Source of the DNA: Thiobacillus sp. | Lineage (GTDB): Bacteria > Pseudomonadota > Gammaproteobacteria > Burkholderiales > Thiobacillaceae | Assembly (NCBI GenBank): GCA_018263115.1 | Contig: JADFDC010000002.1 | Span: forward strand, 62,001 to 126,000 | Direction of reading: 5' to 3' | Length of the DNA stretch: 64,000 bases | Part shown: piece by piece, positions 1-64,000 of the stretch | How the letters are laid out: each line of letters starts with the position of its first letter | Position numbering within the stretch: position 1 is the first letter of the stretch | Position numbers and translations under genes: made by a program | Notes under the pieces: model-generated | Told to the model about the DNA's origin: nothing | The model's input: the letters and a program-made list of their open reading frames with translations, nothing else | Databases searched by the model: none

Positions 1-48
1 CAGCACCATGCCGGTGGCCAGGCCAGCGAAAATGGCGGATAAGGCCAT
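1..48 (-). CDS. 5' end of a divergent membrane-protein gene (MALSAIFAGLATGMVL...), possibly YeeE/YedE-like; partial
   Basis: ATG on the minus strand at 48 with an open frame to the window edge; hydrophobic glycine-rich N-terminus; divergent from the ArsR-rhodanese gene. Confidence 0.3.
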   Translation of the reverse strand, partial: MALSAIFAGLATGMVL

Positions 49-125
49 GACGCTCTCCTTATGAGAAAAAACTTGACGAAGCACTCGGGTTCTGTCTAAC
101 ATTCAAACGTTCATTGGAGTATTAG

Positions 126-797
126 ATGAAAAATTCAGGAAGGCAAGTAAAAGATGTGCTGTATGCCCAGGTTGCCCGCATCGGCAAAGCGGTTTGCAGC
201 CCCAAGCGTCTTGAATTGATCGAGTTGCTCTGCCAGGGCGAGAAACCGGTAGAGCGGCTGGCAGCCGAGGCCGAAATTTCGCTCAAGCTGGCCAGTGCGC
301 ACCTGAAAGAACTGCGGCTGGCGCATATGGTGGAAGCCCGCAAGGAGGGTAAAAACGTTTATTACCGGCTGACCAGCGAGGTGGTGGCGGATTTTTGGGT
401 TGCCATCCGTTCGCTGGCTGAAGACCGATTACTGGAGCTTCGCGCTTCACTGGCCAAATTGTCAGAGCATGCCCACGAGCTCACACCCATGAGCCGCAAG
501 GAACTGCTGGCGCGAGCAAAGAAAGGCGAGGTGACGGTTCTGGATGTGCGGCCCGAGACGGAATACCACACCGGCCATCTTCCCTATGCCCAGTCCATGC
601 CACTGGATGAACTGAAAAAGCGCCTAGATGACCTGCCGCGCGACAAGCCAGTGGTTGCCTACTGCCGTGGCCCCTTCTGCCTGATGGCGGTGGAGGCCGT
701 GGAGCTACTCAACAAAAAGGGATTCCAGGCGATCCGTCTTGAAGACGGTGTGGCCGAATGGCGCGCCAACGGCCTGCCTGTTGAAACCATCGTTTAA
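126..797 (+). CDS. ArsR-family HTH regulator fused to a C-terminal rhodanese domain
   Basis: ORF track; N-terminal winged HTH (LELIELLCQGEKPVERLAAEAEISLKLASAHLKELRLAHMVEARKEGKNVYYRL), C-terminal rhodanese with active-site-like YCRGPFC. Confidence 0.9.
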   Translation: MKNSGRQVKDVLYAQVARIGKAVCSPKRLELIELLCQGEKPVERLAAEAEISLKLASAHLKELRLAHMVEARKEGKNVYYRLTSEVVADFWVAIRSLAEDRLLELRASLAKLSEHAHELTPMSRKELLARAKKGEVTVLDVRPETEYHTGHLPYAQSMPLDELKKRLDDLPRDKPVVAYCRGPFCLMAVEAVELLNKKGFQAIRLEDGVAEWRANGLPVETIV

Positions 798-827
798 ATC
801 CAAAGGCCTTAACCAAGGAGACTTGCC

Positions 828-1562
828 ATGTTCTTTCGTCAGCTTGCCACCCGTGAAGCCACGTTGTCCTACCTGTTCGGTTGCGGTTCCTGTCACGTTG
901 CTGTCGCTGTCGATCCGGTGCTGGGCGATGAAGACTGGTTCATCAACGAAGCCGCAAGGCAGGATGTGAAAATTACCCATGTGATCGACACGCACGTTCA
1001 TGCCGATCATTATTCTGGCGGCCGGGAACTGGCCGATAAAACCGGGGCGAAATACTGCTTACATGAAGCCAATGCCGGGCGGGTGAAATTTGCCTTCGAG
1101 CCGCTCAAGGACGGACAGCGCATTGATGTGGGCAATGTCTATGTCGACGTGCTGCATACACCGGGCCACACGCCGGATTCGATCTGTCTGCTGGTGACAG
1201 ACAAGCGGCGCGCGGAAGTGCCCTGGTTTGTGTTGACCGGCGATACGCTATTTGTCGGGGCTGCGGGCCGTCCCGATCTGGCGGGCAAGGAAACCGAAAT
1301 GGCCGCCGTGCTGCATGACAGCATTCATGCCAAGTTGTTGAATCTTCCGCCCGAGGTGGAAATCTATGCTGGCCACGTTGCGGGCAGCGTGTGTGGCGCG
1401 GGTATATCCGGCAAGCCTGCTTCGACTGTCGGTTTCGAGAAGCGGTGGAATCCCATGCTGTCGCTGGATCGCAACGCATTCGTCGACGCGCTGACCCGGG
1501 AAATTCCGCCGCGGCCGGCGGAAATGGATCGCATGGTAAAAGCCAATCTGGGCGCGGCGTGA
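828..1562 (+). CDS. MBL-fold metallohydrolase, persulfide dioxygenase/ETHE1-like
   Basis: THVHADH metal-binding motif, HTPGHTPDS, TGDTLFVGAAGRPDL; follows the ArsR-rhodanese gene. Confidence 0.8.
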   Translation: MFFRQLATREATLSYLFGCGSCHVAVAVDPVLGDEDWFINEAARQDVKITHVIDTHVHADHYSGGRELADKTGAKYCLHEANAGRVKFAFEPLKDGQRIDVGNVYVDVLHTPGHTPDSICLLVTDKRRAEVPWFVLTGDTLFVGAAGRPDLAGKETEMAAVLHDSIHAKLLNLPPEVEIYAGHVAGSVCGAGISGKPASTVGFEKRWNPMLSLDRNAFVDALTREIPPRPAEMDRMVKANLGAA

Positions 1563-1582
1563 GCTGATTAGTTCGTATCAGC

Positions 1583-2896
1583 ATGAGCCATATTCTCAGT
1601 CACGAGGCGATGGAGTACCGCTACGGCATCCGCAACAACTTCGCCCAGTTTTCACATCAACTGGTGCAGGTATTTTTTGTTGGCCTGACCATCGGCATGT
1701 TCCGCACTGTGGTGCCAGCGCTGGCCGAAACCGAATTCGGCGTGGCCAAGGGCTCGTTCATGATGCTGATGGCGTTTGTTACTGCCTTCGGATTCGTCAA
1801 GGGCACACTCAATTTCGTTGCGGGCCGGATGTCGGAACGAGTCGGCCGCAAAAGAGTGCTGTTTTTAGGTTGGCTGGCGGCGGTGCCGATGCCGTTCATG
1901 ATTTTGTACGCGCCTTCGTGGAGCTGGATCGTGGCGGCCACGGTGCTGCTTGGAATAAACCAGGGACTCACTTGGTCGATGACTCAGACTTCCAAGCTCG
2001 ATCTCACCACGGCAGAACAGCGTGGGCTGACTATCGGGCTGAATGAATTTTCCGGCTATTTCGGTGTGGCCGTGGCGGGCATCATCACTGGCTATCTCGC
2101 CACCGCTTACGGGCCACGCGAGGGATTGATGCTGTTTGGTCTGGTGGCAGTGGGCGTCGCCGGACTGTTGACGCTGGTTTGGGTGAAGGACACGCTTCCT
2201 TGGGCGCACGCGGAAGGTAAAAAGCACGCCGCCGGATTGATGGGTGGTTCAAGGCCGCGTTACCCCGCCATCATTTCGGACACACCCGGCACTTGGGAAG
2301 TGTTCACCCTCATGTCCTGGCGGGATGCGCGCATGGCTTCGATCAGCCAGGCGGGACTGGTGGAGAAATTTGTTGATGCGCTGGTGTGGGTGTTCTTCCC
2401 TGTCTATCTTTATCAACATGGCTTGAGTCTTGCTGGCATCGGTTGGGTGGTGGGCGTGTACGGCTTTGTGTGGGGCATGTCGCAATTCATTACGGGTCAT
2501 TTGTCTGATCGCATCGGACGCAAGAAACCCATCGTCTGGGGCATGTGGGTCTGTGGTGCAGGCGTCGCCCTGGTGCTGCTGGGCAAAGGTGAACTGTGGT
2601 GGTCGTTTGCAGCTGCCGTGATGGGCTTTGGCATGGCATTGCTGTATCCGACGCTCTCCGCTGCCGTATCCGATATCGCACACCCCAATTGGCGTGGCTC
2701 GGCAATCGGCATTTATCGCTTCTGGCGCGATCTGGGTTACGGCATCGGCGCGCTGTTACTGGGTGCGGTGGCCGCACTGTTCCGTGGCATCGAGGCCGGA
2801 TTCTGGTTTACCGCTGCCGCCATGTTTGTCTCTGGCGCCATTGTCTGGTTGGCCTGCGAGGAAACGCATCCAAGGCTGAATCCGGCGATTCCATGA
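1583..2896 (+). CDS. MFS transporter
   Basis: About 12 hydrophobic segments; MFS loop motifs GRMSERVGRKRVLF and GHLSDRIGRKKPIV. Confidence 0.85.
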   Translation: MSHILSHEAMEYRYGIRNNFAQFSHQLVQVFFVGLTIGMFRTVVPALAETEFGVAKGSFMMLMAFVTAFGFVKGTLNFVAGRMSERVGRKRVLFLGWLAAVPMPFMILYAPSWSWIVAATVLLGINQGLTWSMTQTSKLDLTTAEQRGLTIGLNEFSGYFGVAVAGIITGYLATAYGPREGLMLFGLVAVGVAGLLTLVWVKDTLPWAHAEGKKHAAGLMGGSRPRYPAIISDTPGTWEVFTLMSWRDARMASISQAGLVEKFVDALVWVFFPVYLYQHGLSLAGIGWVVGVYGFVWGMSQFITGHLSDRIGRKKPIVWGMWVCGAGVALVLLGKGELWWSFAAAVMGFGMALLYPTLSAAVSDIAHPNWRGSAIGIYRFWRDLGYGIGALLLGAVAALFRGIEAGFWFTAAAMFVSGAIVWLACEETHPRLNPAIP

Positions 2897-2928
2897 TGGA
2901 TGTCATTTTGGGGCGCAGCAATTAGAAA

Positions 2929-2955
2929 AAAACGGGGCCAACTGGCCCCGTTTGT
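2929..2955. terminator. Bidirectional intrinsic terminator between the MFS gene and soxB
   Basis: aaacggggcca-act-(t)ggccccgttt hairpin between convergent genes with A and T flanks. Confidence 0.8.
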
Positions 2956-2975
2956 CTGTGTGCTGAGTAAATCAA

Positions 2976-4688
2976 TCAAACCATGCCCGGGTTGCTGCTA
3001 CCAATGCCAACCACCTTGGGCAGGTTGAGCTTGACGGGTTTGATGACTTTCATGTCGCGCAGATATTCAGCGACCACGTCCCAGATCGGGGCGCCGGTCA
3101 CGCCCTCGCCCACGGGCGCCCAGCCGGCAACTTTGTAGGTCTTGTTGGGATCGACGGCTTTGCCGTTCAGCATCATGTTACTGATGCGTTCGCCGATTTT
3201 CTTGTTGGGGTTGACGGTGTAATGGATGCCGCCCACGCGCACCATATCGCCACCCTGCTGGTAGTAGGGGTCGGCATTGAACAGGTTGTCGCACACGTCT
3301 TCCATGATGGTCTTGATGGTTTCGCCTGTCATGTTGGTCAGTGTGGTGGCGGGATAGGTGATGGCTGTCTGGTCCATCAGGCGGTCCATGGTGATGACAT
3401 CGCCCGGCAGCAGCGTGGTGCCCCAGCGGAAGCCGGGTGAGAAGGCCGCATCCGCGCCTTTCACCTTCATCAGCGCATCGAGGATAACCTGGTCGAAGGT
3501 CCCGTTGAAGTTGCCGCGGCGGTAGAGAAAATCCTCTGTGACGGCCAGTTTCTCGTTGAGCTTGTCGTTGTAGGGATCGCGGATCTTCTTGATCAGCGCC
3601 GCCATCTTGGTGTCTTCGGCAAGCAGGTTGGAGAACACGGGCAGCAGCTTGTATTTCCAGCCGGCGACCTTGCCATTCTTGACGTCGAAATCCATGACGC
3701 CGAGGAACTTGCCATTGGAACCCGCGTTCGTTACCAGGGTGACACCCTTGGCATTCTTGACTTCAATAGGCTGAGGCACGCCATCATGAGTGTGGCCGCC
3801 AAAGATGGCGTCGACACCGGTGACGCGGCTGGCCATCTTGATGTCGACGTCCATGCCATTGTGCGAGAGCACCACGACAACCTGCGCGCCATTGGCGCGG
3901 GCATCATCGACCCATTTCTGCATGCCGTCATCGCGGATGCCGAAGCTCCAGTCCGGCACCATGTAGCGCGGGTTGGCGATGGGGGTGTAGGGGAAGGCCT
4001 GGCCGACGATAGCGACCTTGATGCCGTTCATTTCACGGATGACATAAGGCTTGAATACCTGGTCACCGAAATCAGCAGTGACTACATTCTGGGCGACGAA
4101 ATCCACGCCCGCTTTCTTGAAATCGTTGTCGACAATTTGCTTGACGCGCTCGGCGCCGTAGGTCATTTCCCAGTGCGGTGTCATGACATCCACACCCAGC
4201 GCGATGCAGGCATCCACCATATCCTGGGCGTTGGTCCACAGCGCCGTAGCCGAGCCCTGCCAGGTGTCACCGCCATCCAGCAGCAGTGAGCCGGGGCGCG
4301 AGCCGCGTACCTTGTCAACCAGGGTTTTCAGGTGGGCGAAGCCGCCGACCTTGCCGTAGGTTTTGGCTGCCTGGACAAAATCAAGATAGGTGAAGGCATG
4401 AGCCTCTCGCGTGCCCGGCTTGATGCCGTATTTCTTGAGCAGATGCTCGCCGACCAGATGGGGCACCTTGCCTGTTGCTTCACCGATGCCAATGTTGACA
4501 TTGGGCTCGCGGAAATAAATCGGCAACAACTGAGCATGGCAATCGGTCATATGCATCAGCGAGACATTGCCAAACTTTGGCAGATTATAAAAATCCACAT
4601 CGCCCGCGAGGGCTTTCTTGCTGTCGATGGCCATGCCAGAAGCGGCGGCGACTGCCAGCATTTGCAGAAATTCACGACGATTCATCAT
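2976..4688 (-). CDS. soxB: Thiosulfohydrolase SoxB
   Basis: 5'-nucleotidase-like metallophosphoesterase motifs (HMTDCHAQLLP, LLDGGDTWQGS, HNGMDVD, GGHTHDG); Tat signal MMNRREFLQML; sox gene context. Confidence 0.95.
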   Translation of the reverse strand: MMNRREFLQMLAVAAASGMAIDSKKALAGDVDFYNLPKFGNVSLMHMTDCHAQLLPIYFREPNVNIGIGEATGKVPHLVGEHLLKKYGIKPGTREAHAFTYLDFVQAAKTYGKVGGFAHLKTLVDKVRGSRPGSLLLDGGDTWQGSATALWTNAQDMVDACIALGVDVMTPHWEMTYGAERVKQIVDNDFKKAGVDFVAQNVVTADFGDQVFKPYVIREMNGIKVAIVGQAFPYTPIANPRYMVPDWSFGIRDDGMQKWVDDARANGAQVVVVLSHNGMDVDIKMASRVTGVDAIFGGHTHDGVPQPIEVKNAKGVTLVTNAGSNGKFLGVMDFDVKNGKVAGWKYKLLPVFSNLLAEDTKMAALIKKIRDPYNDKLNEKLAVTEDFLYRRGNFNGTFDQVILDALMKVKGADAAFSPGFRWGTTLLPGDVITMDRLMDQTAITYPATTLTNMTGETIKTIMEDVCDNLFNADPYYQQGGDMVRVGGIHYTVNPNKKIGERISNMMLNGKAVDPNKTYKVAGWAPVGEGVTGAPIWDVVAEYLRDMKVIKPVKLNLPKVVGIGSSNPGMV

Positions 4689-4807
4689 GGTGTTTGTTCT
4701 CCTCTGTGGATGTTGGTTTCGATTTCCACTGATTGTTGATTCAAAGAACGATCGGGTAAATAGTAGCTATGGGCCATTTGATGCAATCAATAATGACCTG
4801 AACAAAA

Positions 4808-4832
4808 AAGGCCTGGAAGATTCCAGGCCTTA
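4808..4832 (-). terminator. Intrinsic terminator between soxA and soxB
   Basis: Minus strand: aaggcctggaa-tc-ttccaggcc followed by ttttttgtt. Confidence 0.8.
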
Positions 4833-4849
4833 ATCTGCGCTTGCTTGTC

Positions 4850-5680
4850 TTACTTGCGGAAGACGTTGGCTTTCATCGGCAGACCATTTGACAGATAGGA
4901 GTGGAAATACTCCAGATTGTTCATGTCGGCGCTGCCTTGTGCCGGAGGAACGGCACGAACCTGCTTGTAGCAGCCATCATAGCGCTGCTGCAGGGTCACC
5001 AGATTGTCACCGCCACGGAACACCGGCCAGTGCACCGCGTGGCCGACGGCAGGAGACAGCAGTTCGGAACGCAGGCGCACGCCGGCATTCTGCACGTGGC
5101 AGGTGGCACAGGCAAAATTCAACTGGCCCTTGCGGGAGAAGAAGGCTTTCTTGCCGGCTTCATAAGCGGCTGTGGCGCCCGCACCCTCGACCTTGACGTT
5201 CATCAGCATGCCGTCGGATTGCGCGCGCAGCGCGGTGGTCAGCAGCCCCATGGTCTTCATGTCGTTGACCTTGTAGGCTTCCTCGCCGTTGGCGACACGG
5301 CAGGCGTTGATGGCATCGTGGAGGGTCACGACCTTGCCGGCCTTGTCGTCAAAGTAGGGATAGTTGCCCGCGATGTTCTTGCCGCCATTGGGGAAACAGT
5401 CTGCATATTTCTTGCCATTTTTAAACGCTGTATCAAGCAGCTTGCGGCCCTTTTCCAAGTCGCCTTCGAAGGGTGGGAATTCCATGATGGCATCGTACTG
5501 GGCTTTGGAGTCTGCATCGAAAGCAAGTGCTCCATGTACATAATCGTCCAGTTTTACGTTGGGGTATTTCTTGGTGTAGTAATTGACGAATTCCTGCCGG
5601 TCCTGTTCGGGTGCGGCCATGGCACCAGAAACACCACTAATCAGGCCTATAGTAACCAGCCCCAGTAAAGCTTTTTTCAT
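4850..5680 (-). CDS. soxA: SoxA, sulfur oxidation c-type cytochrome
   Basis: Signal peptide, CATCH haem motif, conserved SoxA C-terminus (RYDGCYKQVRAVP); sox order. Confidence 0.93.
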   Translation of the reverse strand: MKKALLGLVTIGLISGVSGAMAAPEQDRQEFVNYYTKKYPNVKLDDYVHGALAFDADSKAQYDAIMEFPPFEGDLEKGRKLLDTAFKNGKKYADCFPNGGKNIAGNYPYFDDKAGKVVTLHDAINACRVANGEEAYKVNDMKTMGLLTTALRAQSDGMLMNVKVEGAGATAAYEAGKKAFFSRKGQLNFACATCHVQNAGVRLRSELLSPAVGHAVHWPVFRGGDNLVTLQQRYDGCYKQVRAVPPAQGSADMNNLEYFHSYLSNGLPMKANVFRK

Positions 5681-5758
5681 AATCTTCCTCCGTGATTCCT
5701 AGGCGGTAAAACAGATAAGGACGGAGCGGAAAGCCCCGTCCTTAAAATCGGTTGTTAA

Positions 5759-6073
5759 TTAACCGACCGTGGTCTCGTCGGTGCGCTTGTCACCGGTGTT
5801 GTCTACCCAGCTAACTGCCACTTTGTCACCCGCTTTTGCGCCCTTGACCTTGAAGCCCAGGTAGGGGTTCTTGGACACGCCGCCGCCCATGCCAGCCTTC
5901 AGGACCGCCGCTCCGTTAACGGTAGCGGTTACTTCGGTGATGTAGTGGGCAGGGACCAGTTGACCGGTTTTAGCGTCCTTGCGCTGGCCGGTTTCCATGG
6001 GGTGGTTCATCAGCACTTTGATATCGGCGGTGTCACCAGCCATGGTGGCACGGATTTTCATTGGTTCAGCCAT
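5759..6073 (-). CDS. soxZ: SoxZ, thiosulfate oxidation carrier partner
   Basis: MAEPMKIRATMAGDTADIKVLMNHPMETGQRKDAKTG is typical of SoxZ; next to soxY. Confidence 0.95.
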   Translation of the reverse strand: MAEPMKIRATMAGDTADIKVLMNHPMETGQRKDAKTGQLVPAHYITEVTATVNGAAVLKAGMGGGVSKNPYLGFKVKGAKAGDKVAVSWVDNTGDKRTDETTVG

Positions 6074-6125
6074 GTTTGTTTCCTTTCGAATTCAGTTTTG
6101 TCAGATGTCTTTGGAAGGAGGTCAA

Positions 6126-6590
6126 TTAGCCGCCGCAGCCGCCGATGGTCACTTTCACTTCCTTGGTGGCCTGATAGGTCTTGCCGCCGGCGGTCACGAT
6201 GGCGCGAACCAGTGCGGTGGCACCCATCTTGATACGGGTGGAAACATAACCCTGCGCACCGCCGGACAGTTCGAAGTCGGCAACCAGCGGGGTGTTGTTC
6301 TTTTCGGCCAGGATGGCGATGGCAGAAGTGCCAGCGATGCTGCTGGTGACTTCAACCGGCACCACTGCGCCGTTCTCGGCGATGTCCGGGGCCTTGATGA
6401 CGATATCCTTGGAATCGGTCGCGGCGGGCAGGCCCATGCCTTTCATGGCGTCGGCCAGGTTCTTGGCGTCGAAGGCAGCGCGTGGCGCAGCCAGCACGCG
6501 GGTGGGGGTAATCAGGCCGGCGGCAACTGCCACAGCCACAGCACCAGCGCCAGTGGCGCCTTTGAGGACGTTTCTACGCAAAGCGTTCAT
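6126..6590 (-). CDS. soxY: SoxY, sulfur carrier protein
   Basis: Tat-like signal MNALRRNVLKG; C-terminal GGCGG swinging-arm motif. Confidence 0.95.
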   Translation of the reverse strand: MNALRRNVLKGATGAGAVAVAVAAGLITPTRVLAAPRAAFDAKNLADAMKGMGLPAATDSKDIVIKAPDIAENGAVVPVEVTSSIAGTSAIAILAEKNNTPLVADFELSGGAQGYVSTRIKMGATALVRAIVTAGGKTYQATKEVKVTIGGCGG

Positions 6591-6617
6591 GCATTTCTCC
6601 TTGTTGAAGAGTGTGTG

Positions 6618-6989
6618 TTAAAGACCATAAACAAAGTCAACGACTTTGTCGATTTCCTGCTCTGTCAGCACCTTGTGTTTGCCGAAAGGGATCATGGAGC
6701 TGTTCGGATTGAGTGCAGTCGCATCCCAGATCTGGGCACGCAGCTTGGCCTTGTCAGGATAACGCGCGCTCATCGCGATAAGCGGCGGTCCGTAAAGACC
6801 GGTTGATTCGGCATCGGCTTGAGTCGGCATGCCGTGGCAAGCCAGGCAGTTACCCTTGGTACGGTTGTACGCGATGTCCTTGCCCGTTTCCTCCTTTTTG
6901 GGGGGGTCGGCAGCCTGGACGGATCCCGCAATCACCATCATGCCAGTCAGGCCAGTGGCCAGAGCCAGTCTGATATTGCGCATAGTCAT
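6618..6989 (-). CDS. soxX: SoxX, c-type cytochrome
   Basis: Signal peptide, CLACH haem motif, SSMIPFGKHKVLTEQEI. Confidence 0.92.
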   Translation of the reverse strand: MTMRNIRLALATGLTGMMVIAGSVQAADPPKKEETGKDIAYNRTKGNCLACHGMPTQADAESTGLYGPPLIAMSARYPDKAKLRAQIWDATALNPNSSMIPFGKHKVLTEQEIDKVVDFVYGL

Positions 6990-7182
6990 CCTCCATAGTT
7001 GATTTAGATTTCAAACACGGACTGGTATATGAGCGAACTCTTATCCAGTCTCGCGCTATCCTGTATGGATAGGCCAAGCATAGAGCAGGATGTTTTCTCC
7101 ATGCAAGCGTATTGACTGGTTTTTGCGTTGATTCGTGCAAGTAATTTATTACTAGACGCAATACATTTTTACGTGTGGGGTT

Positions 7183-8610
7183 TTATTTCTTGACTGCCTC
7201 GGCAGCCAGCGCGGCTTGCCATTCGCGTCGCCGGGCTTCAGCTGAAGAGAGTTCATAGAAATTGCCATCCCCTGCCTTCAGACCAAGATTGACCTGTTCC
7301 AGCGCGGCAGGCAGATTGCCCAGCACGGCGAGCGACTCCGCTTCCGCGCGGTGACTGGCCAGCTTGTGGTTTTGCGCGGCTTCAGCGCGGGCAAGCAGTT
7401 TCCAGAAGCGTGCGTCATCAGGCCAGGCGGTGGTTTTCGAGGAAGCAAATTCCGCGGCTTCCTTCGTTTGTCCCGTAACAATGAGTACATCGGCATAGCC
7501 GTACAGCAGCGGTTTGTAATGGGGGTGACGCGCGATGCCGTTGCGGTACCGCTCGAGCGCGACCCTGGAACTTCCTGCCTTGTCCGCAAGTTCGGCTTGC
7601 AGGTTAAGCAGCATGGGGGATTGACTAAGCTTGAGCGCTTTGGCCAGCTCGGTTTCCGCCTCTGCGTATTTGGCCTGGCGGGACAAGGCAATGGCGAGTC
7701 CGTAGCGGCTGGCGGCTTCAAACAGGGTTTTCTTTTGTTTGATCTGATCCTGGAAGCGTCTGACCGCGTCTTCGGCCAGGCCTTCATTTGCGATCAGCCG
7801 CGCGCGCACCAGGTGAAATTCAATGGAATCCTTGACCTGCCGGTAAGGGAGTTTCTCAATTCGCGCATCCATGTCGGCAATGCGCTGGCTGTTGAGCGGG
7901 TGGGTGCGCAGATAATCTGGCGCGTTGGTGTCATACAGCCGGTTGGCGCGCTGCAGTCGATTGAAGAAGCTCGACAGCCCGGTTGGGTCAAATCCGGCGC
8001 TGGTCAGTGTTTCCAGCCCGACCCGGTCGGCTTCGCGCTCATGCTCGCGAGTGAAGTTCAACTGGCTCTGGATATTCAATGCCTGAGCGGTGGCGATGGC
8101 GGCCGAACCGACATTGGCATTGGAGCGTGCCGCCAGGATGGCGATTGCAATCGCGGCGATGGTTGGCAGATAACTTTGATCCTGTGCGGCAATCATGCGT
8201 GACAGGTGTTCCTGGCTGACGTGGGCAATTTCGTGCGCCAGCACGCCTGCCAGTTCAGACTCGTTTTCCGCGGCCTGGATCAGCCCAGTGTGCACGCCAA
8301 TGAAACCGCCGGGCAGGGCGAACGCATTGATCGACGGGTCGCGCACGGCGAAGAAAGTGAAGCTGCGCCCGCTACGGTTGCTTTCAGAGGCCAGTTTTGC
8401 GCCAATATTGTTCAAGTAGGCTTCGACTTCGGGGTCCGACAGGAAAAGCGGACTCGCGTAAACGTCACGCATGATGGCCCGGGCCAGTTCGCGTTCCTGT
8501 TTGTCAGATAAATACTGGCGCGAAGACTCGCCAAGATCGGGCAAGTTGCTTGCCCAGACTGGCGGAGCAGCCAGGGTCAGGGCCAGGAGGGAAACAATGA
8601 GTTTTTTCAC
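7183..8610 (-). CDS. M48-family periplasmic metalloprotease with TPRs (BepA/YfgC-like)
   Basis: [10 protein letters not shown] zinc motif, signal peptide, C-terminal TPR-like repeats. Confidence 0.9.
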
Positions 8611-8676
8611 GGTGCCGGGATTAATTTGAGTTTAAGATGGATCGATACGCGAAGAGTTCAATACTGGAGTTTAACA

Positions 8677-9156
8677 ATGAGTGGTGACTTCACGCATTTT
8701 GATGAGAACGGCAAAGCGGTCATGGTGGATGTGGGCGCCAAACCGGATTCGCGCCGGATTGCGGTGGCGCAAGGCAGTATTGTGATGAAACCGCAAACCC
8801 TGGCCATGATCGCGCAAGGAACGGCTGGAAAAGGCGACGTTCTGGGCGTGGCCCGCGTGGCCGCCATCCAGGCTGCGAAGCGGACTTCCGATCTGATCCC
8901 CTTGTGCCATCCCATCGCTTTGACCCAGGTAAAAGTTGAGTTTGAACTGGATGAAGCGCAAAGCCGGGTGCGCTGTCTGGCCACGGCTGAAACGGTTGGA
9001 AAAACCGGTGTTGAAATGGAAGCCCTGACGGCGGCAAGTGTTGGCCTGTTGACCATCTATGACATGTGCAAGGCGGTTGAGAGGGGAATGACGATCGAAG
9101 GGGTCAGGCTGATCCGCAAGGAAGGGGGAAAATCGGGGGTCTGGACTGCCGGCTGA
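8677..9156 (+). CDS. moaC: Cyclic pyranopterin monophosphate synthase MoaC
   Basis: [40 protein letters not shown]; internal ATG at 8677 preferred over the upstream start. Confidence 0.95.
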
Positions 9157-9211
9157 ATAAGAGTATGAATGTGTCTTACTCAAGTGTGTCGTATCTTGAA
9201 TAATTCAACAC

Positions 9212-9934
9212 ATGAACTGGCTTGTACGCATAACCGCCTCGCTGTTGCTTCTCGTTTTTTCTTCGGCATTGATGGCAGAGGAGGTCGAAGTGACCTTGCC
9301 TTCCGGCAATGTCATTGCCTACACGCGATATCCCGCCTCCGGTAATGATCTTCTGCTCTGGTTTGCTTCGGAACGGGGATTGGGAAAGGCGGAAAGCCAT
9401 GCCGCGCTTGAGTTGTCTGAAAAGGGTGTCGAAGTCTGGCTGTTTGATCTGGCCAGCGCTTTGTTCCTGCCGCAAACACCGAGCAGCCTAGATGGCATTC
9501 AGGCAGGCGATATGCAGCGCTTGCTGGAACGTGCATCGTCAACCGGCGCTAGATTGTGCGTTTATGCGCCAAGTCGTGCCGCCGTACCGGTTTTGAGGGG
9601 GCTGGCCGGCAGGCCTGATATCAATGCCCGTGTCTTGCTGATGCATCCGAATTTTTATTCTCGAGTCGATGCGCTGGATGGCGCCGATTATCTTTCATTC
9701 GGCAGCTTGAAATCGGTAGATGTGCTTGTTCTGCAACCGCGCCGTTCCGCGGCCACACCGTGGGTCGATAATCAAGTCGAGGCTTTGCGGAAAACGGGCG
9801 CCAATACCGCGCTGAAAATGCTCGAGCGGCTGCGCGAGGGATTCTGGGTCCGTGAGGATGCAACCGATTACGAAGTCAATCAGGGCAGGAATCTGGCGGA
9901 GCACATGCTGAACTGGATGAAGGGAACGCCGTGA
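9212..9934 (+). CDS. Secreted alpha/beta-hydrolase-like protein of unknown function
   Basis: N-terminal signal peptide; overlaps the downstream TlpA-like gene by 4 nt. Confidence 0.55.
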   Translation: MNWLVRITASLLLLVFSSALMAEEVEVTLPSGNVIAYTRYPASGNDLLLWFASERGLGKAESHAALELSEKGVEVWLFDLASALFLPQTPSSLDGIQAGDMQRLLERASSTGARLCVYAPSRAAVPVLRGLAGRPDINARVLLMHPNFYSRVDALDGADYLSFGSLKSVDVLVLQPRRSAATPWVDNQVEALRKTGANTALKMLERLREGFWVREDATDYEVNQGRNLAEHMLNWMKGTP

Positions 9935-10443
9935 TGATGAGATTGCATACACTGTTTTTTACCCTGATTTTCCTGATGGCAAGCCAGTCATTCGCCGCTG
10001 GCGGATTTCGCCAACTGGACCCGGTTTCGCCGCCAGACCTGACGTTAAAAGATCTGACGGGAGAGATTCGAAACCTGAACGATTTCAAAGGCAAGGTGAT
10101 TCTGGTGAATTTCTGGGCAACCTGGTGCCCGCCCTGCCGCAGGGAAATGCCTTCCATGCAGCGCCTGAAAGAGAAAATGTCCAGACGGCCATTTGTCATC
10201 CTTGGCGTTGACTCCGCCGAACAGCGAGAAGAAGTCGAAGAATTTCTGAATTTGGTGAAGATCGATTTTCCGATCCTGCTTGATCCGGACACTGCGGCAA
10301 CACGTCGGTGGAAGGTTTTTGCCCTGCCCACCAGCTTTCTTGTCGACCGTAACGGCAAGGTGCGCTATTCGATCTCGGGACCAACTGAATGGGATGAAGG
10401 CGAAGCCGTGCAGATCATCGAATTGCTAATGCAAGAGAAATAG
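9931..10443 (+). CDS. TlpA/ResA-like thioredoxin-family protein
   Basis: Signal peptide; NFWATWCPPCRREMPSMQ active site. Confidence 0.92.
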   Translation: MMMRLHTLFFTLIFLMASQSFAAGGFRQLDPVSPPDLTLKDLTGEIRNLNDFKGKVILVNFWATWCPPCRREMPSMQRLKEKMSRRPFVILGVDSAEQREEVEEFLNLVKIDFPILLDPDTAATRRWKVFALPTSFLVDRNGKVRYSISGPTEWDEGEAVQIIELLMQEK

Positions 10444-10694
10444 GTGGTTGTTAAAACCCTTCTGTCCCTCACGATTTATATTCGCGCCTGCAGGATTAAA
10501 TAAGCTGATTGCAAGAAAATGCCCAAATGAAGCAAAATAACGGCATATTCGAAATAATTAATATTTAGCGCATCACCGGTGTGCAGTTCCGGGATGTCCA
10601 TGCCGTTGTCAAAACGGTTTATGGCGGGAATTCCTTATCTGGATAACCTCCCACGGCAAAGCCGCCGGGATGCGCTGGCTTTGTTTTTGAGATT

Positions 10695-13580
10695 ATGCAC
10701 GCACGCATCCCGACCGAAGACCATGCCAGGCAGGAGGTGAAATATTCCACCTGCTATATGTGCGCGTGCCGTTGCGGCATCAAGGTGACCCTGCAGGAAG
10801 GCAAAGTCCGCTTCATTCAGGGCAACCGTAACCATCCCACCAACCAGGGCGTGCTGTGTGCCAAGGGCTCGGCTGGAATCATGAAGCAATATTCCAAAGC
10901 CAGGCTGTCCGAGCCGCTGATTCGTAAGCCCGGAACGGAACGCGGAGCGGGTGAATTCGAGGTCATTAGTTGGGAACAGGCGCTGGATATCCTGACCCAG
11001 CGTTTGCAGGAAATTCGCGCCACCGATCCCTCCAAGCTTGCGTTCTTTACAGGCCGCGACCAGATGCAGGCGCTCACCGGACTTTGGGCACAGCAGTTTG
11101 GCACGCCAAACTGGGCGGCACATGGCGGATTCTGTTCCGTCAACATGGCGGTCGCCGGGTTGTACACGATCGGTTTTTCATTCTGGGAATTCGGCGCGCC
11201 GGACTGGGATTACGCCAAATACTTCATCATGTGGGGCGTGGCGGAAGACCATTCCTCCAACCCGATCAAAATCGGCCTGGAGAAGCTCAAGCGCGGCGGC
11301 GGAAAATTCGTCACGGTCAATCCGGTCCGTACCGGCTATTCCGCCATCGCGGACGAATGGGTGCCGATCAAGCCGGGCATGGATGGCCTGTTCGCGCTTT
11401 CCATCGTGCATGTGCTGCTGTCGCGTGAATTGTTCGATTATGAGTTTCTCGTCAATTACACCAACGCCACCTGGCTGGTAATCCAGAACCCGGGTCACCC
11501 GGATGACGGACTGTTTTTGCGCGATGTAAATGGTCAGCCGCAGGTGTGGGATCTGGAAAGGGAAACCTTCGTCAACGGCATCGAGGCGGGCATTACGCCA
11601 GCCCTGTTTGGCGACTTCGTCGCCCAGGATGGACGACGGCTGAAGACGGTGTTCAGCCTGATGGCGGAACGCTATCTGGACGAACGCTATGCGCCAGCCA
11701 ACGTCGCGGCCGAATGCGGCGTGCCGGCGGAAACCATCGAGCGCATCGCGCTGGAAATGGCGCATGTCGCGTTCAAGGAAAGCATCGAATTCCCCATCGA
11801 GTGGACTGACGTGTGGGGCCGGAAGCATGACAAGGTGGTGGGACGCCCGGTCGCCATGTATGCCATGCGCGGCATTTCCGCACATTCGAACGGGTTTCAT
11901 GCCTGCCGGGCAATTCACTTCATCCAGATGCTGCTGGGCGCGCTGGACGGCCCCGGCAACTTCCGCGCGCGCGCGCCCTATCCAAAACCCATTCCGCCGC
12001 ACCAGCAACCGGAAAACAATGTCGACATCATCAACGCGCCGAATACCGCGCTGTCGCGCCCGCCGCTGGGATTCCCGACGCGGCCGGAAGATCTGGTGAT
12101 CGACGAGCGTGGCAATCCCCTGCGTATCGACAAGGCTTATTCATGGGAAGCGCCGCTGTCTTCCCACGGCCTGATGCACATGGTGATCACCAACGCCGCC
12201 AACCATGACCCGTATGCGCTCGACACGCTGATCCTGTTCATGTCCAACATGGCGTGGAACTCGACCATGAACACGCAGGCCATCCAGGACATGCTGCGGC
12301 AGAAAGACCCGGAGAGTTTTGGTGAGTACAAAATTCCCTTTCTGGTGGTGGTGGATGCCTTCCATTCGGAAATGGTCAACTTCGCCGATCTGGTGTTACC
12401 CGATACCACCTACCTCGAACGCCACGACTGCATTTCGCTGCTGGATCGCCCGATCTCCGAACCGGACGCGGCGGCCGATGCCATCCGCTATCCGTTGATC
12501 ACACCCGATAGAAATGTTCGGCCCTGGCAGGAAGTCATGGTGGAACTGGCGTCGCGCCTGAAATTTCCGGCATTTACCAACAAGGATGGTACGCGCAAGT
12601 TCAGGGATTACCCGGACTTCATCGTCAATTACGAGCGTTCGCCCGGTGTGGGTTTCCTCTCCGGCTGGCGTGGAAAAAATGGCGACAAATTCCTCAAGGG
12701 TGAGCCCAATCCCAACCAGTGGCAGGCCTATATCAATAACCAGAGTTTCTTCGCGCACCACTGGCCGGACAACCAGAAATACATGCGATTCGTGAACCGC
12801 GATTATCTCGAGGTGGCTTCCGATGCAGGTTTCCTCGGCAAGGTTGAGCCCATCATCATGCAGTTTTATTCAGAACCCTTGCAGAAGTTTCGCCTGGCCG
12901 GACAGGGTTTGTATGATGGCCCTCAGCCGAAGGACCCGGCAGACAAGGAGCGTCTGACAAAATACTTCGACCCGTTGCCCCTGTGGTACGAGCCGCTGGA
13001 ACAGCAACGTGTCGACGCGGAAGAATACCCGTTTTATGCGCTGACTCAGCGGCCCATGTTCATGTACCACTCGTGGGATTCACAGAATGCCTGGCTGCGG
13101 CAGATCATGGCGCAGAACTATCTTTACATGAACGCAAGGAAAGCCACCGACTTGGGACTGAAGGATTTCGACTGGGTGTGGGTCGAATCGCGCAACGGAA
13201 GAATTCGCTGCCAGTTGAAAACTATGGAAGGCTGCCAGGAAAACACCGTGTGGACCTGGAATGCTATCGGCAAACAGAAGGGCGCATGGGGCCTGAAGGA
13301 AGAGGCTTCCGAAGCGACCAGGGGTTTTCTGTTGAACCATTTGATTTCCGAATTGCTGCCGGAACGAAATGGTGAACGTCGCATCACCAATTCCGATCCG
13401 GTATCCGGCCAGGCGGCATGGTTTGATCTGCGTGTGAAGATACGCAAGGCAGAGCCGGGTGAAACCGGCAGCTGGCCGCAGTTCCCTTCTATCAAGCGTC
13501 TGCCGACAGACAGCTATTCACGCCCCGAAGTGCTGCGTTATGACGCGCGCATCGCGCAGGACGACAAGGGGCAATCATGA
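10695..13580 (+). CDS. soeA: Molybdopterin oxidoreductase large subunit, sulfite dehydrogenase SoeA-like
   Basis: N-terminal [4Fe-4S] cysteines (CYMCACRCGIKV), molybdopterin oxidoreductase domain, no Tat signal; followed by FeS and membrane subunits. Confidence 0.8.
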   Translation: MHARIPTEDHARQEVKYSTCYMCACRCGIKVTLQEGKVRFIQGNRNHPTNQGVLCAKGSAGIMKQYSKARLSEPLIRKPGTERGAGEFEVISWEQALDILTQRLQEIRATDPSKLAFFTGRDQMQALTGLWAQQFGTPNWAAHGGFCSVNMAVAGLYTIGFSFWEFGAPDWDYAKYFIMWGVAEDHSSNPIKIGLEKLKRGGGKFVTVNPVRTGYSAIADEWVPIKPGMDGLFALSIVHVLLSRELFDYEFLVNYTNATWLVIQNPGHPDDGLFLRDVNGQPQVWDLERETFVNGIEAGITPALFGDFVAQDGRRLKTVFSLMAERYLDERYAPANVAAECGVPAETIERIALEMAHVAFKESIEFPIEWTDVWGRKHDKVVGRPVAMYAMRGISAHSNGFHACRAIHFIQMLLGALDGPGNFRARAPYPKPIPPHQQPENNVDIINAPNTALSRPPLGFPTRPEDLVIDERGNPLRIDKAYSWEAPLSSHGLMHMVITNAANHDPYALDTLILFMSNMAWNSTMNTQAIQDMLRQKDPESFGEYKIPFLVVVDAFHSEMVNFADLVLPDTTYLERHDCISLLDRPISEPDAAADAIRYPLITPDRNVRPWQEVMVELASRLKFPAFTNKDGTRKFRDYPDFIVNYERSPGVGFLSGWRGKNGDKFLKGEPNPNQWQAYINNQSFFAHHWPDNQKYMRFVNRDYLEVASDAGFLGKVEPIIMQFYSEPLQKFRLAGQGLYDGPQPKDPADKERLTKYFDPLPLWYEPLEQQRVDAEEYPFYALTQRPMFMYHSWDSQNAWLRQIMAQNYLYMNARKATDLGLKDFDWVWVESRNGRIRCQLKTMEGCQENTVWTWNAIGKQKGAWGLKEEASEATRGFLLNHLISELLPERNGERRITNSDPVSGQAAWFDLRVKIRKAEPGETGSWPQFPSIKRLPTDSYSRPEVLRYDARIAQDDKGQS

Positions 13581-14275
13581 GGCTGGGGCTGGTCATTGAT
13601 CTGGACGTGTGCGTGGGCTGTCATGCCTGTGCAGTCTCCTGCAAACAGTGGAATGCCTCCGGCACCACCGGCGCGCTGCCGGATTATCAGCCTTATGGCG
13701 CCGAACCCTCCGGTGTCTGGTTCAACCGCATCCGCCACTTTGAAGTGGGTAGCTATCCCAACAGCAAGACAGTCAACTTCCCCATGTCCTGCATGCATTG
13801 CGAGGATGCGGATTGCGTGACGGTGTGTCCGACCGGCGCCAGCTACAAGCGCGCCGAAGACGGCATCGTGCTGATCGACCAGGACAAGTGCATGGGCTGC
13901 AATTACTGTTCATGGGCATGCCCCTACGGCGCGCGCGAACTGGATCGTTCTACCGGGACGATGAAAAAATGCACACTTTGCGTGGACCGCATCTACGACC
14001 AGAACATTCCTGTCGAGGACCGGCAGCCGGCCTGCGTGCTGACCTGTCCCGCCCATGCGCGCATGTTCGGCGACTTCGACGACCCGGATTCCGAGGTCAG
14101 CAAGGTGGTGCGCGAGCGCGAAGGCTACATGCTGCTGCCGGAACTGGGCTACAACCCGACCAATCATTATCTGCCACCGCGCAAGCACAAGCCGATCCCT
14201 GTTGAAATGAGCGCGGACAAAACCGGTCTGGCTGGCAAGTTGAAGCAGTTCGTCAATCGCATGGTCAAACGATAA
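13577..14275 (+). CDS. soeB: 4Fe-4S ferredoxin subunit, SoeB-like
   Basis: CVGCHACAVSCKQWN, CMHCEDADCVTVCPTGA, CMGCNYCSWACPYGA; overlaps soeA by 4 nt. Confidence 0.82.
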   Translation: MRLGLVIDLDVCVGCHACAVSCKQWNASGTTGALPDYQPYGAEPSGVWFNRIRHFEVGSYPNSKTVNFPMSCMHCEDADCVTVCPTGASYKRAEDGIVLIDQDKCMGCNYCSWACPYGARELDRSTGTMKKCTLCVDRIYDQNIPVEDRQPACVLTCPAHARMFGDFDDPDSEVSKVVREREGYMLLPELGYNPTNHYLPPRKHKPIPVEMSADKTGLAGKLKQFVNRMVKR

Positions 14276-14284
14276 GGAAGCCGC

Positions 14285-15220
14285 ATGCATCCCGCATTTT
14301 CGGTTATTTTTTTCACGGTTCTGTCTGGCGCGGGTTTTGGCCTGTTCGCGCTGCTTTATCTGGCTGATTTGTTCAAGCTTGGCGGCGGCATGCCCGGCGC
14401 GCATGTTTTCTGGACGGGCGTGCTGGCCATTGTCATGGTGGGTGTTGGACTACTGTCCTCCACACTTCATCTGGCCAACCCCAGAAATGCCTGGCGCGCG
14501 TTTTCACGTTGGCGCACTTCGTGGTTGTCGCGCGAAGGTGTGCTGTCGGTCGCGTTCTATCCATTCGCGATGATTTATCTTGCCCTGTACTGGCTGGACA
14601 TATGGCCGATCGTGCGTCATCTGAGCGGGGCATTGGCGACTCTGATAGCGTGGATGACCATTTTTTCCACCGCGATGATTTATGCCAGCCTTAAAACCAT
14701 ACGCCAGTGGAATACCCCGCTGGTGCCCGCTGCCTACCTTTCGCTGGGCCACTTTTCCGGTGGCATGATCCTGCTCGTAGTGGCGATGATGGCCAAAGTC
14801 GATGTCATGCCTTATGTATTGATGTCCCTTTTCCAGCTATTCGTCGCGGCCTTTGTAAAAATGATTTATTTTTACTGGATCACCCGCATCGGGGTCGGTT
14901 CAACCATTAATACCGCGACCGGGTTTACCCGAGCCCAGGTTCGCTTGCTGGATGCGGGGCACACGCACGGTACTTTTTTAACCCAGGAATTCGGTTACCA
15001 GGTACCGCGAATGCGAGCTTCGGGTTTGAAAGTGATTTCCATGGTGCTGGCTTTCGGACTTCCGGTTTTGTTGCTGGGGCTTGCGTTGAAACAGGCCAAC
15101 CTGGCATTGAGCATGGCGGCGCTGCTTTCGGTATTTGCGGGTCTGGTTGCCGAAAGATGGCTTTTCTTTGCCGAAGCCCGGCATGTCGTCAACCTTTTTC
15201 ACGGGTCGCAGCGCTGTTGA
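14285..15220 (+). CDS. soeC: DmsC/SoeC-like membrane anchor subunit
   Basis: Multiple TM segments, HPAFSVIFFTVLSGAGFGL; immediately downstream of soeB. Confidence 0.82.
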   Translation: MHPAFSVIFFTVLSGAGFGLFALLYLADLFKLGGGMPGAHVFWTGVLAIVMVGVGLLSSTLHLANPRNAWRAFSRWRTSWLSREGVLSVAFYPFAMIYLALYWLDIWPIVRHLSGALATLIAWMTIFSTAMIYASLKTIRQWNTPLVPAAYLSLGHFSGGMILLVVAMMAKVDVMPYVLMSLFQLFVAAFVKMIYFYWITRIGVGSTINTATGFTRAQVRLLDAGHTHGTFLTQEFGYQVPRMRASGLKVISMVLAFGLPVLLLGLALKQANLALSMAALLSVFAGLVAERWLFFAEARHVVNLFHGSQRC

Positions 15221-15302
15221 TTTGAAGATTCCCTATTGATTTTTCAGGGGAAATCAGTATATTAGCGTTTGTTAATGCAATTCATCTGGAGTATCTGAAG
15301 AC

Positions 15303-15620
15303 ATGTTCGGTGTTCGTGAAATAGATCCCAATCAACTGGAAGCCCTGAAGGCAAACGGCTCCCTGCAACTGATCGATGTGCGGACCGAGGCGGAATTCGC
15401 CCAGGCCAAGATCGAGGGTTCCACGCATATCCCCCTTCACATGCTGCCTCTGAAAGTACAAGACCTGCAAAAAAGTGAGCCCATTGTGTTCTATTGCCGT
15501 TCTGGTGCGCGATCGGCGCAGGCTTGCGCCTGGCTGATGTCTCAAGGGGTGAGCAATGTCTATAACCTCTCGGGCGGCATCATGAATTGGGCACGATCCG
15601 GTAAGGCTTTGGCAGCCTGA
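15303..15620 (+). CDS. Single-domain rhodanese sulfurtransferase
   Basis: IDVRTEAEFAQAKIEGSTHIPL, FYCRSGARSAQAC. Confidence 0.93.
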   Translation: MFGVREIDPNQLEALKANGSLQLIDVRTEAEFAQAKIEGSTHIPLHMLPLKVQDLQKSEPIVFYCRSGARSAQACAWLMSQGVSNVYNLSGGIMNWARSGKALAA

Positions 15621-15718
15621 TCGACCAAGGTCAAATTGGCCGATACCGTATTGCAATAATTTGACCTGTGGGTTAACGTAAGAAATTCCTGATTTGTTAA
15701 CGTTTGGAGACATTCAAA

Positions 15719-15946
15719 ATGGATTTTAGTAAAGAACTCGATGCCCGTGGCCTCAACTGCCCCCTGCCCATTCTGCGTACCAAGAAAGCACTTGCAGAGA
15801 TGACCAGCGGCGACATTCTGAAAGTCATCGCCACTGATCCGGGTTCCGTCAAGGACATGCAGGCTTTTGCCAAGCAGACGGGCAACGAACTGGTGAACTC
15901 CGCTGAAGCTGGCGGTGAATATACTTTCTTCATGAAGAAAAAATAA
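15719..15946 (+). CDS. tusA: TusA-family sulfurtransferase
   Basis: DARGLNCPLPILRTKKAL (CPxP), DPGSVKDMQAF. Confidence 0.93.
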   Translation: MDFSKELDARGLNCPLPILRTKKALAEMTSGDILKVIATDPGSVKDMQAFAKQTGNELVNSAEAGGEYTFFMKKK

Positions 15947-15995
15947 TTCGGCACCAAGACCGATACCTTTGACAAATTAGACCGGGAGATCTCGC

Positions 15996-16505
15996 ATGGA
16001 AACCAAAAAGCTCGCCATTATTGCCACCAAGGGAACGCTCGACTGGGCCTACCCTCCCTTTATCCTGGCTTCCACCGCGGCAGCGCTGGGTTATGAAGTG
16101 CAGATTTTCTTCACTTTCTATGGCCTGCAACTGGTGCGCAAGGATGTCTCTGGCCTGAAAGTGAGCCCGCTGGGCAATCCTGGCATGCCGATGAAAATGC
16201 CTTTTGGCCCCAAATGGTTCAAGGGCATCAACTGGAATATTCCCAATGCTGTGCAGTCCCTGGTGCCCGGTTACGAGAACGTCGCCACCAGCCTGATGAA
16301 AATGACCATTGCCAATAACGGCGTGGCCACGATTCCCGAACTGCGCAGCTTGTGCCAGGAAGCGGACGTCAAATTCATTGCCTGCCAGATGACGGTTGAA
16401 CTGTTTGGATTTGAGCACAGTGACTTCATCGATGGCATGGAATACGGCGGCGCTGCCACCTTCTTTGAATTCGCCGGCGAGTCTGATATCTGCCTCTTTA
16501 TTTGA
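15996..16505 (+). CDS. dsrE2: DsrE/F-like protein (DsrE2 family)
   Basis: KLAIIATKGTLDWAYPPFILASTAAALGYEVQIFFTFYGL; rhd-tusA-dsrE2 order. Confidence 0.85.
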   Translation: METKKLAIIATKGTLDWAYPPFILASTAAALGYEVQIFFTFYGLQLVRKDVSGLKVSPLGNPGMPMKMPFGPKWFKGINWNIPNAVQSLVPGYENVATSLMKMTIANNGVATIPELRSLCQEADVKFIACQMTVELFGFEHSDFIDGMEYGGAATFFEFAGESDICLFI

Positions 16506-16528
16506 GCAGGATGTCAATTGCACAAACT

Positions 16529-16555
16529 AAAGGCAGCTCAGCTGCCTTTTTTGTT
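16529..16555 (+). terminator. Intrinsic terminator after dsrE2
   Basis: aaaggcagc-tca-gctgcctttttt. Confidence 0.85.
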
Positions 16556-16720
16556 GTCAAGGAGCATTCGATTCTGTTTGTGGTTTTCATGCAACTGGAT
16601 CACACGGTTTATCCCCTTGCGCCATTTTCCAATCATGATTCACCGACTTTGAGGTATATTCCTTCTACTTAATCAGAAGGTTAAGCCTTGCATAACAGAT
16701 TATTTTGCTCAGGAGGCACT

Positions 16721-18022
16721 ATGAAATTCACTCGTCTCGCTATCGGTCTCGCCCTCGCAGGCCTCTCTTTTGGCGCAAACGCAACCAACGGCTATTTTTC
16801 TCATGGCTATGGCATGAAAGCCAAGGGCATGGCTGGGGCCTCGACAACCAATACGGAAGATGCCTTCTTCGGTGCTAACAACCCTGCGGCTGCCGCTTTT
16901 GTGGGTAACCGAATGGATTTGGGCGCGGATGTGTTTAGCCCAATACGTGAGGCAAGTCGTATTGGAAGCACCGGATTTGGAAGCCCGCCTCTGCCATTCA
17001 CGACGCCTCCCAATGATGCAAGTTCTGAGAGTGAATCTAACGTTTTTCTGATTCCTGAATTTGGCTACAACAGAATGGTTAATTCAACTCTAGCTTTGGG
17101 TGTGACTGTATATGGGAACGGTGGTATGAACACTGATTACCCATCATTTGCTGGAAATTGTGGGCCATCAGGAAACCTTCTATGTGGCTCGGGCAGCTTG
17201 GGTGTAGATTTGATGCAGTTAATTATTGCTCCAACTGCTGCTTATAAAATTGCGCCTAATCACTCGATCGGCATTTCTCCACTACTGGGGTATCAGCGTT
17301 TTAAGGCAGAAGGGTTACATGCCTTTCAGCATCCTGCTGTTACTTCTAATGCGGCCGCTGTAACGAATAACGGTTACGATGATTCATTCGGTTATGGTGT
17401 GAGAATTGGCTATCTCGGTAAAGTAACACCAACGGTAACAATAGGCGCCGCATATGCCAGCAAGATGAATTTTGAAGAATTCGACGATTACGCCGGACTC
17501 TTTGCAGAACAAGGGGATTTCGATATCCCGGAAAATTATAATATTGGAGTTTCCTGGCAAGCTACTCCCCAGTTCAAATTGGTATTGGATTATCAGAGAA
17601 TAAATTTTAATGATGTAAAGTCTGTTGGGAATCCATCTGCTAATACATTAACCGGGGCTGCACAACTTGGAAATGACAATGGTTCGGGCTTTGGCTGGGA
17701 TAATGTAAACGTATGGAAATTGGGGATGGAGTATAAGTACAGCCCCAAAGTGACTTTACGCGCAGGCTACAGCCATGGTGATAATCCGATTAACGGAAAC
17801 GACATGGGTGAGGTTATGTTTAATATTCTTGCCCCCGCAGTAGTTGAAGACCATATTACCTTGGGCTTTACTTATGCTCGTGCCAATGGTGATGAAATTA
17901 CTGCGGCTTATATGCACGGATTTAAAAATGATGTTTCTGGCGCAGACCCATTTTTTGGGGGCACGGATACCATTCAGATGTACCAGAACTCCATTGGCAT
18001 CCAATATAGCTGGAAGATGTAA
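16721..18022 (+). CDS. OmpP1/FadL/TodX-family outer-membrane transporter
   Basis: Signal peptide MKFTRLAIGLALAGLSFGANATNGYFSHGYGMKAKGMAGAS; beta-barrel pattern; ends in aromatic-rich SIGIQYSWKM. Confidence 0.88.
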   Translation: MKFTRLAIGLALAGLSFGANATNGYFSHGYGMKAKGMAGASTTNTEDAFFGANNPAAAAFVGNRMDLGADVFSPIREASRIGSTGFGSPPLPFTTPPNDASSESESNVFLIPEFGYNRMVNSTLALGVTVYGNGGMNTDYPSFAGNCGPSGNLLCGSGSLGVDLMQLIIAPTAAYKIAPNHSIGISPLLGYQRFKAEGLHAFQHPAVTSNAAAVTNNGYDDSFGYGVRIGYLGKVTPTVTIGAAYASKMNFEEFDDYAGLFAEQGDFDIPENYNIGVSWQATPQFKLVLDYQRINFNDVKSVGNPSANTLTGAAQLGNDNGSGFGWDNVNVWKLGMEYKYSPKVTLRAGYSHGDNPINGNDMGEVMFNILAPAVVEDHITLGFTYARANGDEITAAYMHGFKNDVSGADPFFGGTDTIQMYQNSIGIQYSWKM

Positions 18023-18054
18023 TTCTCTTTTCTCTAATATTCTTATACAATCGG

Positions 18055-18080
18055 AACCGGGCCTCGTGCCCGGTTTTTTG
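18055..18080 (+). terminator. Intrinsic terminator after the FadL-like gene
   Basis: aaccgggc-ctcgt-gcccggttttttg. Confidence 0.85.
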
Positions 18081-18103
18081 TTGCGACTTTCATAAGGTGT
18101 GAC

Positions 18104-18988
18104 ATGTTGAAATTTTTTGCCCTGGCTGTAATGCTTTTTTCATCGTCCCTATCCTGGGCGATCACGCCCTATATTCTGGGGGAAAAGTTTAAACCGGCGG
18201 AAACAGCCAAGGTGGCGGATGAGGTTGAAGCCAGGCTGAAGTCCGCGGGTTTTCAGGTGCTGGGGCATTATTTGCCGCATCAGTTGCCCGATTATGGCGT
18301 GGTGGTCGTATCGGATGAAGGCGTGATGAACGAGATCCGTGCGCTGGGCGGATCGAACATCGTTGGGGCGGGCATTCGTGTCGGGGTCAAGTCGGACGGC
18401 ACGGTCACCTACATGAACCCGGATTACTGGTACCGCGCCTTTTTCCGTGGACAGTTTCCGAAAGCTGAAAAAACCGTCAGTGCCCTGAAAGAGAAACTAG
18501 CCAAAACGCTTGGCGCGGGTCTTGGTTTTGGCGGGGATGAAACCGCTGAAGACTTGCCCAAGTATCGTTACCTGGTTGGCATGGAACGATTCGATTCCGA
18601 AAAGAATCTCCTTGCACAGCATGTGAGTTTTGACGAAGCCGTGAAGACCGTTCAGGACAATTTGGCCAAAAGCGCGGCAAGAACGTCGAAGGTTTATGAA
18701 GTGGTGATGCCCGAGAAAAAGATGGCTGTGTTTGGCGTTGCCATGAATGATGAAACGCTGGGCGATGGTCGCTGGATTGCAAAAATTGGCGGGCAGGAGA
18801 GCATTGCCGCGTTACCTTATGAGCTGTACGTAGTCAATAACTCGGTGTATGCCTTGTTCGGCCGCTATCGGATCGCGGTCTCTTTTCCGAATCTGAGCAT
18901 GGGGCATTTTATGCGCATTCATTCGACTCCGAATGAAATCGTGGACATGCTCGGTGCGGTAGCCGGGGCAAAGACCGCGAAGAAATAA
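18104..18988 (+). CDS. Secreted hypothetical protein, possibly DUF302-like
   Basis: Signal peptide; DUF302-like pattern is a weak judgement by eye. Confidence 0.6.
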   Translation: MLKFFALAVMLFSSSLSWAITPYILGEKFKPAETAKVADEVEARLKSAGFQVLGHYLPHQLPDYGVVVVSDEGVMNEIRALGGSNIVGAGIRVGVKSDGTVTYMNPDYWYRAFFRGQFPKAEKTVSALKEKLAKTLGAGLGFGGDETAEDLPKYRYLVGMERFDSEKNLLAQHVSFDEAVKTVQDNLAKSAARTSKVYEVVMPEKKMAVFGVAMNDETLGDGRWIAKIGGQESIAALPYELYVVNNSVYALFGRYRIAVSFPNLSMGHFMRIHSTPNEIVDMLGAVAGAKTAKK

Positions 18989-19006
18989 TCAGCGCCTTGG
19001 AAAGAG

Positions 19007-19032
19007 AAAGGGCCGCATCGCGGCCCTTTTTT
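19007..19032. terminator. Bidirectional terminator between convergent genes
   Basis: aaagggccgc-atc-gcggcccttttttt-like hairpin. Confidence 0.8.
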
Positions 19033-21772
19033 ATTGCCGTAACCTGGAAAGTTGGCTGCGCAATTTTTCCTGCATGGCCGTAAAATCAGCCAATCGTTTT
19101 CTTTCCTGCTCGACCACAGCGGGCGGGGCTTTACCGGCAAAACTCGGATTGCCGAGTTTTCCGTTGCACTTGTCCATTTCGCCTGCAATCCGTGCGATTT
19201 CCTTTTCCAGCCGTGCGATTTCCGCATCCCTGTCGATTTCGATTTGCAGCATCAACCGGCAGTCGCCCACGATGGCTACCGGCGCGTCGCCCGCGGGCAG
19301 TTCGGGATAGATGTCGAATTTGGAAAGCTTGGCCAGCGCGGTCAGATAAGGGCCAAATGCCTGGTAACGGTCTTTGTCACCAGTCAGGGCGAGCGGCACT
19401 TTCTCGGCGGGAGAAAGTTTCATTTCACCCCGCAGACCGCGAACGGCATCCACCAGCGATTTGAGTTCCAGAATATGGGTGTTGGCTGACTGATCGGCAG
19501 CGCTTTCATCCACCATTGGGTAGGGCTGAAGCATGATGCTGTGTCCGGTCCTGCCGGCAAGCGGGGCAACCTTCTGCCACAGCTCCTCGGTAATGAAGGG
19601 AATGACGGGATGCGCCAGGCGCAGGGCGCTTTCCAGAACGCGAATCAGGGTATGGCGGGTGGCGCGCTGCTGCGCCTCGTTGCCTGTATGGAGTTGTACC
19701 TTGGCCAGTTCCAGATACCAGTCGCAATATTCGTCCCAGACGAATTCATAGATCGCACGGCTGGCCATGTCGAAGCGGTAGTCGGAGAAGGCGGCCAATA
19801 CATCACGATTGGCATCATTCAACCGGTTGATAATCCAGCGATCGGCAAAGGAATGCTCGATTGGCTGAGAAGCATCCTGGCCGCAATCCTTGTCTTCGGT
19901 GTTCATCAGGACAAAACGCGTGGCATTCCACAGCTTGTTGCAGAAGTTGCGATAGCCCTCGCAGCGCTGCAGGTCGAACTTGATGTCGCGTCCGTGTGTG
20001 GCAAGGCTGGCGAAAGTAAAGCGCACGGCATCGGTGCCGAATGCGGGGAAACCATTTGGATAGTCGGCGCGGGTTTGTCTGGCGATGGATTCAGCCTGTT
20101 TCGGATTCATCAATCCGGTGGTGCGCTTGCCGATCAATGCATCCAGCGTGATGCCATCAATGAGATCGATGGGATCGATGATATTGCCCTTGGACTTGCT
20201 CATCTTGTTGCCGTGCGCGTCGCGTACGAGGCCGGTTACATACACCTCATGGAAGGGCACCTTGCCGGTGAAGTGGAGCGACATCATGACCATGCGCGCC
20301 ACCCAGAAGAAGATGATGTCGAAACCTGTAACGAGGACAGCGCCTGGCAGAAAATTCCTCAGTTCGGGCGTCTCTTCCGGCCAGCCCAGGGTCGAAAACG
20401 GCCACAGAGCGGAGGAGAACCAGGTATCCAGCACATCTTCATCCTGTTTGAGGGCGCGGCCGCCCGCCAGCTTGCCTGCTTCCTCCTCACTATGCGCAAC
20501 GTAAATGTTGCCCTCATCGTCGTACCACGCGGGGATGCGATGTCCCCACCAGAGCTGGCGTGAGATGCACCAATCCTGGATGTTTTCCAGCCATTGATTG
20601 TAGGTAGTGGTCCAGTTTTCCGGAACAAATTTCAGCTCGCCGGACTTCACGACCTCCAGTCCGCGTTTGGCCAGTCCTTCCATGGCCATGAACCACTGGT
20701 CGGTGAGCATGGGTTCGATCACGGCGTGTGTACGATCGCCGCGCGGCACCATGAGCTTGTGAGGCTTGGCAGCGACCAGGAGGTTCCTGGCCTTCAGTTC
20801 GGAGAGGATTTTCTCGCGTGCGACATAGCGATCGAGGCCCTGGTATTCCTCCGGACCTAACTCATTGATTTTTGCATCTAGCGTCAGAATGCTGATGGGT
20901 ACGAGTTTGTGACGCTGGCCGACGGCATAGTCATTGAAATCGTGCGCGGGCGTGATCTTGACAACGCCCGTGCCGAAGGCAGGGTCGACATAATCATCGG
21001 CGATGATCGGGATGCTGCGTTCGGCCACTGGTAGCCGGACGTGTTTGCCGACAAGATGTTTATATCGTTCGTCATCCGGATGCACGGCTACGGCCACATC
21101 GCCCAGCATGGTTTCCGGGCGTGTCGTGGCAACCTCAAGGTGTCCTGGTTCACCCTCCAGCGGGTAGAGGATATGCCACATGAAACCGTCTTCTTCCTGA
21201 TTGACGACTTCCAGATCAGACACGGCGGTTTGCAGGACGGGGTCCCAGTTGACCAGGCGCTTGCCACGATAAATGAGCCCCTGTTTGTAAAGCGTGACGA
21301 AAACTTCCGAAACTGCCTTGGACAGGCCCTCATCCATGGTGAAGCGCTCGCGGCTCCAGTCTGGCGATGTCCCCAGCCGGCGCATTTGCCGCGTGATGGT
21401 GGAGCCGGAATGCTCTTTCCATTCCCAGACTTTTTCTAGAAACTTCTCGCGGCCCAGGTCGTGACGAGAAATGCCCTTTGCATCGAGCTGGCGCTCGACC
21501 ACGATCTGGGTCGCAATGCCTGCATGGTCGGTGCCTGGTTGCCAGAGCGTGTTGTCGCCCTGCATGCGATGTAGCCGGATCAGCGCGTCCATCAGGGTGT
21601 GCTGGAAGGCGTGTCCCATGTGCAGCGTACCCGTGACATTTGGCGGCGGCAGCATGATGCAGTAGGAGGGTTGGGTTGAGTCGCTGGAGGGCTTGAAATG
21701 GCCGGCGGATTCCCACTGCTGATACCAACGGGATTCGATGTCTTTTGGCTCGAAGGCTTTGGCGAGTTCCAT
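19031..21772 (-). CDS. valS: Valyl-tRNA synthetase
   Basis: [15 protein letters not shown] (HIGH), KMSKSKGN (KMSKS), C-terminal coiled coil. Confidence 0.98.
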
Positions 21773-21823
21773 GCTGGTTGCCGTGGATTCAAAACCCGCA
21801 ATTATAACGGCAGGAAGAGGGCC

Positions 21824-22324
21824 TCAGGGTTTCCCAAGTCTTTCATTGATGGCTTCGCGCACAATCTCGCGGATGTTGACATCCAGTTGCGCCAGCAGTG
21901 CCGAGACAGTGTCGTCCAGGCTGCTGTGAATCCGAGAAGAAATCTTGTTCTGAAGCAGCGCTGACAATTTTGGTTCCAGTTCCCCCATCAACTGCTCGGC
22001 GAGGCTGTCCGAGATGGCGAGTGAGTCTGTTGTCGGTATGGGTGGTTGTTCTGCCTGAGGAATTGGCTCGGTACGGAGTAATTCAGGTTCAGCAGCAACT
22101 GTTTCTGGCGCGTCAGCGACTTCAATATTTTGAGCATTGGCAGGGTTACCCATGACCACGACATCGGTCAGGACGGGCAGCCAGGCATCCGGTGGCGGGG
22201 CAGCAGGCTCCTCAACCTGAGTCGGCTCGGATACTTTGGCATCCTGCGCAGGATGCTCAGTCTCGTTCCCGCGATGCTTCTTGAGCAACGCATCCATTTT
22301 GTCGAGGAGAGGGTCTTGGCTCAT
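21824..22324 (-). CDS. Hypothetical acidic/proline-rich protein with C-terminal helical region
   Basis: ORF between valS and holC, same strand. Confidence 0.65.
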   Translation of the reverse strand: MSQDPLLDKMDALLKKHRGNETEHPAQDAKVSEPTQVEEPAAPPPDAWLPVLTDVVVMGNPANAQNIEVADAPETVAAEPELLRTEPIPQAEQPPIPTTDSLAISDSLAEQLMGELEPKLSALLQNKISSRIHSSLDDTVSALLAQLDVNIREIVREAINERLGKP

Positions 22325-22360
22325 TGTGCTATGCCTTGTTCCATCTTTCAGGTGTCAAAC

Positions 22361-22786
22361 CTAATGCTGACCTTGCAAGTCATGCGTTACAAGATCATAG
22401 CCCCGTTCCTTGTAATAACGGTAACGCTGACGGCTGGCTACAAGATCGGTTTCTTCTGGCGTGACGATTTCCAGTAAGCGGTCGAAACGGCTGAATACTG
22501 AAGGGGGCTCCTGATCCAGATTGATGATGATATCGGCTCGGGTCAGCGGTTCCATGCGCGAGCCGATAATAATGGGCGTGGCTGCTGCGAGCGGGCTGTC
22601 GTCCAAACAATGCGGGATGAATGATAGTGCAGGCTGGATCCATAGCATTCTGTCCACTTCTCTTGCTATGGCTTTGTCTGATGCATATACCAGCACGTTC
22701 AGTTTCTGACCCCAGGCTTTGGCAATCAGCTGGCGGGCAACGCTTAACTTGTTCTCGGCGTGGGTATAGAAGCTGATGTGGGTCAT
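22361..22786 (-). CDS. holC: DNA polymerase III chi subunit
   Basis: ISFYTHAENKLSVARQLIAKAWGQ...LVYASDKAIAREVDRMLW; upstream of pepA is pepA-holC-valS order. Confidence 0.93.
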   Translation of the reverse strand: MTHISFYTHAENKLSVARQLIAKAWGQKLNVLVYASDKAIAREVDRMLWIQPALSFIPHCLDDSPLAAATPIIIGSRMEPLTRADIIINLDQEPPSVFSRFDRLLEIVTPEETDLVASRQRYRYYKERGYDLVTHDLQGQH

Positions 22787-22802
22787 GTCGCGAGAGTTCT
22801 TG

Positions 22803-24308
22803 TCAGCCCTGCTGGTTAATCAGGAATTGGGTCAGCAGGGGAACAGGCCGGCCAGTGGACCCCTTTTTCTCGCGCCCGCTTCTGTAAGCCGTACCGGCAA
22901 TGTCCAGATGAGCCCAAGGGTAGCTGTTGGTGAATTTTGACAGGAAACAGGCAGCGGTAATGGAACCGCCTGCGCGCCCGCCGATATTGGCTACATCGGC
23001 CAGCGCGCTTTTCAACTGTTCCTGGTATTCATCCCACATTGGCATGCGCCAGACCCTGTCCCAAGCCTGGTCGGCTGCCTGTTCGAGTTTCTGCGCCAGT
23101 TTGTCGTCATTCGCGTACAGGGCGCTTGGATGATGGCCCAGCGCAATGACACAGGCGCCCGTGAGTGTCGCAAGATCAACTACAGCTGCTGGTTTGAACC
23201 GCTCGGCATAGGTCAGCGCATCACACAGGATGAGCCGGCCTTCGGCATCGGTATTGAGAATTTCAATGGTTAATCCGGACATGGCTGTGACGATGTCACC
23301 AGGCTTGTTGGCGGAAGCGTCGGGCATGTTTTCGCAGGAGGGAATGAGTCCGACCACATTGAGCTTGAGACCCAGCTCGCCGATGGCGCGGAAGGTGCCA
23401 AGAACCGAACCGCCGCCACTCATGTCGTAATTCATTTCATCCATGTCCGCTGCGGGCTTCAAGGAAATTCCACCCGCGTCAAAGGTGATGGCCTTGCCGA
23501 CCAGGACAACCGGTTTGTCGCCCTTTTTGCCGCCTTCATGCCGCAGTTCAATGAATGCTGGCGGCTTGTCACTGCCTTTGGCAACAGACAGGAAAGAACC
23601 CATGCCCAGCTTTTCGCATGCCGCGCGGTCCATTACCTTGCATTTGAATGCGTATGTTTTGGCAAGTTGCCTGGCCTGGTCCGCCAGATAGGAAGGGGTG
23701 CAGACATTGGAGGGCAGATTACCAAGATCCTTGGCCAGAGACATGCCATGGGCAACGGCAACGCCTTGCTTCAACCCTTTGTTGGCAGCGGTTTCCTGAC
23801 GTTTGCTGGTTGCAAAGCTGATGTGCTTGAGGTTGGCGGGGTCAGATGGCTTGCTTTTCATCCGTTCGAAACGGTAGAGGACATCGCTGGCCACGATGGT
23901 CGCCTGGGCTGTATTCCAGACGACATCGCGGTTGTCGACCTGGGTCTCCGTAAGCGTCATGGCGATATGTTCGGTGCCAGTGTCCTTCAGCGCTTCAACC
24001 GCCGAGGCGATGACATCACGGTAGCGTTTCTCGGAAAATTCGTCTTCCTTGCCCAGCCCCACCAGAAGAACGCGTGGCGCCAAAAGGCCGGGAATCCCGT
24101 GGAGCAGCAGGGTGCTGCCTGATTTGCCATTCATGTCGCCACTGCGAAGAATTTTAGTGAGATGTCCGCCAGAGGCTTTGTCCAATGCGCGTCCGGTAGT
24201 CGTCAATTGCCGGTGATCATGGACGCCCACAACAATACAGTCGCAGCGCAGTTTCCCGGCATCTTCGGTTTTTATGCTAAATTTGATTTCGTTTTGTTTG
24301 GCTGACAT
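22803..24308 (-). CDS. pepA: Leucyl aminopeptidase
   Basis: NTDAEGRL signature, VGKAITFDAGGISLKP. Confidence 0.97.
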   Translation of the reverse strand: MSAKQNEIKFSIKTEDAGKLRCDCIVVGVHDHRQLTTTGRALDKASGGHLTKILRSGDMNGKSGSTLLLHGIPGLLAPRVLLVGLGKEDEFSEKRYRDVIASAVEALKDTGTEHIAMTLTETQVDNRDVVWNTAQATIVASDVLYRFERMKSKPSDPANLKHISFATSKRQETAANKGLKQGVAVAHGMSLAKDLGNLPSNVCTPSYLADQARQLAKTYAFKCKVMDRAACEKLGMGSFLSVAKGSDKPPAFIELRHEGGKKGDKPVVLVGKAITFDAGGISLKPAADMDEMNYDMSGGGSVLGTFRAIGELGLKLNVVGLIPSCENMPDASANKPGDIVTAMSGLTIEILNTDAEGRLILCDALTYAERFKPAAVVDLATLTGACVIALGHHPSALYANDDKLAQKLEQAADQAWDRVWRMPMWDEYQEQLKSALADVANIGGRAGGSITAACFLSKFTNSYPWAHLDIAGTAYRSGREKKGSTGRPVPLLTQFLINQQG

Positions 24309-24414
24309 GGCGTTTCTTTGACCTGATTAACTTGGATGACCTCAATCTTTGCAAACACCAGCCAGATAGTCAAAACCTCCTTGAGTCCAATTTGAGTTCC
24401 GAGACCCCCATTTA

Positions 24415-25494
24415 ATGCGTTATCGTCAGGCACTGCTCCGGGAATTGAGCTTGTCGAGCGGGGCTTCGCTCATCGTTTTGATCGCAATTACCCTGGTGAC
24501 GCTTTTCATCCGTTTGCTGGGTGAAGCGGCACGCGGCGAACTCGCCAACGAGGCTGTGTTTACCTATCTGGGCTTCAGCCTGCTGCATTTTTTGCCCGTT
24601 CTCCTTTCAATCGGGATATTCATCGGCGTGCTGCTCACCTTCATGCGCTATTGGCGCGATAGTGAGATGGTGATCTGGCTGAATTCCGGGCTTTCCCTGC
24701 TCGACTGGGCCAAGCCTGTCCTGCTTTTCATATTGCCACTGGTGGCTGTGCTGACATTGCTGACAACGGCGCTGATTCCCTGGGCGATGAACAAGAAAGA
24801 TATCTATAAACAAGAGCTGCTGAGCCGCGAAGACACTTCGGCAATTGCACCCGGTCTGTTTGCGGAATCCCACGGCGGGGAGCGGGTATATTTCGTTGAA
24901 AATCTGAATCCTCTGACGGGATCAGTGAAAAATGTTTTCATGCAATCTAGCGAGGGCGGCAAACTGGGCGTGGTCGTTGCGGCTGAGGGCCGCCAGGATA
25001 AGCTTGAGGATGGCACTCGCTTTCTGATTCTTTCGCAGGGGCGCCGTTATGAAGGAACGCCGGGTCGGGCGGATTACCGCATTGTCCAGTTTGAAAAATA
25101 CTGGATGCGCCTGGACCCCATTGAAGCGCAGGCCAGAGGCATGACCGCCAGAAAAACCGGTACGCTGGACTTGTTCAGGCAAACCGCGCCCGATGCGCGG
25201 GCAGAATTGCTGGGGCGTCTGAGTTCGCCCATCAGCGCTGTTGTGCTGGCCTTGTTCGCATTGCCGCTTAGCTTTGTGAATACGAGAGCCCGCCGTTCAT
25301 TCGGGTTGATCGCAGCCTTGCTTATCTACTTCCTTTACAACAACCTGATGTCCATCAGTCAGGCATGGGTTGCTCAGGACAAGATGAACATTATCACCGG
25401 CTTGATGATGGGGCACCTTCCCATGATTGTTGCGCTGGTGCTTTTCTTTGCGTATCGGCTACGCATGAAACCGCTTAGGGTTGGAAATTCTTGA
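24415..25494 (+). CDS. lptF: LPS export permease LptF
   Basis: YjgP/YjgQ-family membrane protein; paired with lptG, divergent from pepA. Confidence 0.93.
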   Translation: MRYRQALLRELSLSSGASLIVLIAITLVTLFIRLLGEAARGELANEAVFTYLGFSLLHFLPVLLSIGIFIGVLLTFMRYWRDSEMVIWLNSGLSLLDWAKPVLLFILPLVAVLTLLTTALIPWAMNKKDIYKQELLSREDTSAIAPGLFAESHGGERVYFVENLNPLTGSVKNVFMQSSEGGKLGVVVAAEGRQDKLEDGTRFLILSQGRRYEGTPGRADYRIVQFEKYWMRLDPIEAQARGMTARKTGTLDLFRQTAPDARAELLGRLSSPISAVVLALFALPLSFVNTRARRSFGLIAALLIYFLYNNLMSISQAWVAQDKMNIITGLMMGHLPMIVALVLFFAYRLRMKPLRVGNS

Positions 25495-26564
25495 ATCTGA
25501 TCGCGCGATATTTGCTGAAGGAAGTGGCCTTTGCCGCGGGTTTTGTTTTTCTTGCACTTCTGGTGCTGTTTTCGTTTTTCGATTTGATTAATGAGTTGGG
25601 GGGCATGGGCCGGGGTGGCTACGGGCTGGCGCAGGTTGCGTTGTTTGTTCTGCTGAATATTCCTGGCCATGTCTATGAAATTGTTCCCATCGCGGCATTG
25701 ATCGGAACCTTGTTTGCGTTGTCGCGGTTGGTCATGAACTCCGAGTTCGCCGTGATGCGGGTTTCGGGGATATCCAATTGGCGACTTTCTGCCTATCTCG
25801 GTGTCGCGGGGCTTGTGTTTGCTCTGATTGCGCTGGGAGTCGGTGAACTTGTTGCACCCTGGACCGAGCAGGCAGCCCAGAAACTGAAACTGCGCGCGAC
25901 CAAATCCGTTGTGGCTCAGGCTTTCCGCAGCGGACTGTGGGTCAAGGATGGCAGTGCTTTCGTTAATGTGCGGGAAGTCTTGCCGGATGCGAGCCTGCGC
26001 GATATCAGGATTTATGAATTCAATGACAAGTGGGAACTGGTCAGGATTACGGGTGCCCAGAACGGAATATGGCAAAAAAATCAGCAATGGCTGCTGGAAA
26101 AAGTGAGCGACACGGCTTTTTCTCCAGAAGCAATCAAAGTCATGGACGAACCCAAAAGAAGTTGGCGCTCGGTGCTGAGCCCGGACATTCTGAGTGTGCT
26201 GTTGGTGGCGCCAGAAAAGATGGCGACGCCAGTATTGCTCAAGTACATTCAGCATTTGAAAGCGAACAAGCAAAAGACCTCGCGCTACGAAATGGCACTT
26301 TGGTCAAAAATCCTGTACCCCTTCGCAATTCCGGTGATGATGCTGATGGCCTTGCCCTTCGCTTTCCATTCTCCCCGGTCTGGAGGTATCAATCTTAAGA
26401 TTTTTTTAGGAATTCTTGCCGGGCTTGGCTTTCATCTCAGCAATCGTCTGGTTTCGCATGTGGGTTTGTTGAACGATTGGCCGCCCATGTTGACTGCAGT
26501 TGCACCCTCGCTGATTTTCCTGGGGCTGGCCCTCGGGGCGCTGGGGTGGCAGGAGCGGCGCTGA
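25491..26564 (+). CDS. lptG: LPS export permease LptG
   Basis: YjgP/YjgQ family; start overlaps lptF; NSEFAVMRVSGIS. Confidence 0.93.
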   Translation: MNLIARYLLKEVAFAAGFVFLALLVLFSFFDLINELGGMGRGGYGLAQVALFVLLNIPGHVYEIVPIAALIGTLFALSRLVMNSEFAVMRVSGISNWRLSAYLGVAGLVFALIALGVGELVAPWTEQAAQKLKLRATKSVVAQAFRSGLWVKDGSAFVNVREVLPDASLRDIRIYEFNDKWELVRITGAQNGIWQKNQQWLLEKVSDTAFSPEAIKVMDEPKRSWRSVLSPDILSVLLVAPEKMATPVLLKYIQHLKANKQKTSRYEMALWSKILYPFAIPVMMLMALPFAFHSPRSGGINLKIFLGILAGLGFHLSNRLVSHVGLLNDWPPMLTAVAPSLIFLGLALGALGWQERR

Positions 26565-26579
26565 ATCTGATCGTGCTGA

Positions 26580-27011
26580 TCAGCTTGTGCTGATCAGTTG
26601 CGTTTTTGCCAGTCTGTCGTGCAGGAACTGCTTTCTCGAATCGACCAATACCCAAAGAAACCCTAACCCCAAAATCCCCAGGCTGAACAGTGCGAGAAAA
26701 AACCTCAATATGCCGCGGGGAAGGCTAATGTTTGCGCCATTCAGGTCAGTCAAACGGATTCGCCAGGTTTTCATTGCCAGCGTTTGTCCACCGCGGGTCC
26801 AGAAAACCAGGAAATAAATCATCAGTACACTCAGCAAGTAAAGCTGAAACAGGGCCTTTTCCAACGGGTCATTCGCATTGCCAAAAATTGGAATGTAGAC
26901 AAATCCCGCTGCCATCAATACCGCAAGTATTAGAAATGACTCATAAAGCATGGCGGCCAGACGTCGCCAGAAGCCGGGAATTTTTGGCGGAGAGGTTGCG
27001 TTTTCTTGCAT
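26580..27011 (-). CDS. RDD-family membrane protein
   Basis: MQENATSPPKIPGFWRRLAAMLYESFLILAVL...RGGQTLAMKTWRIRLTD; internal ATG at 27011 preferred to the longer ORF. Confidence 0.85.
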   Translation of the reverse strand: MQENATSPPKIPGFWRRLAAMLYESFLILAVLMAAGFVYIPIFGNANDPLEKALFQLYLLSVLMIYFLVFWTRGGQTLAMKTWRIRLTDLNGANISLPRGILRFFLALFSLGILGLGFLWVLVDSRKQFLHDRLAKTQLISTS

Positions 27012-27087
27012 GGAGGTTCTATATTCGCAGTAAAGTGCGGCAATTAGCCGCATTGGCCGGATAATAAATTTAAGGAGGAGGTTGGCG

Positions 27088-27492
27088 ATGCATATCGTAA
27101 AACAACTCATGGCCATACCTGGAGTGATTGCAGCGGGTGAGTTTGCGTATCGTGGAGACCGGTTCTCCTTTGAGGGCGCCTTGACTGCGGAATATGCCAG
27201 GATGGCTTCCATTCTTTGCCGCTCCAATACCATGAGCGTCAACATGCAATCCGAGATTTTCGACTCGTTTGCCGCGAACTGCGGATGCAAGCCGATGCAA
27301 GGCTGGATCGTGCGCGGCGCGCAGGCATCGGTATGCAATGTCGGAAATTATTTTGCCTTTATTGAAAACCGGCCTGATCTGTTGAACGATGTCATGACCA
27401 TCATGCGCGCAAAAGTAGGTGATGTTGGCGACGATTTGCTGGTTAATCTGTATGCAAAAATCGGTGGTGATGTGAAAGAAGCCTTGTATTGA
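27088..27492 (+). CDS. DUF2173-like protein, paralogue 1
   Basis: RBS aaggaggagg upstream; GWIVRGAQASVCNVGNYFAFIEN matches paralogues 2 and 3. Confidence 0.75.
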   Translation: MHIVKQLMAIPGVIAAGEFAYRGDRFSFEGALTAEYARMASILCRSNTMSVNMQSEIFDSFAANCGCKPMQGWIVRGAQASVCNVGNYFAFIENRPDLLNDVMTIMRAKVGDVGDDLLVNLYAKIGGDVKEALY

Positions 27493-27559
27493 CAGGCAAT
27501 TACGCTGGATATTGTTTAGCCGGTCTTTGTGTAAATACTAGTTCGGGAGGGGAGCAATC

Positions 27560-27904
27560 ATGACACTGGAACAAATGATGGATTTGCCGGGTGCACTGGC
27601 GGCATTTTCATATACGGATAAAGGCGATATCACGGGTCACCAGATTCGTGAGGGTACTGAAATCACGCCACAAATTCTGGACTTACTGGCGCATTCCTGC
27701 GTGGCGAATATCGCTGTTGCCACGCTCGAGGCACGTGGCTGGGAATCCCTTACCGGGCAAAAAGGCTTCGAGCCTCTTCAAGGGTTTTCCATGGTCGGGC
27801 TCGAATGGTCAGTGGTGGTAAGTGACCATTGTGGCGTCATCCTCAAGAATCGTGATGTCAATTACGAAGCCTCATTCAATGCTGTTCAGACTTGTTCGGC
27901 ATAA
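27560..27904 (+). CDS. DUF2173-like protein, paralogue 2
   Basis: MTLEQMMDLPGALAAFSYTDKGDITGHQ...GFSMVGLEWSVVVSDHCGVILKN. Confidence 0.78.
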   Translation: MTLEQMMDLPGALAAFSYTDKGDITGHQIREGTEITPQILDLLAHSCVANIAVATLEARGWESLTGQKGFEPLQGFSMVGLEWSVVVSDHCGVILKNRDVNYEASFNAVQTCSA

Positions 27905-27919
27905 GCAAGAGTAAAGAAC

Positions 27920-28255
27920 ATGCCCTTGAAGAAACTACTCGTGCTGGATGGTGTGATAGCGGTTTGCCGGTTTCAGGATGATGGCAGCATCATGGATGCT
28001 GCCGGGATGTTGCCTTCCGACATGATGGAGCGCCTGGCAAAGTTTGCTCAATGGTATCGCCGCATGGTTTCAGGTAACACCGATCTGTTTTCCCTGTTTT
28101 CACAAATGCGCGGCTGGGCGCCCTCGCAGGGCTGGATCGTGTACGGCTCTCAAGTGTCCGTTTGTTCAACGGGAAACCTGGTCTGCATGGTGCAAAATGG
28201 ACAAGGATCGTTGAATGAAATCATGGTTGCGCTGGCAGATGTGGCTCATGATTGA
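27920..28255 (+). CDS. DUF2173-like protein, paralogue 3
   Basis: MPLKKLLVLDGVIAVCRFQDDGSIMDA...GWIVYGSQVSVCSTGNLVCMVQN. Confidence 0.75.
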   Translation: MPLKKLLVLDGVIAVCRFQDDGSIMDAAGMLPSDMMERLAKFAQWYRRMVSGNTDLFSLFSQMRGWAPSQGWIVYGSQVSVCSTGNLVCMVQNGQGSLNEIMVALADVAHD

Positions 28256-28294
28256 CCCTGACTGAAGTCTGGGTATTCCTTTACCCATGCAAAA

Positions 28295-28325
28295 CAAACA
28301 GGCTCCTGGCGGGCCTGTTTTCATT
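28295..28325 (+). terminator. Terminator after the DUF2173-like trio
   Basis: aaacaggc-tcctggcgg-gcctgttttcatt. Confidence 0.75.
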
Positions 28326-28400
28326 CTCTTCCTTGACCGCGGTGGGCTAAAACGTTACCCTTCAACGTTTACGGAAAACTTTGTTTATTAGGCGTTTTTT

Positions 28401-30113
28401 ATGGAATTAACCGGCGCCGAGATCGTCGTAAACTGTCTTGCCGAAGAAGGAGTCGAATTTGTGTTTGGCTACCCGGGCGGTGCAGTGCTCAATATTTACG
28501 ACGCAATCTTCAAGCAGAATAAATTCAAGCACGTGCTTGTGCGACATGAGCAAGCCGCGGTGCATGCGGCTGACGCTTTTTCACGCGCCTCCGGCAAGGT
28601 TGGCGTAGCGTTGGTAACCTCCGGGCCTGGCGTGACCAACGCCGTGACGGGAATTGCCACGGCCTATATGGATTCCATCCCGGTAGTCATTATTTCCGGC
28701 CAGGTGCCCACACCGGCAATTGGACTGGATGCATTTCAGGAAGTGGATGCAGTAGGTGTCACCCGTCCCTGCGTCAAGCACAATTTTCTGGTCAAGGACG
28801 TCAAGGATCTGGCTGCCACGATCAAAAAGGCATTTCACATTGCGGCAACCGGCCGGCCTGGCCCGGTGCTGGTGGATGTTCCCAAGGATGTGACGGCGCA
28901 CAGAACGGAATTCATCTATCCAGACTCGGTAGCCATGCGTTCCTACAACCCTGTTCTGAAAGGGCATGCCGGTCAGGTCAAGAAAGCCGCTCAAATGTTG
29001 CTGGAAGCCAGGCGTCCCATGATTTATACCGGTGGGGGCGTCATTCTCGGCAACGCATCGGAGCAGGTGACCGAGCTAGCAAAACTTTTGCATTTTCCCT
29101 GTACCAATACCCTGATGGGCCTGGGTGGTTACCCTGCTACCGACAGGCAGTTTCTGGGCATGCCAGGTATGCATGGTACATATGAAGCCAACATGGCCAT
29201 GCAGCATAGCGATGTGCTGCTGGCGGTCGGTGCTCGATTTGACGATCGCGTGATTGGCAACCCGGCGCATTTTGCGCGTGAGCAGCGCCGCATCATTCAT
29301 ATTGACGTCGATCCTTCTTCCATCTCCAAGCGGGTCAAAGTGGATGTACCCATCGTCGGCGATGTCAAACAGGTGCTGGAAGAATTGCTGAAGTTGCTCA
29401 AGGCCAGCAAGGAGAAACCGGACGAGTCCGCACTCAACACCTGGTGGACCCAGATCGAATTGTGGCGTTCACGCAATTGTCTGAAATACAACCGCGAGTC
29501 GGACATAATCAAGCCGCAGTACGTAGTTGAGAAACTGTGGGAGGCGACCAAGGGTGATGCCTTTGTGACTTCTGATGTTGGCCAGCATCAGATGTGGGCT
29601 GCCCAGTTCTACAAATTCGACAAGCCCCGCCGCTGGATCAATTCGGGTGGCCTGGGCACCATGGGCGTAGGACTGCCGTATGCCATGGGAGTACAGCTTG
29701 CGCATCCCGATGCCCAGGTGGCCTGCGTGACGGGTGAATCCAGCATCCAGATGTGCATTCAGGAACTCTCCACCTGCAAGCAATATCGCCTGCCAGTGAA
29801 GATTGTCAATCTCAACAACCGATACATGGGCATGGTACGGCAGTGGCAGGAGTTCTTCTATGGCAGCCGTTACGCCGAGTCATACATGGATTCGTTGCCC
29901 GATTTCGTCAAACTGGCCGAATCCTATGGGCACGTCGGCATGAAGATCGAAAAACCCTCGGATGTCGAACCGGCCCTCAAGGAAGCCTTCTCGCCGGCTT
30001 TGAAGGAACGCCTGGTGTTCATGGATTTCATCACCGACCAGACTGAAAATGTCTATCCCATGGTGGAAGGCGGCAAGGGCTTGTCGGAAATGATTCTGGC
30101 GGAGGAGCTTTAA
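28401..30113 (+). CDS. ilvI: Acetolactate synthase large subunit
   Basis: ThDP-enzyme motifs (VFGYPGGAVLNIYDAI, RHEQAAVHAADAFSRASG); followed by the small subunit and ilvC. Confidence 0.97.
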   Translation: MELTGAEIVVNCLAEEGVEFVFGYPGGAVLNIYDAIFKQNKFKHVLVRHEQAAVHAADAFSRASGKVGVALVTSGPGVTNAVTGIATAYMDSIPVVIISGQVPTPAIGLDAFQEVDAVGVTRPCVKHNFLVKDVKDLAATIKKAFHIAATGRPGPVLVDVPKDVTAHRTEFIYPDSVAMRSYNPVLKGHAGQVKKAAQMLLEARRPMIYTGGGVILGNASEQVTELAKLLHFPCTNTLMGLGGYPATDRQFLGMPGMHGTYEANMAMQHSDVLLAVGARFDDRVIGNPAHFAREQRRIIHIDVDPSSISKRVKVDVPIVGDVKQVLEELLKLLKASKEKPDESALNTWWTQIELWRSRNCLKYNRESDIIKPQYVVEKLWEATKGDAFVTSDVGQHQMWAAQFYKFDKPRRWINSGGLGTMGVGLPYAMGVQLAHPDAQVACVTGESSIQMCIQELSTCKQYRLPVKIVNLNNRYMGMVRQWQEFFYGSRYAESYMDSLPDFVKLAESYGHVGMKIEKPSDVEPALKEAFSPALKERLVFMDFITDQTENVYPMVEGGKGLSEMILAEEL

Positions 30114-30115
30114 AG

Positions 30116-31658
<1,543 letters not shown>

Positions 31659-31732
31659 ATGCTGGTGAGGGGTAAGGCGTAAGGAGAAAGGGTTATAAAA
31701 CCCGCCTCGCGCCTCACGCTTCACGCCTCACA

Positions 31733-32365
31733 ATGTTAACCTCTCACCCCCTTATCGCCCGTGAAGGCTGGCCATATCTGGCCGGCTCCCTGTTGGTCGC
31801 GATTGCCGCAACCTGGATTCTGGGCAAATGGTCGCTGCCGTTCTGGTTGTGGACGCTGTTTGTGCTTCAGTTCTTCCGCGACCCCGCCCGCGTTCCACCG
31901 CTTGATGTGGATGCGGTGATTTCGCCGGCAGACGGCCGGATCGTCGCCGTCGAAAAGGTTCAGGACCCCTATCTTGAGCGCGAGGCTTTGAAGATCAGCG
32001 TATTCATGAATGTGTTCAACGTGCATTCCAATCGCAGCCCTGTGGACGGCGAAATCAAGGGGCGCTGGTATAACCAGGGATCGTTCGTGAATGCTGACTT
32101 AGACAAGGCCTCCACGGAAAATGAGCGAAACGCATTATGGATAGCTTCTGAACGTGGAGACGTTACCTGCGTCCAGATCGCCGGTCTGATCGCACGCCGC
32201 ATCCTGTGCTATGTGCGCACGGGTGATACGCTTGTGCGTGGACAGCGTTACGGATTCATCCGCTTTGGTTCACGCGTCGATGTTTATTTGCCTACGACCG
32301 CCAAACCTGAAGTTTCCATTGGCGACAGGGTAAAGGCGGCAAAAAACATTCTGGCAAGATGGTAG
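31733..32365 (+). CDS. psd: Phosphatidylserine decarboxylase
   Basis: [35 protein letters not shown] (GS cleavage motif). Confidence 0.94.
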
Positions 32366-32391
32366 CGGCCTGAATCCACTACAATCCAACC

Positions 32392-33177
32392 ATGCTGGAT
32401 TTCAAACACAGTAAACGCGAAGTCATGCGCACCCGCATGCGGGATCGCGGCATTTACATCCTGCCCAACCTGTTCACCATCGGGGCGTTGTTCGCAGGCT
32501 TCTACGCCATTGTGCAGGCCATGAACGGCCGCTGGGAGCACGCGGCCGTTGCCATCTTCATCGCCATGTTGCTGGATGGTCTCGATGGCCGTGTGGCGCG
32601 CATGACGCATACGCAAAGCGCTTTCGGGGCTGAGTTGGACTCGCTGTCAGACATGGTGTCCTTTGGCGTGGCGCCAGCGCTCATCATGTATGTATATTCT
32701 CTCAAAGGCCTGGGCAAATTCGGCTGGATTGCCGCTTTTGTCTATTGTGCCGGGGCGGCATTGCGATTGGCGCGTTTCAATACACAGCTTGAGGTGGCTG
32801 ACAAGCGCTTTTTCCAGGGCTTGCCATCGCCTTCAGCGGCAGCCTTGGTGGCAGGCTTTGTATGGGTCATGATTGAATATGGCGTCAGCGGCGAGGAAAT
32901 TTCCTGGCTGGCGGCCGGCGTCACCCTGTTTGCCGGCATCAGCATGGTGACCAATCTCAAGTTCTACAGTGGCAAGGAAATCAATCTGCGCCGTAGCGTG
33001 CCTTTCTTTGTAGTGCTGCTGATTGTGCTGTTTTTCATACTGGTATCCACCAGCCCGCCGGAAGTGCTGCTGATCATGTTCGTTCTGTATGGGCTGTCGG
33101 GTTATGTTTACACCACATGGCACTGGCTTAAACGCAAGGAAAACACCCCCAAGGCCTTGCCAGATGAAGAAAAATAA
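32392..33177 (+). CDS. pssA: CDP-diacylglycerol-serine O-phosphatidyltransferase
   Basis: DGLDGRVARMTHTQSAFGAELDSLSDMVSFG (CDP-alcohol phosphatidyltransferase motif). Confidence 0.95.
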   Translation: MLDFKHSKREVMRTRMRDRGIYILPNLFTIGALFAGFYAIVQAMNGRWEHAAVAIFIAMLLDGLDGRVARMTHTQSAFGAELDSLSDMVSFGVAPALIMYVYSLKGLGKFGWIAAFVYCAGAALRLARFNTQLEVADKRFFQGLPSPSAAALVAGFVWVMIEYGVSGEEISWLAAGVTLFAGISMVTNLKFYSGKEINLRRSVPFFVVLLIVLFFILVSTSPPEVLLIMFVLYGLSGYVYTTWHWLKRKENTPKALPDEEK

Positions 33178-33191
33178 AATAGATTTAGACC

Positions 33192-33272
33192 ATGTCTAAT
33201 TTGGCTTCACCTTCTTTCTCCATCTGCCTGTCGAACATGCTGTTCGGCACCCTGCTGCTGCGCAAGCAGTAA
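33192..33272 (+). CDS. Putative 26-aa Leu-rich leader peptide upstream of leuA (MSNLASPSFSICLSNMLFGTLLLRKQ)
   Basis: Short ORF read directly from sequence; 6 of 26 residues are Leu including a Leu-Leu-Leu run; lies in the pssA-leuA gap. Confidence 0.3.
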   Translation: MSNLASPSFSICLSNMLFGTLLLRKQ

Positions 33273-33364
33273 GCGACCTTTATACTCCCCTTTCGAATAC
33301 AAAGCCGCTCCCATGCACGCGGGGCGAGTTGCAGAACATTTAGGCTGCGAGCCTGGAGAACAGC

Positions 33365-34900
33365 ATGAACGACCGTCTATACATTTTTGACACCACCTTG
33401 CGCGATGGCGAACAGAGTCCAGGCGCATCCATGACCAAGGAAGAGAAGCTCCGCATTGCCCGCCAGCTCGAAAAGCTGGGCGTGGATGTGATCGAGGCAG
33501 GCTTTGCCGCCGCCAGCCCTGGCGATGCCGATGCCATCCGTACCATTGCCGAAAGCATCTGCGAATCCACCGTCTGTTCGCTGGCCCGTGCCAACGAACG
33601 TGACATTCGTGCGGCTGGTGAAGCTATCAAGCCCGCCAAGTCGGGTCGCATCCATACCTTCATTGCCACCAGTCCCATCCACATGGAGAAAAAGCTCCGC
33701 ATGCAGCCCGATCAGGTGGTCGAGGCCGCGATCAAGGCAGTGAAACTGGCGCGCGAATATACCGACAATGTGGAGTTTTCCGCCGAGGATGCGGTTCGCT
33801 CTGACATCGACTTTCTGTGCCGCATTTTCGGGGAAGTCATCAAGGCGGGCGCGAAAACCATCAACGTGCCGGATACCGTGGGCTACTCGATTCCGGCGTT
33901 GTGGGGTGAGCGCATGAAACAGTTGATCGAGCGCGTGCCCAACTCCGACAAGGTCATCTGGTCAACCCATTGCCACAACGACCTCGGCATGGCGGTCGCC
34001 AACTCGCTGGCCGCGGTGATGGCTGGCGCGCGCCAGGTGGAATGCACAATCAATGGCCTGGGCGAGCGCGCGGGCAATGCATCACTGGAAGAAATCGTCA
34101 TGGCGGTGCGCACGCGCAAGGATGTGTTCAGCTGCGATTCCCGCATTGATACCACGCAGATCGTGCCGGCTTCAAAACTTGTTTCCAGCATTACCGGCTA
34201 CCCCGTGCAGCCCAACAAGGCGATAGTCGGCGCCAATGCTTTCGCGCATGAGTCCGGCATTCATCAGGATGGCGTGATCAAGCACCGCGAAACCTACGAA
34301 ATCATGCGCGCCGAGGATGTGGGCTGGAAGGCGAATCGATTGACGCTGGGCAAACTGTCCGGCCGCAATGCTTTCAAGACCAAGCTGGCGGAACTTGGCA
34401 TTGTCATGGAGTCAGAAGAAGCGCTGAATGCCGCGTTCGCCCGTTTCAAGGAACTGGCCGACAAGAAGCGCGAGATTTTCGACGAGGATTTGCAGGCGCT
34501 GGTCAGCGACGAAGGCTATGCCGCCGAACATGAACGCTTCAAGCTGGTGTCGCTCAAGGTGTGTTCCGAAACCGGTGAAGTGCCGCATGCCAGGCTGGTG
34601 ATCACCGATGAAGGCCAGGAACAGCCCGCTCAGGGTGACGGCTCCGGGCCGGTGGACGCCACCTTTAAGGCGCTGGAGTCCGTGGTCAACAGCGGCGCGG
34701 ATTTGCTGCTCTATTCGGTCAATAACATTACCAGCGGCACGGACTCGCAAGGTGAAGTGACGGTACGTCTGGCGAAAGATGGGCGAATCGTAAACGGTCA
34801 GGGCGCCGATACGGATATTGTTGTGGCCTCCGCCAAAGCCTATTTGCATGCGCTAAATAAGTTGCACACGAAATTGGAGCGGGCGCACCCGCAGGTCTAA
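33365..34900 (+). CDS. leuA: 2-isopropylmalate synthase
   Basis: [34 protein letters not shown], allosteric C-terminus. Confidence 0.97.
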
Positions 34901-34909
34901 GGAACAGAC

Positions 34910-35083
34910 ATGGAAGAACCGAAACATGGAACCCGCTTCTGGGCCGGCAATATCGTCCTGGTTATCGCTTTAGTGGTCATGCTGCTCATGGGTACGCTGT
35001 CGCAATACCTTGGCGTAGGCGCAATGCTGCTGTGGATGGGGCTGGCAGCGTTGGGGTTCTATCTGATTTACACAGACAAGTAG
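34910..35083 (+). CDS. 57-aa small membrane protein (below the ORF-track cutoff)
   Basis: MEEPKHGTRFWAGNIVLVIALVVMLLMGTLSQYLGVGAMLLWMGLAALGFYLIYTDK; two hydrophobic segments; 9 nt after the leuA stop. Confidence 0.6.
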   Translation: MEEPKHGTRFWAGNIVLVIALVVMLLMGTLSQYLGVGAMLLWMGLAALGFYLIYTDK

Positions 35084-35118
35084 TCCGCTTTATCTGCCAA
35101 GCGGCGAAGCTGTTTGGT

Positions 35119-35679
35119 TCAATGCTTCTGGTCGATTATCGCATGTCCCATCAACTTGTCGATGACGGCGATGCCAATGGCAGACAGCACGAACGCCATG
35201 TGGATGGTGACTTGCCAGAGCAGGGTTTTTTCATCCAGGTTGGGGGCGTTGATGAATGTCTTCAGCAGATGGATGGACGAAATGCCGATGATGGCGGTGG
35301 CCAGCTTCACTTTCAGCACGTTGGCATTGACGTGCGACAGCCAGTCGGGCTCGTCGGGATGGCCTTCCAGGCCCAATCTTGAGACGAAGGTTTCGTAACC
35401 GCCGACGATGACCATGATGAGCAGGTTGGATATCATGACCACGTCGATCAGGCCCAGCACCACCAGCATGATTTTTTCTTCAGTCAGATGTGGGGTTTCC
35501 TGTACCAGGTGCGCGAGTTCCTTCCAGAACAGGAATACATACACGGCCTGCGCTACGATCAAGCCAAGATAAAGCGGCATCTGCAGCCAGCGGCTGCCAA
35601 ACAGGATGGCGGCAAGCGGCTTCATGCGGGGTGGAGTCTTTTGTTCCATGTGCGTTAATTCCATTCGAACTGCTGGCAA
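35119..35679 (-). CDS. YqhA/UPF0114-family membrane protein
   Basis: LFGSRWLQMPLYLGLIVAQAVYVFLFWKELAHL...VGGYETFVSRL. Confidence 0.9.
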   Translation of the reverse strand: MPAVRMELTHMEQKTPPRMKPLAAILFGSRWLQMPLYLGLIVAQAVYVFLFWKELAHLVQETPHLTEEKIMLVVLGLIDVVMISNLLIMVIVGGYETFVSRLGLEGHPDEPDWLSHVNANVLKVKLATAIIGISSIHLLKTFINAPNLDEKTLLWQVTIHMAFVLSAIGIAVIDKLMGHAIIDQKH

Positions 35680-35691
35680 TTTTATCTCAGC

Positions 35692-36087
35692 TCAGACTGT
35701 TTCACCGTCAAGATAAAACCATTTTCCGGACTCAAGGACAAAGCGGCTGATTTCATGGAGCCTGAAGGCTCGGCCATTGACTTTGTAACGCGCCACGAAC
35801 TCAACCAGGGCATGAGTGCCATCCTGTTGCTCAACGCGCAAAACCTGAAGCCCAACCCATTTTGGCGCGGGAGCCTCGTCAAGCTTAAGCGAGCCCGGCC
35901 TGGATGAAGCATGCCATGTGGCCAGCAGGTAAGTTTCGTGTCCTTGCGTAAATGCCGTATAGCGTGAACGCATCAATGCCTCGGCGGATGGCGCGGTCTG
36001 ACTGCCAGCGAGGTATCGACCGCAACAATCTTCGAAAATATGTCCGCTGCCACATGGGCAGGCGCTTACTTTTTCTTTTGCCACCAC
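35692..36087 (-). CDS. YchJ-like/UPF0225 SEC-C motif protein
   Basis: CPCGSGHIFEDCCGRYL; ALMRSRYTAFTQGHETYLLATWH. Confidence 0.9.
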   Translation of the reverse strand: MVAKEKVSACPCGSGHIFEDCCGRYLAGSQTAPSAEALMRSRYTAFTQGHETYLLATWHASSRPGSLKLDEAPAPKWVGLQVLRVEQQDGTHALVEFVARYKVNGRAFRLHEISRFVLESGKWFYLDGETV

Positions 36088-36662
36088 CAGTACAGAGCAA
36101 TGCCAGAAGCAACGGCAATTACCAGCCCAACCGTTATCTGCTTGAGATACTGCTTGATCAATACCTCATTGCCGCCGATATACCAACCCATGGCAGTCAG
36201 AATCACCGACCAGATACCCGCGCCCAGGCATGTGTAAAAGGCGAATTTGCCGTAGTTCATGCGCGTGAGCCCGGCAGGCAGGGAAATCAGGTGTCGTATG
36301 CCAGGGATAAGGCGGCCAGTGAAAGTTGAAACAGCGCCATGCTTTAGAAAAAACGCATCGGTCTTGTGCAGCAACTCAGGGCGAACGAAGAAGTATTTTC
36401 CCCAGCGTTCAAGAAAAGGCCGGCCGACCCAAAGCGCGAACACATAATTCACTGTTGCCCCGGCCAGGCTCCCCAGCGTGGAAGCCAGCGCGATGAGGAG
36501 AAAGTTCATCTTGCCCTGATAGGCGAGATACCCAGCGGGAATCAGCACGGCCTCGCTGGGAACTGGCAGTACGGTAGACTCCAGCCCCATCAGGATAAAA
36601 ATGCCTGCGTAGCCCCAGTCGTGGACAGTGGCGAGGATCCAGTTGATGAAGTCGTGAAGCAT
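36066..36662 (-). CDS. DedA-family membrane protein
   Basis: FILMGLESTVLPVPSEAVLIPAGYLA, FTGRLIPGIRHLISLPAG. Confidence 0.93.
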   Translation of the reverse strand: MLHDFINWILATVHDWGYAGIFILMGLESTVLPVPSEAVLIPAGYLAYQGKMNFLLIALASTLGSLAGATVNYVFALWVGRPFLERWGKYFFVRPELLHKTDAFFLKHGAVSTFTGRLIPGIRHLISLPAGLTRMNYGKFAFYTCLGAGIWSVILTAMGWYIGGNEVLIKQYLKQITVGLVIAVASGIALYWWWQKKK

Positions 36663-36769
36663 GTGTTTAGTAAAGGGGGAAGGGTAAAGGGGGAAGGGGG
36701 GGTGGGAGGAGGTTTTACCCTTTCCCCTTGAGCGCCGCAGGCGCGTTCCCTTTTCCCTTCACAAATGTT

Positions 36770-37717
36770 TCAGACCTGCGCCCCATCCGCCGTCACGCCT
36801 TCCTTCGGCTTATCGTCGCGGATGAAGTGCTCGCGCTTGACGCCGAGCATGAGCAGCAGGGGGGAAGCGACCAGTACGGAGGAGTAGATGCCAAACATGA
36901 TGCCAATGGTGAGCGCGAGTGCAAAGTTGTGCAGGGCTTCGCCGCCGAAGAACAGCATTGCCAGTACCATAATCTGGGTGGACAGGTGGGTGATGATGGT
37001 GCGGCTCATGGTGGTGGTGATGGCGCTGTCGATGATGTCCGGGATGCTGGTTTTGCGCATCTTGCGGATGTTCTCGCGAATCCGGTCGAACACGACCACC
37101 GATTCGTTTACCGAGTAACCCAGGATCGCCAGCACACCCGCCAGTACGGTCAGCGTGAATTCCCACTGGAAGAAGGCAAACAGCCCCAGGATTATGACAA
37201 TATCGTGCGCGTTGGCGATGATGCCGGCCAGCGCGAAACGCCACTCAAAACGCAATGCCAGATAAATCATGATGCCGACAGCCACGACGAAAAGCGCCAG
37301 CGCGCCGTTGTCATAGAGTTCCTTGCCAACCTGCGGGCCGACAAAGTCGACTTTCTTCAAGATGACACTGGGGGCCTGCGCCTTGAGCGTTGCCATGACT
37401 TTTTCGCTGGTTTGCGCGGCATTAGCCGTTTTGCTGACGGGCAGGCGGATCAGTACATCGCGCGAGGTGCCAAAATTCTGCACCGACACTTCCCTGAAGC
37501 CCGCGCCCTCCAGTGAGGCGCGGATTTTATCCAGATGGGCCGGCTGACTGTAGGTGACTTCCATCACCGTACCGCCAGTGAAATCCACGCCCAGATTCAG
37601 GCCCTTTGCCCACAGCGCCCAGATGGCGAAAAAGAAGGTGGCGAGCGAGATGAAAGTAGTGACTTTCCCGTAACGCATGAACGGGATGACACGGTCAACA
37701 TCGAAAAAGCGGATCAT
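36770..37717 (-). CDS. secF: Protein translocase subunit SecF
   Basis: GVDFTGGTVMEV; VNESVVVFDRIREN; adjacent to secD. Confidence 0.97.
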   Translation of the reverse strand: MIRFFDVDRVIPFMRYGKVTTFISLATFFFAIWALWAKGLNLGVDFTGGTVMEVTYSQPAHLDKIRASLEGAGFREVSVQNFGTSRDVLIRLPVSKTANAAQTSEKVMATLKAQAPSVILKKVDFVGPQVGKELYDNGALALFVVAVGIMIYLALRFEWRFALAGIIANAHDIVIILGLFAFFQWEFTLTVLAGVLAILGYSVNESVVVFDRIRENIRKMRKTSIPDIIDSAITTTMSRTIITHLSTQIMVLAMLFFGGEALHNFALALTIGIMFGIYSSVLVASPLLLMLGVKREHFIRDDKPKEGVTADGAQV

Positions 37718-37726
37718 GTATTGTCC

Positions 37727-39541
37727 TCAGATCGAAACGTTGGCCAGCCGCGGCTTACGGCCGTAGGTCAGGTTGACCATGGCACGCGAAACCGTCACCG
37801 CGCTGAACATGGAAGTCAGGATGCCCAGGCACAACACAACCGCAAAACCGCGTACCGGGCCGGAACCCAGCCAGAACAAGGCAATACCGGCAATCAGCGT
37901 GGTCAGGTTGGAGTCAAGAATCGTGCCCCAGGCGCGGTCGTAACCCGCATGTATCGCTGCCTGTGGTGAGGCGCCATTGCGGAGTTCTTCCCGGATGCGT
38001 TCATTGATGAGCACGTTGGCGTCGATCGCCATGCCTAATGTGAGGGCAATAGCGGCCATACCGGGCAGTGTCAGCGTGGCCTGCAGCATGGACAGCAGCG
38101 CAATCAGGAAGAAGCCGTTGATGGCGAGCGCCAGCGATGAAAACAGGCCGAACACGCGATAATAGAAAACCATGAATACGACAACGGCGATGAAGCCCCA
38201 GATGTTGGAGTGGAAGCCCTTGTCGATGTTTTCCTTGCCCATGCTGGGACCGACCGTGCGTTCCTCAATGATCGTCATCGGCGCGGCCAGCGCGCCCGCG
38301 CGCAGCAGCAATGCCACATCGGAGGCTTCCTGAGGCGATTCCATGCCGGTGATCTGCACGCGTCCGCCGCCGATTTCCTCCTGGATTGTTGGCGCGGTGA
38401 TGATTTCAGTCTGTTTGCGCTCGATCAGCAGAATGGCCATCCGCCGACCGACGTTCTCGCGCGTCACTTCCTTGAATATGCGGGCGCCCTTGCCGTCAAG
38501 ATTGATATGGACAGCAGGGCGATTGCTCTGGCTGTCAAAGCCGGGCGTGGCGTCGGTGATGGAGTCGCCGGTCAGCACCACATCCTTCTTCACCAGCACC
38601 GGGAAACCATCGCGGCTTTGATAAATCTCATCACCAAATGGCACCTGTCCAGCCGCTGCAGCGTTGATGTCGCCTTCCTCGTCCACCAGCCTGATTTCCA
38701 GCGTGGCGGTGCGGCCCAGGATGTCCTTGGCCTTGGCGGTGTCCTGCACGCCGGGCAGTTGCACGACAACGCGGTCGATTCCCTGTTGCTGGATTACCGG
38801 TTCGGCCACGCCAAGTTCATTTACCCGGTTGCTAAGCGTCTGGATATTCTGCTTGACTGCAAATTCCTGAATCTGTTTTTCAGCCTGTGGCTTGAGGGTT
38901 GCCGTGATGGTGAAATCTTCCGCGCCATCTTCCGCGGCAAGATTCAGGTCGGTGAATGCATTGCCGATTTTTTCCATGGCGGCATCGCGCTGGTCGCGCG
39001 TGGAAAACTTGGCAACGACGGTATTGCCTTCGCGTGAAATGCGCAAATAGCGGATTTTTTCGCTGCGCAGTTCCGAGCGGATGTCGCCCTGATAGCGTAT
39101 GGCAGCCTTTTCCAGCGCGGCCTTCATATCTACTTCCAGCAGGAAATGGACGCCGCCACGCAAATCGAGGCCCAAGTACATCGGCAAGGCACGAATGGCG
39201 GTCAGCCAATGTGGCGAAGCCGACAGGAGATTGAGCGCGACGGTATTGCTGTTGCCCAATGCCGACTGAAGCGCGTCCTTGGCCTTGATCTGGTCATCGG
39301 TTGTGCTGAAGCGGATTTTGATGCTATTGCCATCGATGAAGGCGCTACCGGATTTCAGGCCGCTGTTTTCCAACGCGACCTCAGCCTGCTTCAACAAGGC
39401 GTCATCTGCCCTGGTTGTGGATTTAAGCGGGGAAACCTGCACAGCGGGCACCTCGCCAAAGAAATTCGGCAGGGTGTAGAGAAAAGCCACCACCAGCGTG
39501 ATGCCGATGAGGATATATTTCCAGAGCGGGAAGCGGTTCAT
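37727..39541 (-). CDS. secD: Protein translocase subunit SecD
   Basis: MYLGLDLRGGVHFLLEVD; AIDANVLINERIREE. Confidence 0.98.
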   Translation of the reverse strand: MNRFPLWKYILIGITLVVAFLYTLPNFFGEVPAVQVSPLKSTTRADDALLKQAEVALENSGLKSGSAFIDGNSIKIRFSTTDDQIKAKDALQSALGNSNTVALNLLSASPHWLTAIRALPMYLGLDLRGGVHFLLEVDMKAALEKAAIRYQGDIRSELRSEKIRYLRISREGNTVVAKFSTRDQRDAAMEKIGNAFTDLNLAAEDGAEDFTITATLKPQAEKQIQEFAVKQNIQTLSNRVNELGVAEPVIQQQGIDRVVVQLPGVQDTAKAKDILGRTATLEIRLVDEEGDINAAAAGQVPFGDEIYQSRDGFPVLVKKDVVLTGDSITDATPGFDSQSNRPAVHINLDGKGARIFKEVTRENVGRRMAILLIERKQTEIITAPTIQEEIGGGRVQITGMESPQEASDVALLLRAGALAAPMTIIEERTVGPSMGKENIDKGFHSNIWGFIAVVVFMVFYYRVFGLFSSLALAINGFFLIALLSMLQATLTLPGMAAIALTLGMAIDANVLINERIREELRNGASPQAAIHAGYDRAWGTILDSNLTTLIAGIALFWLGSGPVRGFAVVLCLGILTSMFSAVTVSRAMVNLTYGRKPRLANVSI

Positions 39542-39610
39542 TATTCAGCCGAGAGTGAAGAGTTGAGAGTCGAGAGTGGCAAGCCACAAATGCGGCTTGC
39601 ATACCCGCTC

Positions 39611-39931
39611 TTACATTCCTTTGATGGTTCCTTTGGGCAACAGTGTTTGCACGGCGGACTTTTGCACGTGGGTTGTAACGCCATCGGCGATTTCGAGGGA
39701 CACATATTGTTCGCCGACCTTGACGATCTTGCCGACCTGTCCGCTGGCGGTGACGACTTCATCACCCTTTTGCAGGGCTTCGAGCATTTTCTTCTGCTCC
39801 TTGGCGCGCTTCATTTGCGGGCGGATGAGCATGAAATAAAACAGCACGAAAATAATGATGAGCGGCAGCATGCTCATCAGCGGGTCGGGTTGCTGGGCGG
39901 CGGCAGGCGCGGCGTGCGCGACGGAAATCAT
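39611..39931 (-). CDS. yajC: Preprotein translocase subunit YajC
   Basis: FYFMLIRPQMKRAKEQKKMLEALQKGDEVVTASG; start at MISVAHAAP preferred. Confidence 0.93.
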   Translation of the reverse strand: MISVAHAAPAAAQQPDPLMSMLPLIIIFVLFYFMLIRPQMKRAKEQKKMLEALQKGDEVVTASGQVGKIVKVGEQYVSLEIADGVTTHVQKSAVQTLLPKGTIKGM

Positions 39932-39962
39932 CGGGTTCTCCTCATAAAACATGTCAATTTTA

Positions 39963-42082
<2,120 letters not shown>

Positions 42083-42178
42083 GGAGGGGGCGCTGGCAAG
42101 GCCAAAAACCCAGCATTATAAGACTCACGCCTTGCCCGGCCTTTCGCCTTGGGTGATAATCCGCGCCTCCACTCCATT

Positions 42179-42265
42179 GCCGGGATGGCGGAATCGGTAG
42201 ACGCAGCGGATTCAAAATCCGCCGGTGGTGACACTGTGGGGGTTCGAGTCCCCCTCCCGGCACCA
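42179..42265 (+). tRNA. tRNA-Leu (anticodon CAA)
   Basis: GCCGGGA...TCCCGGCACCA acceptor, anticodon stem GGATTCAAAATCC, long variable arm, GGTTCGAGTCC T arm, encoded CCA. Confidence 0.95.
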
Positions 42266-42583
42266 GGTGTTTCAATTGTCTGGATCCATAATTTGGATCA
42301 AGGCTAAATCGATAACAATCACTAGGGATGGTGGGTAGGCCTCGTCTACTCACTAAAATCATTGCAATGAATGTTAGTTTTTAACAACTTCTGTTGTTTG
42401 ATTTCCACATTGTAAATATCTGGGCGGTAGTAGAAGAGGTATTTTCGAATATACTTATGAAAAATTACTGTCGCTGTCTATTCGATTGGCTTGAAATGCG
42501 TTTTCGGGGGTTCTAAAGGAGACCGGGAAATCTGCCAGGTAGACAGTAAAAAACCGATTTAGCAATGTTTATGGAGAACTATC

Positions 42584-44014
42584 ATGCAACGCTCGCGCCT
42601 TAGTTTCGCTCTGGCCGCCGCCCTGGCTGCCGCTCCCCTGATGGCAGCACAGCCTGCCGTACCTGTGCAGTCCTACCCTGTCGCCCAACCTGGCGCGCCG
42701 ATCCAGTTGCCCTTGCCGGTTATTCCGGGCTTGACCGTTCCTGCGGGCGGTAGCGGGCAACCTGTTCTGCTGCCGTTTCCGATGCCTGCCACAACTCCGC
42801 AAGCGCAGAATGCGCAAAAGTGGCTGGAGCGCATGGGGGACTTTACCCAGAACGCTTCAGCTTTCAAGGATCCCAAGACCTTTACCCAGTGGTACGGCGC
42901 AATGACGGATCCGTCCATGGTGGGTGCTTCCATGGACATGATGATGGAGCCGGGAAGCTGGATTCGCATGATGCAAAGCATGATGCAGCCCGCAGCGCTT
43001 CAGAATTACATAGGATTTCTGGACCCCAACGTATCCGCACGCTGGGTTGGCGGTCTGATGGACCCGGGTTTCTATCTGCAGAATACCTGGTCTACCGTTG
43101 ATCCGGCCAAGATGGTGCGCTGGATGATGTTGCCCATGGACCCCAAGTTCATGCAGGCCAGCATCAACATGATGAACCCCAATACTTACATGAAGTGGAT
43201 GATGGCGCCGATGGACCCGCGCGTATGGGGCCTGATGTTCGCGCCGATGAATCCGCAGCTTTATGGCAGCATGGCGGGCGCGCTGGTTAACCCGGCTGGC
43301 ATGGGCGAATCCTGGGAAACCTTCATGAAACCGAAATATCCCGTGGTTTCGCTGATGCCGCCGGCAGGTGTGAACGTGCCGATCAACGTGCTGGATCCCT
43401 CAACCTACGGAAACATGTTGGGCATGGTAGCGGGCTTCCTGCCTGCCGGTACCCAGCAGATGTTTAGCGGACTGGTTCCTGGCGGTACTCCGGCTGCAGG
43501 CGGCAGTGGCGCCCAGATGCCCGGCCTTCCTTTCTTTGGCCCGAATCCTTATATCCAGCCAGGCCAGGCACAGGCTGCGGCCCCGACCCTTGCACAAGCC
43601 GCAGCTGTTCCGGCTTTCCAACCAGGTGTGGCAACCAAAGTGGCACTGGGTGGTGACACCCTGTTCAAGTCCGGCAAATCTTCCATCAAGGACCTGACGG
43701 CGGAAGGCAAGGCCAAGCTGGATGAACTGGCTGGCAAGATCAAGGCTGCTGGCAAGGTCGACACCATTCGCGTCATCGGACACGCCGACAAGACCGGCAA
43801 GGCTTCATCCAACATGAAGCTGTCCCAGAAGCGTGCTGCCGCTGTGGCCAGCTATCTAAAAGCCCAAGGCGTCAAGGCTGGCAAGATCATCACTGCTGGC
43901 AAGGGTGATACCGAGCAGGTTGTACAGTGTGACGCCAAACTGCCCAAGGCTGAACTGATTGCCTGCCACGGTCCCAACCGCCGCGTGGAAGTGGAAGTGA
44001 CGGTTGCCAAGTAA
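42584..44014 (+). CDS. OmpA-family C-terminal domain protein with an N-terminal Met/Trp-rich tandem repeat region
   Basis: C-terminal OmpA-like domain (VIGHADKTGKASSNMKLSQKRAAAVASYLKAQGV; NRRVEVEV), signal peptide; 12 repeat units in the middle. Confidence 0.9.
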   Translation: MQRSRLSFALAAALAAAPLMAAQPAVPVQSYPVAQPGAPIQLPLPVIPGLTVPAGGSGQPVLLPFPMPATTPQAQNAQKWLERMGDFTQNASAFKDPKTFTQWYGAMTDPSMVGASMDMMMEPGSWIRMMQSMMQPAALQNYIGFLDPNVSARWVGGLMDPGFYLQNTWSTVDPAKMVRWMMLPMDPKFMQASINMMNPNTYMKWMMAPMDPRVWGLMFAPMNPQLYGSMAGALVNPAGMGESWETFMKPKYPVVSLMPPAGVNVPINVLDPSTYGNMLGMVAGFLPAGTQQMFSGLVPGGTPAAGGSGAQMPGLPFFGPNPYIQPGQAQAAAPTLAQAAAVPAFQPGVATKVALGGDTLFKSGKSSIKDLTAEGKAKLDELAGKIKAAGKVDTIRVIGHADKTGKASSNMKLSQKRAAAVASYLKAQGVKAGKIITAGKGDTEQVVQCDAKLPKAELIACHGPNRRVEVEVTVAK

Positions 44015-44026
44015 CCATCGGTTTCA

Positions 44027-44085
44027 AAGACCCCCCACAAGGGGGTCATGAAAAAACAAAACGCCCCAACCGGGGCGTTTTGCAT
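44027..44085. terminator. Two consecutive hairpins between the convergent ompA-like gene and panD
   Basis: gacccccc-acaa-gggggtc and aaaacgcccc-aacc-ggggcgtttt. Confidence 0.8.
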
Positions 44086-44101
44086 TTCAGTCGACAGGAG
44101 A

Positions 44102-44488
44102 TCAGGCAGCCTGTACCGGTATGGATTTCCGACTTCCCTGAATACGATTGTCGGCGTCCAGGTAAACCAGATTCGGCGCGTATCGTGCAAGTTCCAGTTC
44201 GCTGTAATTGGCATAAGTGGCGATGATGACGATATCGCCGGGCGCGGCCTTGTGCGCGGCGGCGCCATTCACCGAAATGATGCCCGAGCCTCGTTCCGCG
44301 CGAATGGCGTAGGTGGTGAAACGCTCACCATTGCTGACGTTGTAAATCTGGATCTGCTCGTATTCATGGATATCCGCCGCGTCAAGCAGGTCCTCATCAA
44401 TCGCGCAGGAACCTTCGTAATGCAGTTCCGAATGCGTGACGTGGGCGCGGTGAAGCTTGGATTTGAGCATGGTTCGGGTCATACGCAC
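44102..44488 (-). CDS. panD: Aspartate 1-decarboxylase
   Basis: [25 protein letters not shown] (GS processing site). Confidence 0.97.
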
Positions 44489-44530
44489 CTCAATAAATTT
44501 ACTGCGCGGGCGTGATCCGGCCGCATCCGG

Positions 44531-44580
44531 TGCTCGGAATGCTCATGTATGTCCATATACACTCCGCTTCCTGCGCTCCG
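44531..44580 (-). repeat. Core of a palindromic leader element upstream of panD (copy A)
   Basis: Minus: CGGAGCGCAGGAAGCGGAGTGTATATGGACATACATGAGCATTCCGAGCA; shares core with 61081-61117. Confidence 0.6.
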
Positions 44581-44673
44581 GGTGCGCCCGGCTGACACCC
44601 GCTCGCTACAATTTCTTGGGGTGCGTATAGCACCTCCGCCAATCTATGAGCCTGAATTATAAGGGAAAGCCGA

Positions 44674-45519
44674 TTATTTCGCCGCAGCCTTGATGGCAGG
44701 GACTTCGACATTGTCGATCAGACGGGTGTTCCCAAGGTGGGCGGCACCCAGTATCACAAAAGCAGAACCTTCATTGATGGCTGGGGCCAGATCTGGCCGC
44801 CGGATGCTGACATAGTCGACTTTCCAGTTGTGCTGATACAGCGTTCCCAGCGCCTGCGTTTCCAGTTCCTCGAAATCAGTTCGTCCAGAAGACAGCGCAT
44901 CGGCGATCTGTTTCAGGCAGTGATACAGCCGGGGTGCTTCCTTGCGTTCCAGCGTCGACAGATAGCCGTTGCGCGATGACAGAGCCAGGCCATCTTCCGC
45001 CCGGGTTGTTTCTCCGGCAAGTATCTCGATGGGCAGGTTCATCTGTGCGGTCATGCCGCGAATCAGTGCAAGTTGCTGGTAATCCTTTTTGCCGAATGCT
45101 GCGATCGCGGGTTGCACCATATTGAACAACTTCAGCACCACCGTCAGCATGCCGCGAAAATGACCGGGCCGGTACTGACCGCACAATTCATTTGCCAGCT
45201 CGGGCGGCTCGACAAAATAGGCCTGGGGTTGCGGATACATGTCCTCTACCGAAGGCGCGAACACCGCATGACATCCTGCTGCTTTCAGTTGCTCGCAATC
45301 CTGCTCGAAGGTCCGTGGATAGCGCTCGAAATCCTCGCCCGCGCCAAATTGAAGCGGGTTGACGAATATGCTGGCAATCACCGGCAAACCGGTCAGGCGG
45401 GCCTTGTCTACCAGCGAAACATGTCCGGCATGCAGGTTGCCCATGGTCGGCACGAATGCGCAGCGGGCGTGTGCTGCTTTCCATACTGCGAGTTCGCGGG
45501 GTGAATTCAGGGTGTCCAT
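44674..45519 (-). CDS. panC: Pantothenate synthetase
   Basis: FVPTMGNLHAGHVSLV; SSRNGYLS. Confidence 0.97.
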   Translation of the reverse strand: MDTLNSPRELAVWKAAHARCAFVPTMGNLHAGHVSLVDKARLTGLPVIASIFVNPLQFGAGEDFERYPRTFEQDCEQLKAAGCHAVFAPSVEDMYPQPQAYFVEPPELANELCGQYRPGHFRGMLTVVLKLFNMVQPAIAAFGKKDYQQLALIRGMTAQMNLPIEILAGETTRAEDGLALSSRNGYLSTLERKEAPRLYHCLKQIADALSSGRTDFEELETQALGTLYQHNWKVDYVSIRRPDLAPAINEGSAFVILGAAHLGNTRLIDNVEVPAIKAAAK

Positions 45520-46322
45520 CAGAAGCTGTGTTCAGCGCCAGGAAAAACGCCGGACTTGACCGCCTGAACATAAGCCGTCAATGCGCCCGATATGCTGTCT
45601 GCGCCTTGCATGAAGTTTTTCGAGAATTTGGGCGGATGCGGGTAAAGCCCCAGCACGTCATATAGTACCAGCACCTGTCCCGAGCAATCCGGCCCGGCGC
45701 CGATGCCGATGGTGGGGATGGACAGCGTTTGTGTCACTTCGCCAGCCAGTTTGGCGGGTATCGCTTCCAGCACTACCAGGCCGGCACCCGCTTGTTCCAT
45801 GGCGCGCGCATCGGCCTTTAATTGATCGGCAGCCACATTGTCGCGGCCCTGCACCCTGTAACCCCCCAGTTGATTGACTGACTGCGGCAACAGGCCAAGA
45901 TGCGCGCAAACGGGAATGCCGCGGCTGACGAGGAAGCGCACCGTTTCCACCATCACCGCGCCGCCTTCAAGCTTGACCATGTGCGCGCCTGCCGCCATCA
46001 GTTTTGCGGCCGAGGCGAATGCCTGTTCGGGGCTTTGCTGATAGGTGGCGAATGGCAGGTCGGCGACGATGAAAGCGCGCTTTGTTCCACGCGATACGCA
46101 GCGCGTGTGATAACTCATTTCCGACAGCCTGACCGGCAGGGTGGAGGCTTGGCCTTGCACCACCATGCCCAGCGAGTCGCCGACGAGAATCACATCGAGG
46201 CCCGCATCATCCATCAGCCGGGCAAACCCTGCGTCATAGCCGGTGAGCACGGCGATCTTTTCGCCATGTTCGCGCATGGCCTTCAGGGTGGAGAGCGTGA
46301 CGGGTTTGAGGCTGTCCATCAT
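45519..46322 (-). CDS. panB: 3-methyl-2-oxobutanoate hydroxymethyltransferase
   Basis: [39 protein letters not shown]. Confidence 0.97.
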
Positions 46323-46963
46323 GCCGCTCTTGAGAAAAACTCGCGTGTTCCGCGCATCTTGGCCATGCGTTCCAGCAGCAACTCGAAATCGGCAGCACTC
46401 TTGACGAAGTTGAGATTGTCGCTGTTGACCATGAGCACGGGCGCAGCGTCGTAGTGATGAAAAAACTCGCTGTAGGTGGCGGCGAGGCGGTCGAGATAAT
46501 CCGCGCTCATGCCCTGCTCGTAATCAATGCCGCGCCGCTTGACGCGCGATCTCAGCTTGTCCACCGGCGCCTGCAAATAGATGACCAGATCCGGCACGGG
46601 CGACTGCAAGGCAAGGTCGTCATAAACCTTGCGATACAAATCGTATTCATCGTCATCCAGATTGAGTCTCGCAAACAGCCGGTCCTTGTCGAGCAGGAAA
46701 TCCGACACAATGCTGTGCCGGAACAGATCGCCCTGAGCGAGCTGACTCACCTGTCTGGCACGGTCAAACAGGAAATGCAGTTGGGTAGCGAGCGCGTAGC
46801 GTTTGGGGTCCTGATAAAAGCGGGGCAGGAAAGGATTGTCAGCGGCGTTCTCAAGCAACAGCTCGGCCTGCAAATGAGCCGCAAGTTTTTTTGTCAGGCT
46901 GGTTTTGCCGACCCCGATGGGGCCTTCAACGACTATATAGCGATAGCGCGCGAGCGGCGTCAT
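46319..46963 (-). CDS. Deoxynucleoside kinase family protein
   Basis: [21 protein letters not shown]-loop; [17 protein letters not shown]; start at MTPLARYRY preferred. Confidence 0.9.
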
Positions 46964-46991
46964 ACGCTCGCTCCAGAATAAATCGGCGGCA

Positions 46992-47504
46992 TCAGACCAG
47001 CCCTCCGGCCGCGCGAGGCGCAGGTTCCTGCATCCGGTGCACGCCCTGCGATGCGCACAGACCAAGCAGCATGTCGATACGGCCGCTGCCTGGGATCGAC
47101 AGCGCCGGCGCGAGTTCCAGCAGGGGCATCAGCACGAAGGCACGCTCATGCATGCGGGGGTGCGGCAGGGTCAGTCCTTCTTCGTGGAAGTGTGCGTTGC
47201 CATACAGCAGCAGATCGAGATCGAGCGTGCGTGGGGCGTTGCGAAAACTGCGATTGCGGCCGTGATGATGTTCGATATCAAGCAATGCGGCGAGTAGCGA
47301 GCGAGGCGAGAGCCGGGTTTCGATCTCCACTGCCGCATTGATGAAATCCGGCTGATTTGCATAACCAACTGGCGCCGAAACATACATCGAGGAACGCGCT
47401 ACCAGCCGGCTTTCCGGCAGCTTGGCCAGTTCGTCCATGGCCAGAATCACCTGGGCGGCAGGATCGTCGAGATTGGCGCCCAGGCCAATGTAGGCGGTAA
47501 TCAT
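46992..47504 (-). CDS. folK: HPPK (2-amino-4-hydroxy-6-hydroxymethyldihydropteridine diphosphokinase)
   Basis: AYIGLGANLDDP; RTLDLDLLLYG; LPHPRMHERAFVLMPL. Confidence 0.96.
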   Translation of the reverse strand: MITAYIGLGANLDDPAAQVILAMDELAKLPESRLVARSSMYVSAPVGYANQPDFINAAVEIETRLSPRSLLAALLDIEHHHGRNRSFRNAPRTLDLDLLLYGNAHFHEEGLTLPHPRMHERAFVLMPLLELAPALSIPGSGRIDMLLGLCASQGVHRMQEPAPRAAGGLV

Positions 47505-48907
47505 GATGCAGGAAACTCGTCAGCAGGCGTGGAGGCGGCGGAATCGGGTCCAGCAGACTTGCGGCGGCGCCGGCGACGTTTGGGTTTGGGGCCGCTCTCG
47601 GCAAGCAGCATGGCCTTGCGCGATTCGTCATCGGCATCCTGGAAGTCGGTCCACCAGTCGCCAAGCTCCTCAGGAACTTCACCGGACTCCACACGAATCA
47701 GCAGGAAGTCATATCCTGCACGGAAGCGCGGATGCTCCAGCAGGCGGAAGGGACGCACACCCGAGCGATAATCGAAGCGAGGCTGCAGCGCCCAAACTTC
47801 CTTGATCATGCCATCGAAGCGGCGAGGGATGGCCAACTGCTCCCGCTGGGCGTCAAGCACTTCGTCCATGGCGGCGAACAGAGCCGGAATGGGTTTTTCG
47901 CCTGCTCCCTCAATCGCCTTCCAGCGGCGCTGCACCTGTGGCCAGAGCAGGGAGGCAAAGAGAAATGCAGGCGAGGCGGGCTTGTCTTCGTGAATGCGCT
48001 GGTCGGTATTTTTCAGGCCCGCCTCGATGAAGCGTTTGCCCTGGGGATCATCCAGAATCGTGTCCAGCAGCGGCAGCATGCCGTGGTGCAGGCCTTCCGC
48101 GCGCAGTTGATGCACGCCGCGCAAGGCATGGCCGGACATCAGCAGCTTGACCGCTTCGTCAAAAATGCGCGCGCGCGGAACATTGCCAAGAAGCGGCGCA
48201 AGTTCCGCAACCGGCTTGCGTGTATCCGGGTCGATATGGAAATCCAGCTTGGCTGCGAAGCGGGCAGCGCGCAGCATGCGCACCGGGTCTTCGCGGAATC
48301 TCGTTGCCGGGTCGCCAATCATGCGCAGGATTTTTTTCCGGCAATCTTCGGCACCGCCATGGTAATCCCAGATTTCCTCGCGCAGCGGATCGTAATACAG
48401 CGCGTTGACGGTGAAATCGCGCCGCGCGGCATCCTCGCTTTGCGAACCGAAAATGTTGTCCTCGAGGATGCGGCCGGTTTCGTCTGTTGGGCGTTCGTCT
48501 TCCTCTTCGCCGCCGAGATTTCCGGCTGCGCGAAAGGTTGTCACCTCGATGGTATCCCTGCCGCACATCACGTGCACGATGCGAAAACGCCGGCCGATGA
48601 TGCGAGAGCGGCGGAACAGCCTGCGCACTTCCTCGGGTGTGGCATCGGTGGCCACATCGAAATCCTTGGGTTTTTTCCCCAGCATCAGGTCGCGGACCGC
48701 ACCGCCGACGACAAAAGCCTTGAAGCCGGCGTCAGCCAGTGATTCGCACGTCTTCAGCGCGCAGTCGTTGATGGCGTCGCGCCGGATGCCGTGCGCGGAG
48801 CGCCCCAGAATGACAGGCTCGCCGTTTGCCTGACGCTTGCCAGGCCGGGGCTTGCCTTTCTGTTTCGCATCGTTGCCGAGGAGGCGATTGATGATCCGGC
48901 GAATCAT
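47501..48907 (-). CDS. pcnB: Poly(A) polymerase I
   Basis: FVVGGAVRDLMLGKKPKDFDVATDATPEEV; RRDFTVNALYYD; basic C-terminus. Confidence 0.95.
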   Translation of the reverse strand: MIRRIINRLLGNDAKQKGKPRPGKRQANGEPVILGRSAHGIRRDAINDCALKTCESLADAGFKAFVVGGAVRDLMLGKKPKDFDVATDATPEEVRRLFRRSRIIGRRFRIVHVMCGRDTIEVTTFRAAGNLGGEEEDERPTDETGRILEDNIFGSQSEDAARRDFTVNALYYDPLREEIWDYHGGAEDCRKKILRMIGDPATRFREDPVRMLRAARFAAKLDFHIDPDTRKPVAELAPLLGNVPRARIFDEAVKLLMSGHALRGVHQLRAEGLHHGMLPLLDTILDDPQGKRFIEAGLKNTDQRIHEDKPASPAFLFASLLWPQVQRRWKAIEGAGEKPIPALFAAMDEVLDAQREQLAIPRRFDGMIKEVWALQPRFDYRSGVRPFRLLEHPRFRAGYDFLLIRVESGEVPEELGDWWTDFQDADDESRKAMLLAESGPKPKRRRRRRKSAGPDSAASTPADEFPAS

Positions 48908-48965
48908 GAAAAATTAAGCGTGTCCGAAGACGGGAAGATGGCGGCAATTATACCAGCCGGGTGTA

Positions 48966-49643
48966 TCAGCCTCTCAGGCTGATGATCGGCCAGGTATTGA
49001 GTTTTGCATGCGCTTCCAGCGTGGAATCGGGGTCGACGGCGAATGGGTGAGTCACCCGCTGCAACAGCGGCAGGTCATTCAGTGAGTCACTGTAGAACCA
49101 GCTTTCCGTCACGTCTTCCCACAACAATCCCTGATCGGATAACCACATGTCAAGCCGGGTGATCTTGTGTTCCTTGAAGCAGGGAATGCCCGCGCCCCGT
49201 CCCGTGTACTGGCCATCGATTTCCTCGACTTCCGTGGCAATCAGATGTTCCACGCCGAATTCGCGGGCAATCGGCGCGGTAACGAAACGGTTGGTGGCGG
49301 TAATGATGGCAACCTTGTCCGCCTCCCGCTGATGCCGCTGCACTAGTATCCGCGCCTTGTCGGTGATGATGGGGTGAATACGGGTGGCCATGAACTCCTG
49401 ATGCCAACTGTCGAGCTGCGTCCTGGAATGGTGGCTCAACGGCTTGAGCTGAAAATCCAGAAAGGCGTGGATATCCAGCGTGCCAGACTTGTAGTGCTCG
49501 TAGAACTCGTGGTTCTTCGCCTCGTGAACTTCGCGGTCGAGCACGCCCTTGCTGATAAGAAATTGCGCCCACTCAAAATCCGAGTCGCCGGCGAGGAGGG
49601 TGTTGTCGAGATCGAACAAGGCGAGTTTCATGGACTTTGGCAC
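48966..49643 (-). CDS. HAD-IB family hydrolase
   Basis: LALFDLDNTLLAGDSDFEW; WFYSDSLNDLPLL. Confidence 0.93.
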   Translation of the reverse strand: MPKSMKLALFDLDNTLLAGDSDFEWAQFLISKGVLDREVHEAKNHEFYEHYKSGTLDIHAFLDFQLKPLSHHSRTQLDSWHQEFMATRIHPIITDKARILVQRHQREADKVAIITATNRFVTAPIAREFGVEHLIATEVEEIDGQYTGRGAGIPCFKEHKITRLDMWLSDQGLLWEDVTESWFYSDSLNDLPLLQRVTHPFAVDPDSTLEAHAKLNTWPIISLRG

Positions 49644-49683
49644 AAGATAAAAAGCGGAGTATAGCGGCAGTTACAATAACGCC

Positions 49684-50349
49684 ATGAACAAGGAGTTACT
49701 CGTTTTTTCCGGCGGCTGGCAGTCCCTGGGCTGGGCCGGCGTGCTGGTTCTGCTGTGGTTTGCCTGGCGCTCGGGCGACTGGAAGCGTCTGCGGGACGCC
49801 TCCCGTCTCAACCTGTTTCTCGCCGTATCAGTGGCGCTGATGGTCATGTGGCAGATCCGCACGGGGGTCAAGCCTGGATTGTCCTTTCATCTGCTGGGGG
49901 CGAGCATCGCCACGCTGATGTTCGGTTTCTGGCGCGGCTGGCTGGCGGCCAGCATCGCCGCAATCGCCACCGCGCTGGCTGGCAAGACCAGCCTGCCGGC
50001 TTTGGGAATTGAAATACTGGTATTTTGCGCGGTGCCGGCAGCAATTACCCATCACCTGTACCGGCTCGCGGACCGCACACTGCCCAACCATTTTTTCATC
50101 TACGTGCTGGTAAACGGATTTTTTGGCGCCGCCCTGGCCATTGGCATGGTGGCGCTGACATCGACGATGGTGATGTGGCTATCCGGTGCTTATCCGCTGG
50201 AATATCTGTTCGAACATTACACACCGTACTACTTCCTGCTGGCATGGTCCGAAGCATTTACCACCGGCATGATGGCGACGCTGATGGCGGTTTACCGGCC
50301 GGAGTGGCTGGAAACGTTTGACGATAACCGGTACATCCGAAACAAATGA
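49684..50349 (+). CDS. Energy-coupling-factor/CbiM-like membrane protein
   Basis: Polytopic; HLLGASIATLMFGFWRGWLAA. Confidence 0.75.
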   Translation: MNKELLVFSGGWQSLGWAGVLVLLWFAWRSGDWKRLRDASRLNLFLAVSVALMVMWQIRTGVKPGLSFHLLGASIATLMFGFWRGWLAASIAAIATALAGKTSLPALGIEILVFCAVPAAITHHLYRLADRTLPNHFFIYVLVNGFFGAALAIGMVALTSTMVMWLSGAYPLEYLFEHYTPYYFLLAWSEAFTTGMMATLMAVYRPEWLETFDDNRYIRNK

Positions 50350-53300
50350 ACCGGCCGGTTGTTGAATATCCGGACCTGCCAGTCTCCGCGCGCCGGGCAG
50401 ACATCATTGCCGCGCTCAAGGCCAGCCCGATTCTGATCCTGTGTGGCGAGACCGGCTCCGGCAAGACCACGCAGATTCCCAAGATGTGCCTGGAAGCGGA
50501 GCTGGGCAGACAAGGTTCAATTGGTGGTGGACTCATCGGCTGCACGCAACCGCGCCGGATTGCCGCGCGCTCGGTGGCGCAGCGCGTGGCCGAAGAGCTG
50601 AAAGGCGAGCTTGGCGGACTGGTCGGCTACAAGGTTCGCTTCACCGATAAAGTCCGGCGCGACACACGCATCAAGTTCATGACCGATGGCATCCTGCTGG
50701 CGGAAAGCCAGGGCGATCCGATGCTGTCCGCCTACTCCTGCATCGTGGTCGATGAAGCACATGAGCGTTCGCTGAATATCGATTTTCTGCTGGGTTATCT
50801 GCGCACGCTGATCGAGCTAAGACCAGACCTCAAACTGGTGATTACCTCCGCCACCATCGATGCGGAAAAATTCTCGGCGCATTTCGGCAATGCGCCGGTG
50901 ATCGAGGTTTCGGGGCGGACGTATCCGGTGGAGATGAGGTACCGGCCCATTCAAGGTGAAGGGGAAAGGGAAAAGGGGGAAGGGCAGGGATTTAAGGGGC
51001 AAGCAGGAAATGGCAAGGGTAGCGACGAATCCGATCTGATCCAGGGCATCCTTGATGCCACGGATGAACTGGCGCGCGAGGGCTGGGGCGACACGCTGAT
51101 TTTTCTGCCGGGCGAGCGCGAGATACGCGAAACCGCCGAGGCGCTGCGCAAGCACCACCCACCACATACCGAGATTCTTCCCCTGTTTGCGCGCCTGTCT
51201 GTCGAAGAGCAGGACCGCATTTTCAGGCCCGGCAACGCGCGGCGCATCGTGTTGTCCACCAACGTGGCTGAAACATCTCTTACCGTGCCGGGCATTCGCT
51301 ATGTCATCGACACCGGGCAGGCGCGTGTCAAGCGTTATTCGGCGCGTAACAAGGTCGAGCAATTGCTGATCGAAAAAATCTCCCAGGCCTCGGCCAATCA
51401 GCGCGCGGGGCGCTGCGGCCGGGTCAGTGATGGTATTTGCATCCGCCTGTATGACGAGGCGGATTTCCAGTCGCGGCCTCGATTCACCGATCCGGAACTG
51501 CTGCGCTCCAGCCTGGCGGGCGTGATTCTGCGCATGAAATCCTTGGGGCTGGGTGCGGTGGAAAGCTTTCCTTTCATCGACCCACCCCATTCCAGATTCA
51601 TCGCCGATGGCTACAGCCTGTTGCATGAACTCAATGCACTGGATGACAGGAATGAACTGACGGAAACAGGCCGACGCATCGCGCGTCTGCCACTCGATCC
51701 GCGCATGGCCCGCATGATCCTGGCCGCCGAACGCAGCGGAAGCCTGGCGGAAATGCTGATGATCACCAGCTTCCTGTCGGTGCAAGACCCGCGTGAGCGG
51801 CCGCAGGAACGCGCGGGTAGCGCGGACGAGAAGCACAAGCTTTTCGCTGACGAACGTTCTGATTTTCTTGGCGTGGTCAAACTGTGGAACTGGTTTGACG
51901 AACAGATCAAGCACAAGAAATCCAACCGCCAGTTGCGCGATCAACTGGCGGATCATTTTCTTTCTTCAAGACGCATGCGCGAATGGCGCGACGTGCATGG
52001 GCAGCTTGCCACCCAATGCGCGGAACTCGGCCTGCGCCTGAACGAGAAGCCTGCTGGCTACGATGCGTTGCACCAGTCGCTGTTGACCGGCCTGCTGGGA
52101 AATATCGGTTTCCGTTCCGAGGACGCCAAGGCGCGCCCAGGTTTAAACAAGCCTGGCTCAAACAAGCCGGGCGACGGTGTCTATCAGGGCGCGCGAGGAT
52201 TGCGCTATGGGCTTCACCCGGCGTCAGTGCTGGTAAAAAAAGGCACGAAATGGGTGGTGGCGGCGGAACTCACGGACACCGGGCGCCTGCTTGGGCGCAT
52301 GGCTGCTGAAGTCAGGCCGGAGTGGATTGAAGCCGCCGCGCAGCACGTCATCGAACGCAGTTATTCCGAGCCGCACTGGGATCGCAAATCCGCTCGGGTG
52401 CTTGCCTTCGAAAGGGTAACGCTTTACGGCGTGACGCTGGCTTCGCGAAGAAAAGTTCACTACGGCCCGATCGAACCGGATCTGTCGCGCGAACTGTTCA
52501 TTCGCGGCGCGCTGGTGGCGGGCGAATACGATACCGAGGCGTCCTGGCTCAAGCACAATCTGGAACTCATCGCGCATATCGAGGAACTCGAGCACAAGGC
52601 GCGCAAATCGGGCGTGTGGCTGGACGAGGAACGCATTTTTGCATTCTTCGATGCACGGATTCCACCCGGCATGCACAACGGACCGGCGTTCGAAAAATGG
52701 CTGAAAACCGTCAAGCCCGATCTGCTCAAATTGAGCCGCGAAGATATCGTCGCCGAGGGGCTCGATCTCTCGCAGGGCCTGTATCCAGAGACCATCGAGA
52801 TCGACGGCATTTCCTGCACGGTCAAATACCGGTTCGAACCGGGTCACCCGCTGGATGGCGCAACACTTTCATTGCCGCTGTATCTGTTGAACCGGGTAAA
52901 CGAAGCGCAGCTCGACTGGGCGATTCCAGGTCTGCTGCGCGACCGGGTGAATGCCCTGTTCAAGGCCATGCCCAAGGAAATCAGGAATGCCTTCGTGCCG
53001 TTGGCGCAATCGGTAACCACCTTTCTGGGCGAGGCCGTTCCGGGAAAAATGCCGCTTGCCGAGGCCATTTCAACCTGGGTGGAGAAGCGCACAAAAAGCC
53101 GGGTGATGCTGCGCGAAGCCGACATGCCGCCCCATCTGAAGCTGAATATGCGCGTGCTGGATGACAGCGGGCAGGAGCTGGCCATGGGCCGCGATCTGAC
53201 CGCATTGCGCCAGCAGTTGGGCGAAACCGCCAGTCTGGCCTATGGGCAGTCTGAGGTCCGCAGCGAGCATGAGCGGGAAGGCATTACAGCCTGGGATTTT

Positions 53301-54131
53301 GGCGACTTGCCCGAGCGGGTGAATTTTGTCCGCAACGGCCAGCAACTGACGGGATATCCAGCGCTGATCGACGAAGGCGAAGCGGTTGCCATGAAGCTGA
53401 TGGATACGCCTGAAGGCGCGGAAGCGGCCTCGAGTCAGGGGGTGATTCGCCTGTTGCGCATTGCCCTTGCGCCGCAATTCAAGCAACTGGAAAAGGACCT
53501 GGGCCGGCAGACCGCCCTGGCGCTCAAGTATCGCGGCCTCGGCAATGCGGACACATTCTTCGGCGATCTGCTCGACACCATCGCGGACCGGGCCTGTCTG
53601 GGTGATGATCCGCTGCCGCGCAGGCAGAAGGAATTCGACAAGCAGAAAGAACGGGCCAAGCCGCGCATCGCACCGGTCATGCAGGCGTTGCTGAGGTCGG
53701 TCGAGACCTGCCTTGATCTGTATCCACAAGTGCAGGCCCGGCTCAACCAGAAAACGCCTTATACCCACGCGCAGAAAGACGAGCAGACCCATCTGCCTGG
53801 CCTGGTTTATCCTGGCTTCATCCGTGCAACCCCATGGGAGCGCTGGCAGCACTTGCCGCGCTATCTGCAGGCCATACTCAAACGTTTCGACAAACTGCCC
53901 GCCGCAGGCGAACGCGACCCGCGCCACACGGCCGTGATTCAAGGCCTGGAAAAACGTTATCAGGAACGCCTGGCCAAACACCGCAAGGCTGGCGTGAATG
54001 ATCCCGCGCTTGCCGAATTCCGCTGGCATCTGGAAGAGCTGCGCGTGTCGCTGTTCGCGCAGGAGCTGAAAACGCCTTATCCGGTATCAGCCAAGCGGCT
54101 TGAAAAGTTATGGGAGAGCGTGCAATCTTGA
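50346..54131 (+). CDS. hrpA: ATP-dependent RNA helicase HrpA
   Basis: GETGSGKTTQIPKMCLE, DEAH box, SATIDAEKF, QRAGRCGR; about 1260 aa. Confidence 0.97.
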   Translation: MNRPVVEYPDLPVSARRADIIAALKASPILILCGETGSGKTTQIPKMCLEAELGRQGSIGGGLIGCTQPRRIAARSVAQRVAEELKGELGGLVGYKVRFTDKVRRDTRIKFMTDGILLAESQGDPMLSAYSCIVVDEAHERSLNIDFLLGYLRTLIELRPDLKLVITSATIDAEKFSAHFGNAPVIEVSGRTYPVEMRYRPIQGEGEREKGEGQGFKGQAGNGKGSDESDLIQGILDATDELAREGWGDTLIFLPGEREIRETAEALRKHHPPHTEILPLFARLSVEEQDRIFRPGNARRIVLSTNVAETSLTVPGIRYVIDTGQARVKRYSARNKVEQLLIEKISQASANQRAGRCGRVSDGICIRLYDEADFQSRPRFTDPELLRSSLAGVILRMKSLGLGAVESFPFIDPPHSRFIADGYSLLHELNALDDRNELTETGRRIARLPLDPRMARMILAAERSGSLAEMLMITSFLSVQDPRERPQERAGSADEKHKLFADERSDFLGVVKLWNWFDEQIKHKKSNRQLRDQLADHFLSSRRMREWRDVHGQLATQCAELGLRLNEKPAGYDALHQSLLTGLLGNIGFRSEDAKARPGLNKPGSNKPGDGVYQGARGLRYGLHPASVLVKKGTKWVVAAELTDTGRLLGRMAAEVRPEWIEAAAQHVIERSYSEPHWDRKSARVLAFERVTLYGVTLASRRKVHYGPIEPDLSRELFIRGALVAGEYDTEASWLKHNLELIAHIEELEHKARKSGVWLDEERIFAFFDARIPPGMHNGPAFEKWLKTVKPDLLKLSREDIVAEGLDLSQGLYPETIEIDGISCTVKYRFEPGHPLDGATLSLPLYLLNRVNEAQLDWAIPGLLRDRVNALFKAMPKEIRNAFVPLAQSVTTFLGEAVPGKMPLAEAISTWVEKRTKSRVMLREADMPPHLKLNMRVLDDSGQELAMGRDLTALRQQLGETASLAYGQSEVRSEHEREGITAWDFGDLPERVNFVRNGQQLTGYPALIDEGEAVAMKLMDTPEGAEAASSQGVIRLLRIALAPQFKQLEKDLGRQTALALKYRGLGNADTFFGDLLDTIADRACLGDDPLPRRQKEFDKQKERAKPRIAPVMQALLRSVETCLDLYPQVQARLNQKTPYTHAQKDEQTHLPGLVYPGFIRATPWERWQHLPRYLQAILKRFDKLPAAGERDPRHTAVIQGLEKRYQERLAKHRKAGVNDPALAEFRWHLEELRVSLFAQELKTPYPVSAKRLEKLWESVQS
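50955..51012. repeat. G/A-rich dispersed repeat inserted in frame in hrpA
   Basis: ggtgaaggggaaagggaaaagggggaagggcaggg encodes QGEGEREKGEGQGFKGQAG; related purine-rich sequences at 36663-36770. Confidence 0.5.
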
Positions 54132-54145
54132 TGTACTAAGCTATT

Positions 54146-54290
54146 GGATTCTGGATTGCTTCGTTAGGTCGCCTTGGGCCCAGCGATTGCCCCCTCCCTC
54201 TGGGAGAGGGTTGAGGTGAGGGTGTGCGCTTCTCGCAATGACGTCATTGCGAGGCTCATGGAGCCATGGCAACCCAGTAAACAAGACAAG
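54146..54290. repeat. Dispersed palindromic repeats between hrpA and the pgsA-like gene
   Basis: ttctggattgcttcg, ccccctccctctgggagagggttgaggtgaggg, and cgcaatgacgtcattgcg; partly shared with 59931-60014. Confidence 0.6.
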
Positions 54291-54298
54291 CCAAACCT

Positions 54299-54862
54299 AT
54301 GAGTGAAGAAAAAGCCTTCAACCTTCCCAACTCGATCACCGGCATCCGTCTCATGGGCGTGCCGGCCACCATCTGGTTCATGCTGGAAAACCAGTGGGCC
54401 GCGGCAACCTGGGTGTTTCTGGTCGCGGCGCTGACCGATGGGCTGGACGGCTTCCTGGCGCGCAAGCTCAACCAGTGCACCGCCATTGGCGCCGCGCTGG
54501 ATACGGTTACCGACAAGGCGCTGGGCCTGTCGGTGCTGGTGGTGCTGACCAGCTTCAGCCTGGTGCCGGTGTGGGTGGCGCTTGCAATCGTCATCCGCGA
54601 CGCGGTGATCGTGGTCGGCGCGCTGGCCTATCGCGGCATGGCGGGGCATCTCGAAATCCAGCCGACACTCTTGGGCAAGGCCAACACCTTCGCCGAGTTC
54701 GCCATGCTGGCACTGGTGCTGGGGCATGAAGCCGGCATCGTCCCCGGCGAAGACTGGGTACGGCCCATGTTCTGGATCGTGTTCGCCACCACCGTCGCCT
54801 CGGGCCTGCAATATGTGTGGGTCTGGAGCAGGAAGGCGCGCGCCGAGCGCCGCAACGTATAG
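54299..54862 (+). CDS. CDP-alcohol phosphatidyltransferase family protein
   Basis: DGLDGFLARKLNQCTAIGAALDTVTDKAL motif. Confidence 0.92.
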   Translation: MSEEKAFNLPNSITGIRLMGVPATIWFMLENQWAAATWVFLVAALTDGLDGFLARKLNQCTAIGAALDTVTDKALGLSVLVVLTSFSLVPVWVALAIVIRDAVIVVGALAYRGMAGHLEIQPTLLGKANTFAEFAMLALVLGHEAGIVPGEDWVRPMFWIVFATTVASGLQYVWVWSRKARAERRNV

Positions 54863-55016
54863 GGAAGCGCTGATTTATACGCTTGCGCGAAACATCAGCG
54901 AAAAATATTCCCGGCGCATGCCCGTGAAAATTTACGCTTTCAATGACTAGCGTCATTGAGCGGCAAATCGAATCCTCGATTTGCAGGGAAACACTGAATA
55001 AATCAGTGTTTCCCTA
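54862..55016. repeat. About 155-bp MITE/REP-like element with terminal inverted repeats and nested hairpins
   Basis: Ends gggaagcgctgatttat / ataaatcagtgtttccc; internal caatgac-tagc-gtcattg, caaatcga-atcc-tcgatttg, gggaaacactga-ataaa-tcagtgtttccc. Confidence 0.65.
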
Positions 55017-56219
55017 GTGATTGAACAGACTGCGCTGTCTGGCTTCGGAGAGACGCGTCTTGATGTTGTACATGGCCGCATCCGCGGCATGGATCAACTG
55101 GTCTTCAGTCAGGCCGTCATCGGGATAAATGGCCTGGCCGATGCTGGCGGAGAGTTCGAGGCCCAGGCCGTATAAATTGGTGTCGCGGCTGAGTGACTCC
55201 TCGATTTTCTTGACGGCAGTGTAGCAGTCGTTGCGGTCCCGCAAATCTTCCAGCAGCACCACAAACTCATCGCCGCCCACGCGGGCGATGGTGTCGGATT
55301 CGCGCACGCTGTTAACCAGCCGGGCGGCTACCTCGGTCAGCACCGCATCGCCGACATGATGGCCATGAACATCGTTGACTTCCTTGAAGCGGTTCATGTC
55401 CACGAACAGCACGCCCACTTTTTTCCCATGGCGTTTTGCCTGGCGCAAGGCGTGCTGCAGGCGGTCATAAAACAGCCGCCGGTTGGCCAAGCCCGTCAGC
55501 GGGTCGTGGGTGGCTTCTTCCTCCAGGGCGGCATGCGAAGCTTTCAGGTCCGCCATCTGCTGCTCGATCTTGTGCGTGGCGCGGGCAAGCCGGTTCAGGG
55601 TCAGCCAGCCCAGCCCCAGCCCCAGCATCGCGGCAATAAAACCGTAAACCAGCATCATGCGGTGGCTGTGCTGGTAATCCTGCCTTGCCTTCAAAAGCGA
55701 TTCGTCGTTGGCGCGCTGCAAATCCTCGCGGAAATCGGCCAGCATGACATTGAACTTTTCCTGCAAGGGAATGGCCTCGGCCACCAGCACCTGCCGGGCA
55801 TCTTCGACTTTTTCCCGCGTCAGCAGGTCGGTGATTTTTTCCTGAGTCAGCTCGATTTTGCGGATGTGCGCGGTCTGCTCGTCGAACATGGATTTTTCAC
55901 GTGGCGTAAAACCAAGCTGCAGCAGGGCGCGGCGTCCGCTGCCTACCATGAACCCGGCGCGGTTGAAATCCATGAATAACGCATCACGGACAAAAGGATC
56001 ACGTTCGATGGCCATCCGCAGCAGCCGGTCGGTTCGCGCATGCGCGGCCACCTGGGTGCGGGTGATGATGTCGATCTTGCGGCCGTTGGTTTCCACTACC
56101 CGGTTCATTTCGTCCTGAATCCGGGATAGCTGATAAATGCCGTTCGCGGTCAGGGCCACGATCAGTATGACCAAAGCCAGAAAAGCGCCGCCGGCAATCA
56201 GAAAGAAAACGCGCTTCAT
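55014..56219 (-). CDS. Membrane-anchored GGDEF diguanylate cyclase
   Basis: HDPLTGLANRRLFYDRL; RVGGDEFVVLLED with upstream RESD (possible RxxD I-site); two TM segments. Confidence 0.95.
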   Translation of the reverse strand: MKRVFFLIAGGAFLALVILIVALTANGIYQLSRIQDEMNRVVETNGRKIDIITRTQVAAHARTDRLLRMAIERDPFVRDALFMDFNRAGFMVGSGRRALLQLGFTPREKSMFDEQTAHIRKIELTQEKITDLLTREKVEDARQVLVAEAIPLQEKFNVMLADFREDLQRANDESLLKARQDYQHSHRMMLVYGFIAAMLGLGLGWLTLNRLARATHKIEQQMADLKASHAALEEEATHDPLTGLANRRLFYDRLQHALRQAKRHGKKVGVLFVDMNRFKEVNDVHGHHVGDAVLTEVAARLVNSVRESDTIARVGGDEFVVLLEDLRDRNDCYTAVKKIEESLSRDTNLYGLGLELSASIGQAIYPDDGLTEDQLIHAADAAMYNIKTRLSEARQRSLFNH

Positions 56220-56318
56220 CCGAGGGAAGCTCCTCCTTTTTTATTAGGCACTCCGGAATAAACGGCCAAGGAAATCTTCCGGAACTCCCTCAATTATCGG
56301 CCATCCGGCCCGAGGATG

Positions 56319-56849
56319 CTATTTGGAGTTGAAGGATTTGATTTTTTCCAGGATTTCCACCGCATGATTTTCAGGGTCGACTTGCGGATAAACATGGCGA
56401 ATTTTTCCATCCGGCCCGATCAGGAAGCTCACGCGTTTCGCCATTTTGAAAACCTGCCAGTCCATCAGCGCACCGTATTGCCGGGATACCGTCCCGTCCG
56501 CATCGGCAAGCAGGGGGAAATTGAGTGCGTGCTTCTCGGCGAATCGCCGATGGCTCTCGGCGCTGTCCACACTGATGCCCAACACCACCGCATCGGCAGC
56601 CTGCAAGCGCGCCAGCCCGTCGCGGAAGGCACAGGCTTCCTTGGTGCAGCCAGGCGTGTCGTCCTTTGGGTAGAAATAGACAATGCGCCATTTGCCGGTG
56701 TAATCCGACAAACGATGGAAATTGCCGGATTGATCGGGCAAGCGGAAATCCGGCGCCTCGCTGCCTGGCTGGGGCAGCGGGCCAGAATTCCATCCGCGCC
56801 AGATGGCCCAGGCAACCGCAAGCAGGACAAGCAGAAGAAGAAATTTCAT
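56319..56849 (-). CDS. Peroxiredoxin (BCP/PrxQ-like)
   Basis: YFYPKDDTPGCTKEACAFRD. Confidence 0.95.
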   Translation of the reverse strand: MKFLLLLVLLAVAWAIWRGWNSGPLPQPGSEAPDFRLPDQSGNFHRLSDYTGKWRIVYFYPKDDTPGCTKEACAFRDGLARLQAADAVVLGISVDSAESHRRFAEKHALNFPLLADADGTVSRQYGALMDWQVFKMAKRVSFLIGPDGKIRHVYPQVDPENHAVEILEKIKSFNSK

Positions 56850-56913
56850 GCTGTCATCATAGCAGCCAGCGCGGGCAGAGCATTCAACAGCAACCTGCTA
56901 AAATGCGCGCCAC

Positions 56914-56989
56914 GCCCCCGTAGCTCAGTGGATAGAGCATCCCCCTCCTAAGGGGAGGGTCACACGTTCGATTCGTGTCGGGGGCGCCA
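56914..56989 (+). tRNA. tRNA-Arg (anticodon CCT)
   Basis: GCCCCCG...CGGGGGC-GCCA, anticodon loop CTCCTAA, T arm ACGTTCGATTCGT, encoded CCA. Confidence 0.95.
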
Positions 56990-57107
56990 TCTGATGTTTC
57001 AAGTCTACCCCCAAGCAGATTGATGCCTGATAGCAACAGAATCAGGGATACTTCAATTGCCGTACTAACCCTAAGTGCTGAAATTCAATTCGAGCCTGGC
57101 CCGTTAA

Positions 57108-57737
57108 TTCCTCCAGATCAACCAGATTCGCGGTTTGCTTGCCGAATTCGGTCTCATCATGCCCAAAGGCCGCTATCCCGCCCAGCACGCCATCCCCGAT
57201 ATTCTGGAAGACGCAGAGAATGGCTTGCCCTCCCTGGCCCGGCGCCTGCTCCATGACGTCTGGCAACGCATCCTGCAACTCAACCAGCAGATCCTCGCCT
57301 ACGACCGCGAGATCGAAAGCCTGGCCAGGCTTTGCCCCAAGGCGCAAAGCCTGATGACGATTCCCGGCATCGGCAGCATCACCGCCACCGCGCTCCTCGC
57401 CAGCCTTGGCGACCCCAGACAATTTCACAACGGGCGGCAGCTTGCCGCCTGGCTGGGTCTCACGCCCCGGCAATACAGCACCGGCGGCAAGACGCGTCTT
57501 GGGCGCATCACCAAACAGGGTGACAAATACCTGCGCACGCTCTTGATCCACGGCACCCGCGCCGTGCTGGCCGCATTGAGAGACAAGCAGGACCGCATCA
57601 GCTGCTGGCTGCGCGAACTCGTTGCCCGGCGCGGCTACAAGCGGGCCGCAGTGGCCCTGGCAGCGAAGAACGCCCGCATCGTCTGGGCAATGCTGACAAG
57701 TGGCGAGGAATACCGCTCGCAAGCAGTTGCCGCATAA
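57108..57737 (+). pseudogene. IS110/IS1111-family transposase, C-terminal fragment
   Basis: LLAEFGLIMPKGRY..., LMTIPGIGSITATALLASLGDPRQFHNGRQLAAWLGLTPRQYSTGGKTRLGRITKQGDKYLRTLLIHGTRAVL; in-frame stop TAA at 57105-57107 just upstream. Confidence 0.88.
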
Positions 57738-57828
57738 GATCAAATCACGACAGGCAAAACCGTCTGCAAGGAAAGGAGCAAGCCCGCCGAATCACTGCCA
57801 AGGCAATGGATGACGAGAAGGTCAGACC

Positions 57829-57894
57829 GGGGATGTGAAAGTCTGTTTAGCTTAATGGCCAACAAGGCCGACTAACGAATGAGACGAACATCCC
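57829..57894 (+). ncRNA. Candidate seekRNA/bridge-RNA structure in the IS 3' non-coding region
   Basis: Nested pairing: GGGATGT/ACATCCC, GTCT/AGAC, GTTTAG/CTAAC (one bulge), GGCC-AACAA-GGCC. Confidence 0.5.
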
Positions 57895-58012
57895 AAGCGC
57901 ATTTTCATCAAGGCCAGGACACAGTCCGCAAACAGGCCGTATGTAGAGCCGCAGTCTAGTTCCAACTCAACACCCAGCGCACTTGCTTTGATAGGGAGAG
58001 TCCATGTAGTAG

Positions 58013-58089
58013 AGCTGACCAGCGCTGCGCGGCTTCATCGCGCAGCGTCCAGCGACCGAAGGGAGCGAGGTCGAGCGCCGGGTTAGCGG
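58013..58089 (-). other. Putative integron attC-like site downstream of the orphan cassette gene
   Basis: Minus: CGCTAACCCGGCGCTCGACC...GCTGCGCGATGAAGCCGCGCAGCGCTGGTCAGC; outer arms GCTAACC/GGTCAGC nearly complementary; overlaps the stop codon of the ORF. Confidence 0.5.
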
Positions 58090-58706
58090 AATACATTCTT
58101 TACAACCTGTTTGAATGACTCTAGGTAGTCGAGAAGCTGTAACACAGTGAGCAGTGAAGCCAGTGCTGTGACTACATAGATGCTCCCCTTAATCAAACGG
58201 CCAGCCAAGGACTCTTCTACCTTTTTGCGATTGAAACCCGCACGGCCAATGAGAACGAATGGAACGCGGGCAACCAAATCGAAAGCCAGACCGAGATAGA
58301 AAAACGGATTAATGGCCCGGAGAAGCGCTGGACGCTTATTGCTTTCGTAAATGCCAATCGAACGGTCAATAAAGTCCAGGAGATTGTTCGCGGTGATTTG
58401 AAACCGATGTAAGTTGAAGACATTCTGAACGAGGTCAATGTTCTGAATGTATCCACCAACAGCGGCAGGTGGAGTGTAGCGAATGGAAGGGTTAACGCCC
58501 GAATACAAGATGATGTCGTGGGTTTCATCCATCATTCGATTAATTTTTACTCTTGCTTCTTCAGCCTCTGGCTTCTCAATCCGCTCATTCACCATCCACT
58601 CGGCACGGCTGCTATTGAAGTACAGAATTACCAATGCCCGAAACTCGCCAAGCCTTTCAAGGCGCCGGTTGTTCTCCCACGGCAATATTCTTGTGTAGTA
58701 GTTCAC
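58083..58706 (-). CDS. Orphan hypothetical membrane protein, possible integron gene-cassette ORF
   Basis: 207-aa ORF with GTG start; hydrophobic C-terminal segments; GTTAGCGC core-like motif about 25 nt upstream. Confidence 0.65.
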   Translation of the reverse strand: MNYYTRILPWENNRRLERLGEFRALVILYFNSSRAEWMVNERIEKPEAEEARVKINRMMDETHDIILYSGVNPSIRYTPPAAVGGYIQNIDLVQNVFNLHRFQITANNLLDFIDRSIGIYESNKRPALLRAINPFFYLGLAFDLVARVPFVLIGRAGFNRKKVEESLAGRLIKGSIYVVTALASLLTVLQLLDYLESFKQVVKNVFR

Positions 58707-58770
58707 TTGATCAACCTTGGCCGAGTAGCGCTAACAGTTAATATACGGACAAAACTGTCCGGACGTTTTT

Positions 58771-58846
58771 TAATAAAGAGACAAGCATTTTATGGGTCTA
58801 TCCTTTTGAATAATATGGACTTATCTAGGTGTCTGTCTCTTTATTA
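58771..58846. repeat. Perfect 13-bp inverted repeat in an AT-rich non-coding stretch
   Basis: TAATAAAGAGACA (58771-58783) and TGTCTCTTTATTA (58834-58846). Confidence 0.6.
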
Positions 58847-59104
58847 TGTTATGGAAAGAGAGACAGGGGAATATAACTTACGGTCTAGTTGGCCAACCAC
58901 AAAAATCCCGTGGAGTTTATTCTGGTCAATGTCCTTATGGTCTGCTCCAGGACGGATTGCAGCCACTGCTGATCAAAACCTTCATCGCCCGCTTTGGCCG
59001 ATATTCAGTCTCTCACGGCGTTTGCTCACAGTGTCGCTTTTAGGCAGAAAGTTGTTTTCTTAAATATTGCACTCATGCATTACCAATAACCGGGCGTCCA
59101 ATAA

Positions 59105-59131
59105 AAAAGCCGCGCATTGCGCGGCTTTTTA
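59105..59131 (-). terminator. Terminator after the DUF302-like gene
   Basis: aaaaagccgcgc-att-gcgcggcttttt. Confidence 0.85.
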
Positions 59132-59149
59132 ACATGCATTCAAACAAAC

Positions 59150-59668
59150 TTATTTCAGCACGACACTCATCAAGGCATCTTCTTCCTTGGCCAGGCTGGT
59201 CAGCGCGGTGGCGACTTCGCCCTGGGCCATGCTAGCCATCAGGCTTGTGTTGAAGCGCATGACGTAAATCTTGCCATCCAGGGCTTCGTACACGCTGTAG
59301 CGGCAGGTCAGTGCGGGCGGCTGCTTGGCTTTTTGCTGGGCCTTGAGCACGGCCTCGGCAAGGCCGGGGTGGCACATGCCCATGATCTTCATGGGTTTGG
59401 CGTCTTTGTGGCCGCCTTTTTTCATGGCTTCCTGGGCATCCAGCACGCCGGTGACTTTCCAGCCGCGGGCTTCGGCATTTTTCTTGAGAGTGTCGACGGT
59501 TTCATTGAAGCCGAGTTTGCTTTGTTTTTCCAGCATCATGGCTTCCATGATCTTGGCCTGGGCCTGCTGCATTTGCTGCATGGAGGCCTCGATTTCCTTT
59601 TGCGAGGCGGCCTGGGCCGGGAGGGTGGTGGCAATAAGCGCAACCGTGGCGAGAAGAAGGGATTTCAT
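59150..59668 (-). CDS. Secreted DUF302-domain protein
   Basis: Signal peptide; GFNETVDTLKKNAEARGWKVTGVLD, DAKPMKIMGMCHPGLAEAVL. Confidence 0.85.
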   Translation of the reverse strand: MKSLLLATVALIATTLPAQAASQKEIEASMQQMQQAQAKIMEAMMLEKQSKLGFNETVDTLKKNAEARGWKVTGVLDAQEAMKKGGHKDAKPMKIMGMCHPGLAEAVLKAQQKAKQPPALTCRYSVYEALDGKIYVMRFNTSLMASMAQGEVATALTSLAKEEDALMSVVLK

Positions 59669-59689
59669 GTTGACCTCTGGGTAAGTAAG

Positions 59690-59893
59690 TTAATGTGCGC
59701 CGGAACAGGGGCCGCCTAGCAGACGATACTGCGTTCCGCAGTAGGGACACAAGGCCTCGCCGGTTTTTTCGATGGGCAGGAACACGCGGGGGTGCGAATT
59801 CCATGCCGCGTGCTCGGGCAGCGGGCAATGCAGCGGAAGCTGGCTGGGCGTGACCTCGATGATGCGTTGCGTGTTGTCGGATTTTTCAGCCAT
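59690..59893 (-). CDS. Zinc-finger (CHCC-type) domain protein
   Basis: CPLPEHAAWNSHPRVFLPI...GEALCPYCGTQYRL; downstream of ilvE. Confidence 0.88.
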   Translation of the reverse strand: MAEKSDNTQRIIEVTPSQLPLHCPLPEHAAWNSHPRVFLPIEKTGEALCPYCGTQYRLLGGPCSGAH

Positions 59894-59930
59894 GGCAAAG
59901 TTCCCTTAGGCAAGCAATGACTTATTCTGT

Positions 59931-60014
59931 CATCGCGAGGAGCGTAGCGACGTGGCGATCCAGAGATCTTCGGTTAACAGACATTCTGGATTGCTTCGCT
60001 TCGCTCGCAATGAC
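59931..60014. repeat. Dispersed imperfect palindrome (GTCATcGCGAGgaGCGtaGCGa...cGCTtCGCTCGCaATGAC)
   Basis: Imperfect inverted repeat; related to 54146-54290. Confidence 0.65.
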
Positions 60015-60051
60015 GAACATTGATTTGAACATTGAATTGATCGGCGAACCC

Positions 60052-60972
60052 TTAAACATAGGTCAGCCAGCCTTCATGTTTGGCCGAACGCCCCTGCACG
60101 CAGTCGAAATAAAGCGCCTGCAGCTTTTGCGTGACAGGCCCGCGCGATCCGCTGCCGATGGCGCGGTTGTCCAGTTCGCGGATGGGCGTGACTTCCGCCG
60201 CTGTGCCGGTGAAGAAGGCTTCGTCAGCGGAATAGACTTCGTCGCGGGTAATGCGCTTTTCGATGACCTGATAGCCGAGTTCGTTGGCCAGTTGCACGAT
60301 GGTGTCGCGGGTAATGCCTTCCAGCGCGCTGGTCAGGTCCGGCGTGTAGATCTTGCCGCGTCGCACGATGAAAACGTTTTCGCCCGAACCTTCGGACACG
60401 AAGCCGTCCACATCCAGCAGCAGGGCTTCGTCGTAGCCGTCCTGCTCGGCTTCGCGGTGGGCCAGGATCGAGTTCATGTAATTGCCGTTGGCCTTGGCCT
60501 TGCACATGGTGATGTTGACGTGATGCCGCGAGAAGGAAGAGGTCTTCACGCGGATGCCGTTGTCCAGCGCTTCCTGCCCGAGGTACGCGCCCCATTTCCA
60601 CGCGGCGACGATGATGTGGGTGGACAGCGTCTTGGCAGAAATGCCCATGGCCTCGGCGCCATAGAACGCCATCGGCCGGATGTAGGCGGATTCCAGCTTG
60701 TTCTCGCGCACGGCGGCACGCTGGGCTTCGTTGATTTCGTCCTTGGAGTAGGGCATCTTCATGCCCAGGATGTGCGCCGAGCGGAACAGCCGGTCGGTAT
60801 GGTCCTGCAGGCGGAAGATGGCTGTGCCCTTGGGTGTCTGGTAGGCGCGCACGCCTTCGAACACGCCCATGCCGTAATGCAGGGTGTGGGTAAGGACGTG
60901 GGTGGTGGCATCGCGCCAGTTGACCAGCTTGCCGTCGTACCAGATAAAGCCGTCGCGGTCGGACATCGACAT
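60052..60972 (-). CDS. ilvE: Branched-chain amino acid aminotransferase
   Basis: FIWYDGKLVNWRDATTHVLTHTLHYGMGVFEGVRAY; EALLLDVDGFVSEGSGENVFIV. Confidence 0.97.
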   Translation of the reverse strand: MSMSDRDGFIWYDGKLVNWRDATTHVLTHTLHYGMGVFEGVRAYQTPKGTAIFRLQDHTDRLFRSAHILGMKMPYSKDEINEAQRAAVRENKLESAYIRPMAFYGAEAMGISAKTLSTHIIVAAWKWGAYLGQEALDNGIRVKTSSFSRHHVNITMCKAKANGNYMNSILAHREAEQDGYDEALLLDVDGFVSEGSGENVFIVRRGKIYTPDLTSALEGITRDTIVQLANELGYQVIEKRITRDEVYSADEAFFTGTAAEVTPIRELDNRAIGSGSRGPVTQKLQALYFDCVQGRSAKHEGWLTYV

Positions 60973-61080
60973 TTACAGAACTCCTTGCAATCGCCAAAAC
61001 GGCTGCAAAACTCGCATACTTTGTCGCTCGGTGCTCGCAGGGATTTGCTGGCAGGCAAATCCGGCTTTTTTGGCCTCGCC

Positions 61081-61117
61081 CTCATGTATTGAAATACACT
61101 CCGGTTCCTGTGCGCCG
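61081..61117 (-). repeat. Core of a palindromic leader element upstream of ilvE (copy B)
   Basis: Minus: GGCGCACAGGAACCGGAGTGTATTTCAATACATGAGG; shares core with 44531-44580. Confidence 0.6.
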
Positions 61118-61192
61118 CGCTTCGCGTCTACGGGCTTTTCGCTGCGTTTTTGCGATATCGCTTAAATTATTTGGGTTGGAATCAAAGGTTAA

Positions 61193-61969
61193 ATGAAATT
61201 GTATCAAAGGCTTGCGCTGGGCGGCCTGTCTTTATTTGTGGCGCTGACGATGATTTCGGGCTGCGAGGCCCGCCCGCCGGCCCCGCAAAAGGCAGATTTC
61301 GACTACTACGTTCTGGCCCTGTCGCTGGCGCCCGCGTTTTGCGAGGACTCGATCGGCAACCGCCGCGTGCCGCATCAGTGCCGGGATGTTGATCTGGCGG
61401 ATTTCCGGCGCCAGCCGCTGACCCTGCATGGCCTGTGGCCAAACAAGCACAAGGGCCGGCATCCGTTTTACTGCAACGGCGAGCGCGACCGGGGCGGCAT
61501 GTGCGACCAGACCCGTGTTCAGTTGCCCCAATCGCTGGCCGGAAAACTCTCGACCGTCATGCCCGGCACGGCAGATTGCCTGGATCGCCACGAGTGGGCC
61601 AAGCATGGCTCCTGTTCCGGATTGAGCATGGCGCAATACTTTGACGAATCGGTCAGGCTGGTGGAACGCGCCAACCGGGCGATGGGCGCTGCGCTGGGCA
61701 GCCACGCGGGCAGGGAAGTCGGCCTTGACACGCTGCGCGCGCAAGTCAAAAGCCGCGATGCGGCGCTGATGGAAAGCGTTGTGTTCGACTGCCGCACGCC
61801 GCGCAGCGATTCACCCGCACGGCGCAAGCCCATGCTGCGCGAAGTGCGTATTTATTTTCATGCGCTGCCGGATGGCAGCGTGGGCGAGCCGATGAATTTC
61901 CGCGAAGCCGGGGTGAGGCATTTCAATTCGGGATGTCCGGCGGGGCGGGCATATGTTGATGCGCCATGA
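61193..61969 (+). CDS. RNase T2-family ribonuclease, probable lipoprotein
   Basis: LTLHGLWPNKHKG (CAS I), HEWAKHGSCSG (CAS II); lipobox-like MISGC. Confidence 0.92.
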   Translation: MKLYQRLALGGLSLFVALTMISGCEARPPAPQKADFDYYVLALSLAPAFCEDSIGNRRVPHQCRDVDLADFRRQPLTLHGLWPNKHKGRHPFYCNGERDRGGMCDQTRVQLPQSLAGKLSTVMPGTADCLDRHEWAKHGSCSGLSMAQYFDESVRLVERANRAMGAALGSHAGREVGLDTLRAQVKSRDAALMESVVFDCRTPRSDSPARRKPMLREVRIYFHALPDGSVGEPMNFREAGVRHFNSGCPAGRAYVDAP

Positions 61970-62072
61970 ATCCCCCGGCGCTTCGCGCCACCCCCTTTAT
62001 CAAGGGGGTTAAGTAGCCCCCCTTGATAAAGGGGGGTTGGGGGGATTCAAGGCGCGAAGCGCCGGGGGATTC
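61968..62072. repeat. 105-bp perfect-ended nested palindrome between convergent genes
   Basis: gaatcccccggcgcttcgcgcc ... ggcgcgaagcgccgggggattc (exact 22-bp inverted repeat) enclosing accccctttatcaaggggg...ccccccttgataaaggggggt. Confidence 0.9.
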
Positions 62073-62751
62073 ACCCCGGCAGATTCTGCTTCACGAACTC
62101 CGGAAAATAATCCGCCCGCACGATGTAGGTGCCGTCGCAGTTGAATGAGGCGCGCACGATGCCTTCCGACAGCGAGATGGCGGCATTGCGCAGGTAGTAC
62201 CCATCGATGGCACGCAACTGGTGAAAGCCATCGATGATGTCCTGGATCAGTTCCTTTTTCATCGGCTGCCAGTTGGCGCGCTGCTCGTCCATCAGCTGCT
62301 GCCAGTGTTCCGGCAGGTAGTTCCGCAGCGGGCCGGTCTGGACCATGGTGCGAACCCAGGCGATGGTATTCATTTTTTCGTCGAAAGGCGCCTGCACAAA
62401 ATGCCGGCTGATATAGTCATCGCTCAACAGCGCATCCACATCGTGGATTTCGTAATTGAAGGGGTTGAATATCGACTCGGTGCGCACCTCGGAACTGTTA
62501 AAGCCAATATAAATCGAGTAGCAACCCGTTTCGGCAAGCAGCCACTCCACGCGTTCCAGCGCGGGGCCGACTTTCTGGTCGATGCGCGAGGCGAACTTGC
62601 TGCGGATGGGCGCGGTTTCGCGCAGGGATGGATCGCCCTTGATGCCGACGAAGGGCTTGCCCGCGGGCAGGCCGAAGGCGCCCACGATGGCCTCATCAAG
62701 GACGCAGGAATCGTCTTCGGCAGGTACAAGGATGACAGGTTCTGTTTTCAT
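62071..62751 (-). CDS. Hypothetical protein
   Basis: Start at MKTEPVILVPAEDDS preferred; coherent coding signal; no family recognised. Confidence 0.7.
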   Translation of the reverse strand: MKTEPVILVPAEDDSCVLDEAIVGAFGLPAGKPFVGIKGDPSLRETAPIRSKFASRIDQKVGPALERVEWLLAETGCYSIYIGFNSSEVRTESIFNPFNYEIHDVDALLSDDYISRHFVQAPFDEKMNTIAWVRTMVQTGPLRNYLPEHWQQLMDEQRANWQPMKKELIQDIIDGFHQLRAIDGYYLRNAAISLSEGIVRASFNCDGTYIVRADYFPEFVKQNLPG

Positions 62752-62803
62752 GGATGACAGGGTAAGCGTTTTTCGAATTGTCTGGAATAGAGATGACTTC
62801 AAG

Positions 62804-63691
62804 ATGAAAAGGTTTCTGGCATCGGGATTTATTTTCCTGGCCTGCGCGGTTCAGGCAGATCAGGCGTGTGATGAAGCGTTGGCAAGATTTGATTACACCT
62901 CGGCGACGCATCTGGCCGATGCGCTGCTGAAAAAATCGCCGAACGATGCGGCGGCCTGGATTTGCCTTGCGCGTGCGCGATACGAGCGCGGCGATTTCAG
63001 GACCGCGCTGGATGCCTTGGACGAAGCCGCGAAGCAGCCGGTTGGCGGCCCGCTGGCGGTGAAGCTGGGCAACTGGTTTGGCGTAACGCTGCGCCGCCTG
63101 GGACGCAACGAGGAAGCCTGGCGTTACCAGCAGGCGGCGCTGTCACTGGCGAAACAGATCAACGATCAGGGCGGGCTCGCCACCGCGTTGCACAACACCG
63201 CGGGCATGCGCTATGACCGTGGCGATATCCCCGGTGCATTGCACGACTACCAGGCCAGCATTCTCATCAACCCTGATTTGTCGGAACGCTCGGCGTCGTA
63301 CAACAACGTGGGCTTGATTCACCAGTGGCGGGGCGACACCGCACTGGCGAAGCAGGCCCTGGAAGCGGCGATTGCGCTGAACCGGCAAGGCAATCACTTC
63401 CACCACCTGGGCAAGCACCTGATGAATCTGGGTAATCTGGAAAGGCAACTGGGCCGCTACGATGAAGCCAGGCGTCTGCTGGACGAGGGAAAAATCTGGG
63501 TGGAAAAGGCAGGCGACGTGTTCTGGCTGGGTATCGCCGCGCATTACCAGGCATGGCTGGCAAGAGACCTGCGTCAGCCTGATGTGGCGCGCAAATACTT
63601 TGAGGAAGCGAAACGCTATTACGAACAGGCCGGCGCGGCGGATGATTTGAGAAGACTGCAACAGCAGATGGCGCAGCTTAAGGAATACTGA
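62804..63691 (+). CDS. Secreted TPR-repeat protein
   Basis: MKRFLASGFIFLACAVQADQ signal peptide; several 34-residue TPR-like units. Confidence 0.88.
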   Translation: MKRFLASGFIFLACAVQADQACDEALARFDYTSATHLADALLKKSPNDAAAWICLARARYERGDFRTALDALDEAAKQPVGGPLAVKLGNWFGVTLRRLGRNEEAWRYQQAALSLAKQINDQGGLATALHNTAGMRYDRGDIPGALHDYQASILINPDLSERSASYNNVGLIHQWRGDTALAKQALEAAIALNRQGNHFHHLGKHLMNLGNLERQLGRYDEARRLLDEGKIWVEKAGDVFWLGIAAHYQAWLARDLRQPDVARKYFEEAKRYYEQAGAADDLRRLQQQMAQLKEY

Positions 63692-63787
63692 TTGCTTCGC
63701 CGCAGTGCTGTCGCATGCAAGCGTGCTCCTGCGAAAATCAGCAGTATGCAGGAGCAGGCTTGCATGCGAACTCCATTATGCAGTGTT

Positions 63788-64000
63788 TCATTGATTGAAG
63801 CAGGTGCCCCACAATTGGCTGACGGCAGTGCGCTCGGCGCTGAGTTGGACTGCTTCCAATCGCGCATGTTCGGCACCTGAAAGCTTGACGGCATGTTGCT
63901 GTCGCCGCAGCTCGCGGTAGGCGTTGGCGGCATTCTCGGCGATGTCTTTCGGCAGCAGTCCCGATTCTCCACAACGTTTAAGCAGGCCGATGTTGCCGAC
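63788..64000 (-). CDS. glnE: C-terminal part of glutamate-ammonia-ligase adenylyltransferase (GlnE); continues past the window
   Basis: Minus: VGNIGLLKRCGESGLLPKDIAENAANAYRELRRQQHAVKLSGAEHARLEAVQLSAERTAVSQLWGTCFNQ*. Confidence 0.8.
   Translation of the reverse strand, partial: VGNIGLLKRCGESGLLPKDIAENAANAYRELRRQQHAVKLSGAEHARLEAVQLSAERTAVSQLWGTCFNQ

What the first reader, a model, noticed from the sequence alone, without database searches (positions are those of the whole stretch)
57740..58010. Structured RNA candidate (seekRNA/bridge RNA) preserved downstream of a truncated IS1111/IS110 transposase
Seen directly: the transposase fragment is followed by about 280 bp with no sizeable ORF. Within it, 57830-57894 folds as nested helices GGGATGT/ACATCCC, GTCT/AGAC, GTTTAG/CTAAC with one bulge, then GGCC-AACAA-GGCC, separated by internal loops. 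Established knowledge: IS110-family recombinases use a non-coding RNA with internal guide loops, and in the IS1111 group this RNA lies 3' of the transposase gene. Inference: this segment is that RNA, retained although the N-terminal catalytic domain of the recombinase is gone. If so, it could still be expressed and used in trans by an intact copy elsewhere.
Basis: partly seen in the sequence, partly recalled or inferred. Interest (0 to 1): 0.75.

Follow-up and report, generated by a model that had tools for sequence, protein, structure and literature searches.

The report
Guide RNA in a broken transposon
The region is the leftover right half of a jumping gene (IS1111 type) that still carries an intact-looking guide RNA aimed at integron attC sites, and it sits in exactly such a site; this is a clear new example of a kind of RNA described in 2024, with no evidence that this broken copy still works.

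Summary
Observation confirmed, identification supported. Window 57113-58008 is a 5'-truncated IS1111-family element of the attC-targeting type; about 490 of 1,400 bp, including the catalytic domain and left end, are gone. Its 3' non-coding region (57738-58008) contains the seekRNA/bridge RNA. A covariance model built from it and eight relatives finds the same RNA downstream of the transposase in 37 diverse IS1111 elements, with strong compensatory change (130 double-change cells vs 38 shuffled). Guide segments match each element's own target (16 non-redundant elements, 0/20,000 permutations), and a second, downstream domain matches each element's own ends (28 elements, 0/20,000). The window's guides match attC, and the element abuts an attC site. 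The last 77 bp recur exactly at another contig's end, in an attC behind an integron-integrase-like gene, so a second copy exists; whether it is intact is unknown. Preservation probably reflects recent truncation: the transposase fragment is undecayed too, and both left-end-only and right-end-only remnants occur in related genomes. New member of a known kind.

The parts
56914..56989 (+). tRNA-Arg (CCT); upstream synteny with same-genus genomes stops at its 3' end, so the IS remnant lies in a variable region next to it
57113..57737 (+). 3' part of an IS1111-type transposase gene, open to its own stop codon; homology to full-length elements starts at 57113 (position 494 of the 1,401-bp element in L007)
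57738..58008 (+). 3' non-coding region of the element carrying the guide RNA and right end
57830..57894 (+). target-binding domain (seekRNA core): stem GGGATGT/ACATCCC, stem GTCT/AGAC, open internal loop, apical hairpin 57856-57870
57845..57855 (+). guide segment T (GTTTAGCTTAA): pairs with the top strand of the right target flank
57871..57881 (+). guide segment B (ACTAACGAATG): same sense as the left target flank (CTAAC) plus the first bases of the IS left end (GAATG)
57897..57952 (+). donor-matching domain; TTCATCA (57904-57910) is near-complementary to the IS left end GAATGAA of relatives, TATGTAG (57940-57946) matches the IS right end ATGTA plus the first target base G
57993..58008 (+). 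right end: subterminal inverted repeat (to 58005) plus 3-bp extension GTA; the element ends at 58008
58009..58088 (-). attC site of a gene cassette, cut by the insertion just before its missing core-site half (cassette reads on the - strand)
   Evidence: sequence comparison with other attC sites of the genome
58083..58706 (-). cassette ORF, 207 aa, no Pfam or NCBIfam match

Best explanation
It is the right-hand remnant of an attC-targeting IS1111-family insertion sequence, inserted at the usual position in the attC site of a gene cassette and later 5'-truncated, probably recently. The 3' non-coding region specifies the bridge/seek RNA. In the intact element the transposase binds this RNA; its first loop pairs with the two strands of the attC target (T with the right flank, B with the left flank) and its second domain pairs with the two joined IS ends of the circular donor, so that the enzyme recombines them at that position. 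Shown here: homology, conserved structure, guide-target and guide-end matching, and position in attC. Inferred from published work on relatives: transcription, processing and catalysis. This copy cannot make the catalytic domain and lacks a left end, so it is most likely inert; its RNA could in principle act with transposase from another copy.
For: Transposase family match. Full-length relatives of 1.3-1.4 kb with the same ends, left flank TAAC and attC right flanks. NCR alignment across diverse proteobacteria. Covariation: 9 sequences, 14 double-change cells vs 3.9 shuffled, 92.5% paired vs at most 46% when slid; 37 distinct sequences, 130 vs 38.0, score 0.595 vs 0.177, all 15 pairs with double changes (that alignment was fitted to the model). 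The window scores 105.7 bits against 113-114 for the closest relatives. Guide-target swap test in 16 non-redundant elements: T 5.94/8 own vs 3.33 (sd 0.31), B 4.25/6 vs 2.60 (sd 0.27), 0/20,000 permutations each. Donor-end test in 28 elements: left-end bases 45/56 vs 24.4, right-end extension plus first target base 110/112 vs 75.7, 0/20,000 each. Published precedent: seekRNA downstream of tnp, T before B, ISKpn4, ISPst6 and ISPa25 targeting attC (PMC11187229); bridge RNA in the right end of IS1111 elements (PMC11208160).
Against: No Rfam family matches. The whole 271-nt region is not unusually stable. The window T guide matches its own right flank only 5/8 exactly (7/8 with G-U), and the C19 flank 2/8 exactly (4/8 with G-U) in that fixed register, where that attC has one more base in the spacer. 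No expression data. PMC11187229 reports that the 82-nt short form alone suffices for ISEc11, so the role of the donor-matching domain is not settled.
Confidence: 0.94

Rival explanations
1. The truncated copy is a retained, functional orphan guide RNA: expressed (for instance by read-through from the tRNA-Arg gene on the same strand) and used in trans by the transposase of another copy.
For: RNA stems, guides and donor-matching domain look intact. tRNA-Arg is on the same strand 124 bp upstream of the remnant with no plus-strand terminator-like site between them. A second copy of the identical right end lies in an attC of an integron contig. RNA-plus-right-end remnants without detectable transposase occur elsewhere (L101, L102, L109, L110). 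In PMC11187229 tnp and NCR supplied in trans move a mini IS.
Against: No promoter-like site. No intact transposase of this IS in the 96%-complete assembly. The transposase fragment is equally undecayed, so preservation needs no selection. Left-end-only remnants also occur often, so right-end remnants are not shown to be specially retained.
Confidence: 0.08
2. The hairpins are a chance fold or part of a DNA structure of the IS end, and no RNA acts.
For: The whole region is not more stable than shuffles, and there is no Rfam match.
Against: Compensatory changes at all 15 pairs over 37 sequences, loss of pairing when partners are slid, and guide segments that follow each element's target.
Confidence: 0.02
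3. The 57830-57894 structure is a transcription terminator or attenuator of the transposase gene.
For: It is a hairpin 93 bp downstream of the stop codon.
Against: No T-run follows it and the terminator scan finds nothing there; the large internal loop whose sequence follows the target does not fit a terminator.
Confidence: 0.01

Closest known systems
seekRNAs of ISKpn4, ISPst6 and ISPa25 (IS1111 family, attC-targeting; PMC11187229)
   Same: RNA downstream of tnp, T guide before B guide, target one end of attC sites, 7-bp and 3-bp terminal extensions around subterminal inverted repeats, similar RNA size class
   Different: The window copy is truncated, in a draft environmental-type genome, and its transposase fragment is about 62% identical to the best plasmid-borne relative listed. 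Direct sequence comparison with the named elements was not possible (ISfinder not held).
Bridge RNAs of IS1111-group elements (PMC11208160)
   Same: RNA encoded in the right end; one loop for the target and a further part complementary to the donor ends
   Different: That study inspected six diverse elements, three per group; here the donor-end match is tested by permutation over 28 elements. Nothing in the window departs from their description.
IS621 bridge RNA (IS110 group; PMC11208160, PMC11208158)
   Same: Same RNA-guided dual-strand principle and related recombinase
   Different: IS110-group RNA lies upstream of the recombinase, guide order is reversed in the IS110 element tested in PMC11187229, and there are no long subterminal inverted repeats

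Membership tests
IS1111-family insertion sequence | Transposase related to IS110/IS1111 family | tested here: met
   NF033542 E=2.8e-60 over model positions 148-342; N-terminal DEDD domain absent in this copy, present in relatives L006-L008
IS1111-family insertion sequence | Subterminal inverted repeats with 7-bp left and 3-bp right extensions | tested here: met
   Right end present at 57993-58008; left end missing here but present with 12-bp repeats in L006, L007, L008, L034
IS1111-family insertion sequence | Long non-coding region downstream of tnp | tested here: met
   271 bp after the stop codon, no ORF of 50 aa or more
IS1111-attC group | Insertion at a fixed position of attC sites | tested here: met
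   Right flanks at 58009 and on C19 are attC; all eight close relatives have left flank TAAC at the same base
seekRNA / bridge RNA | Conserved secondary structure with compensatory changes | tested here: met
seekRNA / bridge RNA | Internal-loop segments complementary to both strands of the element's own target, top-strand match first | tested here: met
   window T 5/8 exact, 7/8 with G-U; B contains CTAAC, but this copy's own left flank is lost
seekRNA / bridge RNA | Segments matching the donor ends | tested here: met
   this copy's left end is absent, so for the window itself only the right-end match (ATGTAG) can be checked directly
seekRNA / bridge RNA | Transcribed and bound by the transposase | not testable with these tools
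   needs RNA-seq or co-purification
Autonomous mobile element | Complete transposase and both ends | tested here: not met
   homology starts at position 494 of the element

The most novel reading that the evidence does not exclude
Stand-alone guide-RNA remnants of IS1111-attC elements, such as this one, are transcribed from host promoters and supply guides in trans to transposases of other copies, so that truncated copies keep influencing where the family inserts.
Probability: 0.07. Interest if true: 0.6.

Novelty: new member of a known kind. Interest (0 to 1): 0.33.

Why it matters
It confirms from raw sequence an attC-targeting guide RNA outside the named elements and shows that comparative data alone give both the target guides and the donor-end matches of IS1111 RNAs. 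The donor-end result bears on a point PMC11187229 leaves open, the role of the longer RNA form; PMC11208160 had already proposed donor-binding bases there. As an individual locus it is an ordinary transposon remnant.

Tried and rejected
Rfam at gathering and relaxed thresholds: nothing relevant. Viral contigs: no relative. Plasmids by DNA with the NCR: no match. Unanchored guide search over the whole NCR gave only a weak excess; it became decisive once restricted to the loops defined by the covariance model. Tested whether RNA-plus-right-end remnants are specially retained: a right-end RNA model gave 20 hits in 13 genomes, several without detectable transposase, but a left-end model over genomes of the same order gave many hits with only the 5' part of the transposase, some of them cut by contig ends, so no retention bias can be claimed; the two models differ in sensitivity, so this is not a strict count. 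Tried to check the assembly k-mer idea with another contig end: no overlap there, so k=77 is only suggested by the 77-bp match ending exactly where the flanks diverge. L014's model hit lies upstream of tnp and is a false match; it was left out of the guide test, as were L005 (right flank not attC-like) and L041 (ends misplaced by the script).

Full report
What is in the sequence. Window 57135-57737 encodes the C-terminal 200 aa of an IS110/IS1111-type transposase. DNA homology to full-length relatives begins at 57113, which is position 494 of the 1,401-bp element in L007 (Thiobacillus MAG), and runs to 58008 at 77% identity. The left end and the catalytic domain are gone. After the stop codon 271 bp remain with no ORF of 50 aa or more.

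Ends and target. Relatives L005-L010, L034 and L069 share the left end GAATGA(A/T)ATGGACTC and right end GAGTCCATGTA; all eight left flanks end in TAAC, and most right flanks are attC-like, exceptions being for example L005. The window element therefore ends at 58008, and 58009 onward (GTAGAGCTGACC...) is an attC site read on the minus strand, belonging to the cassette ORF 58083-58706. The insertion point, just before the attC core half GTTRRRY, is read from the flanks of relatives and agrees with attC-targeting IS1111 elements (PMC11187229; the primary papers of Tetu and Holmes and of Post and Hall are not held, and what I say of them is from memory and from citations).

Structure. A 9-sequence alignment of the core (A3) gives two stems, a large open internal loop and an apical hairpin. 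Of 15 pairs, 8 show double changes, 14 cells against 3.9 in shuffles, and pairing drops from 92.5% to at most 46% when partners are slid. In the window itself the outer stem is GGGATGT/ACATCCC where close relatives have GGG-TGC/GCA-CCC, a compensated difference. A covariance model (R1) gives 38 hits at E<=0.02 over 57 sources, 37 of them directly downstream of tnp (positions compared); on that alignment there are 130 double-change cells against 38.0 and a covariation score of 0.595 against 0.177. That alignment was fitted to the model, so the A3 result is the cleaner one. Four plasmid-borne relatives also carry the RNA.

Guides. In relatives with other targets the loops hold other sequences, and these follow the targets. 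Examples: L063, T loop GTACAAAGCCA, right flank TGGCTTTGTG; L011, T loop GATCACTGCGA, right flank CGCAGTGACG; L089, B loop ATAGGTTGATG, left junction TAGGT|TGATG. Over 16 non-redundant elements the in-register match is 5.94/8 (T) and 4.25/6 (B), against 3.33 and 2.60 for permuted partners, with 0/20,000 permutations as high. They are mutually complementary because CTAAC-like sequence occurs on both sides of the insertion point in attC; the pairing is not part of the conserved structure.

Donor-matching domain. Downstream of the core, 57897-57952 forms a second hairpin domain. Its 5' side (TTCATCA) resembles the complement of the IS left extension (GAATGAA) and its 3' side (TATGTAG) matches the right end plus the first target base. 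Over 28 non-redundant elements the two variable left-end bases match in 45 of 56 cases against 24.4 permuted, and the right extension plus first target base in 110 of 112 against 75.7, with 0/20,000 permutations as high in both. PMC11208160 had proposed donor-binding bases in a multiloop of IS1111 RNAs from inspection; PMC11187229 calls the role of its longer RNA form not yet established and finds the short form sufficient for ISEc11.

Other copies. The 77 bp 57934-58010 recur at 100% at the end of contig C19, followed by a different attC and, further in, cassette ORFs and an integron-integrase-like gene. The match stops exactly where the flanks diverge, so it is a second insertion whose body is not in the assembly. 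No other transposase of this IS, and no left end, is found in the 58-contig, 96%-complete genome. Whether an intact copy exists cannot be told.

Is this copy kept for a function? The transposase fragment is an undisturbed open frame, as expected of a recent truncation, so the state of the RNA needs no special explanation. Right-end RNA remnants without detectable transposase occur in related genomes (L101, L102, L109, L110), but left-end-only remnants are common as well. No promoter-like sequence was found; read-through from tRNA-Arg on the same strand is possible but untested. I rate function of this copy as unlikely (about 0.07-0.08).

Verdict.

Noticed in passing
G000 contigs C19:28856-29800, C10:1542-2498, C41:10285-11253; attC sites near C22:151989: Three integron-integrase-like genes in one 2.3-Mb genome, with attC sites near the end of the window's own contig and on C19. 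All score below the family's curated cut-off and that family also matches all 14 control genomes, so the assignment rests on their high scores (302-406 bits).
   Followed up: partly
L101, L102, L109, L110 (order-level relatives): IS1111-type guide RNA plus right end with no transposase detectable nearby; in L102 and L109 the right end abuts attC-like sequence. Looks like repeated 5' truncation, not a separate element, since no left ends were found.
   Followed up: partly
56990-57112: Same-genus genomes are syntenic up to the tRNA-Arg 3' end and then diverge; the stretch to the IS holds AATTCGAGCCTGGCCCGTTAATT, whose 14-bp core occurs three times in this genome and which has similar tandem copies in L131. 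Possibly a small intergenic repeat.
   Followed up: partly
58706-58740: The cassette's upstream boundary reads GTTAGCG on the minus strand, complementary to CGCTAAC at the other end of the cassette: a seemingly lone gene cassette; no integrase was seen next to it.
   Followed up: no
57135-57737: The transposase fragment also matches the TIGR-Tas endonuclease model (NF052498) weakly, E=3.4e-5, well under its cut-off.
   Followed up: no
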